DNA from: Selenomonadales bacterium
GTDB lineage: Bacteria; Bacillota; Negativicutes; Sporomusales; UBA7701
Direction: 5' to 3'
Length of the DNA: 64,000 nt
NCBI GenBank assembly: GCA_018434945.1
Contig: JAHDOI010000040.1
Location: 1-64,000 of the forward strand
The translations under genes were made by a program, and so were the position numbers. The notes under the pieces are model-generated. The model was not told where the DNA came from, ran no database searches, and saw nothing but the letters and a program-made list of their open reading frames with translations. Below are positions 1 through 64,000 of the stretch, in pieces. Each line of letters begins with the position of its first letter. Position 1 is the stretch's first letter.

Positions 1-101
1 GCATGAAAAATCCACTTCCTTTGCTGTAAGAATATAAAAATAATTATAGCAAATTGAAGCGGATGTAATAATCTTATATGTCCGGCCTAATTTGCAAAAA
101 T

Positions 102-126
102 AAGCCCAGGCTTGGGTGCTTTTTTC
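102..126 (+). terminator. Possible intrinsic terminator
   Basis: The arms AAGCCCA and TGGGTGCTT pair with one bulged T and are followed by five T residues. It probably ends a transcript entering from the left edge. No coding frame that clearly continues from outside the window was found in bases 1-100, which are AT-rich and otherwise featureless. Confidence 0.45.
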
Positions 127-132
127 TGCTAA

Positions 133-234
133 TTGACAGATGATAAAAAGAAGAAACTCGACGCCCTGATCGAGAAGTTTAACCGGGACAACCCGGCAAA
201 GAACCCCAAAAGGACATTCCGGGGTGTTTATTAA
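133..234 (+). CDS. Doubtful 33-residue ORF or gene remnant
   Basis: A TTG-initiated frame encodes a lysine-rich, highly charged peptide (starts LTDDKKKKLDALIEKF, ends FRGVY) and runs to a TAA. There is no convincing ribosome site, and a stop lies immediately upstream of the TTG. It could be a degraded C-terminal fragment, because its amphipathic helix pattern looks protein-like. I do not recognise the family. Confidence 0.2.
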   Translation: MTDDKKKKLDALIEKFNRDNPAKNPKRTFRGVY

Positions 235-309
235 TTTCTGCGGACATGTGCCTTCGCGGCCGGGTCCGCCGCGGGGGAGACGAGCGCCGGACGGGAAGGA
301 GCTACAGTT

Positions 310-492
310 ATGACAGGCGGAGAATCGATGAAAGTTTATACCCTCGCCCGCGAAGAGATCGAAGCGCTGCTTTTGACGGATTTCGGCGGCAGGATCCAAC
401 CGGTCGACGGGGCGAAGCTTTCGAAGCTGAAACAGCAGCAGGCCAATACGGCGGCTTTTAAAGCGAGATTTTCGAAGCCGAAGACAATATAG
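310..492 (+). CDS. Small hypothetical protein, 60 aa
   Basis: The ATG follows AAGGAG with a spacing of nine bases, and the gene ends just before a strong terminator, so it looks like a genuine monocistronic small gene. An internal ATG at codon 7 (MKVYTLAREEIEALL) could also be used but has no better ribosome site. The protein is soluble, predicted helical and Lys/Gln-rich in the second half, with no cysteine, membrane segment or recognised motif. Its function is unknown. Confidence 0.55.
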   Translation: MTGGESMKVYTLAREEIEALLLTDFGGRIQPVDGAKLSKLKQQQANTAAFKARFSKPKTI

Positions 493-504
493 CCATGCGG
501 TTTG

Positions 505-528
505 AAAGGCCGGGTATCCGGCCTTTTT
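505..528 (+). terminator. Intrinsic terminator of the small ORF
   Basis: A perfect nine-base stem, AAAGGCCGG with CCGGCCTTT, closes over a four-base loop and is followed by T residues. It separates the small gene at 310-492 from the IclR regulator. Confidence 0.85.
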
Positions 529-673
529 GCTTGTGCGCGGCCCGCTGGGTGCGGCGAACGGCGGGCGGCATTTTTCGACGCTGCGGCAGGGGATGGGGCT
601 TTTTTTATTGAATAGAGACAGACGTACCGGCGGATGAGTTTCTGCCGGATGCGGCCGCAAAGGAGGCTTTGCC

Positions 674-1447
674 ATGGCAGGGAGACAGACGCCGCTGGTG
701 AAATCGGCATCCCGTACTCTGGACATCATCGGCTTTATCGCCAAAAGCGCCAAACCGCCTAATTTCACCGCCATCCTGCATCACCTCGATATACCGAAGA
801 GTTCGCTGTCGCTGCTGCTACATGAGCTGGTGAACAGCGACTACCTCGATTACGACCCCGATACGCGGGCGTATTACCCGGGGTTGAAGCTAATCCAGAT
901 AAGCGCGGTGTGCATCAACAACACCAATATTTCCCGCGAGATCGCCCTGGGCATCAAGAAGCTGAGCGACGAGTTCGGCGAGACGACTCACGCCGGCATC
1001 CTCGACGGGCGGCACATCGTTTATATCGCCAAGCACCACGGGTCGCGAGATGTGAGCGTGGTGGCCACGATCGGCTACCGCATCCCCGCCCACGCCACCG
1101 CCATCGGCAAAGTGCTGCTGTCCACGCTGCCGGCCGAGGAGCTGAAGGCCCGCCTTGGCGGCGTCCAGCTCGAACGCTACACCGAGAACACGATCACCGA
1201 CTTCAAGTCGCTCGTGGCTGAACTCGGCAGGGTCGCCGAGCAGGGCTTCGCCGTGGACGACCAGGAGATCATCCCCGGCGGCATCTGCGTGGCAGCGCCG
1301 ATTATTGACAAGACCAACAAGACGGTGGCGGCCCTCAGTGTGACGATGGCGGCCAGCAGGGCAGGGGCGGGCGATATGATGCCGACGGTAGTCGAGAGGG
1401 TCCGCGCGATGGCCGGGCATGTGTCGATGCGGCTGGGGAAGGTTTAA
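674..1447 (+). CDS. IclR-family transcriptional regulator
   Basis: A 257-residue protein with the two-domain IclR plan. An N-terminal winged helix-turn-helix spans about residues 8-70 (SASRTLDIIGFIAKSAKPP, then the DIPKSSLSLLLHELVNSDYL recognition region). The C-terminal effector domain spans about 80-250 and contains the typical GYRIPAHATAIGKVLLSTLP and AVDDQEIIPGGICVAAPI stretches. The ATG follows AGGAGG at 660-665. It sits upstream of, and in the same orientation as, the iorAB/acyl-CoA operon, separated by about 350 bases holding four related palindromes. The likely role is control of that operon, and perhaps of itself, in response to a small organic acid or CoA-related metabolite. The family call is firm. 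The target and effector are inferred. Confidence 0.93.
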   Translation: MAGRQTPLVKSASRTLDIIGFIAKSAKPPNFTAILHHLDIPKSSLSLLLHELVNSDYLDYDPDTRAYYPGLKLIQISAVCINNTNISREIALGIKKLSDEFGETTHAGILDGRHIVYIAKHHGSRDVSVVATIGYRIPAHATAIGKVLLSTLPAEELKARLGGVQLERYTENTITDFKSLVAELGRVAEQGFAVDDQEIIPGGICVAAPIIDKTNKTVAALSVTMAASRAGAGDMMPTVVERVRAMAGHVSMRLGKV

Positions 1448-1557
1448 ACCGGCCGTGGTGGCGGGCCGCCACGCAGCGGCGAGATAAAATTATTTGCGGC
1501 AGGCAGGAAAACGCTAACAGCGCCAAGAATACTGTCGCCATAAAGAACAGTTTTATT

Positions 1558-1594
1558 TTGTTCATATATATGAACTGTGTTCATAATATTGAAC
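1558..1594 (+). promoter_or_regulatory. Promoter 1 with two palindromic operators
   Basis: Palindromes GTTCATATATATGAAC (1560-1575, perfect) and GTTCATAATATTGAAC (1579-1594, five-base arms) start 19 bases apart. They overlap a possible -35 TTGTTC (1558-1563) and -10 CATAAT (1582-1587) separated by 18 bases. This is the arrangement expected for repression at the promoter. The nearest candidate regulator is the IclR protein at 674-1447. Confidence 0.6.
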
Positions 1595-1657
1595 CAAATG
1601 TGGCGCACGAAGCCCTGCCGAACCGGCAGACTGTGAAGGGTAAAAACAGACGGCTTC

Positions 1658-1696
1658 TTGTGTTCATTCAGATGAACGATGTTTACATATGCGAAC
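1658..1696 (+). promoter_or_regulatory. Second operator pair, possible promoter 2
   Basis: GTTCATTCAGATGAAC (1662-1677, six-base arms) and the weaker GTTTACATATGCGAAC (1681-1696, six of eight base pairs) repeat the same motif, again with 19-base periodicity. They lie 102 bases downstream of the first pair. A TTGTGT element at 1658 and TTACAT at 1683 could form a weak promoter. About 100 bases then separate this pair from the iorA start. Confidence 0.5.
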
Positions 1697-1798
1697 AAAA
1701 TGACGGTTGCGGGCGGCGGGTGATACGCCGGCCGGCCGCCGGGTTTTGCAGTCAGGGGAGACGGACGCTGTTCTGAGCCTGAGATGGGAGGAAAGTAG

Positions 1799-3613
1799 AT
1801 GAGAAAAGAGTTTATGCTGGGCAACGAGGCCATCGCCCGCGGGGCGGCGGAGGCGGGGGTCAGGGTTGTCGCCGGGTACCCGGGAACGCCGGCCACCGAG
1901 ATCGTCGATCTTTGCGGCGGTTACCCCGGTGTGTACGCCGAGTGGTCGGCGAACGAGAAACACGCCTTCGAGGTGGCGACCGCGGCCTCGCTGACCAACC
2001 AGCGGTCGATGGCGGTGATGAAACACAACGGCACCAACGCCGCGGCGGATTTTCTGATGCATGTGAATTTCACCGGCATCCGCGCCGGGATGGTGCTGAT
2101 AACCGCCGACGACCCGGGCGGCCTGTCGTCGCAGTGCGAGGAGGATACGCGGATTCTCGTCCATAACTACGCCCACCTGCCGATGTTCGATCCGTCGAGC
2201 GTGCAGGAGGCTTATGACATGACCAAGGCGGCGTTTGAGCTGTCGGAGAAGACGGAGCTGGTCTTCGCCCTCCGCCCGGTGATGCGCATCAATCACGCCG
2301 GCGGCATGGTGGAGTACGGCGATGTAGCTCCGCAGAGCCGCCCGGCCGAGTTCGTGATCGACCGCAAACGGTTCGTGATGTCGGCGGTGGTGGAGAAGGA
2401 ATCGGGCGGCGAGCTCAGGCCGAAGATGCGGCACCGCTGGCTGAACGCCAAGCAGGCCGAGCTGAAGGCGCTGATGGAGGATTCGCCGTTCAACCGGGTC
2501 GAGAAGGCGCCGGGCGAAGTCGGCTTTATCGGCTGCGGCATCGGCTACGCCTTTCTCAAGGAGGCGGAGCGTATCCACGGCGCGAAGCTGCCCATTCTCA
2601 AACTGTCGACCCTGCCGCTGCCGGAGGGCAAGGTGCTCGATTTTGTCCGCGGCCTGAAGAAGGTCGTGGTGTTCGAGGAAGTCGAGCCGGTGGTCGAAAA
2701 ACTGATAAAAGAGCTGTGCTTCGAGCATAAGATTGTGCTGGAGGTGCTGGGCCGCGGCGGTTATCTGCCCAGCGAGGGCGAGCTGTCGACCAACCTGGTG
2801 CTGACGGCGGTGGAGGCCGCGCTGGCCGGCAAGGATTACCCCGCCCCGGCGCAGGGCCAGTACGTTTCGGCGCGCACGCGGACCCAGTGCCCCGGCTGCA
2901 GCCACCGCGGCCTGCTTGTCGCCCTGAAGGAGGTCGTGCGCAAGAACGGCGGCGTGGTGACCGGCGATATCGGCTGCCACGACGCGGGCACGTTCGAGCC
3001 GATGAATCTGCAGGCGACCATTTACTGCATGGGATCGTCCATTCCGATGGCCTACGGCATCAAGAAGGCCGGCTTTGATAAGCCGGTGTACGCGCTGATC
3101 GGCGATTCGACCTTTTTCCACAACGGCCTCACCGGCCTGGCGAGCGCCATCTACAACGGCGCCGATATCACGGTGGTGATCGCCTACAATTCGACGACGG
3201 CGATGACGGGCTTCCAGCCCCATCCCGGCAGCGCCAATAATCTCAACCAGCCGGTGACGCCTATCGAGCCCGGCGCGGTGGCGGCGGCGATGGGCGCGAA
3301 GGTGTTCCGCTGCAATCCTTACAATGTCGAGGAGACGGCCCGGGTCATAGCCGAGGCGACGGCGGAAACCGGCGTCAAGGTGGTTGTCGCCGAGGCGCTG
3401 TGTTACCTGAAGTTCGGCCGCGAGGGCAAGATTTCTTATACGCCCCGGCAGGTGGCGGTGGATGTGGCGGTGTGCAATGGTTGCGGCCTGTGCGTGCGGA
3501 CGTTCGGCTGCCCGTCAATCACCCTGAGCGAAGGCAAGGCGGTTATCGAGCCGAGCAGCTGCAACGGCTGCGGCGTGTGCGTATCGGTATGCAAGAGGGG
3601 GGCCATAAAATGA
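1799..3613 (+). CDS. iorA: Indolepyruvate:ferredoxin oxidoreductase, alpha subunit
   Basis: A 604-residue large subunit of the thiamine-diphosphate enzyme that oxidatively decarboxylates aryl-pyruvates to aryl-acetyl-CoA, CO2 and reduced ferredoxin. An N-terminal pyrimidine-binding domain begins LGNEAIARGAAEAGVRVVAG. The TPP pyrophosphate site is GDSTFFHNGLTGLASAIYN with a downstream Asn (about residues 436-470). Two C-terminal ferredoxin motifs are visible: C559-x2-C-x2-C-x5-C-P and C588-x2-C-x2-C-x3-C. The length matches the family. The stop overlaps the iorB start (ATGA). It heads the putatively IclR-controlled operon. Substrate range is inferred. A related 2-oxoacid is possible given the acyl-CoA genes downstream. 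Confidence 0.93.
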   Translation: MRKEFMLGNEAIARGAAEAGVRVVAGYPGTPATEIVDLCGGYPGVYAEWSANEKHAFEVATAASLTNQRSMAVMKHNGTNAAADFLMHVNFTGIRAGMVLITADDPGGLSSQCEEDTRILVHNYAHLPMFDPSSVQEAYDMTKAAFELSEKTELVFALRPVMRINHAGGMVEYGDVAPQSRPAEFVIDRKRFVMSAVVEKESGGELRPKMRHRWLNAKQAELKALMEDSPFNRVEKAPGEVGFIGCGIGYAFLKEAERIHGAKLPILKLSTLPLPEGKVLDFVRGLKKVVVFEEVEPVVEKLIKELCFEHKIVLEVLGRGGYLPSEGELSTNLVLTAVEAALAGKDYPAPAQGQYVSARTRTQCPGCSHRGLLVALKEVVRKNGGVVTGDIGCHDAGTFEPMNLQATIYCMGSSIPMAYGIKKAGFDKPVYALIGDSTFFHNGLTGLASAIYNGADITVVIAYNSTTAMTGFQPHPGSANNLNQPVTPIEPGAVAAAMGAKVFRCNPYNVEETARVIAEATAETGVKVVVAEALCYLKFGREGKISYTPRQVAVDVAVCNGCGLCVRTFGCPSITLSEGKAVIEPSSCNGCGVCVSVCKRGAIK

Positions 3614-4206
3614 AGTTCGATTTAGTGATCGCCGGCGTCGGCGGCCAGGGAAACATCCTTGCTTCCCAGGTCGTCGCCAAGTGCGCGATGGATGCCGGTT
3701 ACAACGTGGTCAATACGGAGACGAAGGGCGCGGCCCAGCGCGGCGGTTCGGTGCTGTCCCACGTGCGGATCGCGGACGGCGAGATATTTTCGCCGCTGGT
3801 GCCGGCGGGCCAGGCGGACGTGCTGCTCGGATTCGAGCCGCTGGAGGCGCTGCGCTATATCGGTCTGCTGGGTAAAAAGGGCACATTCATCATCAACACG
3901 GCGCCGGTGCCGACCATCCTCGCCAATATGAAGGTGGACGAATATCCGAGCACCGAGCAGATCGTGGCGATCATCAAGGAGAAGGGGCTTGACGGCCATT
4001 TCCTGAATGCGACCAGGGCGGCCAAGGACCTCGGCAACGTGCTGCTGACGAATGTGGTGATGCTGGGAGCGTTCACGGCGGTAAGCAGCGTGCTGCAGCC
4101 CGACGTCATCCTGAAGAAGCTGCTGACGATGGTGGACGAGAAGTTTCACGCCGACGACAGCCGCGCGTTCGCGGTCGGCCGCGGCCTGATAGGCAAGGAG
4201 GGCTGA
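3610..4206 (+). CDS. iorB: Indolepyruvate:ferredoxin oxidoreductase, beta subunit
   Basis: A 198-residue gamma-domain-type subunit that pairs with IorA. It opens with the hallmark FDLVIAGVGGQGNILASQVV and contains the ETKGAAQRGGSVLSHVRI stretch typical of 2-oxoacid:ferredoxin oxidoreductase gamma domains. The start is the ATG overlapping the iorA stop, so the two are translationally coupled. It carries no Fe-S motif, as expected for the two-subunit Ior type. The next gene follows after three bases. Confidence 0.92.
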   Translation: MKFDLVIAGVGGQGNILASQVVAKCAMDAGYNVVNTETKGAAQRGGSVLSHVRIADGEIFSPLVPAGQADVLLGFEPLEALRYIGLLGKKGTFIINTAPVPTILANMKVDEYPSTEQIVAIIKEKGLDGHFLNATRAAKDLGNVLLTNVVMLGAFTAVSSVLQPDVILKKLLTMVDEKFHADDSRAFAVGRGLIGKEG

Positions 4207-4209
4207 TAT

Positions 4210-5679
4210 ATGGCGCTCATGACAGCGGCGCAGTATGAGGAAAGCCTGCGCAAGATGAAGTTCAACCTGTATCTGCTGGGGGAGAAGGTCGACAATCCGG
4301 TGGACCACCCAATCATCCGCCCGTCGCTGAACGCGGTGAAGATGACGTATTCCCTGGCGCACGATCCGGCCCACGAGGAGCTGATGACGGCGACGTCCAG
4401 CCTGACGGGGCGGAAGATCAACCGCTTCGCCCACTTGCACCAGAGCGCCGACGATCTGGTGAAGAAGGTGAAGATGCAGCGGCTGCTGGGCCAGAAGACG
4501 GCGTCGTGCTTCCAGCGCTGCGTGGGCATGGACGCGATCAACGCCGTCGAGAGCGTGACGTTCGAGATGGACGAGGCACTGGGCACGGATTATCACGCCC
4601 GGTTCGTCGCTTTCGTCACCATGGTCCAGGACGGGGACCTGACGGTCGACGGGGCGATGACCGACCCCAAAGGGGACCGCAGCCTGCCGCCCCACAAGCA
4701 GGCCGACCCCGACCTTTTCCTCCGCGTTGTCGAGAAGCGGGCCGACGGCATTGTGGTGCGCGGGGCGAAGTGCCACCAGACGGGGGCGCTCAACTCCCAC
4801 TGGATCCTGGTGATGCCGACGATCAGCATGGGCGAGGAGGACGCCGATTACGCGGTGTGCTTCGCCGTGCCCGCCGACGCCGCAGGCATAACGTATATTT
4901 ACGGCCGCCAGTCGTGCGATACCCGCAAGCTGGAGGGCGGGGAGATCGATACCGGCAACAGCACTTTCGGCGGCCATGAGTCGCTGGTGATTTTCGAGGA
5001 TGTGTTCGTGCCGTGGAAGGATGTCTTCATGTGCGGCGAGTACCGCTTCAGCGGCGCGCTTGTCGAACGGTTCGCCGGGTACCACCGCCAGAGCTACGGC
5101 GGGTGCAAGGTGGGCGTGGGCGACGTGCTGATCGGCGCTGCCGCGCTGGCCGCCGAGTACAACGGCGCCGCCAAGGCGTCGCATGTCAAGGATAAGCTGA
5201 TCGAGATGGTTCACCTCAACGAGACGCTGTACGCCTGCGGCATCGCCTGCTCGGCCGCCGGAGCGCGGACGGCCTCGGGGACGTATCTTATCGATATGCT
5301 GCTGGCCAACGTGTGCAAGCAGAATGTGACTCGTTTCCCGTACGAGATCGCCCGCCTGGCCGAGGATATCGCCGGCGGCCTGTTCGTGACCATGCCGTCG
5401 GAGCAGGATTTCCGCCACCCCGAGATTGGCCCGAAAATCGAGAAGTATCTGGGCGGCACGTCGGGTGTGCCGACCGAACACCGCCTGCGGATACTCAGGC
5501 TGGTGGAGAACCTGACGCTGGGGACGGCGGCGGTCGGCTACCGCACCGAGTCGATGCACGGCGCCGGCTCGCCCCAGGCGCAGCGGATCATGATCGCCCG
5601 TCAGGGCAACCTCGAGGCCAAGAAGGAGCTGGCGAAGAGGATCGCCGGGATAGCCGGCGCGGATAGCGCTTCCCGATAA
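4210..5679 (+). CDS. 4-hydroxybutyryl-CoA dehydratase-like protein (HpaB/AbfD family)
   Basis: A 489-residue member of the FAD/[4Fe-4S] radical dehydratase and flavin hydroxylase superfamily. It keeps the cluster ligands known for 4-hydroxybutyryl-CoA dehydratase: C100 and C104 (SCFQRC), H292 and C299 (HRQSYGGC). The known enzyme from Clostridium aminobutyricum uses C99, C103, H292 and C299. E257, Y296 and K300 also fall at the published active-site positions, and ESMHGAGSP follows near the C-terminus. True aromatic hydroxylases lack these cysteines, so oxygen-independent dehydration of a 4-hydroxyacyl-CoA to an enoyl-CoA, or vinylacetyl-CoA isomerisation, is the better call. It sits between iorB and an acyl-CoA dehydrogenase. 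The actual substrate is unproven. Confidence 0.85.
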   Translation: MALMTAAQYEESLRKMKFNLYLLGEKVDNPVDHPIIRPSLNAVKMTYSLAHDPAHEELMTATSSLTGRKINRFAHLHQSADDLVKKVKMQRLLGQKTASCFQRCVGMDAINAVESVTFEMDEALGTDYHARFVAFVTMVQDGDLTVDGAMTDPKGDRSLPPHKQADPDLFLRVVEKRADGIVVRGAKCHQTGALNSHWILVMPTISMGEEDADYAVCFAVPADAAGITYIYGRQSCDTRKLEGGEIDTGNSTFGGHESLVIFEDVFVPWKDVFMCGEYRFSGALVERFAGYHRQSYGGCKVGVGDVLIGAAALAAEYNGAAKASHVKDKLIEMVHLNETLYACGIACSAAGARTASGTYLIDMLLANVCKQNVTRFPYEIARLAEDIAGGLFVTMPSEQDFRHPEIGPKIEKYLGGTSGVPTEHRLRILRLVENLTLGTAAVGYRTESMHGAGSPQAQRIMIARQGNLEAKKELAKRIAGIAGADSASR

Positions 5680-5711
5680 GTCCGAGCGAAATATGAAATG
5701 GAGGAAGAAAC

Positions 5712-6851
<1,140 letters not shown>

Positions 6852-6873
6852 CGGATAGAGAGGAGATTACGAT

Positions 6874-7290
6874 ATGGTGCAGGATATCCCGTTCGCCGCC
6901 GTCAAGGTCGGCGATAAGGCGAGCATGACCAAGACGGTGAGCGAGTCCGACGTTTATACGTTCGCCGGCGTGACCGGCGACTTCAACCCGGTGCATGTCG
7001 ACGCCGAATTTGCCAAGCAGACGATGTTCAAAGAGCGGATCGCCCACGGCATGCTGTCGGCGGGGTTCATCTCCGCCGTGCTCGGCACCGCCCTGCCGGG
7101 GGCCAACACCATCTATATGGGCCAGGAGCTGTCCTTCCGCGCGCCGGTGAAGATCGGCGACACGGTGACGGCCACGGTCGAGTGCATCGAAAAGATCGAA
7201 GCCAAGAACCGGCTGATTTTCCGGACGACGGTGACCAATCAGGACGGCGTGCTGGTGGTCGACGGCAAGGCGACGATGCTCAAGAAGTAA
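6874..7290 (+). CDS. MaoC-like (R)-specific enoyl-CoA hydratase
   Basis: A 138-residue hot-dog-fold hydratase. The catalytic signature FAGVTGDFNPVHVDAEFA contains the Asp and His of (R)-hydratases (D-x4-H), followed by RIAHGMLSAGFISAVLG. It adds water to a trans-2-enoyl-CoA, giving a (3R)-hydroxyacyl-CoA. Last gene of the iorAB operon and followed by a strong hairpin. Together with the preceding two enzymes it forms a short acyl-CoA module. A phosphate acyltransferase-associated or PhaJ-like role cannot be excluded. Confidence 0.9.
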   Translation: MVQDIPFAAVKVGDKASMTKTVSESDVYTFAGVTGDFNPVHVDAEFAKQTMFKERIAHGMLSAGFISAVLGTALPGANTIYMGQELSFRAPVKIGDTVTATVECIEKIEAKNRLIFRTTVTNQDGVLVVDGKATMLKK

Positions 7291-7301
7291 TAGCAGGATA
7301 A

Positions 7302-7343
7302 ATACGCCGCCGCCGGCAGGATTTTGCCGCCGGCGGCGTATAT
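7302..7343 (+). terminator. Strong hairpin ending the iorAB operon
   Basis: Seventeen-base arms (ATACGCCGCCGCCGGCA against TGCCGCCGGCGGCGTAT) close over a short loop. The T tract after it is poor (ATTATTATG), so termination may be partial. Confidence 0.7.
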
Positions 7344-7388
7344 TATTATGCAGGAGCAATAATTGCCCCGGGCGGGAGGAGAGATGAC

Positions 7389-8168
7389 GTGAAGGTTGCG
7401 CTGCTGCAGATGGATATCGCGCTCGGCGACGTGGCCGTCAACCGCCGTAAGGCGGAGACGATGCTCGCGGAGGGGCTGGCGCGCGGCGCGAAGCTGTTCG
7501 TGCTGCCCGAGATGTGGACGACAGGCTACAACTTGGCGGAGATAGACCGGCTGGCCGAGCCGGCCGCCGGGCCGACGATGGCGATGTTGACGGCGTTTGC
7601 CCGCCGGCACGGGGTGGAGATCGTCAGCGGATCGATTGCCGAGGCGCGGGACGGGCGGGTCTACAATACCTGCTACGCCATCGGCGCCGACGGCGCGGTG
7701 GTCGCCAAATACAGCAAGATCCACCTCATCGGCCTCATGGCGGAGGACCGCTATCTCGCTCCCGGCGACCGTCGGGCGGTTTTCGAGCTGAGTATCGGCT
7801 GCGCCGGGATGATTATCTGCTACGACCTGCGCTTCACCGAACTGCCGCGGGCCATGGCGCTCGAAGGATGCCGGACGCTGTTCGTTCCCGCCGAGTGGCC
7901 GGCTTCGCGGGGAGCGCACTGGCGGGCGCTCAATATCGCCCGGGCGATCGAGAATCAGCTGTTCGTCATCGCCGTCAACCGGGTCGGCCGCGATGATAAC
8001 AACGTTTTCTACGGCCATTCGCTGGCCGTCGACCCGTGGGGCGAGGTGCTGGCGGAAGGGTCCGAGGCCGGTGAAGAGGTAATAGTGGCTGACGTGGACT
8101 TCGCGGCCGGGGAGGAGATCAGGCGGCGGATGCCGGTGTTCGCCGACCGCCGGCCGGAGTGCTATTGA
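7389..8168 (+). CDS. Carbon-nitrogen hydrolase (nitrilase/omega-amidase family)
   Basis: A 259-residue member of the nitrilase superfamily. The Glu-Lys-Cys triad is visible: Glu in FVLPEMWTTGYN, Lys in AKYSKIHLIGLMAEDRY, Cys in GMIICYDLRFTELPR. Such proteins hydrolyse an amide to an acid and ammonia. The closest plan is the omega-amidase/YafV-like group. It uses a GTG start behind GGGAGGAGAG, because the nearby ATG runs into a stop. A hairpin separates it from the upstream operon and a riboswitch follows, so it is probably its own unit. The substrate is unknown. Confidence 0.88.
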   Translation: MKVALLQMDIALGDVAVNRRKAETMLAEGLARGAKLFVLPEMWTTGYNLAEIDRLAEPAAGPTMAMLTAFARRHGVEIVSGSIAEARDGRVYNTCYAIGADGAVVAKYSKIHLIGLMAEDRYLAPGDRRAVFELSIGCAGMIICYDLRFTELPRAMALEGCRTLFVPAEWPASRGAHWRALNIARAIENQLFVIAVNRVGRDDNNVFYGHSLAVDPWGEVLAEGSEAGEEVIVADVDFAAGEEIRRRMPVFADRRPECY

Positions 8169-8261
8169 TCCTGGCGGGCGGCAGATTGTGAAATAAAGAA
8201 TTTTTTCCGGGCCGCAGGAAAAGCGCGGGCGGCAGCGAAGGAATTCATTAACAATATAGGG

Positions 8262-8461
8262 AATGATGGCCACGGGAGAGACCGCGATCGCGGCGCCGAA
8301 GGAGTAAACCCTTTGTTAAACTCTCAGGCAGAAGGACCATGGCCGGACCATCCTCTGGAGAGTGCGCCGCCGGCGCCGCCGAAGGAGAACCCTCAGGGGT
8401 GAATCTCTCAGGTAAAAGGGACAGAGACAAAGGAGCGGACGCTCTTTTGCCTCTGTTTTTT
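8262..8461 (+). ncRNA. gcvT riboswitch: Tandem glycine riboswitch with terminator
   Basis: Two consecutive aptamers show the glycine-class signatures. The first holds CGGGAGAGACC, then CGCCGAAGGAGTAAACC and ACTCTCAGGCAGAAGGACC. The second holds CTGGAGAG, GCCGAAGGAGAACC and AATCTCTCAGGTAAAAGGAC. A terminator follows directly (ACAGAGACAAAGGAGC, loop, GCTCTTTTGCCTCTGT, then T6, 8421-8461). In this class glycine binding normally relieves termination, so the operon should be switched on by glycine. About 110 bases then lead to gcvT. Confidence 0.95.
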
Positions 8462-8574
8462 CTTCTGTGGGAAACATGGGAAAAGCGCCCGCCGATTTCA
8501 GGGGGACCGGGCCAAGCCCATTAATAATTATTCCGACCGGGAGAAAGCCTATTATTATCGAGGGGGGAGTTGCC

Positions 8575-9672
8575 ATGGCCGAGAAGACGCCCTTATACGA
8601 GACCCATCTTAAGTACGGCGGCAAGATCGTGGAGTTCGGGGGCTGGCTGCTGCCTGTCCAGTACGGCGGCATCCTTGCCGAGCACCGGGCGGTGCGGGAG
8701 CAGGCGGGCCTGTTCGACGTGTCCCACATGGGGGAGGTAACGGTGAAAGGCCCGGGGGCGTTGGCCTACCTGCAGAAGGTGGTGACCAACGATGTGGCGA
8801 AGATGGTCGATAACCAGGTGCAGTATTCGCCGATGTGCTACCCGGACGGCGGCACGGTCGACGACCTGCTCATCTACCGCTACGGGCCGGACGATTACCT
8901 GCTGGTGATCAACGCCGCGAATATCGCCAAGGACTGGGACTGGCTGCGGGATAACAGCGCGGGCTTCGACGTGGAGCTCGCCAACCTGTCGGCGGAAACG
9001 GCGGAACTGGCTCTGCAGGGGCCGGCGTCGCGGGCGATCCTGGCGAAGCTGACCGCCGCGCCGGTCGATAAACTGGGCTATTACTGGTTTTTGCCGGAGG
9101 CCGAGGTGGCCGGACGGCGGGTGATGGTGTCGCGCACGGGTTATACGGGCGAGGACGGGTTCGAGATATACTGCCGCCCGGAGGATGCGGCCGCGCTGTG
9201 GGAGGCCGTCATGGAGGCGGGAGAGCCGCTGGGGCTGGCGCCGGCCGGCCTGGGCTGCCGCGATACGCTGCGGTTCGAGGCCTGCATGCCGCTCTACGGG
9301 CACGAACTGTCGCCGACGATTTCGCCGGTGGAAGCGGGGTTGACCCGCTTCGTGAACCTCGATAAAGAAGATTTCAACGGCCGGGCGGTGCTGGCCGCGC
9401 AGAAAGAGGCGGGGCCGCAGCGCAAGATTGTTGGGTTCGCGCTGACCGAGCGCGGCGTGGCGCGGGCGGAGTATCCGGTGCTGGCCGACGGCCGGAGGAT
9501 CGGGACGGTGACGACCGGCTCGTACGCGCCGACATTGGATAAGAATCTCGGCATGGCGCTGGTGGAGACCGCGTATGCCAAGCCGGGAACCCGCTTCGCG
9601 GTCGAGATCCGCGGCAAGGCGGTGGCTGCCGAAGTTATCCCAAGGCCATTTTATAAAAGAGAGGGGAAATAA
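8575..9672 (+). CDS. gcvT: Glycine cleavage system T protein (aminomethyltransferase)
   Basis: A 365-residue folate-dependent aminomethyltransferase. It takes the aminomethyl group from lipoyl-GcvH, releases ammonia and makes 5,10-methylene-tetrahydrofolate. Typical features are TPLYETHLKYGGKIVEFGGW at the N-terminus, LFDVSHMGEV, and SRTGYTGEDGFEIY in the folate-binding region. The ATG at 8575 follows GGGGGGAG. A longer in-frame extension back into the riboswitch lacks a ribosome site. First gene after the riboswitch. Confidence 0.97.
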   Translation: MAEKTPLYETHLKYGGKIVEFGGWLLPVQYGGILAEHRAVREQAGLFDVSHMGEVTVKGPGALAYLQKVVTNDVAKMVDNQVQYSPMCYPDGGTVDDLLIYRYGPDDYLLVINAANIAKDWDWLRDNSAGFDVELANLSAETAELALQGPASRAILAKLTAAPVDKLGYYWFLPEAEVAGRRVMVSRTGYTGEDGFEIYCRPEDAAALWEAVMEAGEPLGLAPAGLGCRDTLRFEACMPLYGHELSPTISPVEAGLTRFVNLDKEDFNGRAVLAAQKEAGPQRKIVGFALTERGVARAEYPVLADGRRIGTVTTGSYAPTLDKNLGMALVETAYAKPGTRFAVEIRGKAVAAEVIPRPFYKREGK

Positions 9673-9675
9673 CGA

Positions 9676-10065
9676 ATGAATAATCCGCAGGAGCTTAAGT
9701 ATTCGCGCGAACACGAATGGGTGAGGGTGGAGGGCAACCGGGCGACGGTGGGGATCACCGATTTCGCCCAGCACCAGCTCGGCGACGTCGTCTTCGTCGA
9801 GGTGCCGACCGTCGGCGCGGCTGTGACCGCCGGCCAGGGGTTTTCGGTGGTCGAGTCGGTGAAGGCGGTGTCCGATATCTACGCCCCGCTTTCCGGGACG
9901 GTGGTGGCGGTCAACGACGCGCTGAACGACACCCCGGAGATTATCAACGGCGACCCCTACGGCGACGGCTGGATCGCGGTCATCGAGATGAGCAACCCCG
10001 GCGAACTGGACGGCTTGCTCGACGCCGCCGGGTACGAGAAGTTCACGGCGGAGGGAGGCCATTAG
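9676..10065 (+). CDS. gcvH: Glycine cleavage system H protein
   Basis: A 129-residue lipoyl carrier that shuttles the aminomethyl group between P, T and L proteins. The lipoylation site is K63 in [17 protein letters not shown]. The N-terminal [21 protein letters not shown] is diagnostic. It lies four bases after gcvT. In this operon it is the presumed substrate of the LipM and radical-SAM genes downstream. Confidence 0.98.
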
Positions 10066-10066
10066 C

Positions 10067-11413
10067 ATGACCAGGAGTTACCTGCCGCATACCGACGCCG
10101 ACCGGCGGGCCATGCTGGCCGCCGTCGGCGTGGGGTCGACGCAGGAACTGTTCGCCGACGTGCCGGCGGAGGTGCGTCTTAGCCGGCCGCTGGCGCTGCC
10201 GGCGGCCATGGCCGAACCGGAGCTGGCCTGCCATCTCCAGGCTCTGGCCGGCAAGAACGCCAGCCTGGACGAGTACGCCTGTTTCCTGGGGGCCGGGGCA
10301 TATGACCACTATGTGCCGAGCGTGGTCGACCATGTCATCGGCCGCTCGGAGTTCTACACCGCCTATACCCAGTATCAGCCGGAGATTTCCCAGGGTTATC
10401 TGCAGGCGCTGTGGGAATATCAGAGTATGATCTGCGAGATCACAGGCATGGAGGTGGCCAACGCGTCGCTGTACGACGGCGGCACCGCCCTTGCCGAGGC
10501 GGCGATGATGGCCTGCGCCGCGACCGGCCGCAGCGAGGTCGTTACGGCGCGCGCCGTCCATCCCCACTACCGGACAATCCTCGGCACCTACGCCGTCGAC
10601 AGGGATATCGCGGTGAAGGAAGCGCCGTTCGCGGACGGCGTGACGGACGCCGCCGCTCTCGGCGCCCTCGTGGGGCCGGCGACGGCGGCGGTGATAATCC
10701 AGACCCCCAACTTCTTCGGCAGTCTGGAGGATGTGGCGGCGGCCGCCGGCCTGGCCCACGCCGCCGGCGCGCTGCTGATCGTGGTCGCCGACCCGCTGGC
10801 GCTGGGGGTGCTGGAGGCTCCGGGCGCGCTCGGCGCCGACGTGGTCGTCGGCGAGGGGCAGCCGCTCGGGCTGTCTGTCTCGTACGGCGGCCCCTATCTG
10901 GGCTTTTTCGCCGTGACCGAGAAACTGATGCGCCGGATGCCCGGCCGCATAGTGGGCCAGACGACCGACTTCGAGGGCACGCGCGGCTTCGTGCTGACGC
11001 TGCAGGCCCGCGAGCAGCATATCCGCCGCGAGAAGGCGACGTCCAACATCTGTTCGAACGAGGCGCTGTGCTCGCTGGCGGCGGCTGTGTACCTCACGGC
11101 AGTTGGGCGCGAGGGCTTCCGCGAGGTTGCTGAGCTGTGCCTGAAAAAGGCCCGCTACACATACGATTCCCTGACAAGGCTCCCGAGCTGCCGGCCGGTG
11201 TTCGGCGCCCCGTTCTTCAAGGAGTTCGTCGTGCGCTGCGCCAAACCGGTGGCGGAGATAAACGCCGCGCTATTTAAGGAAAAGATAATCGGCGGCCTCG
11301 ACCTCGGCCGCTATTACCCCGAACTGGCCGGCTGCATGCTGGTGTGCGTGACCGAAAAACGCACCAGGGCGGAGATCGACCGTCTGGTGCGGTTGATGGA
11401 GGCGGTATCATGA
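10067..11413 (+). CDS. gcvPA: Glycine dehydrogenase (decarboxylating) subunit 1
   Basis: A 448-residue N-terminal half of the split P protein. It begins with [18 protein letters not shown] and contains [34 protein letters not shown] and [17 protein letters not shown], all typical of GcvPA. With GcvPB it decarboxylates glycine and loads the residue onto lipoyl-GcvH. The stop overlaps the gcvPB start (ATGA). Confidence 0.97.
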
Positions 11414-12861
11414 GAAAGGCCAAGGCGCTTATTTTCGAAACGGGCCAGCCCGGCCGCCGCGCGGTCGACCTGCCGCCCTGCGACGTCCCGGCTCCGGACG
11501 CGGCCGCCCTAATCCCCGACGCTTTCCGGCGCAAGACGCCGGCCGCTCTGCCCGAGGTCAGCCAGCTGGAGCTGATGCGCCACTATACCGCTCTGTCGCA
11601 GCGCAATTTCGGCGTCGACTCGGGCTTTTACCCCCTCGGGTCGTGCACGATGAAGTACAACCCGAAGATCAACGAGGACGCTTGCCGCATGGGCGGTTTC
11701 GCCGCCATCCACCCCCTCCAGGACGAGGCGTCGGTGCAGGGGGCGCTGGAAATGCTCGCGGCGATGGAGGGCTACCTGGCCGAGATCGCCGGCATGGACG
11801 CGGTGACGATGCAGCCTGCTGCCGGCGCTCACGGCGAGCTGACCGGCATCAAGCTTATCCGCGCCTACCACCGTCATCGCGGCGAGAACCGCACAAAGGT
11901 GATCGTCCCCGATTCGGCCCACGGCACCAACCCCGCCACCGTGTCGGTGTGCGGGCTGGAGACGGTCGAGATCAAGTCTCACCCGGACGGTGCCGTCGAC
12001 CTCGACGCGCTGCGCGCCGCCGTCGGGCCGGATACGGCCGCCCTGATGCTGACGAATCCCAGCACCCTCGGCCTGTTCGAGAAAAACATCCGCGAGGTGG
12101 CCGACATCGTCCACGGTGCCGGCGGCCTGCTGTACTACGACGGCGCGAACGCCAACGCCATCATGGGCATTTCCCGTCCCGGCGACATGGGCTTCGATGT
12201 CATCCACTTCAATCTCCACAAGACGTTCGCCACCCCCCACGGCGGCGGCGGTCCCGGCTCGGGGCCGGTGGGCGTCAAGAAGGAGCTTATCCCCTTCCTG
12301 CCCGCGCCGGTGATCGTGGCCGAAGGCGGCCGATACCGCCTCGATCACGACCGGCCGCTGTCGATCGGCAAGGTGCAGTCCTTCTACGGCAATTTCGGGG
12401 TGATCGTCCGCGCTTACGCCTACATCCGGTCGATGGGCCCCGACGGTCTGAAGGCGGCCAGCGAGGACGCTGTGCTGAACGCCAACTACTGCCTCAGCCG
12501 CCTGAAGGAGAAGTTCCATTCGCCGTTCGAGCGCTTCTGCATGCACGAGTGCGTGCTGACCTCGAAGAACCAGAAAGCGTTCGGGGTCAGGACGCTGGAC
12601 ATCGCCAAGCGGCTCCTCGATTACGGTTATCATCCGCCGACCATCTATTTCCCGCTGATCGTCGAGGAGGCGCTGATGATCGAGCCGACCGAGACGGAGA
12701 GCAAGGAGACGCTCGACGATTTTATCGCCGTCATGCTTAAGATCGCCGCCGAGGCGGAGGAGGACGCCGCCAAGGTGAAAAACGCCCCGGTCACAACCGT
12801 GGTGGGGAGGCTCGACGAGGCGACCGCAGCCCGCAAGCCGGTTGTGCGATGGAGGTCATAG
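11410..12861 (+). CDS. gcvPB: Glycine dehydrogenase (decarboxylating) subunit 2
   Basis: A 483-residue PLP-carrying half of the P protein. The lysine for the Schiff base is K271 in [39 protein letters not shown] and [16 protein letters not shown] are also characteristic. I chose the ATG overlapping the gcvPA stop over a longer frame without a ribosome site. The gene end overlaps the start of the first radical-SAM gene by 13 bases, so the cluster is tightly coupled. Confidence 0.97.
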
Positions 12862-13712
12862 AGGCGCTGGCGGCGAAATGCTGGACGATAAGGGAGGAGA
12901 ACTTTTCCCCCACGATATTCTTGTCCTATCCGGCGCAGACCACCGCCGTGAGCGTGACCGGCGGGGATTGCGCCCTCGATTGCGCCCACTGCGGCGGCGT
13001 GTACCTGAAGAGAATGACACCGCTGACGGATGTGGGCGGGCAGGGCGAAGGGCTCGGCCCCAGCTGCCTGATCAGCGGCGGCTGCACGGCCGGCGGCAAT
13101 GTGCCGCTGGCCGCGCACGCCGCGCGGCTGGCCGCGCTCAAGCAGGGACGTCGCTTCAACCTCCATACCGGCCTGCTGGACGATGCCGATATCGAAGTCG
13201 TCGCGCCGCTGGCTGATACCGTTTCCTTCGATTTTGTCGGCGACGACGCGACTATCCGCGAAGTCTTCGGCCTCGACCGGACGGTGGCTGATTACGCCGC
13301 CTGCTATCAGAAGCTCAGGGCGCGCTGCCGGGTGGCGCCGCACATCTGCATCGGCCTCCACGGCGGCGAGATCCGCGGCGAGTACCAGGCGCTGGCGCTG
13401 CTGAGGATGCTGGGCGCCGACAGTCTGACGCTGATCGTGTTCGTTCCCACCAAGGGAACGCGTTACGCCGGCTGCAAGCCGCCGGTGCTCGCAGAGGCGC
13501 TGGGCGTCATGGCCGCCGCCCGCCAGCTGTTCCCGGAAGTGCCCCTTCGGCTGGGCTGCATGCGGCCGGGAGGCCGTTACCGCGATAACCTGGACCAGGC
13601 TGCGGTACGGCTGGGTTTCAACGCTATCGTAAATCCTACGCCCGCCGCGGTGAGGCTGGCCGAGAGCCTCGGACTGGCCGCCGTCGGACGAGGGGAGTGC
13701 TGTGTATTATGA
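12849..13712 (+). CDS. Radical SAM protein, probable LipS-type lipoyl synthase component 1
   Basis: A 287-residue radical-SAM enzyme with the cluster motif C41-x3-C45-x2-C48 (CALDCAHC), then [16 protein letters not shown] and a cysteine pair close to the C-terminus (GECCVL). It resembles uncharacterised biotin-synthase homologues. Its place between gcvPB and a second radical-SAM gene, followed by lipM and lpd, points to the two-component lipoyl synthase LipS1/LipS2 described in Thermococcus, in which two biotin-synthase-like proteins insert the sulfurs into octanoyl-GcvH. I cannot say which of LipS1 or LipS2 this is. No LipA-type synthase is seen in the window. Confidence 0.72.
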
Positions 13713-14686
13713 ATTATTGGAGGCTGTCGGCGGGAACCGCCGCTGTCGTCGCCGGGAGGGTGACGCGGAGCGAGGCGCCGCCGACCACCGCCTATGTGAT
13801 GCTGGGGGAGAAGTGCCGCAATAATTGCCGCTTCTGCACCCAGGCCAGAGAGAGCCACGCGGCGGCCCATATGCTGTCACGCGTCACCTGGCCGGCGGCG
13901 GAGGCGGCCGGAACGATCATCGGCATCGACGCCGCCTATGTGGCAGGGCGGATCAAACGGGCCTGCCTGCAGGTCGTCCATGACGGCGACGACCGGGAAC
14001 GCGCCGCGGAGGCGGTGGCCGCCCTGAGTGCCCTCAGCGGGGTGCCGGTGTGCGTGTCCAGCCACCTGGAGGCGGTGAACGACGCTAGGCGGCTCGCGGT
14101 GGCGGGCGCCGAGCGCATCTGCGTGGCGCTGGATGCCGCCACGCCGGCGGTGTATCGGGATACAAAGGAAGGCGACTGGCACGACAGGTGGCGGCTGCTC
14201 ACCGAGTGTGCCGCCGCCCTGCCCGGGAGGGTAACGACCCACCTCATCGTCGGCCTGGGCGAGACGGAGGAAGAGATGGCCGATACTTTGGCGGCCTGCA
14301 TAGATAAAGGAGTGACAGTGGGGCTGTTCGCTTTTACGCCGGTGAAGGGCACAGCCTGGGCGGGCATGGCGGCACCGACCGTAGGCCAGTACCGAAGGGT
14401 TCAGGTGGCTCACCACCTGCTGCGCCAGGGGTACGGCCGGGAGGCGATAATTTGCCGCGGCGGCGCGATCGGCGGCTTTGCGTTCGACGGTCTTGCGGAG
14501 CTGCTGGCCGACGGGGCGGCGTTCCGCACGAGCGGCTGTCCGGACTGCAACCGCCCCTACTACAACGAACGCCCCGGCGGGGTGATGTATAACTACCCGA
14601 GGCCGCTGTCGGCGGCCGAAACGGCGCGGGCGATCGACGAATGCGGCGTGATCGGGGGCGGGGCTTGTGCCGTGGCGGGTGATTGA
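13709..14686 (+). CDS. Radical SAM protein, probable LipS-type lipoyl synthase component 2
   Basis: A 325-residue radical-SAM enzyme with C36-x3-C40-x2-C43 (CRNNCRFC). A C-terminal CPDCNRPYYNERPGG stretch could ligate an auxiliary cluster. The start is the ATG overlapping the previous stop (ATGA), eleven bases after AGGGGAG. A GTG at 13697 is possible. It contains VTTHLIVGLGETEEEMADTL, a late radical-SAM barrel strand typical of biotin/lipoyl-synthase relatives. It is paired with the preceding gene as the likely sulfur-inserting system for GcvH. It could also be an unrelated biotin-synthase-like enzyme, but the context argues against that. Confidence 0.72.
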   Translation: MNYWRLSAGTAAVVAGRVTRSEAPPTTAYVMLGEKCRNNCRFCTQARESHAAAHMLSRVTWPAAEAAGTIIGIDAAYVAGRIKRACLQVVHDGDDRERAAEAVAALSALSGVPVCVSSHLEAVNDARRLAVAGAERICVALDAATPAVYRDTKEGDWHDRWRLLTECAAALPGRVTTHLIVGLGETEEEMADTLAACIDKGVTVGLFAFTPVKGTAWAGMAAPTVGQYRRVQVAHHLLRQGYGREAIICRGGAIGGFAFDGLAELLADGAAFRTSGCPDCNRPYYNERPGGVMYNYPRPLSAAETARAIDECGVIGGGACAVAGD

Positions 14687-15494
14687 CAGCGGCGCGGCGG
14701 ACGCCGCGGCGAATATGGCGGCGGACGAGGCGATAATGCTCGCCCACGGGGCGGGCGAGGCGCCGCCCACGCTGCGATTTTACGGCTGGCGGCCGGCGGC
14801 TGTCAGCCTTGGCTATTTTCAGCGGGCGGCGGCGGAGCTTGACTTGGACGCCTGCCGCGCGCGCGGCATCGACGTGGTGCGCCGCCTGACCGGCGGCCGG
14901 GCGGTGCTGCACGATGCGGAGCTTACCTATAGCGTGGTGGTGCGGGAGGATTACCCGGGCGTGCCGCCGACGATCACGGCCGCGTACCGCTGGTTCAGCG
15001 GCGGTTTGCTGGACGGGCTGAGACGGCTGGGGATCGAGGCGGGGCTGAACATCCCCCGCGCCGCCTACGGACAGGGACGGCGGCCACAGCACGCCTCGGC
15101 CGCCTGCTTCGACGCCCCGGCGCACTACGAATTGACCTGCGCGGGGCGCAAGCTGGCAGGCAGCGCCCAGGTGCGCAAGGGCGGGGTCATCCTGCAGCAC
15201 GGGTCGCTGCTGCTGAGGTTCGACGCCGCCACGGTGGCGGCCGTACTGAGGCTGCCGTCGCCCGCAGCGCGGGCGGCGACGGCGGATATGCTGGCCCGGC
15301 GGGCCATCGGTCTCGAAGAAGCGCTGGGATGTTGCCCGGCCTGGGGAGAGCTGACCGCCGCGCTGACGGCGGGTTTCGCCGCCGCGCTGGAGGACGAGTT
15401 CGCGCCCGGCGGGCTGACCGCAAACGAAGAAGCGGCCGCCGCCCGGCTGGCGGCGGAGAAATACGGACAGGACAGCTGGAATCTGCTGCGCTGA
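14667..15494 (+). CDS. lipM: Octanoyl-[ACP]:protein N-octanoyltransferase (LipM-like)
   Basis: A 275-residue member of the biotin/lipoate ligase fold family. VVRRLTGGRAVLHDAELTYSVV, CFDAPAHYELTCAGRKLAGSAQ and VRKGGVILQHGS match the LipM pattern. C147 in SAACFDAP fits the acyl-thioester cysteine and K162 the conserved lysine. LipM moves octanoate from acyl carrier protein to GcvH, the step before sulfur insertion. LplA-type ligases share the fold but lack that cysteine context. The GTG start overlaps the preceding gene by 20 bases. Confidence 0.88.
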   Translation: MPWRVIDSGAADAAANMAADEAIMLAHGAGEAPPTLRFYGWRPAAVSLGYFQRAAAELDLDACRARGIDVVRRLTGGRAVLHDAELTYSVVVREDYPGVPPTITAAYRWFSGGLLDGLRRLGIEAGLNIPRAAYGQGRRPQHASAACFDAPAHYELTCAGRKLAGSAQVRKGGVILQHGSLLLRFDAATVAAVLRLPSPAARAATADMLARRAIGLEEALGCCPAWGELTAALTAGFAAALEDEFAPGGLTANEEAAAARLAAEKYGQDSWNLLR

Positions 15495-15510
15495 GCGAGG
15501 AGGATTGTTT

Positions 15511-16926
15511 ATGTACGATATCGCGGTCGTCGGCGGCGGCCCGGGCGGGTATGTGGCCGCCATCCGGGCGGCGCAGCTGGGCGCCAGGGTGCTGCTGGTC
15601 GAGAGGGAGAAGCTGGGCGGGGTGTGCCTGAACCGCGGCTGCATCCCGACGAAGACGCTGCTGAAGAGCGCGGAGAGGTGGCAGAATCTCCAGAACTGCG
15701 CGGCTTTCGGACTGCGGGCCGACAATATCGGTTTCGACTTCGCCGCCGTGATGGCCCGCAAGGATCAGGTGGTGGGTCAGCTGCAGGCGGGCGTCGTCCA
15801 GCTGGTGGCCGGCAACGGCGTCGAGGTGCGGTACGGGGAGGCGGCGCTGACCGGCCCGGGGACGCTGGCGGTGAGCAGCCACGCGGGGCGGGAGGAGGTC
15901 GCGGCCCGCAAGATCATTGTGGCGTCCGGCTCGGCGCCGATGAAGCTGCCGGTGCCTGGCGCCGATCTGCCGGGGGTGCTGACGAGCGACGATGTGCTGG
16001 CGCTTGAAGCGGTGCCGCGCAGCCTCGTGGTCGTCGGCGCCGGCGCGGTGGGGGTGGAGTTCGCCGCCATCTTCCGGGCCTTCGGCTGCCAGGTGACGAT
16101 CGTCGAGATGCTGCCGGCCATCCTGCCCAGTATCGACACCGACCTGGTGAAAAGGATGGCGCTGCTGCTGCGCAAGCAGGGGATAAAGATGCTGACAGGC
16201 GCGAGGGTGACGGCCATCGGTCCGGGGCCGGAGGGACTGACGGTCGCGGTGGCGACCGCTGACGGCAAGGAGCAGGAGCTGGCCGCAGAAAAGGTGCTGG
16301 CCGCGACGGGGCGCCAGCCGTCGGTCGAAGGCCTCGGGCTGGAGGCCGCCGGCGTGGCGTTCAGCCGCAAGGGGATCGAGGTAAACGCCCGGATGGAGAC
16401 GAACGTTACCGGTATCTACGCCGTCGGCGACGTGACCGGGCGCTATATGTGGGCCCACGCGGCTTCGAGCGAGGGCCTGGCGGCGGCCGAGAACGCCCTG
16501 GGCGGCGCGGCGGAGATGGATTACGGCGCTGTGCCTGGCTGCATTTTCACCGACCCGGAGATCGCCGCCGTCGGTCTGACCGAGCAGGAGGCGCTCGCCG
16601 CCGGCCGCCCGGTCAAGACGGGCCGTTTCAATTTCGCGGCCAACGGCAAGGCGGTGTCGATGGGCGAGGCCGACGGCCTGGTGAAGGTGGTGGCCGATGC
16701 CGGGGACGGCAAGGTGCTGGGCCTGCATATCCTCGGGCCGCACGCCAGCGACCTGGTGATGGAGGGGGCGATCGCCATCCGCCACGGGCTGACGGCCGAG
16801 GATATCGGCCAGGTTATCCATCCCCACCCGACGCTGGCGGAGACTGTCATGGAAAGCGTGCACGCGCTCGAAGGCCGGGCGATCCACCAGGCGCGGACAT
16901 CATCCCTGCGCAGGGGAGGCGAATGA
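15511..16926 (+). CDS. lpdA: Dihydrolipoamide dehydrogenase (glycine cleavage L protein)
   Basis: A 471-residue FAD disulfide oxidoreductase that reoxidises dihydrolipoyl-GcvH with NAD+. It shows the FAD-binding DIAVVGGGPGGYVAAIRAAQ, the redox pair GGVCLNRGCIPTK (C-x4-C), the NAD motif VVVGAGAVGVEFAAI, and the C-terminal His-Glu region HPHPTLAETVMESVHALEG. The ATG sits seven bases after AGGAGG. A TTG six bases upstream is too close to that site. Confidence 0.96.
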   Translation: MYDIAVVGGGPGGYVAAIRAAQLGARVLLVEREKLGGVCLNRGCIPTKTLLKSAERWQNLQNCAAFGLRADNIGFDFAAVMARKDQVVGQLQAGVVQLVAGNGVEVRYGEAALTGPGTLAVSSHAGREEVAARKIIVASGSAPMKLPVPGADLPGVLTSDDVLALEAVPRSLVVVGAGAVGVEFAAIFRAFGCQVTIVEMLPAILPSIDTDLVKRMALLLRKQGIKMLTGARVTAIGPGPEGLTVAVATADGKEQELAAEKVLAATGRQPSVEGLGLEAAGVAFSRKGIEVNARMETNVTGIYAVGDVTGRYMWAHAASSEGLAAAENALGGAAEMDYGAVPGCIFTDPEIAAVGLTEQEALAAGRPVKTGRFNFAANGKAVSMGEADGLVKVVADAGDGKVLGLHILGPHASDLVMEGAIAIRHGLTAEDIGQVIHPHPTLAETVMESVHALEGRAIHQARTSSLRRGGE

Positions 16927-16927
16927 T

Positions 16928-17602
16928 ATGCGCGGTCTGTTCGATATCGCCGGACCGATAATGGTCGGCCCGTCAAGTTCCCATACAGCCGGGGCGGTCA
17001 GACTGGGCGCCATGGCGAGGATAATCCTCGGCGAGCGGCCGGCGGAGGCGCAGATCAAGCTGCACGGTTCCTTCGCCCAGACGTACCGGGGACACGGCAC
17101 CGACAAAGCCATCGTCGGCGGTCTGCTGGGGTTCGCCCCCGACGACGAGCGGATCAAGACGGCTCTGACCATAGCGGCCGAGCATGGCTTGAAGTATACT
17201 TTTTCGACCGTCGAACTGCCTGACGTCCACCCCAATACGGCCCTGCTCGAGCTTACCGGCGCTTCGGGCCAGACACGCCGGGTGGTGGGGGCCTCGGTCG
17301 GCGGGGGCAACATCGTCATCACCCGTATCGACGGCTATCCTGTGCGGGTGACCGGCCAGTACAACACCCTCATCACCATCCACGACGACAAGCCGGGGGT
17401 GATCGCGGTCGTGACCAAGAAGCTGGCCGACGAGGGCGTCAACATCGCCTTCATGCAGGTCTCCCGTCAGGAACGGGGCGAGGAGGCGCTGATGGTCATC
17501 GAGGCCGACGAGGCCATTCCCGCTGAGGCTTTGCCGCCGATCAGGGCGGTGGCGGCCATGAAAGCGGTATTGTCAGTTCCGGCGTTGGGGGGGAGCGTAT
17601 GA
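16928..17602 (+). CDS. sdaAB: L-serine dehydratase, iron-sulfur-dependent, beta subunit
   Basis: A 224-residue small subunit of the Fe-S serine dehydratase that converts L-serine to pyruvate and ammonia. It begins LFDIAGPIMVGPSSSHTAGAVRLG, the conserved signature. A C-terminal ACT domain (about residues 147-220, TLITIHDDKPGVIAVVTKKL) is the likely serine-sensing part. One base separates it from lpdA. Its place here links methylene-THF and glycine, via serine, to pyruvate. The hydroxymethyltransferase that would close this route is not in the window. Confidence 0.95.
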   Translation: MRGLFDIAGPIMVGPSSSHTAGAVRLGAMARIILGERPAEAQIKLHGSFAQTYRGHGTDKAIVGGLLGFAPDDERIKTALTIAAEHGLKYTFSTVELPDVHPNTALLELTGASGQTRRVVGASVGGGNIVITRIDGYPVRVTGQYNTLITIHDDKPGVIAVVTKKLADEGVNIAFMQVSRQERGEEALMVIEADEAIPAEALPPIRAVAAMKAVLSVPALGGSV

Positions 17603-18486
17603 GCAGCATCCGCACTTTCGGGGAATGGATCCTGCGGGCGGAGACGACCGGCGCGTCGCTGGCCGACGTTATCGTGGGGCAGGAAAGCAGACACGCCCAG
17701 CGGCCTGCGGACGCCATCCGCGCAGATATGGCCCGCAACTGGCGGGTGATGCGCGAGGCCATCGCCGCCGGGCTGGCGAGCGGCGAGAAATCGCCGAGCG
17801 GCCTGGTGGGCGGCGACGCGCGCCTTTATAACGACCGGATCGCCGGCGGCAAGGCGCTGGCCGGCGATATCGCCGCCCGGGCGATCGCTTACGCGCTGGC
17901 GGTCAGCGAGGTGAACGCCTGCATGGGGCGGATCGTGGCCTTTCCCACCGCCGGCTCCTGCGGCATCGTGCCGGGGGCGGTGGCGGCGGCGGCCGAGGCG
18001 CGGGGCTACAGCGAGGCGGTGATCATCGACGGCCTGCTAACCGCTGCTGGGGCCGGGCTGATCATCGCCGAAAACGCCTCGATCTCGGGCGCGGAGGCCG
18101 GCTGCCAGGCCGAGTGCGGCGCCGGGGGCGCGATGGCGGCGGCGGCGCTCGTCCAGATGGACGGCGGCTCGCCGCGACAGGTCGGGATGGCGGTGGCGCT
18201 GGCGCTGAAAAACGCTCTTGGTCTGGTATGCGACCCGGTGGCCGGGCTGGTGGAGGTGCCGTGCGTGCGGCGGAACGCGTTTTACGCCGTCCAGGCCGTC
18301 GTGGCCGCCGATATGGCGCTGGCGGGCGTGGAGAGCGTCATCCCGGTCGATGAGGTCGTCGACACGATGCGGCTGGTGGGGATGGCCCTGCCGGCGAGCC
18401 TCCGGGAGACTTCCCAGGGGGGCCTGGCGAAGACGCCGACGGGGCTGGCCATCGAGAGACGCCTGTTTGCGGACAATAAGGCGTAA
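17599..18486 (+). CDS. sdaAA: L-serine dehydratase, iron-sulfur-dependent, alpha subunit
   Basis: A 295-residue catalytic subunit. Recognisable stretches are GRIVAFPTAGSCGIVPGAVA, GAEAGCQAECGAGGAMAAAA and LGLVCDPVAGLVEVPCVRRN, whose cysteines hold the oxygen-sensitive [4Fe-4S] cluster. The start overlaps the sdaAB stop. It is the last gene of the glycine operon and is followed by a strong bidirectional terminator. Confidence 0.96.
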   Translation: MSSIRTFGEWILRAETTGASLADVIVGQESRHAQRPADAIRADMARNWRVMREAIAAGLASGEKSPSGLVGGDARLYNDRIAGGKALAGDIAARAIAYALAVSEVNACMGRIVAFPTAGSCGIVPGAVAAAAEARGYSEAVIIDGLLTAAGAGLIIAENASISGAEAGCQAECGAGGAMAAAALVQMDGGSPRQVGMAVALALKNALGLVCDPVAGLVEVPCVRRNAFYAVQAVVAADMALAGVESVIPVDEVVDTMRLVGMALPASLRETSQGGLAKTPTGLAIERRLFADNKA

Positions 18487-18492
18487 TACAGC

Positions 18493-18534
18493 GCATGAAA
18501 AAGAAGCGGCTATTTTGCCGCTTCTTTTTCATGC
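18493..18534. terminator. Bidirectional terminator between sdaAA and an exported protein gene
   Basis: Eighteen-base arms (GCATGAAAAAGAAGCGGC with its exact complement) close over a six-base loop. A and T runs lie inside the arms so that it works for both converging transcripts. Confidence 0.85.
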
Positions 18535-18540
18535 GTGGGC

Positions 18541-19602
18541 CTAGCGGCCCTCTGGTTTTTTCGCTTCCGTAATCTCAATCATTTTCGGCAGGTCTTTTAC
18601 GCCCTTTTTCTCGCCGGGCTTTTGGGGGACGGACGCCGGGTCGGGAATCTTGATCTTCATCAGCTGGTTATTGCGGAAATACAGGTGGTATTTGCCGTAC
18701 CGCCATTCGTACGAATCCTCCTCCGGGCCGGAAGGCACCAACATAGGCGCCGTCTGCGGCTGGCCCCAGCTCAGGATAACCTTGTCCCGGTCCCAGCCGA
18801 CGCGGACCTCCTGGGCCCTGACGATCCGCCAGTCTTCCTGCGTCCAGTGGGGGAAGAGCGTCTGGGGTTCATGGCGCATGAAGCCGCTCCTGATCAGGCC
18901 GTAAAACTGGCTGTTGCTGAAAGCGGCCCTGGCGCCCGTCGGCGCGACCGTCCATACGACCGGGGTGCCGTCCTCCCGGCGGAAGGCCAGTGAATAGGCC
19001 TCGCTGAAAGGGCCGGCGGATTTGAAAGCCGTGACGGTCAGGGGGGAGAGGTGGCTGACTTTTGCGGTTAGCTCCGCGGCCGGGATGAGGTTGCGGTCGA
19101 TCCAGAGGGTGGCGCCGACGAGAGAATTGATTTCGGCGATAACCTGCTTTTCGGCCTCGATTTCGCCGCTGAGGGCGAACGGCAGGGCGGACGGCGCGGC
19201 TTCCGGGTAGTCCCTTACCCACAGGACGGCACCGTCTTTGCCGGCCAGCTTCCAGAAGTACTGCGTCGCGGCGCCCTTTTTCTCCAGCTTGTGAAGGCCC
19301 TGGATGGCGAAGGTCTGTCCGATGTGCTTGCGGGCGAGGAAAAGCTGGTCGACGCCGCTGATGTCCTGGCCAGGCTCGGGGAAAATGAGCAGGTAGCTGG
19401 CGGAGGCGTACAGCTTGGCGGGAACGATGGTCGCCTGTTGGCCGACCCAGTCGGCCTTGGCGGGCCAGGCGGGAGCCGCCGACAGGACGGGCTGTCCCTG
19501 GACGGATTGACCGGCCTGGGCGGCCGGAGCCTGCTGGGGGGCGGCAAAAGCCGGGGAATTTACGGCAAACAGCGCTATCAGGAGGACGAGAAATTTCTTC
19601 AC
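18541..19602 (-). CDS. Exported protein with a C-terminal BamE/SmpA-like repeat pattern
   Basis: A 353-residue protein. The GTG start at 19602 gives the signal peptide KKFLVLLIALFAVNSPAFA and sits eight bases after AAGGCGG. A start nine bases upstream has no room for that site. A Gln/Ala/Pro-rich linker precedes the mature part. The C-terminal region (VRVGWDRDKVILSWGQP, then YEWRYGKYHLYF) resembles that of the exported protein at 45298-46200 (DQVRLAWGEP, then TWHYPDKIVKF), and the middle domains also look related. It recalls SmpA/BamE-like small-domain lipoproteins, but no lipobox is present. Function unknown, likely at the cell envelope. Confidence 0.7.
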   Translation of the reverse strand: MKKFLVLLIALFAVNSPAFAAPQQAPAAQAGQSVQGQPVLSAAPAWPAKADWVGQQATIVPAKLYASASYLLIFPEPGQDISGVDQLFLARKHIGQTFAIQGLHKLEKKGAATQYFWKLAGKDGAVLWVRDYPEAAPSALPFALSGEIEAEKQVIAEINSLVGATLWIDRNLIPAAELTAKVSHLSPLTVTAFKSAGPFSEAYSLAFRREDGTPVVWTVAPTGARAAFSNSQFYGLIRSGFMRHEPQTLFPHWTQEDWRIVRAQEVRVGWDRDKVILSWGQPQTAPMLVPSGPEEDSYEWRYGKYHLYFRNNQLMKIKIPDPASVPQKPGEKKGVKDLPKMIEITEAKKPEGR

Positions 19603-19846
19603 CAGGTACACCGCCTTAGTGCGTGGATTATTCTTTTAATAAATTCAACGCCCGTACCGCATCCCCTGCGGCGGGAGAAATTAAGCGCGAAACTCGATAG
19701 TCACAAATTGCAAATTCAATACCCCTATGTGTTGCTCAGGCGATGCGGGCGTAGGCAGGATTTTTTTCGCGCAAAAAGTCGAATAGTTATAATTGATGGC
19801 GGTTTTTGCTACTATCAAAATTTGTGGTACGCGGTACCGGGAAGCA
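19603..19846. other. AT-richer intergenic region
   Basis: Two genes on the minus strand flank it. I see no gene, no clear terminator and only weak promoter-like elements for the exported protein gene. Confidence 0.4.
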
Positions 19847-21061
19847 TCAGCCGGGGTCTTTGCCGGTGCCGGTGTCGGGAAGGCCGCGGACAAGCATTAC
19901 GCTTACTGACACGGCGGTGAACAGCAGCGCCGAAAGCCAAAAGACTGACGGGAAACCGAAGTACACGGCCAGGGCGCCGCCGCTGATGGGCCCGAACACT
20001 ATGCCCATCTGCATCGAAGCGGTGGTGACGCCGTAGGCAACCCCGCGTTTGCTCTCGGGGATGAGGAAGTAGGTCAGGGCGTTGACGGTGGGGAGCATGG
20101 CGCCGAGGAAGAAGCCGCTGACGGCCCGCATCGCCCCGAAAAGGAGGACGTTGTCGGCGAGGGCCTGGGCGGCGAAGCACAGCGCCGACAGGACGCCGGC
20201 CGCTATCAGGATCGCCCGGTGGCTGAACCGTTTGCTGATCTTGCCCATCGCTGCCGAGGCGACGGCGCTGGTGAGGCCGGCCGCGGCGATGATGGCCCCG
20301 GCGGCGCTGGCGATGTAGGTAAGACCGGGGGACAGGACGTGAACGTAGATGGGCAGGATGGGGGCGATGATCATCATGGCGAACTGGATGAGGAATTGAA
20401 GGGCGAGCGTCAGCCACAGCCCTGGGATGGTGATGATGGCGCCGATCTCGCGCCAGACGGGCTGTTTGGCCGTGGCGGCCGCGGGCGTAAAACGTTCGAC
20501 GACGGCGAGGCGGATGATAAACAGCGACATGAGGCAGAGGAGGCCGAAGGAGACGAACGCCCACCGGTACCCGAAGTAGTCGGCGATGATGCCCCCGAAC
20601 ATGGGGCCGAAGGCGCTGCCGGCGATCATGGCTGTCTGGAATATGCCGAGGGTCCAGGTTATCTGATCGGGCGGACTCAGTGAGGTGACGAGGGCTAGGG
20701 CGGCGGCGGTGAAGCCGCCGAAGACGCCCTGGATGATGCGGAGAAAGAGCAGCTGGTTCACGGAGGCCACGAAGCCCATCAGCACCATGACGGTGAAAAA
20801 GGCGAACATGACCCGTTCCACCATCAGCTTGCGGCCATGGCGGTCGGCCACCGCTCCCCAGTAGGGCCCCGCCATGGCGGCGGTCAGCGGCGCGGCGCCC
20901 ATGAGGAGGCCCGACCACACTCCGGCTTCCTCCAGGCTGGTGATGCCGAGTTCGCGGACATAAAGAGGCAGAAAGGCCATGACGCCGGTTATGGCGCCCA
21001 TGCCGGCGAGCTGGGCGAACCACAAGGCGGCGAGATTCTTTTTCCATTCGGGCAGCGGCAT
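19847..21061 (-). CDS. MFS transporter, MdtG-like drug:proton antiporter type
   Basis: A 404-residue membrane protein with twelve predicted spans. It aligns by eye with the MdtG/DHA1 plan: EWKKNLAALWFAQLAG at the start, AFLPLYVRELGI, then the loop 2-3 signature AGPYWGAVADRHGRKLMVER. A halfway GPMFGGIIADYFGYRWAFV also fits. It probably exports a small hydrophobic compound. It stands alone, divergent from the PBP gene. GGGAAGG precedes the ATG. The substrate cannot be told from sequence. Confidence 0.85.
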   Translation of the reverse strand: MPLPEWKKNLAALWFAQLAGMGAITGVMAFLPLYVRELGITSLEEAGVWSGLLMGAAPLTAAMAGPYWGAVADRHGRKLMVERVMFAFFTVMVLMGFVASVNQLLFLRIIQGVFGGFTAAALALVTSLSPPDQITWTLGIFQTAMIAGSAFGPMFGGIIADYFGYRWAFVSFGLLCLMSLFIIRLAVVERFTPAAATAKQPVWREIGAIITIPGLWLTLALQFLIQFAMMIIAPILPIYVHVLSPGLTYIASAAGAIIAAAGLTSAVASAAMGKISKRFSHRAILIAAGVLSALCFAAQALADNVLLFGAMRAVSGFFLGAMLPTVNALTYFLIPESKRGVAYGVTTASMQMGIVFGPISGGALAVYFGFPSVFWLSALLFTAVSVSVMLVRGLPDTGTGKDPG

Positions 21062-21265
21062 CGGGGCACCTTCCCTTGTCGAAACGGGGTTAAGATAATA
21101 CTATTATAGCAGATTCGCGCAGGAAGGGTTTGCCTCGATGGGGCGCGGACAGAGGGAATGGCGCATCGCGCGAGCCGGCGGGGCTAATAATATGGCCGTC
21201 AGGACAGGGAAAGCGGGGCGGGCGGCGAATATTACGTAAAGATCAGCTGTTTGGAGGGTGTAACG

Positions 21266-23242
21266 ATGTCGACGGCCACGCCGCAGGTGCGAAAAACGAT
21301 CGCTGTAACCATGTTCCTGCTGTTGGCGGCGATCGTGGCTCTGGTCGGGCGCATAGCCTGGGTGCAATTTGTCGAGGGGCGGCAGCTGACAGAGAAGTCG
21401 CGCACGCAGCTTCGCGACAGTAAGCTGCTCCAGTCGCCGCGCGGCACGATCTATGACCGGGGCGGCCGCGAACTGGCCATCAGTAGTCTGCGCAAATCGC
21501 TGTACGTCAATCCCCGCGAGTTCAACAAGGAGCCGGCCGCGATGGCCGCCAGGCTGGCCCCCATCCTGGATATGAAGGTGGAAACGGTGCGCGACCGGCT
21601 GCTGGCGGGCGGAAGCTTTGTCTGGCTCAAACGCACCCTGGAGCCGGAAGCGGCCCAGAAAATCGTCGATCTCATCAAGGCGGAGAATATCCGCGGCCTC
21701 AACTTTATCGAAGAGAGCAAACGCTACTATCCCAACGACGGCCTCGCGGCCCAGGTGCTGGGCTTCGTCGGCACCGACGATGTCGGCCTGAGCGGGATCG
21801 AGATGGCGCTCGATAAGACGATCAAGGGCGAGCTGGTGAAGCAGGCGGTGGATACCGACAGCTACGGCATTCCCATCCTGCGTTCAAGCGTGATGTTCAA
21901 GCCGGTGAAACAGGGCAAAAGTGTTTATCTTACCATCGACAGCGCCATCCAGTTCATCGTCGAGCAGAGCCTGGACAAGGTAATGGCGAGGACGCAGGCG
22001 CGCGGGGCGACGGTTATCATCATGAATCCGCGTAACGGCGAGGTTCTGGCGATGGCGTCGCGGCCGGGGTTCGACCCCAACCGCTTTTACCGTTACGGGG
22101 CCGGGGAGTGGAAGAACAGGGCCGTTTCGGTTATCTATGAACCGGGATCGACCTTCAAGGCGGTGGTGGCGGCGGCCGCCCTGCAGGAAAAGGCGATCGG
22201 GATAAACGAGCGGTTCGTGGACAAAGGTTATATCGAGGTGTCGGGCCGCCGTATCAAGAACTGGAGCGGCGACAGCTACGGAACGGTGCCGCTGGCCGAC
22301 GTGATAAAGAATTCCATCAACACGAGTTTCGTCCAGATCGGCCTGCGCCTGGGGGCGGAGCGGCTGAACAACTACGCCCGCGCTTTCGGGTTCGGACAGG
22401 CTACCGATATCGAGCTGCCCGGCGAGGAAGAGGGGCTGCTGTTCAAGTCACAGGATATGCGCGATTCCGATGTGGCCACGATGGCCATCGGCCAGAGCAT
22501 CGCCGTGACGCCGCTGCAGCTGCTGACGGCGGTAGCGGCGATCGCCAACGACGGTGTGCTGGTCAAGCCGTATATAATCAAGGAGGTTTACAACGCCGAC
22601 GGCTCGCTGGCGTCGGCGACGCCCACGCAGCGGGTGCGCCAGGTTATAAGCCCCGAAACGGCCAAGCTGCTGACAGGCCTGATGGAGAAGGTCATCAGCG
22701 AAGGCGGCGGGAAGAGAGCGGCCGTGAAGGGGTACCGTTTCGCCGGTAAGACGGGTACGGCCGAGAGGCTGAAGGAAAGCGGCGGCGGCTACGAGGCCGG
22801 GCGCTATATCGCTTCCTTCGTGGGCTTCGGACCAACGGAAGACCCGCAGGTGGCGGCGCTGGTCGTCATCGACGATCCTGTGGGCGCATACTACGGCGGT
22901 GAGATCGCGGCGCCGGTTTTCGGGGAGATCATGAATCAGGTGATGCGTTATCTGACCATCCGCCCCCATAACGCCGCCGAACTGGCCAGCGTCCCGGCGG
23001 CGCGGCCTTCCCAGCCGGCGCCGGCCAAACAGCCGGTGGCGCCGGCCGTGAAACCCGGACCTGGCAAGGTCGCGGTTCCCAACGTCCTCGGCCGGAGCAT
23101 GCGGGACGCGGGGGACATCCTGACCGGGGCGGGGCTGGTTTTCGTGCCGGCGGGCAGCGGCGTGGCGGTCAGGCAGACGGTGCCGCCGAACAGTGTCGTA
23201 AACCCGGGCACGGAAGTGACCGTTTATTTCGAACCCAGGTAG
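21266..23242 (+). CDS. spoVD: SpoVD-like class B penicillin-binding protein with one PASTA domain
   Basis: A 658-residue transpeptidase. One N-terminal membrane span (about residues 14-33) is followed by the pedestal domain (SPRGTIYDRGGRELAIS). The catalytic motifs are S-x-x-K in YEPGSTFKAVV, S-x-N in KNSINTSFVQ and KTG in FAGKTGTAERL. A Pro/Ala linker and a single PASTA domain (VAVPNVLGRSMRDAGDIL) end it. It crosslinks peptidoglycan, in septal or spore-cortex synthesis. It lies outside any mur/mra cluster, next to polX, which favours the sporulation paralogue over FtsI. That choice is inferred. Confidence 0.85.
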   Translation: MSTATPQVRKTIAVTMFLLLAAIVALVGRIAWVQFVEGRQLTEKSRTQLRDSKLLQSPRGTIYDRGGRELAISSLRKSLYVNPREFNKEPAAMAARLAPILDMKVETVRDRLLAGGSFVWLKRTLEPEAAQKIVDLIKAENIRGLNFIEESKRYYPNDGLAAQVLGFVGTDDVGLSGIEMALDKTIKGELVKQAVDTDSYGIPILRSSVMFKPVKQGKSVYLTIDSAIQFIVEQSLDKVMARTQARGATVIIMNPRNGEVLAMASRPGFDPNRFYRYGAGEWKNRAVSVIYEPGSTFKAVVAAAALQEKAIGINERFVDKGYIEVSGRRIKNWSGDSYGTVPLADVIKNSINTSFVQIGLRLGAERLNNYARAFGFGQATDIELPGEEEGLLFKSQDMRDSDVATMAIGQSIAVTPLQLLTAVAAIANDGVLVKPYIIKEVYNADGSLASATPTQRVRQVISPETAKLLTGLMEKVISEGGGKRAAVKGYRFAGKTGTAERLKESGGGYEAGRYIASFVGFGPTEDPQVAALVVIDDPVGAYYGGEIAAPVFGEIMNQVMRYLTIRPHNAAELASVPAARPSQPAPAKQPVAPAVKPGPGKVAVPNVLGRSMRDAGDILTGAGLVFVPAGSGVAVRQTVPPNSVVNPGTEVTVYFEPR

Positions 23243-23252
23243 GAGGTGCCGC

Positions 23253-24977
23253 ATGGCGGACAAGCAGGAGCTGGCGAGGATTTTCGCCGAGATTGCCGTG
23301 CTGCTGGAACTGAAAGGGGAAAATCCTTTCAAAATACGGGCATACGAGACGGGGGCCCGGATTCTGGAGGAGCTGGACGGCGACCTGGAAAACTTCGTGG
23401 CCAGCGGACGCATGGATGCGACCAAGGGGATCGGCCAGGCGCTCGGCCTCAAGATCCGCGAGTTTATGGCCGCCGGCCGGCTGGCGTATTACGAGGAACT
23501 GAGGGCGTCCGTGCCGGCGGTGCTGTTTGAGTTGGTCAAAATCCCCGGGCTGGGGCCGAAGAAGGCGCTGCAGCTCCATGAGAAGCTGGGCGTCAATTCG
23601 ATCGGCGAGCTGGAGTACGCCTGCCGCGAGAACCGGCTTGTGGCGCTGCCCGGGTTCGGGTCCAAGACCCAGGAGCGGATTCTGCAGGGGATCGACTATG
23701 TTAAGCGCTTCCAGGGCCAGTTTCTCCTGGCAGACGCTTTGCCTCTGGCGGAAAAGATCGCCGCCTGGCTGGGAGCCCAGCCGGGGGTGGAGAGGGCGGC
23801 CGTGGCCGGCAGCATCCGCCGCCGCAAGGAGACGGTGAAGGATATCGATGTCGTCGTCGCGGCGCCCGAGCCCGCGGCCGCGATGGAGCTGGTGCCTGCG
23901 CTGCCCGGTGTGGAGGCTGTGCTCGGCCAGGGCCCGACCAAAACGAGCGTAAAGCTGACGAACGGCATGAATATGGACGTGCGCGCCGTGAAGCCGGAGG
24001 AATTCGCCGCCGCGCTGCATCACTTCACAGGCAGTAAGGAACATCATGTCGGCCTAAGGGGTCTGGCTAAAGATAAGGGCCTGAAGATCAACGAGTATGG
24101 CATTGAGACGACAGCCAGAGAGCGGTTGACGCTGGCCGACGAAGAGGCTATCTACCGGGCGTTGGGGCTGGCCTATATCGAACCCGAGCTGCGCGAGGGT
24201 CTGGGCGAGATCGGGGCCGCGGCCGACGGGGCGCTGCCTGTCCTGGTAAACGACGGGGATATCCGCGGCGTTTTCCATGTACATACGACATTTTCCGACG
24301 GCAGCGCGACGTTGGCGGAGATGGCTGCGGCCGCGCGGGAGCGGGGCTGGGGGTACCTCGGGGTGAGCGACCACAGCCGCACCGCGGTGTACGCCCGCGG
24401 CCTCAGGCTGGAGACGGTGGACGAGCAGCGCCGCGAGATCGAGCGGCTGAACGCCGCCAACCCCGATTTCCGGCTGATGGCGGCCATTGAGTGCGACATC
24501 CTGCCCGACGGTTCGCTCGACTACCCGGACGAGGTGCTGGCGGCGTTCGATTTTGTCATCGCCTCGGTTCATTCCGCCTTCCGCCAGAGTGAGGCGGACA
24601 TGACGCGCCGGATCATCCGGGCAATGGAAAACCGCTATGTGGGCGTGCTCGGCCATCCCACCGGGCGGATACTGCTGGCCAGGGACGGGTACGGCGTCGA
24701 CTTGGGCGCCGTCGTCGCCGCTGCGGCGGCTACGGGGACGGTTATCGAGATCAACGCCAGCCCATATCGCCTCGACCTCGACTGGCGGTGGTGCCGCAAG
24801 GCGAAGGAGGCGGGGGTGCTGCTGGCGGTCAACCCCGACGCCCACGCGCCTTCCGAACTTGATTACGTGGCGTATGGCGTCGCCATGGCCCGCAAGGGGT
24901 GGCTGACGGCCGCCGATATCGTCAATACGCGGCCGGCGGCCGAGGCGCTGGCGTTGCTGCGGCGGAAGAGGAACTGA
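23253..24977 (+). CDS. polX: Family X DNA polymerase with PHP 3'-5' exonuclease domain
   Basis: A 574-residue bacterial PolX for DNA repair. Order: helix-hairpin-helix N-terminal domain (about 1-130, with IPGLGPKKALQLHEKLG and LPGFGSKTQERIL), Pol beta palm with AGSIRRRKETVKDIDVVV (catalytic aspartates of the DxD), then a PHP domain from about residue 340 with FHVHTTFSDGSATLAEM, ASVHSAFRQSEADMTRRI and LGHPTGR, whose histidines bind metals for the exonuclease. The start follows GGAGGTGCC, ten bases after the PBP gene, so the two are probably co-transcribed. Confidence 0.95.
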   Translation: MADKQELARIFAEIAVLLELKGENPFKIRAYETGARILEELDGDLENFVASGRMDATKGIGQALGLKIREFMAAGRLAYYEELRASVPAVLFELVKIPGLGPKKALQLHEKLGVNSIGELEYACRENRLVALPGFGSKTQERILQGIDYVKRFQGQFLLADALPLAEKIAAWLGAQPGVERAAVAGSIRRRKETVKDIDVVVAAPEPAAAMELVPALPGVEAVLGQGPTKTSVKLTNGMNMDVRAVKPEEFAAALHHFTGSKEHHVGLRGLAKDKGLKINEYGIETTARERLTLADEEAIYRALGLAYIEPELREGLGEIGAAADGALPVLVNDGDIRGVFHVHTTFSDGSATLAEMAAAARERGWGYLGVSDHSRTAVYARGLRLETVDEQRREIERLNAANPDFRLMAAIECDILPDGSLDYPDEVLAAFDFVIASVHSAFRQSEADMTRRIIRAMENRYVGVLGHPTGRILLARDGYGVDLGAVVAAAAATGTVIEINASPYRLDLDWRWCRKAKEAGVLLAVNPDAHAPSELDYVAYGVAMARKGWLTAADIVNTRPAAEALALLRRKRN

Positions 24978-25051
24978 CGGTTTCAATAGTACCGGTTTCG
25001 CCGCCGGCATCATATTTCCGGGAAATAACGGCGGCCGGGTGGAGGAGCAAG

Positions 25052-25516
25052 ATGGCAAGGACGGTTGTTGTCGGATTCGGTAATTTGTTGATGGGCGATG
25101 ACGCGGTTGGTATCCACGTCGTGCGCGAACTGGCGTCGCGGGAGCTGCCGCCCGGCGTGGAGACGGTGGACGGCGGTGTGGCGTCGCTGGAGATATTGGG
25201 CTCGCTGCTTGACGCCGCCAGGATTATCATCGTCGACGCCCTCGCGGGTGGCGGCGAGCCGGGATCCGTCTACCGCCTGACGCCGGACGCCCTGGGCACG
25301 GCGGCCTCGCCCCCCGGCTACTCGCTGCACGATTTTACCCTGCCCCAGGCGCTGGCGCTCCTGGCCAGGACGGCGGAACTCCCGCCGATCGACATTTTCG
25401 GGGTCGAGCCGGCCGGCATGGATTTGGGACTTGAACTATCGCCGCCGGTGGCGGCCGCCGCCAGACGGGTGGCGGACCTCATCGCCGCGGAATTGGAGGA
25501 AGCGGACAATGCATGA
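25052..25516 (+). CDS. Hydrogenase maturation protease (HyaD/HycI family)
   Basis: A 154-residue endopeptidase that trims the C-terminus of the [NiFe]-hydrogenase large subunit after nickel insertion. The N-terminal VVVGFGNLLMGDDAVGIHVV carries the conserved Asp near residue 17. The LHDFTLPQALAL histidine and IFGVEPAGMDLGLELSP follow. The ATG lies seven bases after GGAGGAG; longer upstream frames have no ribosome site. It overlaps hypA by eight bases. No hydrogenase structural gene is in the window. Confidence 0.9.
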   Translation: MARTVVVGFGNLLMGDDAVGIHVVRELASRELPPGVETVDGGVASLEILGSLLDAARIIIVDALAGGGEPGSVYRLTPDALGTAASPPGYSLHDFTLPQALALLARTAELPPIDIFGVEPAGMDLGLELSPPVAAAARRVADLIAAELEEADNA

Positions 25517-25850
25517 GATGGCAATCGCCCAGGGCATTCTGGATATAGTGCTGAAGGCTGCCGCCGACAACGACGCCGCGGCCGTCGTCCGCATAAAGCT
25601 GCAGGTGGGGGAGATGACCGAGGTCGTGCCTGAGGCGCTCACATTCTGTTTCTCCTCGCTTGCGGCCGGCACCGCGGCTGCGGCGGCAGAGCTCGAGGTG
25701 GAGGTTATGCCGCTCGTCGGCAGGTGCCGGGACTGCGGCCGCGAGTTCCGTGTGGAGAGGTTCCGCTTCCTGTGCCCCGGGTGCGGGTCGGCGGGAGTGG
25801 AGATCATATCCGGACGGGAACTCCGGGTGGAACATTTGGAGGTGGAATAG
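25509..25850 (+). CDS. hypA: Hydrogenase nickel-insertion protein HypA
   Basis: A 113-residue nickel metallochaperone. It starts MHEMAIAQGILDIVLKAA, where His2 is the nickel ligand of the family. A C-terminal zinc ribbon has C-x2-C pairs CRDC and CPGC. It hands nickel to the hydrogenase large-subunit precursor together with HypB, the next gene, which begins on its last base. Confidence 0.95.
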   Translation: MHEMAIAQGILDIVLKAAADNDAAAVVRIKLQVGEMTEVVPEALTFCFSSLAAGTAAAAAELEVEVMPLVGRCRDCGREFRVERFRFLCPGCGSAGVEIISGRELRVEHLEVE

Positions 25851-26527
25851 TGGAAATCAAAGTTATGGCCAATATTCTCGACAAGAACGACCAAATCGCC
25901 GCCGAAGTGAACGCGCAGCTGTCGCGGCGAGGCATCTTCGTCCTCAACCTGCTGGGGTCGCCCGGCTCGGGCAAGACGGCGCTGCTGGAAAGGACGATCG
26001 CCGCCCTCAAGGACGAACTGTCCATGGCTGTCATCGAGGGCGACCTGTTCACTGATAAAGACGCCGAACGCATCGCCCGCCAGGGGGTGCCGGTGGTGCA
26101 GATCAACACCGGCGGCGGCTGTCATCTCGACGCCAGCATGGTGCGGGGCGTCCTGGACAGGCTGGATCTGGAGCGACTCGAACTGCTGATAATCGAGAAT
26201 GTCGGTAACCTCGTCTGTCCGGCCGAGTTCAACATCGGCGAAGACATGAAGGCGACGGTGCTCAGCGTCACCGAGGGCGAGGATAAGCCGCTCAAGTACC
26301 CGCTGGTGTTCAAACAGGCGGGCGCCGCGGTTGTGAACAAGATCGACCTGCTGCCCTATACCAGCTTCGACCTGGCCGCCGCAACCGAAGATATTACGAG
26401 CATCAACCCGCAGATAGCGCTCATCACGGCGTCGTGCCGCACAGGCGAAGGGCTGGAGGCCTGGTACGACTGGCTGCGGGGCAGGGTGGCCGCCAAGAAG
26501 GCAGCCGCCGGCCGGAAGGGAGAATAA
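25850..26527 (+). CDS. hypB: Hydrogenase nickel-incorporation GTPase HypB
   Basis: A 225-residue G3E GTPase with P-loop GSPGSGKT (36-43), the metal site GGGCHLDASMV, and NVGNLVCPAEFNIGEDMK. It lacks the histidine-rich N-terminal stretch of some HypB proteins, so nickel storage is not expected. A GTG start overlaps the hypA stop (TAGTG). An ATG five codons later is possible. HypC, D, E and F are not nearby. Confidence 0.95.
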   Translation: MEIKVMANILDKNDQIAAEVNAQLSRRGIFVLNLLGSPGSGKTALLERTIAALKDELSMAVIEGDLFTDKDAERIARQGVPVVQINTGGGCHLDASMVRGVLDRLDLERLELLIIENVGNLVCPAEFNIGEDMKATVLSVTEGEDKPLKYPLVFKQAGAAVVNKIDLLPYTSFDLAAATEDITSINPQIALITASCRTGEGLEAWYDWLRGRVAAKKAAAGRKGE

Positions 26528-26528
26528 G

Positions 26529-27701
26529 ATGCTGGCTTTGACGGGAGGAACTGTGCTGACGATGGCCGGCCCCGCCCTGAAGGGCGGTACGGTGCTGATC
26601 GAAGGCGGCAGGATCGTCGCCGTCGGTGAGCAGCTGGCCGTGCCGGCGGCAGCGACCGTCATCGACGCAACCGGCCGGTACGTGACGCCGGGGATCATCG
26701 ACGCCCACACCCACCTGGGGGTATATACCGAGTCGTATGCCTGGGCGGGAGAAGAGGTCAACGAGACCAGCAAGCCTACAACGCCGGAGATGGATGTCAT
26801 CGACGCCATCAACCCCGACGACGCCGGCTTGGCCGACGCCCTGGCCGGAGGGGTGACGACGGTTATGGTGGCCCCTGGGAGCGCCAACCCGGTGGGCGGC
26901 CAGTGCAGCGTCATCAAAACCCGCCGCCGCGCTGCGGTGGAGGAGATGGTGCTCAAGCGCCACGCCGGGCTGAAGATCGCTTTCGGCGAGAACCCCCGGC
27001 GGGTGTACGGCGAGCAGAAAAAAGCCCCTGTCACCAGGATGGCGACCGCCGCCCTGGTGCGGGAGACGCTGCTGAAGGCGAAGGATTACCTCGCCCGCGC
27101 CGGCGAGAAGGACTGGAAGTTCGACCTCGGCCTGGAGGCGGCGGCCAGGGTGCTGCGGGGCGAGATGCCTCTCAGGGCCCATGCCCACCGGGCGGACGAC
27201 ATCGTCACCGCGCTCAGGATCGCGGCCGAGTTCGGCGTGGAGGTCATCGTCGAACACGCCACCGAAGGGCATAATATCGCCGAACTGCTCGCCGCCAGGC
27301 AGGCGAAGCTTGTCGTGGGTCCCAACCTCACTACCCGCAGCAAGCTCGAGCTCAAGGACCGCAGCTTTGCCGCACCGGCGGTGCTCGCCGCCCATGGCGT
27401 CCGTTTCGCGCTGATGAGCGACCACCCTGTGCTGCCGGCGGCTTTTCTGCCTGTGTACGCCGGGCTGGCGGTGCGGTTCGGCCTTCCTGAGGAACAGGCG
27501 CTCAAAGCGATAACTGCCGAGGCGGCCGACATCCTCGGGGTCGGGGACAGGGTGGGCCGCGTCGCGGCCGGCCTGGACGCGGACCTGGTGGTGTGGGACG
27601 GGCCGCCGCTGGCGGTGACGTCGCGGCCTCGGCTGGTGATAATCGACGGAGCGGTGGGCGAAGTCGACATCGCGCAGGCGATAACCGCCTGGCGGGAATA
27701 A
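26529..27701 (+). CDS. Amidohydrolase-superfamily protein
   Basis: A 390-residue metal-dependent hydrolase of the imidazolonepropionase/dipeptidase-like group. The N-terminal beta-sandwich (LTGGTVLTMAGPALKGGTVLI) is followed by VTPGIIDAHTHLGVYTESY with the H-x-H metal motif, the EHATEGH histidine, and ALMSDHPVLP with the late Asp. It begins one base after hypB, so it is transcribed with the hyp genes, an unusual companion. The substrate is unknown; many relatives are annotated only as amidohydrolase. Confidence 0.85.
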   Translation: MLALTGGTVLTMAGPALKGGTVLIEGGRIVAVGEQLAVPAAATVIDATGRYVTPGIIDAHTHLGVYTESYAWAGEEVNETSKPTTPEMDVIDAINPDDAGLADALAGGVTTVMVAPGSANPVGGQCSVIKTRRRAAVEEMVLKRHAGLKIAFGENPRRVYGEQKKAPVTRMATAALVRETLLKAKDYLARAGEKDWKFDLGLEAAARVLRGEMPLRAHAHRADDIVTALRIAAEFGVEVIVEHATEGHNIAELLAARQAKLVVGPNLTTRSKLELKDRSFAAPAVLAAHGVRFALMSDHPVLPAAFLPVYAGLAVRFGLPEEQALKAITAEAADILGVGDRVGRVAAGLDADLVVWDGPPLAVTSRPRLVIIDGAVGEVDIAQAITAWRE

Positions 27702-27710
27702 GGGAATATA

Positions 27711-27744
27711 GACCCGCCGCCCCGGAGGCCGGCGGGTCATTTTA
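27711..27744 (+). terminator. Terminator after the hyp-amidohydrolase unit
   Basis: The nine-base arms GACCCGCCG and CGGCGGGTC close over a ten-base loop and are followed by ATTTTATC. Confidence 0.75.
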
Positions 27745-27765
27745 TCTGCCGGTTTGGCAATAAAT

Positions 27766-27782
27766 GTTTCCAATGTGGAAAC
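27766..27782 (+). promoter_or_regulatory. Palindromic upstream activator site for ald
   Basis: GTTTCCAATGTGGAAAC has two perfect seven-base arms and a three-base centre. It lies about 85 bases upstream of the sigma-54 element, a normal place for an enhancer-binding protein. The protein that would bind is not encoded nearby. Confidence 0.55.
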
Positions 27783-27855
27783 TAATAGTACCGATGTTGT
27801 AAAAAAAAGGTTCCGAAGTCGGCCAGTCCCCTAACCTTATGCCGCTGTTGTGTGC

Positions 27856-27871
27856 TGGCACAATTATTGCA
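27856..27871 (+). promoter_or_regulatory. Sigma-54 (-24/-12) promoter of ald
   Basis: TGGCACAATTATTGCA fits the consensus TGGCAC-N5-TTGCA exactly, with GG at 27857 and GC at 27869 separated by ten bases. Transcription would start near 27882, forty bases before the ald start codon. This makes alanine dehydrogenase dependent on an activator ATPase. Confidence 0.82.
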
Positions 27872-27921
27872 TTATTTAAACGTGTTTGCACACAATCAGA
27901 GTGAGTAGGGGGAATATAAGG

Positions 27922-29040
27922 ATGATTATCGGGGTTGCAAAAGAAATCAAGAATAACGAAAACCGGGTGGCCCTCACCCAGGCCGGCGCCGCCACGCTGG
28001 TGGCCGCCGGTCACGACGTGATGGTGGAGGCCGGCGCCGGCCTCGGCAGCGGCATCAGCGACGCGGCTTACGAAAAGTCGGGGGCCAGGATTGTCGCCGA
28101 TAAACGCCGGCTGTTCGACGACGCCGAGATGATTATGAAGGTCAAGGAGCCGCTGGCGGCGGAATACGACCTTTTCCACGCCGGGCAGATTCTGTTCACT
28201 TACCTGCATCTGGCGCCCGAGCCCGAGCTGACCAAGGCGCTCCTCGCCAAGAAGGTCGTCGGCATCGCCTACGAGACGATCGAAGGCCCCAACAGGTCGC
28301 TGCCGCTGCTGACACCGATGAGCGAAGTGGCTGGCCGGATGTCGGTGCAGATCGGCGCCCAGTTTCTCGAGAAGCCCGAAGGCGGCAAGGACATCTTGCT
28401 CGGCGGCGTGCCGGGCGTCGAACCCGCCCAGGTGGTCATCGTCGGCGGCGGCATTGTCGGTACCAACGCCGCCAAGATGGCGGTGGGCATGGGCGCGAGG
28501 GTCACGGTGATCGACCGTTCGACCGAACGGCTGAATTATCTCGACGACCTGTTCAGCGGCCGCGTGGTGACGATTATGTCCAACAGTTATAATATCGCCT
28601 GCTGGGCCCGCAAGGCCGACCTGCTCATCGGCGCCGTGCTGCTGCCGGGAGCCAAGGCGCCCAAGCTGGTAAGCGAGGAAATGGTCAAGACGATGGAGCC
28701 GGGCTCGGTGATTGTCGATGTCGCTATCGATCAGGGCGGCTCGGTTGCGACCATCGACCGCGTCACGACCCACAGCGAGCCGACGTATGTCAAACATGGC
28801 GTTGTCCACTACGCGGTCGCCAACATGCCGGGAGCGGTGGCCCGCACGTCGACATTCGCCCTGACCAACGCGACGATAGAATATGCGCTGCAGATCGCCA
28901 ACAAGGGTTACCGGCAGGCGGTCAAGGATAACGCCGGCCTGGCCAAGGGCGTCAACGTCGTGAACGGCAAGGTCACATACCAGGCTGTCGCCGATGCGCT
29001 GGGGCACCAGTACACGCCGCTGGCCGAGGCGCTCGGTTAA
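27922..29040 (+). CDS. ald: Alanine dehydrogenase
   Basis: A 372-residue NAD-dependent enzyme interconverting L-alanine and pyruvate plus ammonia. It starts [20 protein letters not shown] and carries the conserved lysine in MIMKVKEPL (about 74), the catalytic His in [11 protein letters not shown] (about 95), and the NAD-binding [17 protein letters not shown]. The ATG follows AGGGGGAATATAAGG. An upstream in-frame GTG-like extension lies inside the promoter. It is monocistronic, under a sigma-54 promoter, and ended by a hairpin. The role is alanine catabolism or nitrogen release to pyruvate, feeding the same pool as the serine dehydratase. Confidence 0.97.
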
Positions 29041-29069
29041 CTTGTTAGGCAAACAAAGCGGCCGATGAG

Positions 29070-29100
29070 AAAAGGGTGGTGATTTTCACCACCCTTTTAC
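29070..29100 (+). terminator. Terminator after ald
   Basis: AAAAGGGTGGTGA and TTCACCACCCTTTT form a thirteen-base stem with a very small loop and a terminal T run. Confidence 0.88.
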
Positions 29101-29196
29101 ATTTCTTGCAGGAATAATCGCGGGTGTTGTCGAAAGAGAGCAAGGATAATCACTAGTTATGTATAGACACCTCGACGCTACTGAAGGAGTGGGGAT

Positions 29197-29964
29197 ATGG
29201 CCAAAAGACGCGGCGGCGGTGGAGGCGGCGGCGGAGGCCACGATGCTGCCGGTATGATGCGGTGGCTGCTTACTTACGCTGACCTTATCACCCTGATGAT
29301 GGCCTTTTTTGTCATCATGTACGCGATGAGCAAGGCGGATGTGGCCAAATTCAATTCCCTCAAGAACTCGCTGGCGGTGGCTTTCCGTACCGAGGGCTCG
29401 GCCTCAAGCCTTATCTATACCCAGCAGGGCACCCAGCCTGTCGAGCAGGCCATGAGCGCCGACGGCAGCAGGGATACGGAAGATTTCCAGGATATCATCC
29501 ACAAAGTCCAGACGAATGTCAAAGATCAGAAGCAGATCGCTTTCGTGGTCGACGAGCGCGGGCTGACGATCCGCTTTCTGGACAACGTGCTGTTCGACCT
29601 CGGGCAGGCCGAACTCCGCCAGGACGCCCTGTCCATGCTGGACGCGGTAGGCATCGCGTTGAAGAATTCGCATCGCTACGTACGGGTGGAGGGACATGCG
29701 GACAACCTGCCTATCAATACGCTGCAGTTCCCGTCCAACTGGGAGTTGTCCGCTGCCCGGTCGATTGCGGTGACGCGCTACCTCATCGGCAAGCACGGCG
29801 CCGATCCCAGGCGGCTGGCGTCGCTGGGCTACGGCGAGTATCGCCCCCTTTACCCCAACACATCGGAAGAGAACCGGGCCAAGAACCGGCGGGTGGATGT
29901 CGTCGTTTTGCGCAACGACAGGTCTGGCGGCGAGATCAGTAGCTTCGAGCCAATTAAAAGATGA
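29197..29964 (+). CDS. MotB-like flagellar stator / OmpA-domain protein
   Basis: A 255-residue inner-membrane protein. A glycine run (residues 6-14) precedes one span, MMRWLLTYADLITLMMAFFVIMYAM, with the proton- or sodium-channel aspartate D29. After a linker, the C-terminal OmpA/MotB peptidoglycan-binding domain (about 120-240) contains VRVEGHADNLPINTLQFPSNWELSAARS and RRVDVVVLR. No motA lies beside it, unlike standard stator operons. The next gene is cheR, so a motility or chemotaxis role is likely. The ribosome site is AAGGAGTGGGG. Confidence 0.88.
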   Translation: MAKRRGGGGGGGGGHDAAGMMRWLLTYADLITLMMAFFVIMYAMSKADVAKFNSLKNSLAVAFRTEGSASSLIYTQQGTQPVEQAMSADGSRDTEDFQDIIHKVQTNVKDQKQIAFVVDERGLTIRFLDNVLFDLGQAELRQDALSMLDAVGIALKNSHRYVRVEGHADNLPINTLQFPSNWELSAARSIAVTRYLIGKHGADPRRLASLGYGEYRPLYPNTSEENRAKNRRVDVVVLRNDRSGGEISSFEPIKR

Positions 29965-29979
29965 ATATGGGGAGGCAGC

Positions 29980-30759
29980 ATGTCACACGACGATTGGGAG
30001 CTTTTTAAACAGAAACTGTTCGCAAAATCCAACATCGACCTCAACCAGTACAAGCCGGCACAGATGCAGCGCAGGATAACCAACCTGATGAACCGGCACG
30101 GCGTATCGACGTATATGGCCTTTTTCCAGCTGCTTGAGAGCAATCCCAAGATCTATAAGGATTTTATCGATTACCTGACAATCAACGTGACCGAATTTTT
30201 CCGTACGCCTGAGAAGTTCGTCGAGCTGGAGGAAAAGGTCGTCCCCGACCTTTTGACGCGCAGCCCGCGGCTAAATGTCTGGAGCGCCGGGTGCTCGACG
30301 GGCGCCGAGCCGTACTCGCTGGCGATGATCCTGCTGCAGAAGGCCGGCGCGTCCCGCCACCGCATCCTGGCTACCGATCTCGATGTCGAGATGCTGGCCA
30401 AGGCCAAGCAGGGGGTTTACACGGCCGGCGAACTGAAAAATATCCCGGCGCAGCGGCTGGACCGCTATTTTGTCAAAAACGGCGACAGCTACGCTGTCAA
30501 AGACGAGATCAAGGCGCTGGTCGATTTTCAGCGCCACAATCTGTTGCTCGACAAGTTCGAAACAGGGTTCGACCTCATCCTCTGCCGCAACGTGGTCATC
30601 TATTTCACCGAGGAGGCCAAGGACGCCCTTTACCGCCGCTTCTTCGCCGCTCTTAAACCTGGCGGGGTGTTTTTCGTCGGCGGCACGGAGGCGATCCTGA
30701 ATTTCCGCGATATCGGTTTTCAGCATTACCTGCCGTTTTTCTACCGCAAGCCTTTATAA
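29980..30759 (+). CDS. cheR: Chemotaxis protein methyltransferase CheR
   Basis: A 259-residue SAM-dependent glutamate O-methyltransferase for chemoreceptors. The N-terminal helical domain holds LDYLTINVTEFFRTP-type residues (DYLTINVTEFFRTPEKF). The methyltransferase domain holds VWSAGCSTGAEPYSLAMIL (SAM site) and FDLILCRNVVIYFTEEAK. It follows the motB-like gene by fifteen bases behind GGGGAGG and is probably co-transcribed. Its stop overlaps the converging carboxypeptidase gene by six bases. No other che gene is in the window. Confidence 0.94.
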   Translation: MSHDDWELFKQKLFAKSNIDLNQYKPAQMQRRITNLMNRHGVSTYMAFFQLLESNPKIYKDFIDYLTINVTEFFRTPEKFVELEEKVVPDLLTRSPRLNVWSAGCSTGAEPYSLAMILLQKAGASRHRILATDLDVEMLAKAKQGVYTAGELKNIPAQRLDRYFVKNGDSYAVKDEIKALVDFQRHNLLLDKFETGFDLILCRNVVIYFTEEAKDALYRRFFAALKPGGVFFVGGTEAILNFRDIGFQHYLPFFYRKPL

Positions 30760-31917
30760 CACTCCCCAGCCCGCCAGCAGGCGGAAGGTGTGAAGTAAGC
30801 CGCTGAGGAATGTCTTTATGACGGTCCGTTCGCCGACTTCGCGGCTGGCGACGATATCGACCGTTTTTTCGGCCTTGTCGCCGACGAAGAAGACGATTTC
30901 ACCGATCTTTTGGCCCTGGTATACCGGGGCCGTGATTTTTTTCGGCAGATCGATCTCCACCGTCACCCGGGAGTAGTCGGCGGCGGGGACGACGAGGGCG
31001 GCCGGAGCGGCGGACACTGCGTCGACCGTCGCGGTGAGGCCGCTTTCGACCGGGAGGGTGCCGATCAGGGCGCCCTGATCGGCATAGTCATAAATATCGT
31101 AGTTGTCGAATCCGAATTTGAGAAGCTGCATCGAGTCGTACCAGCGGGAGTGGTCGTGGAGGACGACGGCGATCAGTTTGTGGTTGCCGCGGGTGGCGCT
31201 GGATACGAGGCAGGGCCCGGCCTCGCCGGTTGTGCCGGTTTTCACGCCGTCCGCCTCTTCGAGCATCCACAGCAGCTTGTTGGTGTTGCGGAGGTTGACG
31301 TCTTTCTCGCGGCCGCGCCTGTCGAGCCAGTCGATACTGATTTCCTTGCTGCCGACGAGGGCGGCGAAGGTCGGGTGGGCGAGGGCGAAGCGGGCGAGGA
31401 GCGCGAGGTCGTAGGCCGAGGAATAATGGCCGGGAGCACTCAGGCCGTGGGGGTTGCGGAAATGGGTGTCGGTGGCGCCGAGAGCGCGGGCCCGCTCGTT
31501 CATCAGCTCGACGAAAGCTTCGTTTGTTCCGGCCAGATGTTCGGCGATGGCGACGGCGGCGTCGTTGCCCGAGCGCAGCAGCAGGCCGCTCAACAGTTCG
31601 TGCAGGGAAAGGACCTGACCGGCATAGAGGTGCATGGACGAACCCCGGGTGGCAGCAGCCCGCAGGCTGACCCTGACCGGATCGTCAAGCCGGCCGCTCT
31701 CGATGGCGAGGATGGCGGTCATGATTTTGGTGGTGCTGGCAGGCGCGTTGCGCTCGCGGCTGTTTTTCTCGAACAGCACCTCGCCGGTTTTGGCGTCGAT
31801 AAGCACGCCCGCCCGCGCCTTAATCTGCGGGGGGGCGGCTGCGGCCGCCGGCCAGGCGGCCAGAAATATGCCGATGAACACGGCAAAGAGGGCGAGGGCG
31901 GTGCGGTGCCGAGTCAT
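30754..31917 (-). CDS. dacF: D-alanyl-D-alanine carboxypeptidase (DacF/PBP5 type)
   Basis: A 387-residue exported peptidase that trims the stem-peptide terminal D-Ala. A signal peptide ends near PAAAAAP (residue 29). Catalytic motifs: S61-x-x-K64 (ASTTK), S116-G-N (RSGNDAA) and KTG in DGVKTGTTGEAG. A PBP5 C-terminal domain and a hydrophobic C-terminal anchor end the protein. The ATG at 31917 sits seven bases after GGAGGG. In endospore formers such paralogues (DacF/DacB) act on the spore cortex, but a vegetative role is equally possible. Confidence 0.92.
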   Translation of the reverse strand: MTRHRTALALFAVFIGIFLAAWPAAAAAPPQIKARAGVLIDAKTGEVLFEKNSRERNAPASTTKIMTAILAIESGRLDDPVRVSLRAAATRGSSMHLYAGQVLSLHELLSGLLLRSGNDAAVAIAEHLAGTNEAFVELMNERARALGATDTHFRNPHGLSAPGHYSSAYDLALLARFALAHPTFAALVGSKEISIDWLDRRGREKDVNLRNTNKLLWMLEEADGVKTGTTGEAGPCLVSSATRGNHKLIAVVLHDHSRWYDSMQLLKFGFDNYDIYDYADQGALIGTLPVESGLTATVDAVSAAPAALVVPAADYSRVTVEIDLPKKITAPVYQGQKIGEIVFFVGDKAEKTVDIVASREVGERTVIKTFLSGLLHTFRLLAGWGVL

Positions 31918-32095
31918 AGCGTCCCTCCTGTGCAAACTATTAAATTATATTGCCTGCGGCGGCGGTTCATTCCGCTGGCTGCAAAGGATAAAGGCATACC
32001 CGCTATGCGTGAAAGGAATGGGCGCAGGGGCAGGATTTTCCGCGCACCGCACCGTATTAGATTTGTACCACCGATAATGAGAGGGGCGATTTGAC

Positions 32096-33274
32096 ATGAT
32101 TAAAACCGATCCGCTGGTTATGATTCCCGGGCCGACGCCGGTGGCCGATCCCATCCGGCAGGCGATGGCTACCCAGACGTATGGTCATACCTACAGCGCT
32201 TTCGTGAAGGTTTACAAGGAGTGTCTGGCCGGCCTTAAGACCATCTTTCAGGCCGAGCAGATGATCGTCGTCGGCGGGGCCGGCACGCTGTCGATGGAGA
32301 TGGGCCTGATAAATACCGTGAAGGCCGGCGAGGAGATCCTCGTCGTCACCCACGGGGTGTTCGGCGACCGTTACGCTCTCGTGGCCAAGGCGCTCGGCAT
32401 CCAGGCCGACGTCTTGAGCTGCCCGGTGGGCGAGCGGGTGCCTTTGGCGGCTATCGAGGCGAAGCTGGCGGCGAAGAAGTACGCCGCCATTACCCTCACC
32501 CATGTCGACACCTCTTCGGGCGTTATGGCTCAGCCCAAGGAAGTGGGCGAACTGGCCAAGAAATACGACACCCTGTTCATTCTCGACGGCGTGTGCGCGA
32601 GCGCCGGCATCCCCGAGCCGATGCAGGACTGGGGCATAGACATGATCGTCACCACCTGCCAGAAGGCTTTCGGAACGCCGCCCGGCCTGACGATGGTCGC
32701 TATCGGCCCCAAGGCCCTCGCCCGCCGCGAGGCGCTGGGCACCGTGCCGACCTACTACAGCGATTGGAAGAACTGGCTGCCGATCATGGATAACCCTGGC
32801 ATGTATTTCGCCACCCCGCCGGTTAATCTCATCCTGGCGCTGAACGAATCGGTGAAGATCATCCTCGCCGAAGGCCTGGAAAACCGCTTCGCCCGCCACG
32901 AGCGCATCGGCCGCAGCGTGCGGGCCGGACTGGCGGCGATCGGCTTCAAGACGGTTACGGCCGCCGAAGCGCTGGCGCCGACCCTGACGGTGGCCTATTA
33001 CCCCGCCGGGGTTGACTGCGCCGCCTTCCGGGCCAAAATGGAAGACTACGGCGTCGTCGTGGCCGGCGCGCTGGGCGAGATCAAGGGCAAGGCGTTCCGC
33101 ATCGGCCATATGGGCAACGTCTGCATCACCGAGATCGTCAAGACGCTGTCGTCGGTGGAGCGGGCGCTGAACGCCCTCGGCGTGCCGGTGCAGTCGGGCG
33201 CCGCCGTGGGCGCGGCCTGCGCCGAATGGGACAAAGCTGCCCCGTCTTCCTGCTCGTGCGGCTGCGGGAAATAA
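32096..33274 (+). CDS. Class V aminotransferase (alanine/serine-glyoxylate type) with Cys tail
   Basis: A 392-residue PLP enzyme. It begins DPLVMIPGPTPVADPIRQAM and contains THVDTSSGVMAQPKEVGELA. The PLP lysine lies in TTCQKAFGTPPGLTM. Relatives transaminate alanine or serine with glyoxylate, or act on related 2-oxo acids. The C-terminal tail ends SSCSCGCGK, a short C-x-C-x-C cluster not expected in this fold, which might bind metal. Monocistronic, ended by a terminator at 33285. The physiological substrate is undetermined. Confidence 0.88.
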   Translation: MIKTDPLVMIPGPTPVADPIRQAMATQTYGHTYSAFVKVYKECLAGLKTIFQAEQMIVVGGAGTLSMEMGLINTVKAGEEILVVTHGVFGDRYALVAKALGIQADVLSCPVGERVPLAAIEAKLAAKKYAAITLTHVDTSSGVMAQPKEVGELAKKYDTLFILDGVCASAGIPEPMQDWGIDMIVTTCQKAFGTPPGLTMVAIGPKALARREALGTVPTYYSDWKNWLPIMDNPGMYFATPPVNLILALNESVKIILAEGLENRFARHERIGRSVRAGLAAIGFKTVTAAEALAPTLTVAYYPAGVDCAAFRAKMEDYGVVVAGALGEIKGKAFRIGHMGNVCITEIVKTLSSVERALNALGVPVQSGAAVGAACAEWDKAAPSSCSCGCGK

Positions 33275-33284
33275 GAATGACGAG

Positions 33285-33312
33285 AGGCCGGGGAGAAATC
33301 CCCGGCCTTTAT
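33285..33312 (+). terminator. Terminator after the aminotransferase
   Basis: AGGCCGGGGA pairs with TCCCCGGCCT over a four-base loop and is followed by TTATAT. Confidence 0.78.
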
Positions 33313-33324
33313 ATCTGTACTGCC

Positions 33325-33447
33325 GAGGTTGTCTAAAAAGCTCCAGATGCAAGGCGCACCGGAAGAGCGCGCCGCGCCGCGTACTAAACCGTACGCAAGC
33401 AAGCGCTCTGAGGAGCAACGCCGCAGATGGACTTTTTAGGCAACCTC
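33325..33447. repeat. Dispersed hairpin repeat, copy A
   Basis: Outer arms GAGGTTGTCTAAAAAG and CTTTTTAGGCAACCTC pair with one G-T wobble. Inside lie CCAGATGCAAGGCG, a central GCGTAC-loop-GTACGC palindrome, AAGCAAGCGCTCT and CAACGCCGCAGATGG. The inner part closely matches the reverse complement of 60854-60972, and the right arm matches 63148-63288. It sits between two converging genes. Confidence 0.85.
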
Positions 33448-33449
33448 CC

Positions 33450-33842
33450 CTATTTAGGTTTATAAGGCTTGAGCTGCTGCCACTGGCTGGCGATTTGCTG
33501 GTCATACCTCCTGATGGTCGCGGTGCGTTCGTTCCGGAGGGCCTGTATGCTGCCGAGGACGTTCTGGTCGAAAGCATAGACCTTGCTTTTGGGGACGGTG
33601 ACGGGTTGGCCGTACTCTTTGAGGCGGGTGGCGGCTTTGATGTTTGTTTTGCCTTCTTTGACGACGACGGCCGGTTCGAGCATGTCGGACCCCTCGTAGC
33701 GATGGATGAGGCAGTCGGGCTGCAGGTGATCGATGACGCTCTTGCTTTCGCCTTCGAGGACGACGGGGCAGCCGCATCCCGGGCAGGCGGCCGCTTCGAG
33801 GGTCAGCCAGGAGTGACAGTTGGCGCATACGATTCCTTCCAT
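33450..33842 (-). CDS. Zinc-ribbon hypothetical protein
   Basis: A 130-residue protein. The N-terminal ribbon has CANC and CPGCGC (residues 6-26), followed by a mixed alpha/beta region and a basic, Gln-rich C-terminus (RRYDQQIASQWQQLKPYKPK). The ATG at 33842 lies five bases after GGAGGTG. A longer frame would run through the divergent T-box promoter. Function unknown, possibly a small nucleic-acid- or protein-binding factor. Confidence 0.7.
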   Translation of the reverse strand: MEGIVCANCHSWLTLEAAACPGCGCPVVLEGESKSVIDHLQPDCLIHRYEGSDMLEPAVVVKEGKTNIKAATRLKEYGQPVTVPKSKVYAFDQNVLGSIQALRNERTATIRRYDQQIASQWQQLKPYKPK

Positions 33843-33910
33843 GATTACACCTCCGCCTGGGTAGTTTGCCCCATACCCGTTCTGCGTATTAGCGGACGGG
33901 GGAAAATGTG

Positions 33911-33940
33911 TTGACAAGGGCGCGTCCGGTCTGCTATACT
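33911..33940 (+). promoter_or_regulatory. Sigma-A promoter of the Trp T-box operon
   Basis: TTGACA (33911-33916) and TATACT (33935-33940) are separated by 18 bases. This near-consensus promoter drives the first T-box leader. Confidence 0.85.
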
Positions 33941-33946
33941 CATACC

Positions 33947-34235
33947 AAAATACATATATTAACATCGATGACCAGGAAGAGTACACATGGCAAGAGGGTC
34001 ACAGCGAGCCAACGGTAGTGGGAGTTTGGCACTGCTCGACATGTCGAATGGGCCTGGGAGATACGGTCCGAGCCGCAGCCGCGGGGTAGGCGCCGTCGGG
34101 ATCTTCCCCCGTTAAGAGGAAGCGGGTATCGGAGTTTTGGCTCCCGTACCATGTTAAGCTGGGCCGCTTCTGCGGCCAATTAGGGTGGCACCGCGGGTTA
34201 ACCCCTCGTCCCTTCACCGGGACGTGGGGTTTTTA
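33947..34235 (+). ncRNA. T-box: T-box leader 1, tryptophan-specific
   Basis: Stem I contains the AGTA element, CAGCGAGCC and, in the specifier loop, CGAATGGGCC with TGG (Trp codon) at 34049-34051. The antiterminator holds AGGGTGGCACCGCGGG (34182-34197), whose TGGC bulge fits a tRNA ending GCCA, as tRNA-Trp of Firmicutes does. The terminator is ACCCCTCGTCCC, loop, GGGACGTGGGGTTTTT (34200-34235). Uncharged tRNA-Trp should allow transcription of ecfA1-A2-T. Confidence 0.93.
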
Positions 34236-34259
34236 TATTTTCAGCGAGGAGGTTTGGCG

Positions 34260-35132
34260 ATGGCGGCGATTGTGTTCGATAATTTCAGTTACTCATACGA
34301 CGGCGCCGCGAAAGCGCTGGACGGCGTCGACCTTACCGTGGCCCGGGGCTCGTTTACCGTTGTGGCCGGACCGAGCGGCGCCGGGAAGACGACGCTGTGT
34401 TTTGCGGCGTGCGGCGTTGTGCCTCATTATTTCGGCGGCAGCATGGCGGGCCGCGTTAGTGTGGCGGGGGTCGCGACCGCCGGCAGTAGCATGCGGGAAC
34501 TCGCCGTCAATGTGGGCACGGTGCTCGAGGACTTTGAGAGCCAACTTGTGACGATGACGGTGGCCGAAGAGGTCGCCTTCGCGCTTGAAAATCGCGGCGT
34601 CGGGCACGACAGGATAGCCCGCCGGATCGGCGAGGTGCTGGCCCAGGTGGGGCTGGCGGGGCTGGAGGACCGGGAGGTCGGCTCGCTGTCGGGCGGGCAG
34701 AAGCAGCGTCTGGCGATCGCTTCGGTGCTGGCGACGCGCCCGGAAATCCTCGTGCTTGACGAGCCGGCTTCGGCTCTCGACCCGGAAGGGGCGGAGGAGC
34801 TTTACGCCCTCCTGGCTTCTCTCAACCGCGAGTACGGCATGACGCTGCTGGTGGTGGAGCACGACCTGGCACGGGTGCTGGCTTATGCCGATAACCTGTT
34901 GGTGCTGGCCGACGGACGGATAGCCTGTCAGGGGCGACCCGAGGAGGTGCTGCCGGTGCTCGCCCGCAGTGAGGAGCTGGCGGCGATGGTGCCGCCGCTT
35001 TGGCAGCTCAAGTTTGGCCTGGAGGAGCGGTTCGAAACCAGGTTCGCCCCCTGGCGGCACGAGGGCGAGGCGATCGAGGAACTGGGCGGCTTTATCGGCG
35101 CCGGCCGCAGGGAGGATACGAAAAGTGCTTGA
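34260..35132 (+). CDS. ecfA1: ECF transporter ATP-binding subunit A1
   Basis: A 290-residue ABC ATPase. Walker A is AGPSGAGKTTLC, the Q-loop lies near VLEDFESQLVT, the signature is LSGGQKQRLAIAS, and Walker B is ILVLDEPASALD with VVEHDLARVL after it. It energises uptake through EcfT and an S component. The ATG follows GAGGAGG, 25 bases after the T-box terminator. It overlaps the next gene by eight bases. Confidence 0.93.
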   Translation: MAAIVFDNFSYSYDGAAKALDGVDLTVARGSFTVVAGPSGAGKTTLCFAACGVVPHYFGGSMAGRVSVAGVATAGSSMRELAVNVGTVLEDFESQLVTMTVAEEVAFALENRGVGHDRIARRIGEVLAQVGLAGLEDREVGSLSGGQKQRLAIASVLATRPEILVLDEPASALDPEGAEELYALLASLNREYGMTLLVVEHDLARVLAYADNLLVLADGRIACQGRPEEVLPVLARSEELAAMVPPLWQLKFGLEERFETRFAPWRHEGEAIEELGGFIGAGRREDTKSA

Positions 35133-35949
35133 GATTGACAATGTCAGTTATTGTTATAAGGCTGGCCAATATGCCGTCCATGGCGTAAGCCTGACGGTGG
35201 CGGACGGCGAATTCGTCGCCATCGCCGGCCGCAACGGCAGCGGCAAGACGACCCTGACCCGCCTGGTGATGGGGCTGCTGCGGCCGACGGCAGGCACGAT
35301 ATTGCTGGACGGACGCGCGACAGCCGGGACGGCGACGGCGGCGATCGCCCGCCAGGTGGGCTATGTTTTCCAGAATCCCGACAGGCAGATATTCCGCGAT
35401 TCGGTGGCCGAAGAAGCGGCCTATGGCCCCGAGCAGCTCGGCTTCGCCGCCGCCGAAATCCGCGACGCGGTCGCCTCGGCCCTGGAGGCCACCGGACTCG
35501 CCGCCATGGCCGCCGCTTACCCGCGGACGCTGTCCAAAGGGCAGAAGCAGCGCCTGGCGATCGCCTCGGCGCTCGCCCTGTCGCCCCGCCTGCTGATTCT
35601 CGACGAGCCGACCAGCGGCCAGGATGCCCGCGAGAAGGCGGCGCTGATGGAGCTGCTGACCGGGCTGAACACCCAGGGCACGGCGATACTGCTGGTGACG
35701 CATGATATGGAGCTGCTGGCCCGCTACGCGCGGCGGGCGGTGGTGATGACCGCCGGCCGGGTGGTTTTCGATGGCGGCGTGCGCGAATTGTTCGCCGGCG
35801 ACACCGATGTGGGCGCCTGGGGCCTCCGCGAGCCGGCGGCGGCGCGGGTGGCAAGAGGGCTGAGGGATTGCGGCGTGGCGCCGGGGCCGCTTGTGCCGGA
35901 GGAACTGAACGGCGAGATCGCCGTGGCGAGGAGGGAACTTTATGCGTAA
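35125..35949 (+). CDS. ecfA2: ECF transporter ATP-binding subunit A2
   Basis: A 274-residue ABC ATPase with Walker A IAGRNGSGKTTLTR, GYVFQNPDRQIFRDSVAEEA (the EcfA-type Q-loop region), signature LSKGQKQRLAIAS (Lys instead of the second Gly) and Walker B LLILDEPTSGQD. GTG start overlapping ecfA1. It forms the heterodimeric motor with EcfA1. Confidence 0.93.
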   Translation: MLEIDNVSYCYKAGQYAVHGVSLTVADGEFVAIAGRNGSGKTTLTRLVMGLLRPTAGTILLDGRATAGTATAAIARQVGYVFQNPDRQIFRDSVAEEAAYGPEQLGFAAAEIRDAVASALEATGLAAMAAAYPRTLSKGQKQRLAIASALALSPRLLILDEPTSGQDAREKAALMELLTGLNTQGTAILLVTHDMELLARYARRAVVMTAGRVVFDGGVRELFAGDTDVGAWGLREPAAARVARGLRDCGVAPGPLVPEELNGEIAVARRELYA

Positions 35950-36622
35950 AACAGCGCCCCTGACGAAAATAGTGATGGTTTTCCTCGTATCGCTGTGGGC
36001 GATGCTCCTGGATTCGGCGGCTGCCCTGGCGCTGCTGACGGCCGCGCTGGTGGCATTGTTCGCCTTGTCGAAGGCGCCGGCCGCCAGCTACAAGGCTCTG
36101 GGCAGCCTGGGGATTTTTGCCGCGGGGCTGACGGCAATGCAGTTCGCCCTGGGCGCCGAGGCGGAGTTTTCGGCGGTGGTCGGCCTGCGCATGGCGATGA
36201 TGACCGGCCTGTTCATCCTCCTGATGGCCACCACCCGCATCCAGGACCTAACCGCCGCGCTTGTCCGGCAGCTGCGCGTTCCCTACGAATACGCCTTCAT
36301 GGTTACGGCTTCGCTGCGCTTCGTCCCCGACCTGCTGGCCGAGGTCAAGGCGGTGCAGGAGGCCCAGGCCTGCCGGGGTTACTCCAACCGGGGGAGCGTT
36401 GCGCGACGGCTGAGAAACTACCTGACGATCGTTCAGCCGCTGGTGCTGCGGTCGGTGACCCGCTCGGAAACGATGGCGATGAGCCTGGAGCTCAGGGGTT
36501 TCGGCGCCAATCGCGCCGGGGGTTACGGCACCAGCATCGCTTTCGGCTACCGCGACTACCTGGCGCTGGCCGCCCTGGCGGCAGGCACGGCGATGATCGT
36601 GGCGATGAGATTTTATCGGTAG
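35942..36622 (+). CDS. ecfT: ECF transporter transmembrane subunit EcfT
   Basis: A 226-residue membrane protein with about five spans. It carries the two short coupling-helix motifs ACRGYSNRG and LELRGFGAN (the X-R-G pattern) that contact the ATPases. The ATG overlaps the ecfA2 end. It scaffolds the ATPases and an S component, here presumably TrpP encoded after the second T-box. Confidence 0.92.
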   Translation: MRKTAPLTKIVMVFLVSLWAMLLDSAAALALLTAALVALFALSKAPAASYKALGSLGIFAAGLTAMQFALGAEAEFSAVVGLRMAMMTGLFILLMATTRIQDLTAALVRQLRVPYEYAFMVTASLRFVPDLLAEVKAVQEAQACRGYSNRGSVARRLRNYLTIVQPLVLRSVTRSETMAMSLELRGFGANRAGGYGTSIAFGYRDYLALAALAAGTAMIVAMRFYR

Positions 36623-36644
36623 ATTATTTCTTTAGACAGCCGAG

Positions 36645-36918
36645 AATATGCGAAGTCGGTGAACGGGAATAGTACCCATGCAAGAGAGTCTCAGCGAGCC
36701 AACGATGGTGTGAGGTTGGCACAGCTCGGCATGGCGAATGGACCCGGGAGACACGGCCCGAGCCGCGAAAGCGGGGTAGGAACCGTCGGCATTCCCCCGT
36801 TAACGGGAAACGGATAGCGGCGCGTCGCGCCGCATCCGGAAGAGTGAGCCGCACTGCGGCTAACTTGGGTGGCACCACGGGCAGAAGACCCGTCCCTGGC
36901 TGGGGACGGGTCTTTTTA
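36645..36918 (+). ncRNA. T-box: T-box leader 2, tryptophan-specific
   Basis: A second full T-box lies between ecfT and trpP. It has AGTA in stem I, CAGCGAGCC, and the specifier region CGAATGGACC with TGG at 36739-36741. TGGGTGGCACCACGGG (36866-36881) has the same TGGC acceptor bulge, and the terminator is AGACCCGTCCC, loop, GGGGACGGGTCTTTTT. I see no good promoter between ecfT and this leader, so it may act as a second gate on readthrough from the first promoter. Confidence 0.93.
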
Positions 36919-36951
36919 TATGCACTTTTAAATAACGGGAGGAGAATAAAA

Positions 36952-37536
36952 ATGGAAAAACGAGACAATCAGGAAATGATCCGCGTGGCGAAGACGGGGG
37001 GCAATACAAGGGGAGTGGCGGTTATCGCGCTGCTGCTGGCCATCGGCGTCATTCTGCGGCTCGTCAGCCCGAGTATAGCGGGCATCACCCCGAACTGGAT
37101 GATCGCCATGTACTGTCTGGCCATCCTCATCGTGCGGCCCGGGCTCAAGCAGTCCGCCGGCATCGGCCTGGTGGCCGGCGTGGTCTGCATGGCAACCTCC
37201 AAAGCGATCTTCCCCTACGCCAATCTCATCAGCGAACCGGTCGGCGCGGTGGCCTGCGCCCTGGTTGTCGGCCTCGCGGACCGTCTCAGGGTCTTCGGTC
37301 TTACCCTGATGCCGGCGGTCAGCACCTTCATCGGCACCCTCGTCAGCGGCTTCGTCTTCATCACCATCACCAAGTTCGCGATGAACATCCCGATGCAGGT
37401 TTACCTATACGGCATGCTGCCGGTGGTGCTGACGGTGGGGGCGGTTAACTGCGTCGTCGCCCAGGCCCTCTATTACCCGGCAGTGAAGCTGTTCACAGGC
37501 AAAACGGCCGTCGTCGCAAAGGAGGAGAAAGTATGA
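36952..37536 (+). CDS. trpP: Tryptophan-specific ECF substrate-binding protein TrpP
   Basis: A 194-residue membrane protein with about five or six spans (GVAVIALLLAIGVILRLVSP, ITPNWMIAMYCLAILIV, LISEPVGAVACALVVGLADR). Length and layout fit the TrpP family. Identification is supported strongly by the Trp T-box directly upstream and the EcfA1A2T motor just before it. The ribosome site is GGGAGGAG. The stop overlaps the paaK start (ATGA). Confidence 0.88.
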   Translation: MEKRDNQEMIRVAKTGGNTRGVAVIALLLAIGVILRLVSPSIAGITPNWMIAMYCLAILIVRPGLKQSAGIGLVAGVVCMATSKAIFPYANLISEPVGAVACALVVGLADRLRVFGLTLMPAVSTFIGTLVSGFVFITITKFAMNIPMQVYLYGMLPVVLTVGAVNCVVAQALYYPAVKLFTGKTAVVAKEEKV

Positions 37537-38831
37537 TCTGGAACCATACGATGGAACAGAGCAGCCGTTCGCAGATCGAGGAGCTGCAGCTCCTCCGCCT
37601 GCGCGAGGTTGTCGGGAGAACATATCATAACGTGCCGGCCTACCGCGCCAAGATGGCGGCGAAAGGGGTCAAGCCGGACGATATCCGCACCCTCGCCGAT
37701 ATCGACAAACTGCCATTCACCACCAAGCAGGATATGCGCGACGCCTACCCCTACGGGATGCTGGCCGTGCCGATGAAACAGATCGTCAGGGTGCACTGCT
37801 CCAGCGGCACCACCGGCAGGCCGACCGTTGTCGCCTATACCCGCCACGATCTTGCGATTTGGGCCGAGGTGCTGGCCAGGACGCTGGTGGCCGGCGGGCT
37901 AACGGACAGCTCGGTTTTCCAGGTGGCGGTCAATTACGGGCTGTTCACCGGCGGCCTCGGCTTCCATTACGCCGCCGAACTTGTGGGCGCCTCGGTCGTG
38001 CCGATATCGGGCGGCAACACGGCCCGTCAGGTCATGCTGATGAAGGATTTCGGCACGACGGCGATGATCATCACCCCGTCCTATTCGCTGCATCTGGCCG
38101 AGACGATGCGGGAAATGGGCGTCAAGCCCGAGGAAACGGCGCTGCAGTCGATCTTCTGCGGGGCGGAGACGTGGTCCGACCGCATGCACGACCAGGTCGA
38201 GGAGACTTACGGCGTCAAGGCGTTCGACGTATACGGCCTGAGCGAGGTCATCGGGCCGGGGGTGGCGTGCGAATGCTCCGCCCACGATGGCCTCCACATC
38301 CAGGAGGATCATTTCTACACCGAGATCATCGACCCGGAAAGCGGCGAAGTGCTGCCTGACGGGGAGAAGGGCGAGGTGGTTATCACTACGCTGACCAAAG
38401 AAGGCATGCCGATGATCCGCTACCGCACCCGCGACCTGTCCGCCCTGCGGCGGGACCGGTGCGCCTGCGGCCGGACCCAAACCCGCATGGAACGGGTGCT
38501 CGGACGGAGCGACGACATGCTCATCATCCGCGGCGTCAACGTCTTCCCCTCGCAGGTCGAGGATGTCCTCCTCAGCCTTGGTGAAACCGCGCCCCACTAC
38601 CAGCTGCTGGTCGAGCGGGAAGGCAGCCTCGACAAGCTCACCGTTCTTGTCGAGAAGGCCAACGGCCTGGTCGACGGCCCGCCCGAAGCGGTGCGCGCCG
38701 CCGAGCACAAGGTCCAGGAACGGATGAAGGCTGCCACCGGCCTCAGCCCGCTGGTGCGGCTCGTGCCCCCGAAGACGATCGAGCGCAGCGAGGGCAAGGC
38801 CAAGCGGGTCATCGACAAACGGGCCATGTAA
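37533..38831 (+). CDS. paaK: Phenylacetate/aryl-acetate-CoA ligase
   Basis: A 432-residue adenylate-forming ligase. The AMP-binding motif is CSSGTTGRPTVVAYTRHDL. YGLSEVIGPGVACEC and MIRYRTRDLSALR follow, and the C-terminal domain has MLIIRGVNVFPSQVEDVLL. It makes aryl-acetyl-CoA from phenyl- or indole-acetate with ATP and CoA, and such enzymes are paired with IorAB in anaerobes. It is translationally coupled to trpP and so lies under tryptophan T-box control, which points to a role in tryptophan supply. The ribosome site GGAGGAG lies inside the end of trpP. Confidence 0.93.
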   Translation: MIWNHTMEQSSRSQIEELQLLRLREVVGRTYHNVPAYRAKMAAKGVKPDDIRTLADIDKLPFTTKQDMRDAYPYGMLAVPMKQIVRVHCSSGTTGRPTVVAYTRHDLAIWAEVLARTLVAGGLTDSSVFQVAVNYGLFTGGLGFHYAAELVGASVVPISGGNTARQVMLMKDFGTTAMIITPSYSLHLAETMREMGVKPEETALQSIFCGAETWSDRMHDQVEETYGVKAFDVYGLSEVIGPGVACECSAHDGLHIQEDHFYTEIIDPESGEVLPDGEKGEVVITTLTKEGMPMIRYRTRDLSALRRDRCACGRTQTRMERVLGRSDDMLIIRGVNVFPSQVEDVLLSLGETAPHYQLLVEREGSLDKLTVLVEKANGLVDGPPEAVRAAEHKVQERMKAATGLSPLVRLVPPKTIERSEGKAKRVIDKRAM

Positions 38832-39030
38832 AGCCCGCGCTCTCGCAGGGGAAACGGCGAAGGAACAATATGTGTTTTTGTTGGCCTTGTGCGGTAAGCA
38901 CAGGGTCTTCTTGTTTTGTGCGGCGGGTTTTTCATGGAGGAGGTGTTCCCGCTGACGGAGAAATATACCGATGGATGCCGTGGCCTGAGCGTTTTGCCAG
39001 CTGCCGGCGCCAGATAGCGCGGAGGGTCGG
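38832..39030. other. Intergenic region after paaK
   Basis: A weak hairpin (CCTTGTGC with GCACAGGG, then TCTTCTTGTTTT, 38884-38916) may terminate the trpP-paaK transcript. A 27-codon frame at 38934-39017 lacks a ribosome site and is not called. Confidence 0.45.
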
Positions 39031-39780
39031 GTGAGAAAAGTGATAGACTTATCTGTTTTTGGGCGGTTCGGCTTCGATTATCAGCCCGTTGGCGTGAAAT
39101 TTCTTTTGACAAAACCGGACGGACTGGAGCGGCTCAATAAAAAAGCGGCCTTCTGCCAGATGCTGAAAGAGGCGCAGGACGGGGGCGCTTTCTATGCGGC
39201 GAAGGAAGAGCACGAGTGCAAGGTGGGGCCGGTACTCCTGGGCATGGAAAAACCCGATCCGGTCTTTGAAAGCGGTATGATCGGCCCTAAGCTGGGAGTA
39301 TACGAAGACGCCAGGGCAAACAGAAGGATTTACGATAAGATGTCGCGGCTGGCGGCGGGCAGTGTCAACTACGTGGCCTTCGCGCCTCTGCCCGGCCTGT
39401 CCTTTGACCCCGACCTGCTGATCGTTACCGCCAGGCCCAGCCAGGCGGAGATCGTACTGAGGGCTGCGGGTTATAAGACCGGGGCGGGGTGGAACGCTAG
39501 GGGGACGACGGTGGCCGGGTGCGCGTGGCTGTATATGCACCCTTACGTTCACGGCGAAATAAACCTGATGGTAACCGGGCTGCACCACGGCATGAAGGCC
39601 CGGAACCTCTTCCCGGAAGGGCTGCTGCTCTTGTCGCTCCCCTTTGACGTGCTGCCCGGCCTTGTGGACAGCCTCAACACAATGAAGTGGGATCTGCCGC
39701 AGTACCGTTCCACCCCGGAAGAGCATGCGGCAAGGATGAGGAGAATCGCGGAAGAAGTTAGGCGGGATCTGGAAAAGTAA
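39031..39780 (+). CDS. DUF169-family protein
   Basis: A 249-residue protein matching the DUF169 pattern. PVGVKFLLTKPDGLERL is followed by FCQMLKEAQDGGAFYAAKEEHECKVGP with two conserved cysteines, then GTTVAGCAWLYMHPYVHGEINLM. The family occurs in methanogens and anaerobic Firmicutes and has no established function; metal or cofactor binding by the cysteines is a guess. A GTG start follows GGAGGG. Monocistronic. Confidence 0.85.
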   Translation: MRKVIDLSVFGRFGFDYQPVGVKFLLTKPDGLERLNKKAAFCQMLKEAQDGGAFYAAKEEHECKVGPVLLGMEKPDPVFESGMIGPKLGVYEDARANRRIYDKMSRLAAGSVNYVAFAPLPGLSFDPDLLIVTARPSQAEIVLRAAGYKTGAGWNARGTTVAGCAWLYMHPYVHGEINLMVTGLHHGMKARNLFPEGLLLLSLPFDVLPGLVDSLNTMKWDLPQYRSTPEEHAARMRRIAEEVRRDLEK

Positions 39781-39832
39781 CATGCAAATGTAGTCCCATT
39801 AATGACCAGGACAAGAAAAAAGTATATGGCAC

Positions 39833-39862
39833 TTGATTATCCACCCCCATAAGGGGTATACT
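39833..39862 (+). promoter_or_regulatory. Probable tRNA-Val promoter
   Basis: TTGATT and TATACT are separated by 18 bases, about 90 bases before the tRNA. Confidence 0.65.
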
Positions 39863-39954
39863 ATCAGGTATAAGAGCGCTTGACCGTCAGGCGTTGTTCT
39901 TTCTCAAAAATCATCCCAAGGTGCTGTCAGCACAGTCTATCAATGCTTATATTC

Positions 39955-40029
39955 GGGGCATTAGCTCAGCGGGAGAGCGCTTGATTCACATTCAAGAGGC
40001 CGCTGGTTCGAAACCAGCATGCCCCACCA
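39955..40029 (+). tRNA. tRNA-Val (anticodon CAC)
   Basis: A complete cloverleaf is visible. The acceptor GGGGCAT pairs with ATGCCCC, the D arm is GCTCAGCGGGAGAGC, and the anticodon stem CTTGA/TCAAG carries the loop TTCACAT. The T arm is GCTGGTTCGAAACCAGC, and a genomic ACCA forms the 3' end. CAC reads the valine codon GTG. Confidence 0.95.
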
Positions 40030-40037
40030 GGAAACAC

Positions 40038-40072
40038 AAGGCTTCGTAGGTTTAGACCTGCGAGGCCTTTTT
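40038..40072 (+). terminator. Terminator after tRNA-Val
   Basis: AAGGCTTCGTAGGT pairs imperfectly with ACCTGCGAGGCCTT and is followed by TTTGTTT. Confidence 0.8.
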
Positions 40073-40179
40073 GTTTAACTTTTGCGCCGCTTTGGAAAAT
40101 CAGGAATTTTCCGCCGGTCTTTTTCGGCTGCGGGGCGCATATACTGCCCCTGTAGTTTAAAAAATGGGAGGCGGTTCCG

Positions 40180-40407
40180 TTGGATCATCGGAGCGTGTTC
40201 AGAATGTATGTCGTGGAGGCGTTGGCGCGCCGGGCGGGTATCACGCCTGCGGAGGCGGCGGTGCTGGTGGAAGAGTCCCGGCTCGGGGCGCTGACTGTCG
40301 GCAAGCTCAATTTTCTGTCTTATAAGGGGCCTGATTACTGGGCGGAAAAAATTCTCGAGCAGTTTGGCGCCGTAGACGGCAGGAAAATACTGCACGGTGC
40401 CGAATGA
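40180..40407 (+). CDS. Small hypothetical protein, 75 aa
   Basis: A TTG start lies six bases after GGGAGGCGG. An ATG at codon 9 has no ribosome site of its own. The protein is soluble and helical (YVVEALARRAGITPAEAAVLVEES, then GPDYWAEKILEQFG). No cysteine pair, membrane span or known motif. Its own terminator follows, so it is probably expressed singly. Not recognised. Confidence 0.6.
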   Translation: MDHRSVFRMYVVEALARRAGITPAEAAVLVEESRLGALTVGKLNFLSYKGPDYWAEKILEQFGAVDGRKILHGAE

Positions 40408-40438
40408 TAAATAAGTATAAAAGCCTTGGCGGCACCGC

Positions 40439-40470
40439 AGCCACACTGTTTTTTCAGTGCGGCTTTTATT
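40439..40470 (+). terminator. Terminator after the 75-aa gene
   Basis: AGCCACACTG pairs with CAGTGCGGCT (one mismatch) across a T6 loop, followed by TTTATT. Confidence 0.72.
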
Positions 40471-40584
40471 ATTTCACCCCGCCGGACGTTGTTGCCGTAA
40501 TGTTTGCCTTGTGCGGCAGGACTTATCGCAAGCAGGGAGTATATATTAAATGACAGTTTTTGGTGCGGAGGGGAGTGGCTCCCG

Positions 40585-40953
40585 ATGTCGGTTGGTCTCG
40601 ATCTCCGGCAGGAGATTATGCGGGTGAACAATAATGTCAATATCAGCATATTCGGTACCGGCCTGAGAAAGCAACGGGTGATGGTTTCGGAGGACAAGAT
40701 CATCATCACCGCCGACCATAAGCGGGTACCGGCCCTGGCGGCGTTGGACAAGCTGGAGCGCATGACGACCCGCTACACGGATGTGGCCATCCTCGACGAG
40801 TTCAAGCGGCGGCTGCGGGCGGCGCTGATCGAACAGCTGAAAATGCCGGTGCTGAGCGTGATGAAGGATTACGATCCCGATCAGGAGCTGGCGGTGACGG
40901 TGATAATCGTGGAAGAGGCGTTCATGCGCAAGCACCAGGAAGTGGCCCGTTAA
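40585..40953 (+). CDS. DUF2294-like protein
   Basis: A 122-residue protein. The arrangement fits DUF2294 (B. subtilis YbcI-like) by eye: an N-terminal helix, then VNISIFGTGLRKQRVMVSED, a central VAILDEFKRRLRAALIEQLK helix, and VLSVMKDYDPDQELAVTVII. The ATG follows GGAGGGGAG. Function unknown. It is followed by an AT-rich stretch and the structured leader of the next gene. Confidence 0.62.
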   Translation: MSVGLDLRQEIMRVNNNVNISIFGTGLRKQRVMVSEDKIIITADHKRVPALAALDKLERMTTRYTDVAILDEFKRRLRAALIEQLKMPVLSVMKDYDPDQELAVTVIIVEEAFMRKHQEVAR

Positions 40954-40989
40954 AAAAATATTAAAATAATTCCGTTAAATAAAAGGAAT

Positions 40990-41177
40990 ATTTCGCCAGA
41001 AGGCGAATAGAGAAATAGGCTCATCAACGATGAGCGGCTACATACAACTCGATAGACCCGGTCTGGTCGTAGGAGCTCCCCAAGGAGAGCCGAAAGCTAC
41101 CGCTTTTTCGGAATGGCGGCCGCGCATGCGGAATGCAGCGTTTGCGCGAACGTCATTGCCGGTGCGGTAGCTTTTTT
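40990..41177 (+). promoter_or_regulatory. Unidentified structured leader ending in a terminator
   Basis: Several stems are stacked before the NIF3-family gene: TTCGCC/GGCGAA, GCTCATC-AAC-GATGAGC, GACC/GGTC and CTCC/GGAG. A terminator then pairs AAAGCTACCGC (41093-41103) with GCGGTAGCTTT (41164-41174), followed by T6. It looks like a cis-regulatory RNA controlling termination. It does not match the TPP, SAM, FMN, cobalamin, glycine, lysine, purine, c-di-GMP, fluoride or T-box signatures I know. Confidence 0.6.
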
Positions 41178-41230
41178 GTTTTGGCGGGTCTGACCGGCGG
41201 GTGACGATGGAGAAAAAGGGAGGCATGAGG

Positions 41231-42271
41231 GTGGCAAAGGTCAAAGATGTGCTTGAGGCGCTCGACAAAATCACCGGCGGCCGGTGCGTGAAAGACCCGG
41301 AGGATATTATCAGCGGCAGACACAAGTTCGTTATCCGCAAGTCGTCGGACGTACCGGGCAAGGCGTGCCTGGAGACGCCGGGCCTGGTTTGCGGCAACCC
41401 GGAGGCTGTGGTCAAGAAACTCGCCGTGACGATGACGCTCACGGAGTGCAACATCGAGCTGGCGGGGGCCACGGGGGTGGATGCCATTGTCGCTCATCAC
41501 CCGCTGGCCGAGGCGGCTAACACCGGTGGGGTGCCGATGCGCACCTATCTGGACTTGTACGGCTTGGCCGCGTTCGAACTGCATGAGGCGTTCCACGGCC
41601 TGCATCCCGGGCTTTCCTTCATCCACGGCCACCAGGTTTTTCACGCCGATATCGCCTTCGGGGGCGTGGCGGGCAATATCCTGTTCGTTGGCCGGGCGCT
41701 CAAAGGGGTGAATACTCTGGGCGATATGATCGACCGTCTCGACTATTTCATGGGTATGGACGAGGAGAAACGGATGCTGATGGCCGAGCGCGGCGCCCGC
41801 GGCTGCGACGGGATAGTGGAGACGAACGTTGCCACCGGCGGGGTAATCCTTGTAGGCGACAAGGACAGCAAGGTGAGCACGGTCATCCACATCTTCCCCC
41901 ACACCGGGTTTACGGCCGAACACCTGGCGCAGGTAAAAAACCGTTTCCCGGAAGCTGACACCGTGTTGGCGTCGATCAGCCGTGTTTACGGCAACCATCC
42001 GTTGATCGCAAAGGCCAAAGAACTCGGCATGAATTTTATCGTCGGCAATTCCCACGCCATGGAGATTCTGGAGAACGGCATGCCGCTGGCTGTCGCCCTG
42101 CAGATGCTGCTGCCGGAGGTGGAGGTGGTGCTGTTCCGCGAACGGATCACCTCGACGCCGATCGCTGTGGCCGGAACGCCGGCAATTCGCGAATACGCCC
42201 GCGATATCGCTCAGCAATACCTCGTGAACAGAGCGGCGGACGACGCCAAGGAGGTGAAGCGCCGGGCTTGA
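41231..42271 (+). CDS. NIF3-like dinuclear metal-centre protein
   Basis: A roughly 346-residue member of the NIF3/GTP-cyclohydrolase-I-type-2 homologue family. It has the metal-site sequence DAIVAHHPLAEAAN, a long insert, and a late NSHAMEILENGMPLA with His and Glu. The true substrate of the family is unsettled. I prefer the GTG at 41231 (AKVKDVLEAL), seven bases after AAGGGAGG; in-frame ATGs at 41225 and 41207 sit too close to or before that site. It lies between an unidentified RNA leader and an MFS symporter, possibly sharing their regulation. Confidence 0.82.
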   Translation: MAKVKDVLEALDKITGGRCVKDPEDIISGRHKFVIRKSSDVPGKACLETPGLVCGNPEAVVKKLAVTMTLTECNIELAGATGVDAIVAHHPLAEAANTGGVPMRTYLDLYGLAAFELHEAFHGLHPGLSFIHGHQVFHADIAFGGVAGNILFVGRALKGVNTLGDMIDRLDYFMGMDEEKRMLMAERGARGCDGIVETNVATGGVILVGDKDSKVSTVIHIFPHTGFTAEHLAQVKNRFPEADTVLASISRVYGNHPLIAKAKELGMNFIVGNSHAMEILENGMPLAVALQMLLPEVEVVLFRERITSTPIAVAGTPAIREYARDIAQQYLVNRAADDAKEVKRRA

Positions 42272-42273
42272 GC

Positions 42274-42290
42274 GGCCGGAGCATCCGGCC
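42274..42290 (+). other. Short intergenic hairpin
   Basis: GGCCGGA and TCCGGCC form a perfect stem with a three-base loop just after the NIF3-family stop. It has no good T tract, so it may be an mRNA-stabilising or weak attenuating hairpin. Confidence 0.45.
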
Positions 42291-42326
42291 TGGTTGTTGC
42301 ACTCATTATTTAAAGGAGGGACTGTA

Positions 42327-43709
42327 ATGGCGAGTATTTCCGATCGTGTGAGCAATCTTCCCTTGGGGAAATTCCACTGGCGATTACTGGTGTTAATCGG
42401 CTCGGGCATTGCTTTCGAAGCCCTCGATACGGCGCTGATCGCCTTCGTGCTGGCGAAGATGATCGGTTCGTGGAGCCTTACCCCGGTTCAGATGGGTTAC
42501 ATCGGCAGCGCCGCCCTCGTCGGTATGTGTCTGGGCGCCATCTGCTCCGGCACGCTGGCCGACCGTATCGGACGCAAGGCGATGTTCGCCGCCACGCTGG
42601 CCGTATACAGCGTGGGCACCGCGCTGTGCGCATTTTCCTGGAACCTCGAGTCGCTGCTGGTGTTCCGTTTCATTGTCGGCTTCGGGGTCGGCGGGCAGCC
42701 GCCGGTTGCCAACGCCCTGATGAGCGAGTACGCCCCTGCCAAGCACCGCGGCAAGATGCTGGTGCTCCAGAACTGTTCCTGGGCGGTCGGCTGGCTGGTG
42801 GCCTCGCTGATCTCCTACACGGTCATCCCAAAATTCGGCTGGCAGCTGGCGTTCATCATCGGCGCGGCGCCGGCGCTGCTGGTAGTCTACGTTTACAGGA
42901 CTTTGCCCGAGTCGGCCATGTATCTCGTAAGCAAGGGCCGCCACCAGGAGGCTCACGAGCAGGTCGCCAAGATCGAGCGCGAACTGGGCGTGCCGGTGGG
43001 CGAGCCGCCCAAGCCTTCGGAGATACCGGCGGTCGAGGTCGGCAAGACAATCAGTTTCTTCGACCTGTGGGGCCCGACCTTCATCCGCCGCACCATCTGC
43101 CTGTGGATCCTCTGGTTCGGTATCGTTTTCGCCTACTACGGCATGTTCACCTGGCTGCCGTCTCTCCTGGTCAAGGGCGGCCACACGCTGGTCCGGTCGT
43201 TCGAATACATGATGTGGATGACTATGGCCCAGATCCCCGGCTACTTTGCCGCCGCTTATCTGGTGGACAAGATCGGCCGCCGGGCGACGCTGGGAAGCTT
43301 CCTGGCCGTAACGGCCGTCTCCGCTTATATGTTCGGCAACGCCGCGTCAGTAACCCAGATCGTTTTCTGGGGCTGCATGATCTCCTTCTTCAATCTCGGC
43401 GCCTGGGGCATCACCCACGCCTACTCGGCCGAGCAGTACCCGACATACGCCCGTGCCACCGGGGTGGGCTGGGCCGCGGCGTTCGGCAGGACGGGCGGCA
43501 TCATTGCCCCGATCGTCGTCGGCTGGATTATGACCGGCCCGGAAAAAATTCCGACGGTATTCATGATGTTCACCGCTGTGCTGGCGGTCATCGCCGCCGA
43601 TATATTCTTCCTCGGGCGGGAAACGGCCGGCAAGTCGCTCGACGAGCTGGCCGCGAGGGATATGGCCGCGGCGCCCGCGCCGGCGGCTACCCAGACCAAA
43701 CCGGAATAG
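42327..43709 (+). CDS. MFS transporter, sugar/aromatic-acid:H+ symporter type
   Basis: A 460-residue, twelve-span permease. It has the loop signature GTLADRIGRKAMFA, GFGVGGQPPVANALMSEYAP in span 4-5, PESAMYL after span 6, and the matching DKIGRRATLGSF in the second half. This is the SV2/AAHS/metabolite:H+ symporter group, which imports organic acids such as aromatic acids. The ATG follows AAGGAGGG. A strong terminator follows. The substrate is not readable from sequence. Confidence 0.88.
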   Translation: MASISDRVSNLPLGKFHWRLLVLIGSGIAFEALDTALIAFVLAKMIGSWSLTPVQMGYIGSAALVGMCLGAICSGTLADRIGRKAMFAATLAVYSVGTALCAFSWNLESLLVFRFIVGFGVGGQPPVANALMSEYAPAKHRGKMLVLQNCSWAVGWLVASLISYTVIPKFGWQLAFIIGAAPALLVVYVYRTLPESAMYLVSKGRHQEAHEQVAKIERELGVPVGEPPKPSEIPAVEVGKTISFFDLWGPTFIRRTICLWILWFGIVFAYYGMFTWLPSLLVKGGHTLVRSFEYMMWMTMAQIPGYFAAAYLVDKIGRRATLGSFLAVTAVSAYMFGNAASVTQIVFWGCMISFFNLGAWGITHAYSAEQYPTYARATGVGWAAAFGRTGGIIAPIVVGWIMTGPEKIPTVFMMFTAVLAVIAADIFFLGRETAGKSLDELAARDMAAAPAPAATQTKPE

Positions 43710-43734
43710 GGCCGGAGCATACCTGATTACAGGA

Positions 43735-43766
43735 AAAGAGAGGCTCACAGCTGTGAGCCTCTCTTT
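43735..43766. terminator. Bidirectional terminator
   Basis: A perfect palindrome AAAGAGAGGCTCACAG/CTGTGAGCCTCTCTTT ends both the MFS gene (+) and the short transcript on the minus strand. Confidence 0.88.
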
Positions 43767-43820
43767 ATATTGCGGCGAGCTTGAAGACCGCCTGCGGGCC
43801 TTTTACCGTCGTGCCCGGGA

Positions 43821-43877
43821 CTATAGCTGGCAGCCTTCCTTGCAGTGGGTGACGGGTCTAAGCATCATCCAGACCAT
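43821..43877 (-). CDS. 18-residue Cys-containing peptide
   Basis: MVWMMLRPVTHCKEGCQL is encoded behind AAGGAGG (43886-43892, spacing eight bases). It lies in a self-contained unit with a near-consensus promoter and a terminator but no other gene. The H-C-x3-C pattern could bind metal. It could also be a leader peptide or toxin-like peptide. I do not recognise it. The quality of the signals makes translation likely. Confidence 0.55.
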   Translation of the reverse strand: MVWMMLRPVTHCKEGCQL

Positions 43878-43885
43878 GGCGGCGA

Positions 43886-44019
43886 CCTCCTTCGGGTGAT
43901 ATGTAAAAGAAGGGGAGATGGATTTGTTTGGAGGGGGTCTCGTGCTGATAGAGGTTATATCACTTGGCCCCATCTCCATCCTTCGCCTTAATTATAGCAG
44001 AGCATATAATAAATTGCAA
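43886..44019 (-). promoter_or_regulatory. Promoter and folded 5' leader of the short peptide transcript
   Basis: On the minus strand, TTGCAA (44019-44014) and TATAAT (43996-43991) are spaced 17 bases apart, giving a start near 43984. The roughly 100-base leader folds: GGAGATGG (complement of 43970-43977) pairs with CCATCTCC (complement of 43914-43921). This encloses GGGG/CCCC and GTGATA/TATC..CAC stems. The shape suggests an RNA switch or sRNA. Confidence 0.6.
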
Positions 44020-44093
44020 TTATTATTTATAAATATTTATTATTAAATTGAGACAAAGAGAAACTCCGCCTGCGCGGAGTCTTGAGAACTTGC

Positions 44094-45083
44094 TTAGTCA
44101 TCGACCGTCGCCCACAGAACCTCGCGGGTATAAGCGGCGGCCAGGTCGGGCGGCATGGAGTCGTCGTAGCTGCTGTAGACTATCTGCAGGTCGGGGGTGA
44201 GGATGCCGAGGGCGAGGGAGTGTCTCTCCACTTCGTCCCGCCGCCAGACGAATGCCTGCGAGTAACCGTCGTCGCCTAAGAAGAAGGCGATGATGTTATC
44301 GCCGCGGAACCAGTAATGGCACCAGCCGTCGTAGCCGTGGCGGTGGTGGCGCTCCCGGTAGGTGAAGTGGCCGTAGTGCGATTCGAGCAGATAGAGATAA
44401 TTGTCGTCCTGCGGTTCGAAGTGGATGTAGAGCGCCCGGTCGCGGCGGTCGTCGGCGTAGCAGGCGCCGAAGCCGCGCACATGGTGGGTGGCGAACCAGT
44501 GCCAGTCGCGGAAGTGGCGGTGCCAGTCGCCGCTGCTCGGCCAGCGCTGATGATGGCTGTGGTGACGGTGGATGTCGCGGCGGGCGGGCGGATGATCCCG
44601 GCGAACCTCGTGGGGGCGCGGCTGTGGCCGCTCGTGCCTTACCGTGTCGTGGCGGCCGTGGTTTGCGGGCGGCTTGATTCTGTCGTCCTTAGCAGGATGG
44701 CGGTCGTTGTGCTTTAGCTGGCGGTTGTTGCCGGCGGGCTTTTGGGCGCCGATCCTGTCAGACCGCTGGGGCGGACGGCTGTTTTTTTTGACCTGATCGC
44801 GGTCGGGGTTTGCGGGCTTGTGGCCATTGATCTTCGCTGGGGGCCGGTCTTGGCGCTTCTGCTTTATCTGGCTGCGGTTATGGGCCGGCGGCGTTTTGAC
44901 GCTTTCTTTGCCGGGGGCTTTGTGGCGTTTGACGCCGGGCGGCTGCTTGGCGTCTTTTTGCGGAGTTTCTTTTGCCTGCCGGTTGTGTTTGTCGTGGTTT
45001 TGCGCCGGGCCCGCCCACGCGACCGAGACCGTGGCGAACGACAGCACCAGAGCGACGGCGATCAGGCCGAGGAGCTTTCTCAT
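44094..45083 (-). CDS. Exported His/Arg/Lys-rich hypothetical protein
   Basis: A 329-residue protein. Signal peptide RKLLGLIAVALVLSFATVSVAWA precedes a low-complexity region of about 170 residues rich in His, Arg, Lys, Asn, Asp and Pro. A more ordered C-terminal domain follows (about 190-329, GFGACYADDRRDRALYIHFE through YSSYDDSMPPDLAAAYTREV). The ATG follows GGAGGG. The basic, histidine-rich segment might bind metals or anionic wall polymers. Family not recognised. A longer frame upstream lacks a ribosome site. Confidence 0.7.
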   Translation of the reverse strand: MRKLLGLIAVALVLSFATVSVAWAGPAQNHDKHNRQAKETPQKDAKQPPGVKRHKAPGKESVKTPPAHNRSQIKQKRQDRPPAKINGHKPANPDRDQVKKNSRPPQRSDRIGAQKPAGNNRQLKHNDRHPAKDDRIKPPANHGRHDTVRHERPQPRPHEVRRDHPPARRDIHRHHSHHQRWPSSGDWHRHFRDWHWFATHHVRGFGACYADDRRDRALYIHFEPQDDNYLYLLESHYGHFTYRERHHRHGYDGWCHYWFRGDNIIAFFLGDDGYSQAFVWRRDEVERHSLALGILTPDLQIVYSSYDDSMPPDLAAAYTREVLWATVDD

Positions 45084-45297
45084 ACAGGGCCCTCCTTTCA
45101 AGGCGATGGGACGGCCGGTGCTCCTGCGGCGCGGTATTTCCCGCCGCGGAAGCCGGGGACAACCTATGGAACTGTTGATACATTTATCGGTATATTGTAT
45201 GACGGAAGGACGCGAATTGATGACAAAAATCGCGGCAGGAATCGTCGCCGCGGACGTCAAATATAAATGGTAAAATTAACCAAGAGGGGTGGCGCTT

Positions 45298-46200
45298 GTG
45301 AAGAAATGGCGTGTGGGTCTGGCGGCGTTCCTGGTCCTGCTGCTGGCTGGTCTGGGCACCGGGTCCGTCTTGGGCGCCCCGGGGCAGGATGCACCCGAGC
45401 AGGTGGAGAAGTGGGTCGGCAAGGTTTTCGTCGTGCTTCCTTTAGAGCGCGGCAAAAAGGCGGAAGGCTATGCGTTCTCTATGACAGCGCCGCGGCGCGA
45501 GCTGCAGACCGAGGGGGGCAATATCCGCGCCGACTGGCTTGAAGGCAAGCGGCTGGAAGTGACGGCGGTGAAAAGACTGCCCGCGTTCGAACAGGGGCCG
45601 CCGGTCGACGACTACGAGGTCGTTTTCCTTATCCAGGGCAGCGACGCGTATCTCAGCGCCAAAGCCCTGGGCGGACAGGTGACGCAGCTTGTGCCGGCCG
45701 ACGACCTGGCGGCGGCGCGGCAGCACTTTGCCGGCAAGGTGGTATTTTCGAAGCGGTTGGCCATTCCCGCCTATCAGGAAGAACCCGGCACCATCCGGGT
45801 GAGGATCAACGAGCCGCTGACGGTGGAAGACGTGATCGCCGGCATCGATGCCGACGAGCCTATCTGGCTGGTGGTATCGACCGCCGACAAGCGCAAAGGT
45901 TATATAGCCATCGCCTACAGCCTGACGAACGTGCAGCACGGCTTCTGGTCATCGGCAAGACCGTGGGAAGCGGTGCTGTTCGAGAGCGACCCGCGGCTGC
46001 TTTTCTCCTGGGACGACCAGACATGGGCGGCGATCAACGAAGGGATGGCGAAGCCCGGCATGGTTCCCGACCAGGTCCGGCTGGCCTGGGGGGAGCCGCT
46101 GAGCATCGTGCGGAGCGCAGGGGAAGAGACGTGGCACTATCCCGACAAGATCGTCAAGTTCCATCCCGCGGCCGGGTTGTTCCTCATCCAGAGCCGCTGA
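45298..46200 (+). CDS. Exported protein, paralogue of the 18541-19602 product
   Basis: A 300-residue protein with a GTG start eight bases after AAGAGGGG and signal peptide KKWRVGLAAFLVLLLAGLGTGSVLGA. The mature part is mostly beta-strand. Its C-terminus, FSWDDQTWAAINEGM then VRLAWGEP and TWHYPDKIVKFHP, matches the plan of the exported protein at 18541-19602. Both use a GTG-AAG-AAA start. Function unknown, presumably at the cell surface or in the periplasm-like space. It is divergent from the His-rich exported protein. Confidence 0.72.
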   Translation: MKKWRVGLAAFLVLLLAGLGTGSVLGAPGQDAPEQVEKWVGKVFVVLPLERGKKAEGYAFSMTAPRRELQTEGGNIRADWLEGKRLEVTAVKRLPAFEQGPPVDDYEVVFLIQGSDAYLSAKALGGQVTQLVPADDLAAARQHFAGKVVFSKRLAIPAYQEEPGTIRVRINEPLTVEDVIAGIDADEPIWLVVSTADKRKGYIAIAYSLTNVQHGFWSSARPWEAVLFESDPRLLFSWDDQTWAAINEGMAKPGMVPDQVRLAWGEPLSIVRSAGEETWHYPDKIVKFHPAAGLFLIQSR

Positions 46201-46205
46201 CGGGA

Positions 46206-46270
46206 AAGAGCCTCGCGCCCGGCGCGAGGCTCTTGGCATAAAAAAAGCCTGCGCAAGGCGCGCAGGCTTG
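46206..46270. terminator. Two back-to-back terminators
   Basis: AAGAGCCTCGCGC/GCGCGAGGCTCTT (46206-46234) serves the plus strand. AAAAAAGCCTGCGC/GCGCAGGCTT (46239-46270) has its T tract on the minus strand and ends the converging TVP38-type gene. Confidence 0.8.
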
Positions 46271-46289
46271 TGGACGGAGAAAACAGCTT

Positions 46290-46988
46290 TCACGGGCAAC
46301 GGGGCTTATCGTCGTCGCCGCCCTGGCGGGGACGGCGTTTCCGCCACCAGAAATAGCCATAGCCGGTGGCCACGACGAGGAGGAGCAGCAGCAGGCGCAG
46401 CGAATTATCCTGGGCGAAAGCCAGTTGGTGGCCCAGCAGTACTTCGAGGACGATCGACGGGAGTTTGCCGATAAGGGTGGCCCACAGCATGTCGGCGAAA
46501 GACATGCTGCTAACAGCTCCCAGCAGGGTGATGAGCCCCGAGGGGGCCAGAGGGATGAGCCGGGCGACAAGCATGGCCTTGAAACCGTTTTTGCCGCTGA
46601 ATTCGTCGGCGAGCGACAGGCGCGGGCTGCGGCAGATGATGCGGCGGGCGGCCTGCTGGAGAAGGCTCCGCCATAGGAGGAAGGCGATGACCGTGCCCAG
46701 GCATTCGCCTATCCACGACACGACGATGCCGCCGCCGAGGCCGAACACGACGGCGTTGGCGCCGGAGATGAGTACGGTGGGGAGGATGCCGGACAGGTTG
46801 ATGATGATGTTTATCAGGATACTGGCCGCCACCGTCCAGGAACCGAAAGAACGGAGGTAGGCGGCGATGTCCCGGGCGTCGCCCGCGTTGATGAGCTGCC
46901 ATACCTGGGGGAAAAAGGCGGGCTGGGCAAGGTGGATGCCGGCCGCCAGGGCGGCGAAGGCCATCCAGGGCCACAATTGTTTGAGCAT
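46290..46988 (-). CDS. TVP38/TMEM64-family membrane protein
   Basis: A 232-residue integral membrane protein with about five to six spans. It has the SNARE-associated/DedA-like core: SGILPTVLISGANAVVFGL, GGGIVVSWIGECLGTVIAFL, and RLIPLAPSGLITLLGAVSSM with the conserved Arg-x-x-Pro. Relatives are implicated in lipid scrambling or transport. The basic C-terminal tail is WRKRRPRQGGDDDKPRCP. The ATG is at 46988. Confidence 0.85.
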   Translation of the reverse strand: MLKQLWPWMAFAALAAGIHLAQPAFFPQVWQLINAGDARDIAAYLRSFGSWTVAASILINIIINLSGILPTVLISGANAVVFGLGGGIVVSWIGECLGTVIAFLLWRSLLQQAARRIICRSPRLSLADEFSGKNGFKAMLVARLIPLAPSGLITLLGAVSSMSFADMLWATLIGKLPSIVLEVLLGHQLAFAQDNSLRLLLLLLVVATGYGYFWWRKRRPRQGGDDDKPRCP

Positions 46989-47098
46989 TGCGTCCTCGCA
47001 GCAAATTTGTCCCTGAATCAGGGTCTTCTTACATCATAAGTGGAAAGGAGGTTTTTCGTCAAACCGCGGGGAATATTTTCGGCAAGCGAGGTGTTACG

Positions 47099-47803
47099 AT
47101 GAACGAGCAAGAAATGCTGCGGCGCTCCACGGAGGGGCTGTGCGCGCTCTTCGGCAAGTCCGACCCGGCCGATCTCGACCTTCTGTGGGATTATAACTTC
47201 GGCGCGCCTGCCGGCGGAAAACCGTGCGACGACCTGGTGGCCCGAATCCGCTACAACGGTTCGAACACCATCGCCCACCTGCTGGGCAGGGACGCGGAAT
47301 ATCTCGATATCGTCCGTAACGTGGCCGATAAGATGAAAGTTTCCTGGTCGCCCGACGAGGACGAAGAGGCAATCGAGAAGAAAATCCTCGGGGCGGTTTT
47401 CGCCCGTGCCTGGCAAAAGATGTCGCCGGCCGAACGCGCGCCCGTCGAAAAACTGTTCGCCGAGCAGGGCGTGGAGACCGAACGGGTCAGCAGGCTGTTG
47501 GTCGAAGGCACGATCGTGGATTTCATGCCGACCATCAGCTACCTGGTGGCGTGGAATATCGCCCGTATCGTGGCGGTGGCCGCGGCCCGCCAGGCCGGTG
47601 CCGAAGCGCTCGGGGGCCTGGTGGCCGGCGGGCTTAACGTGCTGCTGGGGCCGCTGGGCGTCATCCTGGGAATCGTGGTCGTCTCGGTCGATCTCGCCGG
47701 CCCGGCGTACCGGAAGATAATTCCCACCGTGCTGCAGATAGCCTACCTTCGCCAGAAGGCCGTCATGGCGAACGGGACGCCGGACGGCGATGGCACTAAT
47801 TGA
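47099..47803 (+). CDS. YaaW/UPF0174-family protein
   Basis: A 234-residue protein resembling E. coli YaaW. A helical N-terminal half includes EKKILGAVFARAWQKMSPAE. A hydrophobic glycine-rich hairpin follows (GGLVAGGLNVLLGPLGVILG), then AGPAYRKIIPTVLQIAYLRQ near the C-terminus, the most conserved part. The biochemical role is unknown; membrane association is likely. The ATG follows GCGAGGTG. A promoter for the glycogen operon overlaps its stop. Confidence 0.75.
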   Translation: MNEQEMLRRSTEGLCALFGKSDPADLDLLWDYNFGAPAGGKPCDDLVARIRYNGSNTIAHLLGRDAEYLDIVRNVADKMKVSWSPDEDEEAIEKKILGAVFARAWQKMSPAERAPVEKLFAEQGVETERVSRLLVEGTIVDFMPTISYLVAWNIARIVAVAAARQAGAEALGGLVAGGLNVLLGPLGVILGIVVVSVDLAGPAYRKIIPTVLQIAYLRQKAVMANGTPDGDGTN

Positions 47804-48096
47804 CAGGTGGGAAGCGGTACTGGTATCATATATGTAAGAAGATAATTGTCCATATGTCAGCGCCGACAGTCCCGCCGGGGCGATACCGGGCGAAAAGATG
47901 AACAGCCCGTTCAGGCGGCGCGCCTTTGGCCTTGTGGCTGGGGGAGCGGCTGACGAGATTCGGAGAAGAAGGAGGGAACCTTCCAGCGACGCCTGGTAGG
48001 TACTTTTTGCTGGTTGCCGTGTTTCGGCAAAATTTTTCGCAAGCGATGGGGTAAAATTATCCCTGTTGGCCAAATCCAGAAGAACGGGGAATTCTC
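47800..48096 (+). promoter_or_regulatory. Glycogen operon promoter and long leader
   Basis: TTGACA (47800-47805) and TATCAT (47824-47829), 18 bases apart, form a good sigma-A promoter. About 260 untranslated bases follow before glgB, GC-rich in the first half with several short inverted repeats (for example GAAGGAGGGAACCTTC, GGCGGCGCGCC). A weak second -10 (TAAAAT, 48052) is closer to the gene. I see no recognised riboswitch core or terminator. Otherwise no gene is present here. Confidence 0.5.
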
Positions 48097-49992
48097 ATGG
48101 GTCATCTAAGGGCAATAAGCGGTTACGACCGCTACCTCTTCCACGAGGGCCGGCATTTCCGCAGCTACCGGATGCTGGGCGCGCAGCTGATGGAGAAGGC
48201 CGGCGTCAAAGGGGTCCGCTTCGCCGTATGGGCGCCGAACGCCAGATCGGTGAGAGTGGCCGGCGACTTCAACAACTGGACGGGCGACCAGATGAGGAGG
48301 CTGAAATCCTCCGGCATCTGGGAGCTGTTCGTGCCGGGGCTGGCACAGGGGGCGCTTTACAAGTACCAGATCGTGTCCGCCGACGGCACTGTGCGCGAAA
48401 AAGCCGACCCGTACGCTTTCCGGTCCGAGGTGAGGCCCAAAAGCGCGTCGCTGGTGCACGGCCTGGACGACTATCAGTGGGGCGACAGCCATTGGCAGGG
48501 CGGCGAGCGGCCGGCCGGCGGCGTCAACAAGCCGCTGGCCATTTACGAGGTACACCTCGGGTCGTGGCGGCGCAAGCCGGACGGCAGCTTTTATTCTTAC
48601 CGCGAACTGGCCGAGGAGCTGAGCGATTATGCCGCCGACATGGGGTTCACCCATATCGAACTGCTGCCGGTGGCCGAGCATCCGCTCGACGCCTCCTGGG
48701 GGTACCAGGCGACCGGCTACTACGCCCCCACCAGCCGCTACGGCAGCCCGGACGATTTCAAGTACTTCGTCGACCGCTGCCATCAGAGGGGCCTGGGCGT
48801 CATCCTCGACTGGGTGCCGGGGCATTTCTGCAAGGACGATCACGGTCTGAGGCTGTTCGACGGCACTCCGCAGTTCGAGTGCGGTTGGCCGGCCAGGGCC
48901 GAGAATCGCGGCTGGGGCACGCTCAACTTCGATTTCGGCAAGCCGGAGGTTTGGAGTTTCCTGATATCCAACGCGATGTACTGGTTCGACGTTTTCCACC
49001 TCGACGGCCTGCGGGTGGACGCCGTGGCCAACATGATCTATCTGGACTACGGCCGGCAGGAGGGCGGCGAGTGGCTGCCCAACGAGCACGGCGGCCGGGA
49101 GAACCTCGAAGCTATCGCTTTCCTCAAAAAGCTCAACGAAGTCGTCCATTATTATTACCCGCGGGCGCTGGTCATAGCCGAAGAGTCGACCGCCTGGCCG
49201 CTGGTGTCGCGGCCGGTGTACCTCGGCGGCCTGGGGTTCGACTACAAGTGGAACATGGGCTGGATGAACGATACGCTCCGCTACGTTTCCCTCGACCCTG
49301 TGCACCGCCAGTGGGAGCACCGCCTGCTGACCTTTTCGATGATGTACGCTTTCTCCGAGAATTTCCTCCTCCCCCTGTCCCACGACGAGGTGGTCCACGG
49401 CAAGAAGTCGCTGCTCGACAAGATGCCGGGCGACTATTGGCAGAAGTTCGCCAACCTGCGGGCCTTCTACGGGTATTTCATGGCCCATCCCGGCAAGAAG
49501 CTGCTGTTCATGGGCGGGGAGTTCGGCCAGTTCAGCGAGTGGTACGAGGCGCGTGGCCTCGACTGGATGCTTTTGGATTACGAGCTGCACGGCAAAATGC
49601 ACGGCTATGTCCGCGAACTTGTCCGCTTCTACCGCGGCGACCCGTGTATGTGGCAGAACGACGACAACTGGCGGGGGTTCGAATGGATCGACTGCCATGA
49701 CAGCCGCCAGAGCGTGATAAGTTTCCTCCGCCGCGCCGACGACGGCGAATGCACGGTGGCGGTTACCAATTTTACCCCCGTTGTCCGGCATGGCTACCGC
49801 ATCGGCGTTCCTGAGGCGGGCCGCTACCGCGAGGTTATGAACAGCGACCGCGCGGAATTCGGCGGCTCGGGGGTGACGAACGGCGAGTTTTGCGCCGAGC
49901 GGCAGCCCTGGCATAGCCAGCCTTATTCAGTCGTATTGACCGTGCCGCCGCTGGCCACGGTCTACATCAAGAAGGAAGCGACTCAGGAGTAG
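48097..49992 (+). CDS. glgB: 1,4-alpha-glucan branching enzyme
   Basis: A 631-residue enzyme making the alpha-1,6 branches of glycogen. An N-terminal CBM48 domain ([20 protein letters not shown]) precedes the GH13 barrel. The barrel holds [20 protein letters not shown], the nucleophile Asp in [10 protein letters not shown], the acid Glu in [10 protein letters not shown], and [14 protein letters not shown]. The C-terminal domain is all beta. First gene of glgB-C-D-A-P. The length is typical of the shorter branching enzymes. Confidence 0.97.
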
Positions 49993-50007
49993 CAGGGAGG
50001 AGAAGAG

Positions 50008-51186
50008 ATGCTGCACAAGGAATGCGTGGCCATGATACTCGCCGGCGGGCAGGGCAGCCGGCTGGGCGTCCTCACCAAGACGGTGGCCAAACCGGCGGTG
50101 CCCTTCGGCGGCAAGTACCGGCTGATCGATTTTACGCTGAGCAATTGCCGTAATTCCGGCATCGACACGGTCGGCGTCCTCACCCAGTACCAGCCGTTCG
50201 AGCTGCATAACTACATCGGCATCGGCGCCCCGTGGGACCTCGACCGCAACACCGGCGGGGTGCATATCCTGCCCCCCTTCGTGAGGGCCCGGGGCGGCGA
50301 ATGGTACCAGGGGACCGCCAACGCCATCCACCAGAACGCCACCTTCATCGAGCAGTTCAGCCCCCAGTACGTTGTGATACTGTCCGGCGACCATATCTAC
50401 AAGATGGACTATGCCCGCATGCTGGCCTTCCACAAGGAGACGGCGGCCGACGCCACCATCGCCGTGATCGAGGTGCCCTGGAAGGACGCCAGCCGCTTCG
50501 GCATCATGAGCGCCGATGGGGAGGGCCGCATCACCGAGTTTGCCGAAAAACCGAAGCAGCCCAAGAGCAACCTGGCCTCGATGGGAGTATACGTTTTCTC
50601 CTGGAAGGTTCTGCGGAAATACCTCGAGCTGGACGATAAAGACAAGTCCTCCAGCCACGACTTCGGCAAGAACGTCATCCCCGCAATGCTGGAGAGCGGC
50701 CGGAAGATGATGGCCTACGCCTTCGAAGGCTACTGGCGGGATGTGGGCACGGTCGAGAGCCTGTGGGAGGCCAACATGGATCTCCTCAGCGACCGGCCCG
50801 CGCTCGACCTCTACGATCCCAGCCGGCGCATCTTCTCGATCAACCCCACCCAGCCGCCCCATTTCGTCGCCGAGGGCGGCAAGGTCAGGCGGGTAATCGC
50901 CAGCGTCGGCTGCCGCATCTTCGGCGAAGTCGAGAACACGGTGCTTTTCCCCGGCGTCCACGTTGCTCCCGGAGCAATTGTCAAGGATTCGGTGATAATG
51001 CAGGATGTCCGGGTCGGAGCGAACACGATCGTCGAACGGGCGATCGTCGGCCAGGACGCCGTGATCGGCGACGGCTGCCAGATCGGCCTGGCCGGCGAAG
51101 GCCCTCCCGAGGCGATCACGGTAATCGGCGAACGGGCCCGTGTCGGCGCCGACACCGTCGTTCCGCGCGGCGCGGTGGTCGAATAA
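50008..51186 (+). CDS. glgC: Glucose-1-phosphate adenylyltransferase
   Basis: A 392-residue ADP-glucose pyrophosphorylase. The nucleotide-binding loop is [20 protein letters not shown], followed by [16 protein letters not shown] and [21 protein letters not shown] and [20 protein letters not shown] hold substrate-binding residues. The C-terminal left-handed beta-helix has hexapeptide repeats. It supplies ADP-glucose to GlgA and pairs with GlgD, encoded next. Confidence 0.97.
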
Positions 51187-51219
51187 AAGGCCGCGGGCGC
51201 GGCAGAGGGAGGGGCGAAA

Positions 51220-52344
51220 ATGAAAAACGTACTGGGACTTATCAACCTCCACGAGAACGAGGAGCTGCTTAAGGAGCTTACCCGCCACCACCCGCTGGCG
51301 GCGGTGCCTTTCGGCGGCCGTTACCGGCTCATCGATTTCGTGCTGTCAAATATGGTAAACTCGGGCATTGTCAACGTCGGCATCGTCGTCAAGAACAAGG
51401 CCCGGTCAATAATGGACCACCTGCGGTCAGGCAAGGAGTGGGACCTGGCCCGCAAGCGCGACGGCCTTTTCATCCTGCCGCCGCCCGACCATATCCATTA
51501 CTCGAACAGCATCTACAAAGGCGACCTGGAGCATTTCCACAGCCACGTCGATTTCCTGCAGCGCAGCAGCCAGGAATACGTCATCGTCGCCGGCAGCCAT
51601 ACCGTCTACAACACCGATTACCGGGAGGCGTTCCGTTTTCACCAGGAAAAGCAGGCCGACATCACGATAATATACAAGGATGAGCCGCCCGTGCCCGGCA
51701 GGCAGTATTCGCTGGCCACCGCCGTCACGGTGGATGGCGGCGGCCGCGTAACCGACATGCACGTCACAACCGGCCGCATCGCGGGAGGCCCCATCTGCCT
51801 CGAAACATTCATCATGCGCAAGTCGCTGCTGCTTGAGATCATCGAGGACTGCATCGCCCACGGCGAGTACGATTTCGTCAAGGAAGGCATCGTCAAGCGT
51901 CTCGGCCGGCATAAAGTCTACGGCTTTCCCTTCACAGGCTATATGGCCAAGATCAATTCCGTCCAGGCTTACTTCCGCGCCAACATGGATTTGCTCCAGC
52001 CCGAGGTGTGGCAGGACCTGTTCCTCAAGTCCGGCCCCGTATACACAAAGGTCAAGGACGAGCCGCCGGCCAACTACCGCGACCAGGCGGCGGTCAACAA
52101 TGTGCTGGTGGCCAACGGCTGCGTCATCGAGGGCCGGGTGGAGAACAGCCTGCTGTCCCGCAGCGTCATAATCCACCGCGGCGCGTACGTCAATAACTGC
52201 ATCATCATGCAGAAGTGCGAGATAGGTCCCAACGCCGTGATTGAGAACGTCATCTGCGACAAGGATGTGCGTATCTCGAGCGCCAAACGTCTTATCGGCG
52301 ACAAGAATTATGTGCTTGTAATCGAAAAGGGGATGATAGTGTGA
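51220..52344 (+). CDS. glgD: Glucose-1-phosphate adenylyltransferase subunit GlgD
   Basis: A 374-residue GlgC paralogue typical of Firmicutes. It keeps VPFGGRYRLIDFVLSNMVNSG but lacks the glycine-rich AGGxGxRL loop at the N-terminus (here LGLINLHENEELLKELT), so it is probably non-catalytic and modulates GlgC in a heterotetramer. The beta-helix C-terminal domain is intact (CVIEGRVENSLLSRSVIIHR). Its stop overlaps the glgA GTG start. Confidence 0.95.
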   Translation: MKNVLGLINLHENEELLKELTRHHPLAAVPFGGRYRLIDFVLSNMVNSGIVNVGIVVKNKARSIMDHLRSGKEWDLARKRDGLFILPPPDHIHYSNSIYKGDLEHFHSHVDFLQRSSQEYVIVAGSHTVYNTDYREAFRFHQEKQADITIIYKDEPPVPGRQYSLATAVTVDGGGRVTDMHVTTGRIAGGPICLETFIMRKSLLLEIIEDCIAHGEYDFVKEGIVKRLGRHKVYGFPFTGYMAKINSVQAYFRANMDLLQPEVWQDLFLKSGPVYTKVKDEPPANYRDQAAVNNVLVANGCVIEGRVENSLLSRSVIIHRGAYVNNCIIMQKCEIGPNAVIENVICDKDVRISSAKRLIGDKNYVLVIEKGMIV

Positions 52345-53780
52345 CAGCGAAAAAGGTATTATTCGTCGCCGCCGAGGCGGTGCCGTTCTTGAAAACGGGC
52401 GGCCTGGCCGACGTCGCCGGCTCGCTGCCCAAGGAACTTGCGCGGCAGGGCGTCGACGCGCGGATCATCCTGCCCAAGTACGGCGACATCCCGTCAACGT
52501 GGACCGAGCAGATGGTCCACGTGCGCCATATCGAGGTGACGCTCGGCTGGCGGCGGCTCTACTGCGGCATCGAGCGGCTGGAACACGACGGGCTCGTATA
52601 CTATTTCATCGACAACGAGTACTATTTCCGCCGCCAGGGGCTTTACGGCTTCCTCGACGACGCCGAGCGGTTCAGCTTTTTCTGCCGGGCGGTGCTGGAG
52701 GTGCTGCCGTATCTCGATTTCGCGCCCGACATCCTTCACTGCCACGACTGGCACACCGCCATGGTGCCGGTGCTGCTGCACGCCCACTACCGGGAGGCGA
52801 CGCCGCACCACAAGCTGCGGTCGGTGCTCACCATCCACAACATCCAGTATCAGGGCATTTTCGAAAAGGGGGTACTCGGCGACCTGCTGGCACTTAACGA
52901 AGGCGAATACCTGACCGGCGACCGCCTGGAGTTCAACGGGCGGGTCAATTACCTCAAGGGGGGCATCGCCTTCGCCGACGCTGTGACGACGGTCAGCCGG
53001 ACGTATGCCTGGGAGATCCTCACCCCCGAAGGCGGCTGGCAGCTCGACGGTATCCTGAAGAAGCGCGAAGCCGACGTGAGCGGCATCTTGAACGGGCTCG
53101 ACTACGAGGTGTACGACCCCGGCAGAGACAAGCTCGTGTATCAGACATATACCAGGCGGTCGATCGGCCGCAAACAGACCAACAAGGCCAAGCTTCAGGA
53201 GTTCCTCGGGCTTGAGGTCCGGCCGGAGCCGATGATGATCGCCATCGTATCGCGGCTGGTATGGGCCAAGGGGTTCGACCTGATCGCCGCGGTGCTGGAG
53301 GAGCTGCTGGCCGAAGATGTGCAGCTTGTCGTCCTCGGCACGGGCGAGGACAAATACGAGAGCATGTTCCGGGTGGCCGGCCATCGTCACCCCGGCAAGC
53401 TGTCCGCCAATATCTATTTCGACGAGGCGCTGGCCCATAAGATCTACGCCGCCGCCGATCTCTTCCTGATGCCGTCCCTCCACGAGCCGTGCGGTATCGG
53501 CCAGCTCATCGCCCTGCGCTACGGCTGCGTGCCGCTCGTGCGGGAGACCGGCGGCCTTAAGGATACCATTCAACCGTATAATGAATATACTGGCGAAGGG
53601 AACGGTTTCAGCTTCGCCCATCCCAACGCCGCCGACATGCTCTACACCCTCCGCCGTGCCATGGCTTTCTACCGCGACGGCGAGGCGTGGCCGCGGATCG
53701 TCAAGGCCGCGATGGCCGCCGATTTCAGCTGGCAGCGTTCGGCGTCAGAATATGTGGCAATCTACGAAAAACTGACCTGA
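52341..53780 (+). CDS. glgA: Glycogen synthase (ADP-glucose type)
   Basis: A 479-residue GT5 glycosyltransferase. It begins KKVLFVAAEAVPFLKTGGLA, with the KTGGL ADP-glucose motif, then DILHCHDWHTAMVP. The C-terminal Rossmann half holds IAIVSRLVWAKGFDLI and LHEPCGIGQLIALRYGCVPL. It extends alpha-1,4-glucan chains. The GTG overlaps the end of glgD. Confidence 0.97.
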   Translation: MTAKKVLFVAAEAVPFLKTGGLADVAGSLPKELARQGVDARIILPKYGDIPSTWTEQMVHVRHIEVTLGWRRLYCGIERLEHDGLVYYFIDNEYYFRRQGLYGFLDDAERFSFFCRAVLEVLPYLDFAPDILHCHDWHTAMVPVLLHAHYREATPHHKLRSVLTIHNIQYQGIFEKGVLGDLLALNEGEYLTGDRLEFNGRVNYLKGGIAFADAVTTVSRTYAWEILTPEGGWQLDGILKKREADVSGILNGLDYEVYDPGRDKLVYQTYTRRSIGRKQTNKAKLQEFLGLEVRPEPMMIAIVSRLVWAKGFDLIAAVLEELLAEDVQLVVLGTGEDKYESMFRVAGHRHPGKLSANIYFDEALAHKIYAAADLFLMPSLHEPCGIGQLIALRYGCVPLVRETGGLKDTIQPYNEYTGEGNGFSFAHPNAADMLYTLRRAMAFYRDGEAWPRIVKAAMAADFSWQRSASEYVAIYEKLT

Positions 53781-53812
53781 CGCGCGACGACGTTTATATG
53801 CGGGGGAAGAAG

Positions 53813-56197
53813 ATGCTTAGAGATAAGGAAGATTTCAAGGCCGCCTTTATCGAGAGGCTGCAGTCCCTCCACGGCAAGAGCCTCGAGGAGGCGTCGGCCC
53901 AGAACAAGTATGCCGCCCTGGGCAGTCTGGTCCGCGACTATATCGGCAGACGCTGGGTCAATACCAACAGGCAGTACGCCGCCAAGGGTGAAAAACAGGT
54001 CTACTATTTTTCGATCGAGTTTCTGCTCGGCCGCCTGCTCGACACCTATCTCCGCGGCATGGGTGTCCGCGACGCGTGGGTCGAGGCGCTGGCCGAGCTG
54101 GGCGTCGACTACGCCGAGCTTGAGGACCAGGAGCACGACGCCGGCCTCGGCAACGGCGGCCTCGGCAGGCTGGCGGCCTGTTTCCTCGACTCGCTGGCCG
54201 CGCTGGAGCTGCCCGGCCACGGCTGCGGCATCAGGTACAAGTACGGCCTGTTCGAGCAGAAGATTATCGACGGCGACCAAGTCGAACACCCCGACAACTG
54301 GCTCAAGAACGGCAACATCTGGGAGTACCGCAAGATAGACAAGGCCGTGAGGGTCGAGTTCGGCGGCGCCTTCGGGGCGGTGCTGGCCGTCCCTTACGAC
54401 ATACCCATCCTCGGCTACGGCAACAACACCGTCAACACCCTCAGGCTGTGGAGCGCCGAACCGACAGAGGGCGAGATGGACTTCGCCTCTTTCAACCAGG
54501 GCAACTACCTCAAGGCGGTGGAGTACAAATATTCGGTCGAGGCGATCTCCGAGATCCTCTACCCTGACGACACCCACTACGAGGGACGCCTGCTCAGACT
54601 CAAGCAGCAGTATTTCCTCGTTTCGGCCGGCGTCCAGAGCATCCTGCGCACCCTAAGGCGCAAGCACGGCGACATCAGGCTGCTGCCCGAAAAGGTCGCC
54701 ATCCATATCAACGACACCCATCCTGCTCTGGCGGTGCCCGAACTGATGCGCATCCTCATGGACGAGGAAGGGCTGGGCTGGGACGAGGCCTGGCAACTGA
54801 CGACCGGCACAATCTCGTACACCAACCACACCATCATGCCCGAGGCGCTGGAGAAATGGCCGATCGACATCTTCCAGAGCCTGCTGCCGCGCCTGTGGGA
54901 GATCGTCCGCGAGATCAACGAGCGCTTCTGCCGCGACCTGTGGCATTTCTACCCCGGCGATTGGGACAGGATAGCCGCTATGGCCATCACCGCCGATGGC
55001 TTCGTAAAGATGGCCCACCTGGCGGTGGCGGGCAGCCACAGCGTCAACGGGGTGGCGAAGATCCACACCGAGATCCTCAAGAAAGACTGCATGAAGCTGT
55101 TCTACCAGTACACCCCTTATAAGTTCAACAACAAGACCAACGGCATTACCCACCGCCGCTGGCTTATAAAGGCTAACCCCGGGCTGGCCGCGCTCATCAC
55201 CGACACCATCGGCCCGAGCTGGGTGCATCACCCGACCGACCTCAACCGGCTGCAGTACTTCACCGCCGACGCCGCCTTCCAGGAAAACCTGGCGGCCATC
55301 AAGCTCGAACGCAAGACTGCCCTGGCCCGCTTCGTAAAGGCCCGCTACGGGCTCGACCTCGACCCTGCCTCGATTTTCGACACCCATGTGAAACGCATCC
55401 ATGTCTACAAGCGCCAGCTTCTCAACCTGCTCAGGGTCATGGAACTTTATAACCGCCTCAAGGAAAACCCGGGGCTCGATATCGTGCCGCGGACCGTTAT
55501 CTTCTCAGGCAAGGCGGCTCCCAGCTACCTGCTGGCCAAAAAGGTCATAAAACTCGCCAACGCCCTGGCGGCGGTTATCAACAACGACCCGGCGGTCAAC
55601 GGCAAGCTGAAAGTGATCTTCCTGGAGAACTACGGCGTCACGCTGGCCGAACTAATAATCCCCGCCACCGACGTCAGCGAGCAGATATCGACCGCCAGCA
55701 AGGAGGCTTCGGGCACAGGCAACATGAAATTCATGATGAACGGGGCGGTCACCGTCGGCACGCTCGACGGCGCCAACGTCGAGATCCGCGAGGCCGTGGG
55801 GGATGGTAACATCTTCATTTTCGGCCTCAAGGCGGAAGAGGTCATCGATATATGCGCCAACGACCAGTGCAATCCCCGCCACCTCTACCACAGCGACCCG
55901 CGCATCCGCCAGGTCGTCGAGCAATTGGTCGACGGCAGCCTTCCCGGCGGCCCGGACGAATTCCGGCCCCTTTACGACTACCTCGTCCACGGCAAGGGCG
56001 ATTTCTTCGAACTGCAGGATTTCGCAGCCTACCTGGGCGCCCAGGAGAAGGTGGACGCACTGTTTCGCGACCGGCGGGCGTGGGCGGCGATGGCGGCGAC
56101 CAATATCGCCCGTTCGGGGCAGTTCTCCAGCGACCATACCGTCGGCGAATACGCGATCGGCATCTGGAATATCCGACCGGTGCCGGTCGGCGAATGA
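53813..56197 (+). CDS. glgP: Glycogen/maltodextrin phosphorylase
   Basis: A 794-residue GT35 phosphorylase releasing glucose-1-phosphate. It has EDQEHDAGLGNGGLGRLAAC near the N-terminus, CHINDTHPALA-like VAIHINDTHPALAVPELMR, TNGITHRRWL, and the PLP-lysine motif EASGTGNMKFMMNGAVTVGT. The ATG at 53813 has GGGGGAAG six bases upstream. An in-frame ATG at 53798 has no ribosome site. Placed after the biosynthetic genes, so synthesis and breakdown share one transcript. Confidence 0.96.
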   Translation: MLRDKEDFKAAFIERLQSLHGKSLEEASAQNKYAALGSLVRDYIGRRWVNTNRQYAAKGEKQVYYFSIEFLLGRLLDTYLRGMGVRDAWVEALAELGVDYAELEDQEHDAGLGNGGLGRLAACFLDSLAALELPGHGCGIRYKYGLFEQKIIDGDQVEHPDNWLKNGNIWEYRKIDKAVRVEFGGAFGAVLAVPYDIPILGYGNNTVNTLRLWSAEPTEGEMDFASFNQGNYLKAVEYKYSVEAISEILYPDDTHYEGRLLRLKQQYFLVSAGVQSILRTLRRKHGDIRLLPEKVAIHINDTHPALAVPELMRILMDEEGLGWDEAWQLTTGTISYTNHTIMPEALEKWPIDIFQSLLPRLWEIVREINERFCRDLWHFYPGDWDRIAAMAITADGFVKMAHLAVAGSHSVNGVAKIHTEILKKDCMKLFYQYTPYKFNNKTNGITHRRWLIKANPGLAALITDTIGPSWVHHPTDLNRLQYFTADAAFQENLAAIKLERKTALARFVKARYGLDLDPASIFDTHVKRIHVYKRQLLNLLRVMELYNRLKENPGLDIVPRTVIFSGKAAPSYLLAKKVIKLANALAAVINNDPAVNGKLKVIFLENYGVTLAELIIPATDVSEQISTASKEASGTGNMKFMMNGAVTVGTLDGANVEIREAVGDGNIFIFGLKAEEVIDICANDQCNPRHLYHSDPRIRQVVEQLVDGSLPGGPDEFRPLYDYLVHGKGDFFELQDFAAYLGAQEKVDALFRDRRAWAAMAATNIARSGQFSSDHTVGEYAIGIWNIRPVPVGE

Positions 56198-56210
56198 GGA
56201 TGGTGGCCTG

Positions 56211-59200
56211 ATGGCGCGCGACTGGCTTTACCACGATTCCCACGCCGCCTTTTTCCGCAGCCCGTTCGGAGCGGTAGCCTGCGGGAAGGCGATCGGCCTG
56301 CGCCTGGCTGTGAGCGCCGGCCGCCGGGTCGACGAAGTGCTGCTCCGCACCTGGCGGGACGGCAGCGGGGAAGCTATCATCCCCATGACGTTGAGCGCGG
56401 ATGCCGGCGAAGACTTCTACCACGCCACTCTGGCCGCCCCGGGCGAGCCGGGGCTGGTGTGGTATTATTTTATCGTCCGCGCCGGGAATGCGGTGCACTA
56501 CTACGGCAACAACGAGCGCCAGCTGGGCGGCCCGGGGGCGGTGTACGACTCGCCGCCGCCGTCGTTCCAGATAACCGTCCATCTGCCCGGCGCCGCCGTT
56601 CCCGCCTGGTATAAGAACGCGGTCGTCTACCAGATATTCGTCGACCGCTTTTATAACGCCACACCCGGCGGCCGGGTGAAGAACGCCAAACCCGGCAGCT
56701 TCATCCACGCCCACTGGCTGGACGACCCCGTCTACGTCCGCGAGCGGGAGACAGGCAACATCCTCGCCTACGACTTTTTCGGCGGCAACCTCGCCGGGGT
56801 GATGGCCAAGCTGCCGTACCTCAGGGACCTCGGCGTGAGCGCCCTGTATTTCAATCCGGTGTTCGAAGCCGCCAGCAACCACAAGTACGACACCGCCGAC
56901 TACACAAATATCGACCCCATGTTCGGCGACAACGACCTCTTCAGCGAGCTGTGCGCCCGGGCGCGCGAGCTCGGCATGGCCGTCATCCTCGACGGCGTCT
57001 TCAGCCACACCGGCAGCGACAGCATATACTTCAACAAAGAAGGACGGTATCCCGGGCCGGGAGCCTATCAGTCGATCGCCTCCCCCTACTATCCCTGGTA
57101 CCGCTTCCGCCGCCACCCCGACGACTACGAAGCGTGGTGGGGGGTGGACGCCCTGCCGGCTGTCGACGAACTCGAACCTTCCTACCAGGACTTCATCGCC
57201 CGCGGCGAAGACAGCGTCGTCAAACGCTGGCTTAGGCTGGGCGCGAAGGGCTGGCGCCTGGATGTCGCCGACGAACTGCCGGACGAATTCATCCGTACGC
57301 TGCGGCGGGCGGCGAAGGAGGCCGATCCCGAAGCGGTGATAATCGGCGAGGTATGGGAGGACGCTTCGCGCAAGGTCAGCTACGACCGGCTCAGAGGCTA
57401 CTTCCGGGGCGACGAGCTCGACGCCGCCACAAACTATCCCTTCCGCCGCGCCGCCCTCGATTTTCTCCTCGGCCGCCGCGATGCCGAAGCGACGCGGCAG
57501 GTACTGTACAGTCTCTACGAAAACTACCCGCGCGAGAACTTTCTCGCCGCCCTCAACCTCATCGGCAGCCACGACGTGCCGCGGGTTCTTACCCTGCTGG
57601 GCGGCTACGAGGAACCGGCCGGCCTGCCGTTCGGCGAACAGCGGCGGCAGCGCCTGGGGGCCGCTGAGCGCGAATTGGCGGTGCGGCGGCTGAAGCTGCT
57701 CGCCCTCTGGCAGATGACCTTCCCGGGCGTGCCGTGCGTCTATTACGGCGACGAAGCCGGGCTGGAAGGCTACGCCGAACCGCTCAACCGGCGGACCTTC
57801 CCCTGGGGCAGTGAAGACAAGGAGCTCACAGCCTGGTACCGCCGGGTCATCGGGCTCCGCAACCGCTATCCCGTACTGCGCGGCGGCGGCTGGCAGCCCC
57901 TCTCCCCCCACTGCGACGTTTTCGGCTACATCCGTTGGCATGAAGACGATGGGTCGCAGGATTACGGTATCGCCGCCGTCCTCCTCAACCGCGGCGATAC
58001 GGCGGTGAGGGTGGAAATCGACCTCGACGGCCGGTACAGGGGCCTGCTGTTCGATGCCCTGGAGGACGGGGCGGAGGCGGCGGCCGGCGACGGGCGCTGC
58101 GCCCTGACGCTCGAACCTTTCGGCGGCCGGGTGCTGGTCAGCGACAGCGGCCGGGAACGCGGCGGCTGCGGCATACTCCTCCACCCGACTTCGCTGCCGT
58201 CCGCCCACGGCATCGGCGGCCTGGGGGCCGAGGCCCGCGCCTTTATCGATTTCCTCGCCGCCGCGGGGCAGAACTACTGGCAGATACTGCCCCTCAACCC
58301 CATCGGCTGCGGCAATTCTCCCTACCAAAGCGTGTCCGCCTTTGCCGCCGAGCCGCTGCTCATCGACATCGACCACCTCGTTGCCGACGGCTTGGTTGCG
58401 GCCGCCGAGGCGGCCGCCGCCCGGGAAGCATGCCGCCTTAACCATTTTGCGGACGACAGGGTCGACTACCCGGCGGTCCGGCAATATAAGGAGAGCGTGT
58501 TCCGCCAGGCATTCAGCCGTTTCATCCCCGGCGAAGACTACGGCGCTTTCCGCCGCGACAATGCCGCCTGGCTGGACGACTACGCCCTGTACATGTCGCT
58601 GGCCGGCCATTTCGGCGACGGCTGCTGGCAGAACTGGCCGCCCGACATCGCCGGCCGCGAGGCGGCGGCGCTCGGCCGTTACGCCGGCTTGCTGGCGGCT
58701 GAGATCGACTACCACATCTTCCTGCAGTATATCTTCCGCCGCCAGTGGGATGCGCTGCGGCACTACGCCGGCGAGCGCGGCGTCAGGATAATCGGCGACC
58801 TGCCTATTTTCGTCGCCCATGCCTCGAGCGACGTGTGGGCCAACCGCCGCCTGTTCCGCCTCGACGCCGCCGGCAGCCCCACGGCCGTAGCCGGCGTGCC
58901 TCCCGACTACTTCAGCGCTACCGGGCAGCTGTGGGGCAACCCGCTTTACGACTGGCGCGCGATGGCCGGGGACGGCTACCGCTGGTGGCAGGACCGTCTC
59001 GCCAGTCTGCTCGCCTTGGCGGATATCGTCCGTATCGACCACTTCCGCGGGTTCGCAGCCTGCTGGGCCGTACCGGCCGGAGCGGCCACCGCCGAGCACG
59101 GCCGGTGGGTCAAAGGACCGGGCTACGCGCTGTTCGCCGCGCTCGAGCGGCGACTGGGCAAGCTGCCGGTCATCGCCGAGGACCTGGGGACGATAACGCC

Positions 59201-59654
59201 GGATGTCGTCGCTCTCAGGCGGCGCTGCGGCTTTCCCGGCATGAAAATCCTGCAGTTCTCCTTCGCGTGCGACAGACAGGGCGACCCCCTGCCGCTCGGC
59301 TGCGAGCCCGACACCGTTGTCTACACCGGCACCCACGACAACGACACCGCCCGCGGCTGGTACGAGAAACTGGACGCGCGCGAGGCGGCTGAAAAGGCCT
59401 GCGCCGACCGCTACCTCGGCGACGGCGACGCGGCGTGGCGATTGATCGAGCTTGCCTATGGCTGCCGCTCGGCGACCGCGATAGTGCCTATGCAGGATAT
59501 CCTCGGCCTCGGCGGCGAGTCCCGGATGAACAGGCCGGGAACGGTCGGCGGCAACTGGGAGTGGCGCTGCCCGCCAGACTACCGGGAGGGGGAACTGGCC
59601 GCCAGGCTGGCCGACCTCGCCGCCAGACACCGGCGCGGGGCCGGCGGCTTGTAA
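56211..59654 (+). CDS. Fusion of GH13 alpha-amylase-type hydrolase and GH77 4-alpha-glucanotransferase
   Basis: A 1147-residue two-enzyme protein. Residues 1-130 form an N-terminal beta-sandwich. The GH13 barrel (about 130-640) has WRLDVADEL (nucleophile Asp), IIGEVWEDASRK (acid Glu) and IGSHDVPRVL. After a short link, GH77 (about 645-1147) starts GILLHPTSLPSAHGIGGLG and has RIDHFRGFAACWAVP, VIAEDLGTITPDV and YTGTHDNDTARGW. It would debranch or cut dextrins and rearrange them by MalQ chemistry, complementing GlgP. It lies thirteen bases after glgP. The reading frame is continuous, so the fusion is real in this sequence. Confidence 0.93.
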   Translation: MARDWLYHDSHAAFFRSPFGAVACGKAIGLRLAVSAGRRVDEVLLRTWRDGSGEAIIPMTLSADAGEDFYHATLAAPGEPGLVWYYFIVRAGNAVHYYGNNERQLGGPGAVYDSPPPSFQITVHLPGAAVPAWYKNAVVYQIFVDRFYNATPGGRVKNAKPGSFIHAHWLDDPVYVRERETGNILAYDFFGGNLAGVMAKLPYLRDLGVSALYFNPVFEAASNHKYDTADYTNIDPMFGDNDLFSELCARARELGMAVILDGVFSHTGSDSIYFNKEGRYPGPGAYQSIASPYYPWYRFRRHPDDYEAWWGVDALPAVDELEPSYQDFIARGEDSVVKRWLRLGAKGWRLDVADELPDEFIRTLRRAAKEADPEAVIIGEVWEDASRKVSYDRLRGYFRGDELDAATNYPFRRAALDFLLGRRDAEATRQVLYSLYENYPRENFLAALNLIGSHDVPRVLTLLGGYEEPAGLPFGEQRRQRLGAAERELAVRRLKLLALWQMTFPGVPCVYYGDEAGLEGYAEPLNRRTFPWGSEDKELTAWYRRVIGLRNRYPVLRGGGWQPLSPHCDVFGYIRWHEDDGSQDYGIAAVLLNRGDTAVRVEIDLDGRYRGLLFDALEDGAEAAAGDGRCALTLEPFGGRVLVSDSGRERGGCGILLHPTSLPSAHGIGGLGAEARAFIDFLAAAGQNYWQILPLNPIGCGNSPYQSVSAFAAEPLLIDIDHLVADGLVAAAEAAAAREACRLNHFADDRVDYPAVRQYKESVFRQAFSRFIPGEDYGAFRRDNAAWLDDYALYMSLAGHFGDGCWQNWPPDIAGREAAALGRYAGLLAAEIDYHIFLQYIFRRQWDALRHYAGERGVRIIGDLPIFVAHASSDVWANRRLFRLDAAGSPTAVAGVPPDYFSATGQLWGNPLYDWRAMAGDGYRWWQDRLASLLALADIVRIDHFRGFAACWAVPAGAATAEHGRWVKGPGYALFAALERRLGKLPVIAEDLGTITPDVVALRRRCGFPGMKILQFSFACDRQGDPLPLGCEPDTVVYTGTHDNDTARGWYEKLDAREAAEKACADRYLGDGDAAWRLIELAYGCRSATAIVPMQDILGLGGESRMNRPGTVGGNWEWRCPPDYREGELAARLADLAARHRRGAGGL

Positions 59655-59783
59655 TAACGGCTGCGGACAAACGGGTAATCTGCCAAAGATTGTCGGCTGA
59701 AGAAGGAATTGTCGAATAATTATTAGAAGTATATTGGAAATAGGTATCCGGTCACGGCGTTGGTTGCGAGGAGGACTAAGACT

Positions 59784-60851
59784 GTGGCGCTGAAATACAA
59801 GAGGTATGTTGTCGCGGACATCAAACCCGGTATGATACTCGGGACTGACGCTGTGTCGGACCGGGGCAAGGTGATGCTCAGCGCGAACACCGTGCTCACC
59901 GAGGCGATGATAAAACTCCTGGAAAACTGGGGGTTCGACAGCGCCATAATCCTCGAGGACGAGACCGTGAGCGACGCAGCGAGAGAAAAGCGGCTGTCGG
60001 AACGGGTGCTGTTCAACGCCAAATACGAAGAGACCGTCTCCCTTGTAAAAAACGCATTCGACGAGATACGCTATTTCAAGGAAGTGCCCCTCAAACAGAT
60101 GCAGGACCTGTCCGATAACGCCCTCGTCACCCTGACGGCGACGCCGGGAGCGCTCGGGTACCTCCATTCGCTGCGCGATGCCGATAACTATACCTTTCAG
60201 CACTCTGTCAATGTGGCCATAATCTCCGGCGTTCTCAGCCGCTGGCTGGGCGACGACTCCGAACGGATGCGGGACATGGTGCTGGCCGGGCTGCTCCACG
60301 ATGTCGGCAAAGCGCTGGTGCCGCAGGAGATCCTCAACAAGCCCGGACCGCTGACGCCGGCCGAGATGGAAGTAATGCAGCAGCACGCCACTTACGGCTA
60401 CGATATGCTGAAAAAAGCCAAGGTGCTGGCCGGCGATGTTCTCGCCGGGGTGTGGCAGCATCACGAACGCCTCGACGGCAGCGGGTACCCGCGGGGCCTG
60501 CGGGGCGGCAATATCCTGCCGAGCGCCAGGATCATTGCCATCAGCGACATATATGACGCCATGACCTCTGACCGGGTCTACCGCAGCAAGATGACGCCTT
60601 TCCACGTAATCAGGACGCTGTTCGAGAACATGTTCGATAAACTTGATGCTGCGATGTGCACCGTTTTCCTCAACAGCCTCAAAGACTACTTCGTCGGTGC
60701 CACCGTTGAGCTGAGCGACGGCCGGCTGGCGGAGGTGATCTTCATGGACTGGATTTCCTGGGACCGTCTCACCGTCAGGACGGTCGACGGCGAGTGCATC
60801 CAGCTCGGGGAGCATGCCGAGCAGAAGATCGTCCGCTGCCTCCAGGCGTAA
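59784..60851 (+). CDS. HD-GYP domain phosphodiesterase
   Basis: A 355-residue protein. An N-terminal domain of about 120 residues precedes the HD-GYP domain, with the metal-binding HD in GLLHDVGKALVPQEILNKPG, the HHER histidines in WQHHERLDGSGYPRGLRGG, and IIAISDIYDAMTSDR. Such proteins degrade cyclic-di-GMP (or cGAMP in some relatives) to control motility and surface traits. A GTG start lies nine bases after AGGAGG. No GGDEF partner is in the window. Confidence 0.92.
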   Translation: MALKYKRYVVADIKPGMILGTDAVSDRGKVMLSANTVLTEAMIKLLENWGFDSAIILEDETVSDAAREKRLSERVLFNAKYEETVSLVKNAFDEIRYFKEVPLKQMQDLSDNALVTLTATPGALGYLHSLRDADNYTFQHSVNVAIISGVLSRWLGDDSERMRDMVLAGLLHDVGKALVPQEILNKPGPLTPAEMEVMQQHATYGYDMLKKAKVLAGDVLAGVWQHHERLDGSGYPRGLRGGNILPSARIIAISDIYDAMTSDRVYRSKMTPFHVIRTLFENMFDKLDAAMCTVFLNSLKDYFVGATVELSDGRLAEVIFMDWISWDRLTVRTVDGECIQLGEHAEQKIVRCLQA

Positions 60852-60853
60852 CC

Positions 60854-60972
60854 GACCGTTGATAACACCCCATCTGCGGCGTTGTTCCTTCGGGCGCTTG
60901 CTTACGTACGTTCGTGTACGCTGCGCAGCGCGCCCTCGGAGCCGCCTTGCATCTGGGGCGTTCTGAACGGTC
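60854..60972. repeat. Dispersed hairpin repeat, copy B
   Basis: Outer arms GACCGTT and AACGGTC enclose CCCCATCTGCGGCGTTG, GGGCGCTTGCTTACGTAC, a GCTGCGCAGC palindrome and GCCTTGCATCTGGGG. It matches the reverse complement of copy A through most of the inner sequence. It starts three bases after the HD-GYP stop. Confidence 0.85.
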
Positions 60973-61143
60973 TTGGCCTGTGGAATTACAAATGAGCGTT
61001 GATAAAGCCCGTTTCCGACCCATTGTGCCGGTAGACGGGCTTTATTTGCGGTGAATTAATTTACATAATATATTTACATGTGGTATAATGATGGCTGCCG
61101 GCTGCGGCCGGTCCAAATCTGCACTTGAAAGAGGGGTCGGGAT

Positions 61144-61755
61144 ATGAAACGCTGTAAATTCTCCGTTGTCCTGCTCCTGTTACTGACGATGAGCTTCACT
61201 TTATTCGCGCCGGTTACCGTCGCCAATGCCGCGCCGCTTTCCGACCTCCTGGGCAAGGATAGCGGCGGCAGCGGGCTGCTCAACATCCTGCTCGGGCTGT
61301 TGTTCGGCAAGCTGCTGGGCGGTTCCGACGGCGGCGGCACGGACATCGACAAGGTACTCGGCATCAGCACGGCGCCGCCTAAGACGCCTGCGGCCCGGAA
61401 CGCGATCATCGCGACGGGGCAGAAGTATATGGGCGTACCTTATGTTTGGGGAGGGGCGACTCCGGCCGGCTTCGACTGTTCCGGCTTTACCCAGTACGTC
61501 ATGAAACAGAACGGCATCACGATTCCCCGCACAGCCGCCGAGCAGTTCGCAGCCGGTTCGCCGGTGGAAAAGGCCAACCTGCAGGTCGGCGATCTGGTTT
61601 TCTTCACCACCTACAAGCCGGGTGCTTCCCACGTCGGGTTCTATATGGGCGACGGCCAATTCCTCCACGCCAGTTCTGGCGCCAAGGAGGTCACCGTCTC
61701 CAAGCTCGACGAATCATACTACGCGCAGCGTTATATCGGCGCCCGCCGCTACTAG
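61144..61755 (+). CDS. NlpC/P60 cell-wall hydrolase
   Basis: A 203-residue exported cysteine peptidase that cuts peptidoglycan stem peptides. The signal peptide ends near TVANA (residue 29). A Gly/Leu-rich segment (about 35-65) precedes the catalytic domain, which has C112 in GFDCSGFTQYV, H163 in ASHVGFYMGDG and H175 in FLHASSGA. The ATG follows AAAGAGGGG. Terminated by its own hairpin. Possible roles are cell separation or spore-related wall remodelling. Confidence 0.94.
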   Translation: MKRCKFSVVLLLLLTMSFTLFAPVTVANAAPLSDLLGKDSGGSGLLNILLGLLFGKLLGGSDGGGTDIDKVLGISTAPPKTPAARNAIIATGQKYMGVPYVWGGATPAGFDCSGFTQYVMKQNGITIPRTAAEQFAAGSPVEKANLQVGDLVFFTTYKPGASHVGFYMGDGQFLHASSGAKEVTVSKLDESYYAQRYIGARRY

Positions 61756-61792
61756 TTGGCCGCCGATGTAGTTCGGCCTGTGATTTGCCTTG

Positions 61793-61820
61793 AAAAGCCC
61801 GCCTGACGGCGGGCTTTTCG
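61793..61820 (+). terminator. Terminator after the NlpC/P60 gene
   Basis: AAAAGCCCGCC and GGCGGGCTTTT form an eleven-base stem with a TGAC loop. Confidence 0.88.
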
Positions 61821-61884
61821 TCTTTGCCGGTTTTTTTCCGTCTCCGGTCTGATATAATGAAACCAGACGGAAGGAGGTCGGCTG

Positions 61885-62112
61885 ATGGAAGGCTATGAGA
61901 AAATCGCGGTTGTCGACAACCAGTTCGAGGCGCAGCTGCTGACGGAGATTCTCGCCGGGCGCCGGATTCCCCACGTCTTGAAATCTTACTACGACGCCGC
62001 TTACGATGGCCTGTTCCAGACACAGAAGGGCTGGGGGGCGGTATATGCTCCACCGCAGTACAAGGCGGAGATCGAAGAGATCATCGCCAGCCTGCGCGAG
62101 CAGGAGAGCTAG
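61885..62112 (+). CDS. DUF2007-like small protein, 75 aa
   Basis: The ATG follows GGAAGGAGG. The protein has an alternating beta-alpha pattern (EKIAVVDNQFEAQLLTEILAGRRIPHVLKS, then WGAVYAPPQYKAEIEEII), resembling the DUF2007 putative signal-transducing family: a short ferredoxin-like fold that starts near an N-terminal strand and ends with a helix of acidic residues. Function unknown. It precedes an AEC permease by about 80 bases. Confidence 0.65.
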   Translation: MEGYEKIAVVDNQFEAQLLTEILAGRRIPHVLKSYYDAAYDGLFQTQKGWGAVYAPPQYKAEIEEIIASLREQES

Positions 62113-62191
62113 ATCTCTGCTGCGGCCGACTGTACCCCAGCAGGGTTAAGGGGTCGATACTGGTGACCAGGGAAGGAGAACATTCCCCCGC

Positions 62192-63142
62192 ATGGATATC
62201 GGCGCTAAAATAATATACTTCTTTTTCGATCTGCTGCTGCCGCTCGCCGTCGGCTATATGTGCCGCAGGCAGACGAAGCTGGACGACGAATTCTTTCAGC
62301 GGATGATGACCTTGGGGCTCATGCTCATCTATCCCGTTCTCGCGCTTTTAGGGTTCTGGGCGACGCGGCTCGACGCGGAACTCATCTGGCTGCCCGTCCT
62401 CGGCATCGTCCTCAGCGTCATTCCCGGGGTGCTGGCTTTTTTCCGCGCGAAAGCGAAATATGCCGACAGCCTGGACCAGGGCAGTTACGTCATGGCGGCG
62501 ACAATGTCCAACACCCTGACCCTCGGGGGCATATCGGCGTTCATCATTTACGGGGAAAAGGGCTTTGCCTACGTGCAGCTTATAACACTGCTCGGCACAC
62601 TCTACCTGTTCCTGGTCTGCTTTCCGCTGGCCGGATGGTACGCCGCCAGGGGTGGGGAGCCGGGCGGCGCGAGGGTTTCGGTCGTATCGGTCATCTTCAG
62701 CCGCAACCAGCTGCCCGCTCTCGGCCTGCTTGTCGGCGCGCTGCTTTATTGCAGCGGCGTTCCCAGGCCTGCCTGGGCGGGGGCGATCTTCGATCCCCTC
62801 GTGCACATCGGTGCCTGGATGTCGCTCATCCCGGTCGGCTATTCCGTGGACTTCCGCGAGATGCGACAATATTGGCTGGGTATCCTCGACCTCAACCTCA
62901 TCAAGTTCATCGTCACGCCCGCCCTGTCCTACGTAATAGGCATGCAGGTGCTGAGCGATCCCGTGGCGGTCAACACCCTGCTGATCACGGCCAGCACGCC
63001 CACCGCCATATTCTCGGTGGTCGCGGTCAAGCTCCACCGTCTTAACGTCCACATCACGATGGCCGCCTTCGTGCTTACGACCGCCGTGTACCTGCTGGTG
63101 GTGTATCCTCTCCAGTTCCTGTGGCTGTCGGGGCGGCTGTGA
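62192..63142 (+). CDS. AEC-family permease
   Basis: A 316-residue membrane protein with about ten spans, arranged as two five-span halves (PLAVGYMCRRQTKLDDEFF at the start, FIVTPALSYVIGMQVLSD and TPTAIFSVVAVKLHRL late). The plan matches auxin-efflux-carrier type transporters, which in anaerobes often move malate or other organic acids. The ATG follows GGAAGGAG with a rather long spacer. The substrate is unknown. Confidence 0.75.
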   Translation: MDIGAKIIYFFFDLLLPLAVGYMCRRQTKLDDEFFQRMMTLGLMLIYPVLALLGFWATRLDAELIWLPVLGIVLSVIPGVLAFFRAKAKYADSLDQGSYVMAATMSNTLTLGGISAFIIYGEKGFAYVQLITLLGTLYLFLVCFPLAGWYAARGGEPGGARVSVVSVIFSRNQLPALGLLVGALLYCSGVPRPAWAGAIFDPLVHIGAWMSLIPVGYSVDFREMRQYWLGILDLNLIKFIVTPALSYVIGMQVLSDPVAVNTLLITASTPTAIFSVVAVKLHRLNVHITMAAFVLTTAVYLLVVYPLQFLWLSGRL

Positions 63143-63147
63143 TTCGC

Positions 63148-63288
63148 GGCCGTTGATAAGCTCCCGTCTGCGGCGTTGCACCTCCGGTGCGACCCGCACG
63201 ATAATCGTGTCGATAATCGCCACAAAGGCAAAATGCGCTGACAAGACCAGCGTAATCAGAACGTGCGCCCGGAGGCTTCTGAACGGCC
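63148..63288. repeat. Dispersed hairpin repeat, copy C (divergent centre)
   Basis: Outer arms GGCCGTT and AACGGCC with GATAAGCTCCCGTCTGCGGCGTTG inside the left arm match copy B. The middle is different (contains CGATAATCGTGTCGATAATCG) and longer. It lies between the converging AEC and SLBB genes. Confidence 0.7.
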
Positions 63289-63306
63289 TTTTATTCGCAC
63301 AATAAA

Positions 63307-63345
63307 AAGAACGGATTGGCTGTTCGCCGATCCGTTCTTATCGTT
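63307..63345. terminator. Bidirectional terminator
   Basis: AAGAACGGATTGGC pairs with GCCGATCCGTTCTT. T-rich tracts flank it on both strands. It overlaps the last codons of the SLBB gene by a few bases. Confidence 0.8.
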
Positions 63346-63784
63346 TTTTAACCTGGGGGGTTGCCGGTTTTGCCGGGGTTACCGTCTTGTCGACATGGAT
63401 GTGCATACCGTCTTTGACCGGTTTGGCCAGGTCGATCCTGGCGGCGTCGGCGCCGGCGGCAAACCCGCCTGCCAGCTGGACGATATCGGCCACCGTGGTT
63501 CCGGCCGGGACCTGCACGACACCGGGGGTGGCGACAGCACCGCTCACATACACGACCGCGTGTTCGATCTTCGGTGGCGCCGGTGGCGGCTGCTGATGCC
63601 CGGATACGGAGAATATTCCGGGGGCGAAGGGGTTATGGAGATCGGGGACGGCCGGGATCATCAGGGTCAGAATCAGGGCGACCGTCAGGCTGAAAGCCGC
63701 CTTGCCGGCAAAACGGAGTCTGCCGCCGCCTTTGCGTTTTTTCAACCGTGCAACCCTTGATGGGCCGCGGATCGGGTCGTACAC
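63338..63784 (-). CDS. SLBB-domain membrane-anchored protein (ComEA N-terminus-like)
   Basis: A 148-residue protein. A basic N-terminus precedes one membrane span (AAFSLTVALILTLMIPAV), a Pro-rich linker and an SLBB beta-grasp domain (about 75-130, VVYVSGAVATPGVVQVPAGTTVADIVQLAG). This is the N-terminal arrangement of ComEA, but the helix-hairpin-helix DNA-binding part is absent. A GTG start lies close after GGGGGGAAG. It may be a stand-alone ligand-binding protein or a shortened ComEA. No comEB/comEC is seen. Confidence 0.8.
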   Translation of the reverse strand: MYDPIRGPSRVARLKKRKGGGRLRFAGKAAFSLTVALILTLMIPAVPDLHNPFAPGIFSVSGHQQPPPAPPKIEHAVVYVSGAVATPGVVQVPAGTTVADIVQLAGGFAAGADAARIDLAKPVKDGMHIHVDKTVTPAKPATPQVKKR

Positions 63785-63941
63785 ATTCTTCCCCCCTTCC
63801 GTCCGAAAAAAATGGCAATTATTTGTCGGTAAAAAGTATCATTCGCCATAAATAACATAAATCCTGCAACATTTGTTAAAAAAGTGCTATTACTGAGAAA
63901 ATCCCTGGGGATTGCGTTTCGGCGCTGGCGGTGAAACGGAA

Positions 63942-63965
63942 AGAGCGGCGGTCCGCCGCCGCTCT
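63942..63965 (-). terminator. Terminator of a gene beyond the right edge
   Basis: AGAGCGGCGG and CCGCCGCTCT form a ten-base stem. The following bases on the minus strand are T-rich (TTTCCGTTT). It matches a transcript entering from the right edge. Confidence 0.55.
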
Positions 63966-63972
63966 CCTGTCG

Positions 63973-64000
63973 TTAGCTTTGTTCCGGACGGCTCATGTCT
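63973..64000 (-). CDS. Possible C-terminal fragment of a gene from the right edge
   Basis: On the minus strand the last codons would read DMSRPEQS and then TAA, eight bases before the terminator-like hairpin. Only the tail is inside the window, so the product cannot be told. Confidence 0.3.

Follow-up and report, generated by a model that had tools for sequence, protein, structure and literature searches.

The locus studied here raises the question of whether two tryptophan T-boxes, placed before different genes of one ECF transporter operon, act in series on a single transcript. It lies in the window, by which we mean the whole 64,000-nt stretch of Selenomonadales DNA that was analyzed. Judged by its sequence, the locus is a putative single operon for a tryptophan-type importer with two separate tryptophan-starvation switches, present in a small group of anaerobes. 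The gene order is promoter, T-box 1, ecfA1A2T, T-box 2, trpP, and paaK (Table 1), and the encoded proteins include the domains that define an ECF transporter, i.e., PF00005 twice, PF02361, and PF17099 (Pfam). The first-pass annotation had described two tryptophan T-boxes in series, one before the motor genes and one before the S component, and both Rfam and the gene order bear this out.

Table 1. Features of the two-leader operon (positions in the window)
Feature	Position	Strand	Evidence or remark
Sigma-A type operon promoter, TTGACA-N18-TATACT	33911..33940	+	11/12 consensus matches; hexamers invariant in five genus species
T-box leader 1 (tRNA-Trp)	33959..34216	+	Rfam RF00230, 104 bits
Leader 1 specifier UGG; bulge UGGC	34049-34051; 34186-34189	+	
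Leader 1 intrinsic terminator	34200..34234	+	-22.7 kcal/mol
ecfA1, ECF transporter ATPase	34260..35132	+	PF00005; best NCBIfam TIGR04520, under equivalog cut-off
ecfA2, second ECF ATPase, GTG start	35125..35949	+	PF00005; best NCBIfam TIGR04521, under equivalog cut-off
ecfT, transmembrane coupling protein	35942..36622	+	PF02361 (CbiQ/EcfT), 77 bits; TrpP-linked EcfT clade
T-box leader 2 (tRNA-Trp)	36650..36900	+	Rfam RF00230, 94.9 bits
Leader 2 specifier UGG; bulge UGGC	36739-36741; 36870-36873	+	
Leader 2 intrinsic terminator	36885..36917	+	13-pair hairpin and U run, -24.2 kcal/mol
trpP, TrpP-family S component	36952..37536	+	PF17099, 48 bits vs cut-off 27.2
paaK-like aryl-CoA ligase, overlapping trpP stop	37533..38831	+	TIGR02155, 559 bits; PF14535
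Terminator-like hairpin 3' of paaK, probable operon end	38883..38907	+	

Several features were seen around the operon. A gene for a DUF169 protein (window 39031-39780) lies 3' of it in 4/5 genus species. A palindromic repeat of about 120-140 bases (window 33325-33450, and the spacer before leader 2 in L080 and L081) occurs near T-boxes and between genes, and is also found 3' of several T-box terminators in the source genome. An ordinary glycine riboswitch aptamer is located upstream of a gcvT-like gene (window 8263-8349).

Both leaders match the same tRNA

With 104 and 94.9 bits, both leaders exceeded the gathering score of RF00230, which is 93 bits. The specifier has the context GAA-UGG-purine in each of them, and the T-box sequence is followed by an intrinsic terminator, as in transcription-attenuating T-boxes. 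The source genome contains two tRNA-Trp genes, both with the anticodon CCA and the discriminator G (G73) and both ending in ...CCCCUG-CCA. Because the tRNA end is GCCA, the UGGC bulge pairs with it perfectly, and, with the anticodon CCA and the discriminator G, both leader contacts are of the Watson-Crick type. Hence, the earlier reading of TGG and an identical TGGC acceptor bulge in both leaders stands, and the same tRNA-Trp is matched twice. Recognition of a different tRNA by one of the leaders is ruled out by the presence of UGG and UGGC in both. A tryptophan T-box with this UGG/UGGC pair has been mutationally tested in Streptococcus suis (PMC9382623).

Some other T-boxes of the source genome differ in the bulge or in the architecture. 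UGGU, which would form a wobble pair with G73, was found in the tryptophan T-boxes of the trpD operon and of a trpB-like gene (L007, L008, and L010; contig C82). The difference between UGGU in the trp operon leaders (L208-L215 in G001-G004) and UGGC in the transporter leaders was present in 5/5 genus species, and it could represent a tuning of sensitivity. The T-box leader of a serA-like gene (L019, C54:19225-19420) has another T-box motif and a terminator no more than about 80 bases after it, with no obvious second stem I.

The arrangement is conserved and contains one recognizable promoter

The order of the elements as well as the specifiers and bulges of both leaders are kept in 5/5 compared species of the genus, i.e., the source and four others. 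Because the order recurs in all four other species, the two-leader arrangement is not due to chance. In these four species, leader 1 scored 101-109 bits and leader 2 scored 90-105 bits, with leader 2 of G001 (90.3 bits) slightly below the Rfam cut-off. The parts of leader 2 that read the tRNA (UGG, UGGC, and the stem I core) are invariant in the five species. Its alignment contains six pairs with compensatory changes, which, from five related sequences, are modest evidence alone. The spacer in front of leader 2 is not conserved but differs between species, and a palindromic repeat is inserted into it in G003 and G004.

The sole strong promoter match on the plus strand over the operon is the one at 33911-33940 (11/12). 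Leader 2 begins about 28 nt past the ecfT stop codon in the window, and in 5/5 genus species no sigma-A promoter above chance was found before it; the best matches (6-7/12) were equalled by 64-88 of 100 shuffles. Of 60 further leaders of the class that were scored, 58 had a promoter match of 10-11/12 (some loci counted twice); the remaining two (L097 and L178) represent a single Sporomusa malonica locus. A plus-strand match of at least 9/12 was also not found inside ecfT. The first-pass annotation had noted no clear promoter between the leaders, and the sigma-A scan before leader 2 indeed gave nothing above chance in all five species. Because there is no promoter match before leader 2, and none of at least 9/12 within ecfT, expression of trpP-paaK most likely depends on readthrough from the upstream promoter. 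Leader 2 could conceivably be served by a promoter for a different sigma factor or by a weak one within ecfT.

If leader 2 had its own promoter of an unrecognized type, the locus would comprise two independent, abutting units with T-boxes acting in parallel. The trpP-paaK leaders of relatives do have promoters of their own, and the repeat inserted into the spacer of two species could carry one. However, no sigma-A match rises above chance in the five species, whereas the promoter of leader 1 is invariant; the spacer is just 28 nt long in the window and not conserved, and ecfT lacks plus-strand matches of at least 9/12. We therefore regard parallel units as unlikely. Alternatively, leader 2 could be a relic that is redundant under the shared promoter and drifts without any distinct regulation. 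Its branch in the leader tree is longer than that of leader 1, and the G001 copy falls just below the Rfam cut-off, but the functional positions, the terminator, and the compensatory pairs are retained throughout the genus, and a terminator without antitermination would block trpP. A relic thus appears very improbable. It is even harder to credit, and in our view extremely improbable, that leader 2 is mainly a processing or 3'-end element that sets a constitutive stoichiometry of motor to S component without tRNA sensing. Owing to its high stability (-24.2 kcal/mol), the terminator of leader 2 would be able to end the motor mRNA, but the invariance of UGG, UGGC, and the stem I core in five species argues against this function being the main one.

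Evidence for a dedicated motor

The source genome contains seven EcfT genes. The EcfT of the operon forms a single clade (99/98) with EcfTs that are encoded in T-box>trpP>ecfA1A2T operons by other Negativicutes. The six others lie outside this TrpP-linked clade; the paralogue branches are very long, and the order among the paralogues is unsure. One of them (L026), which belongs to a separate module at a ribosomal-protein locus, adjoins genes identified by eye as truA and rplM, and the truA/rplM neighborhood is the usual place of the shared ECF module. In addition, several Negativicutes encode TrpP and an EcfA1-type ATPase as one fused open frame of about 430-570 codons (L103, L104, L105, L108, L125, L127, L130, L132, L133, L135, and L136). 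Because the EcfT tree, the gene order in relatives, and the TrpP-EcfA fusions agree, a motor that is dedicated to the TrpP system, co-inherited with it, and distinct from the shared module is well supported by these comparisons, as the first-pass annotation had suggested for the EcfT module. The EcfT tree and the gene order speak against a motor common to vitamin S components. Elsewhere in the source genome, an ECF module was duplicated recently, leaving two near-identical EcfT genes with similar neighbors (L028 and L029; contigs C39 and C62).

Origin of the two-leader operon

The commonest layout in relatives is T-box>trpP>ecfA1A2T, and in Sporomusa-type genomes T-box>trpP2>paaK is often present as an additional operon. 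In some of them (S. ovata, S. silvacetica, S. acidovorans, and strain KB1), the motor operon is T-box>ecfA1A2T and lacks trpP, which is located in a T-box>trpP operon of its own. In eight Sporomusa-type genomes, the motor operon is followed on its own strand, at a distance of 8-45 kb, by a paaK-type or solo trpP operon. A trpP remnant, the C-terminal 25 codons, was detected between the T-box and ecfA1 in G016 (L206, minus strand; E 1.6e-10).

In the TrpP tree, the TrpPs of the window genus are in one set with the paaK-linked TrpPs of Sporomusa and with solo TrpPs (98/99), a set that also includes two motor-linked TrpPs of another family (f2). This tree is compatible with the joining of two operons. 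In the leader tree, leader 2 is nearest to leader 1 and not with the paaK-type leaders (99/95), and because of this grouping the tree favors a leader duplication over joining; the joining topology was not rejected (p-AU 0.118). An arrival of leader 2 together with trpP-paaK is accordingly not what the leader tree prefers, and the tree is not decisive. The most likely origin, judged from these comparisons, is that neighboring T-box>trpP1>ecfA1A2T and T-box>trpP2>paaK operons were joined, whereby trpP1 and the second promoter would have been lost and the second T-box kept. Alternatively, leader 2 may stem from duplication or conversion of a leader.

Proposed mechanism of serial gating

We consider it probable that a single promoter and two T-boxes in series gate a dedicated ECF importer, and that this operon arose by joining. 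Transcription from the promoter at 33911 would yield a polycistronic mRNA for the importer. T-box 1 would terminate it unless bound by uncharged tRNA-Trp, thereby gating ecfA1A2T, and the complete T-box 2 on the same transcript would gate trpP-paaK. With two T-boxes on one transcript, RNA polymerase would therefore have to be antiterminated twice to reach trpP-paaK. If p1 and p2 are the antitermination probabilities of the two leaders, the output of the motor would be proportional to p1, and that of the S component and the ligase to p1 times p2. At equal p, the ratio of motor to trpP-paaK is arithmetically 10 to 1 at a p of 0.1 and 1.1 to 1 at a p of 0.9. Thus, the motor would be made at milder starvation than the S component and the ligase, which would be kept below the motor until charging of tRNA-Trp is poor and would respond more steeply; the first-pass annotation had made a similar proposal. 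The motor mRNA would, in addition, end at the terminator of leader 2. Cotranscription, the different thresholds, and the steepness are plausible in view of this architecture.

The paaK-like ligase

The paaK-like protein is, by its domains, kin to aryl-CoA ligases. It is an AMP-binding enzyme with a PaaK-type C-terminal domain (Pfam), and PaaK is its nearest NCBIfam model, but it failed the PaaK equivalog test (TIGR02155; 559 bits vs the cut-off of 646). The transported substrate and the role of the ligase can be proposed from the sequences. In a salvage route, the S component would import an acid like indole-3-acetate, the ligase would convert it into the CoA ester, and an indolepyruvate oxidoreductase would carboxylate it towards tryptophan. 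Genes similar to iorA and iorB (window 1799-4206), followed by genes of acyl-CoA metabolism, are possible partners of the ligase, and an iorA-like gene is present in 5/5 genus species. However, the trpP-paaK-containing relatives G011 and G016 lack an iorA-like gene at E 1e-100, which weakens the salvage reading; a necessary partnership of iorAB with trpP-paaK is not general. We regard this route as highly doubtful. If it were true, the second T-box would delay a costly route until starvation is severe.

Comparison with known systems

Tandem T-boxes of the contiguous type are well documented, most of all for tryptophan synthesis, and a pseudo-cooperative action is expected of them; a survey counted pairs solely if they were in one intergenic region (PMC12452182). 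The tandem trp, thrS, and ilv T-boxes of Bacillota resemble leaders 1 and 2 in having two complete T-boxes for one tRNA with their own terminators, but they share a single intergenic region and control one set of genes (PMC12452182). Here, ecfA1, ecfA2, and ecfT lie in between, so that leaders 1 and 2 are outside the contiguous class and the number of gates would differ between the genes. The source genome also contains a contiguous tandem T-box pair before a trpD-like gene. T-boxes split by genes within one operon look new; older T-box surveys may hold earlier cases. In the literature searched, the term "internal riboswitch" was not found together with T-box.

The T-box>trpP>ecfA1A2T operons of Anaerospora, Lucifera, Sporomusa, and others share the motor clade, a TrpP-family S component, and the UGG specifier with the operon of the window, but these Negativicutes operons have one T-box, the S component comes first, and a ligase is lacking. 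In other bacteria, TrpP has already been proposed to be an S component of ECF transporters that is controlled by a T-box. The T-box>trpP>paaK operons of the Sporomusa type (L086, L091, L092, L094, and L096) likewise have the S component and the ligase behind a UGG/UGGC T-box, but they have their own promoter and are not joined to a motor. The T-box of S. suis trpX also combines a UGG specifier and a UGGC bulge with a tryptophan transporter; in contrast to the operon described here, trpXYZ is an uptake system with a substrate-binding protein and a single leader (PMC9382623). Neither a TrpP-family importer paired with an aryl-CoA ligase under tryptophan control nor a T-box together with a phenylacetate-CoA ligase was found in the literature searched.

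The operon ties a TrpP-family importer to a predicted aryl-CoA ligase under putative tryptophan control. Because the single-gated genes on the same transcript would be an internal control, it is a natural test of tandem T-box behavior, for which the relatives supply single-gated versions for comparison. If readthrough occurs, one amino-acid signal would be converted into two graded outputs per mRNA.
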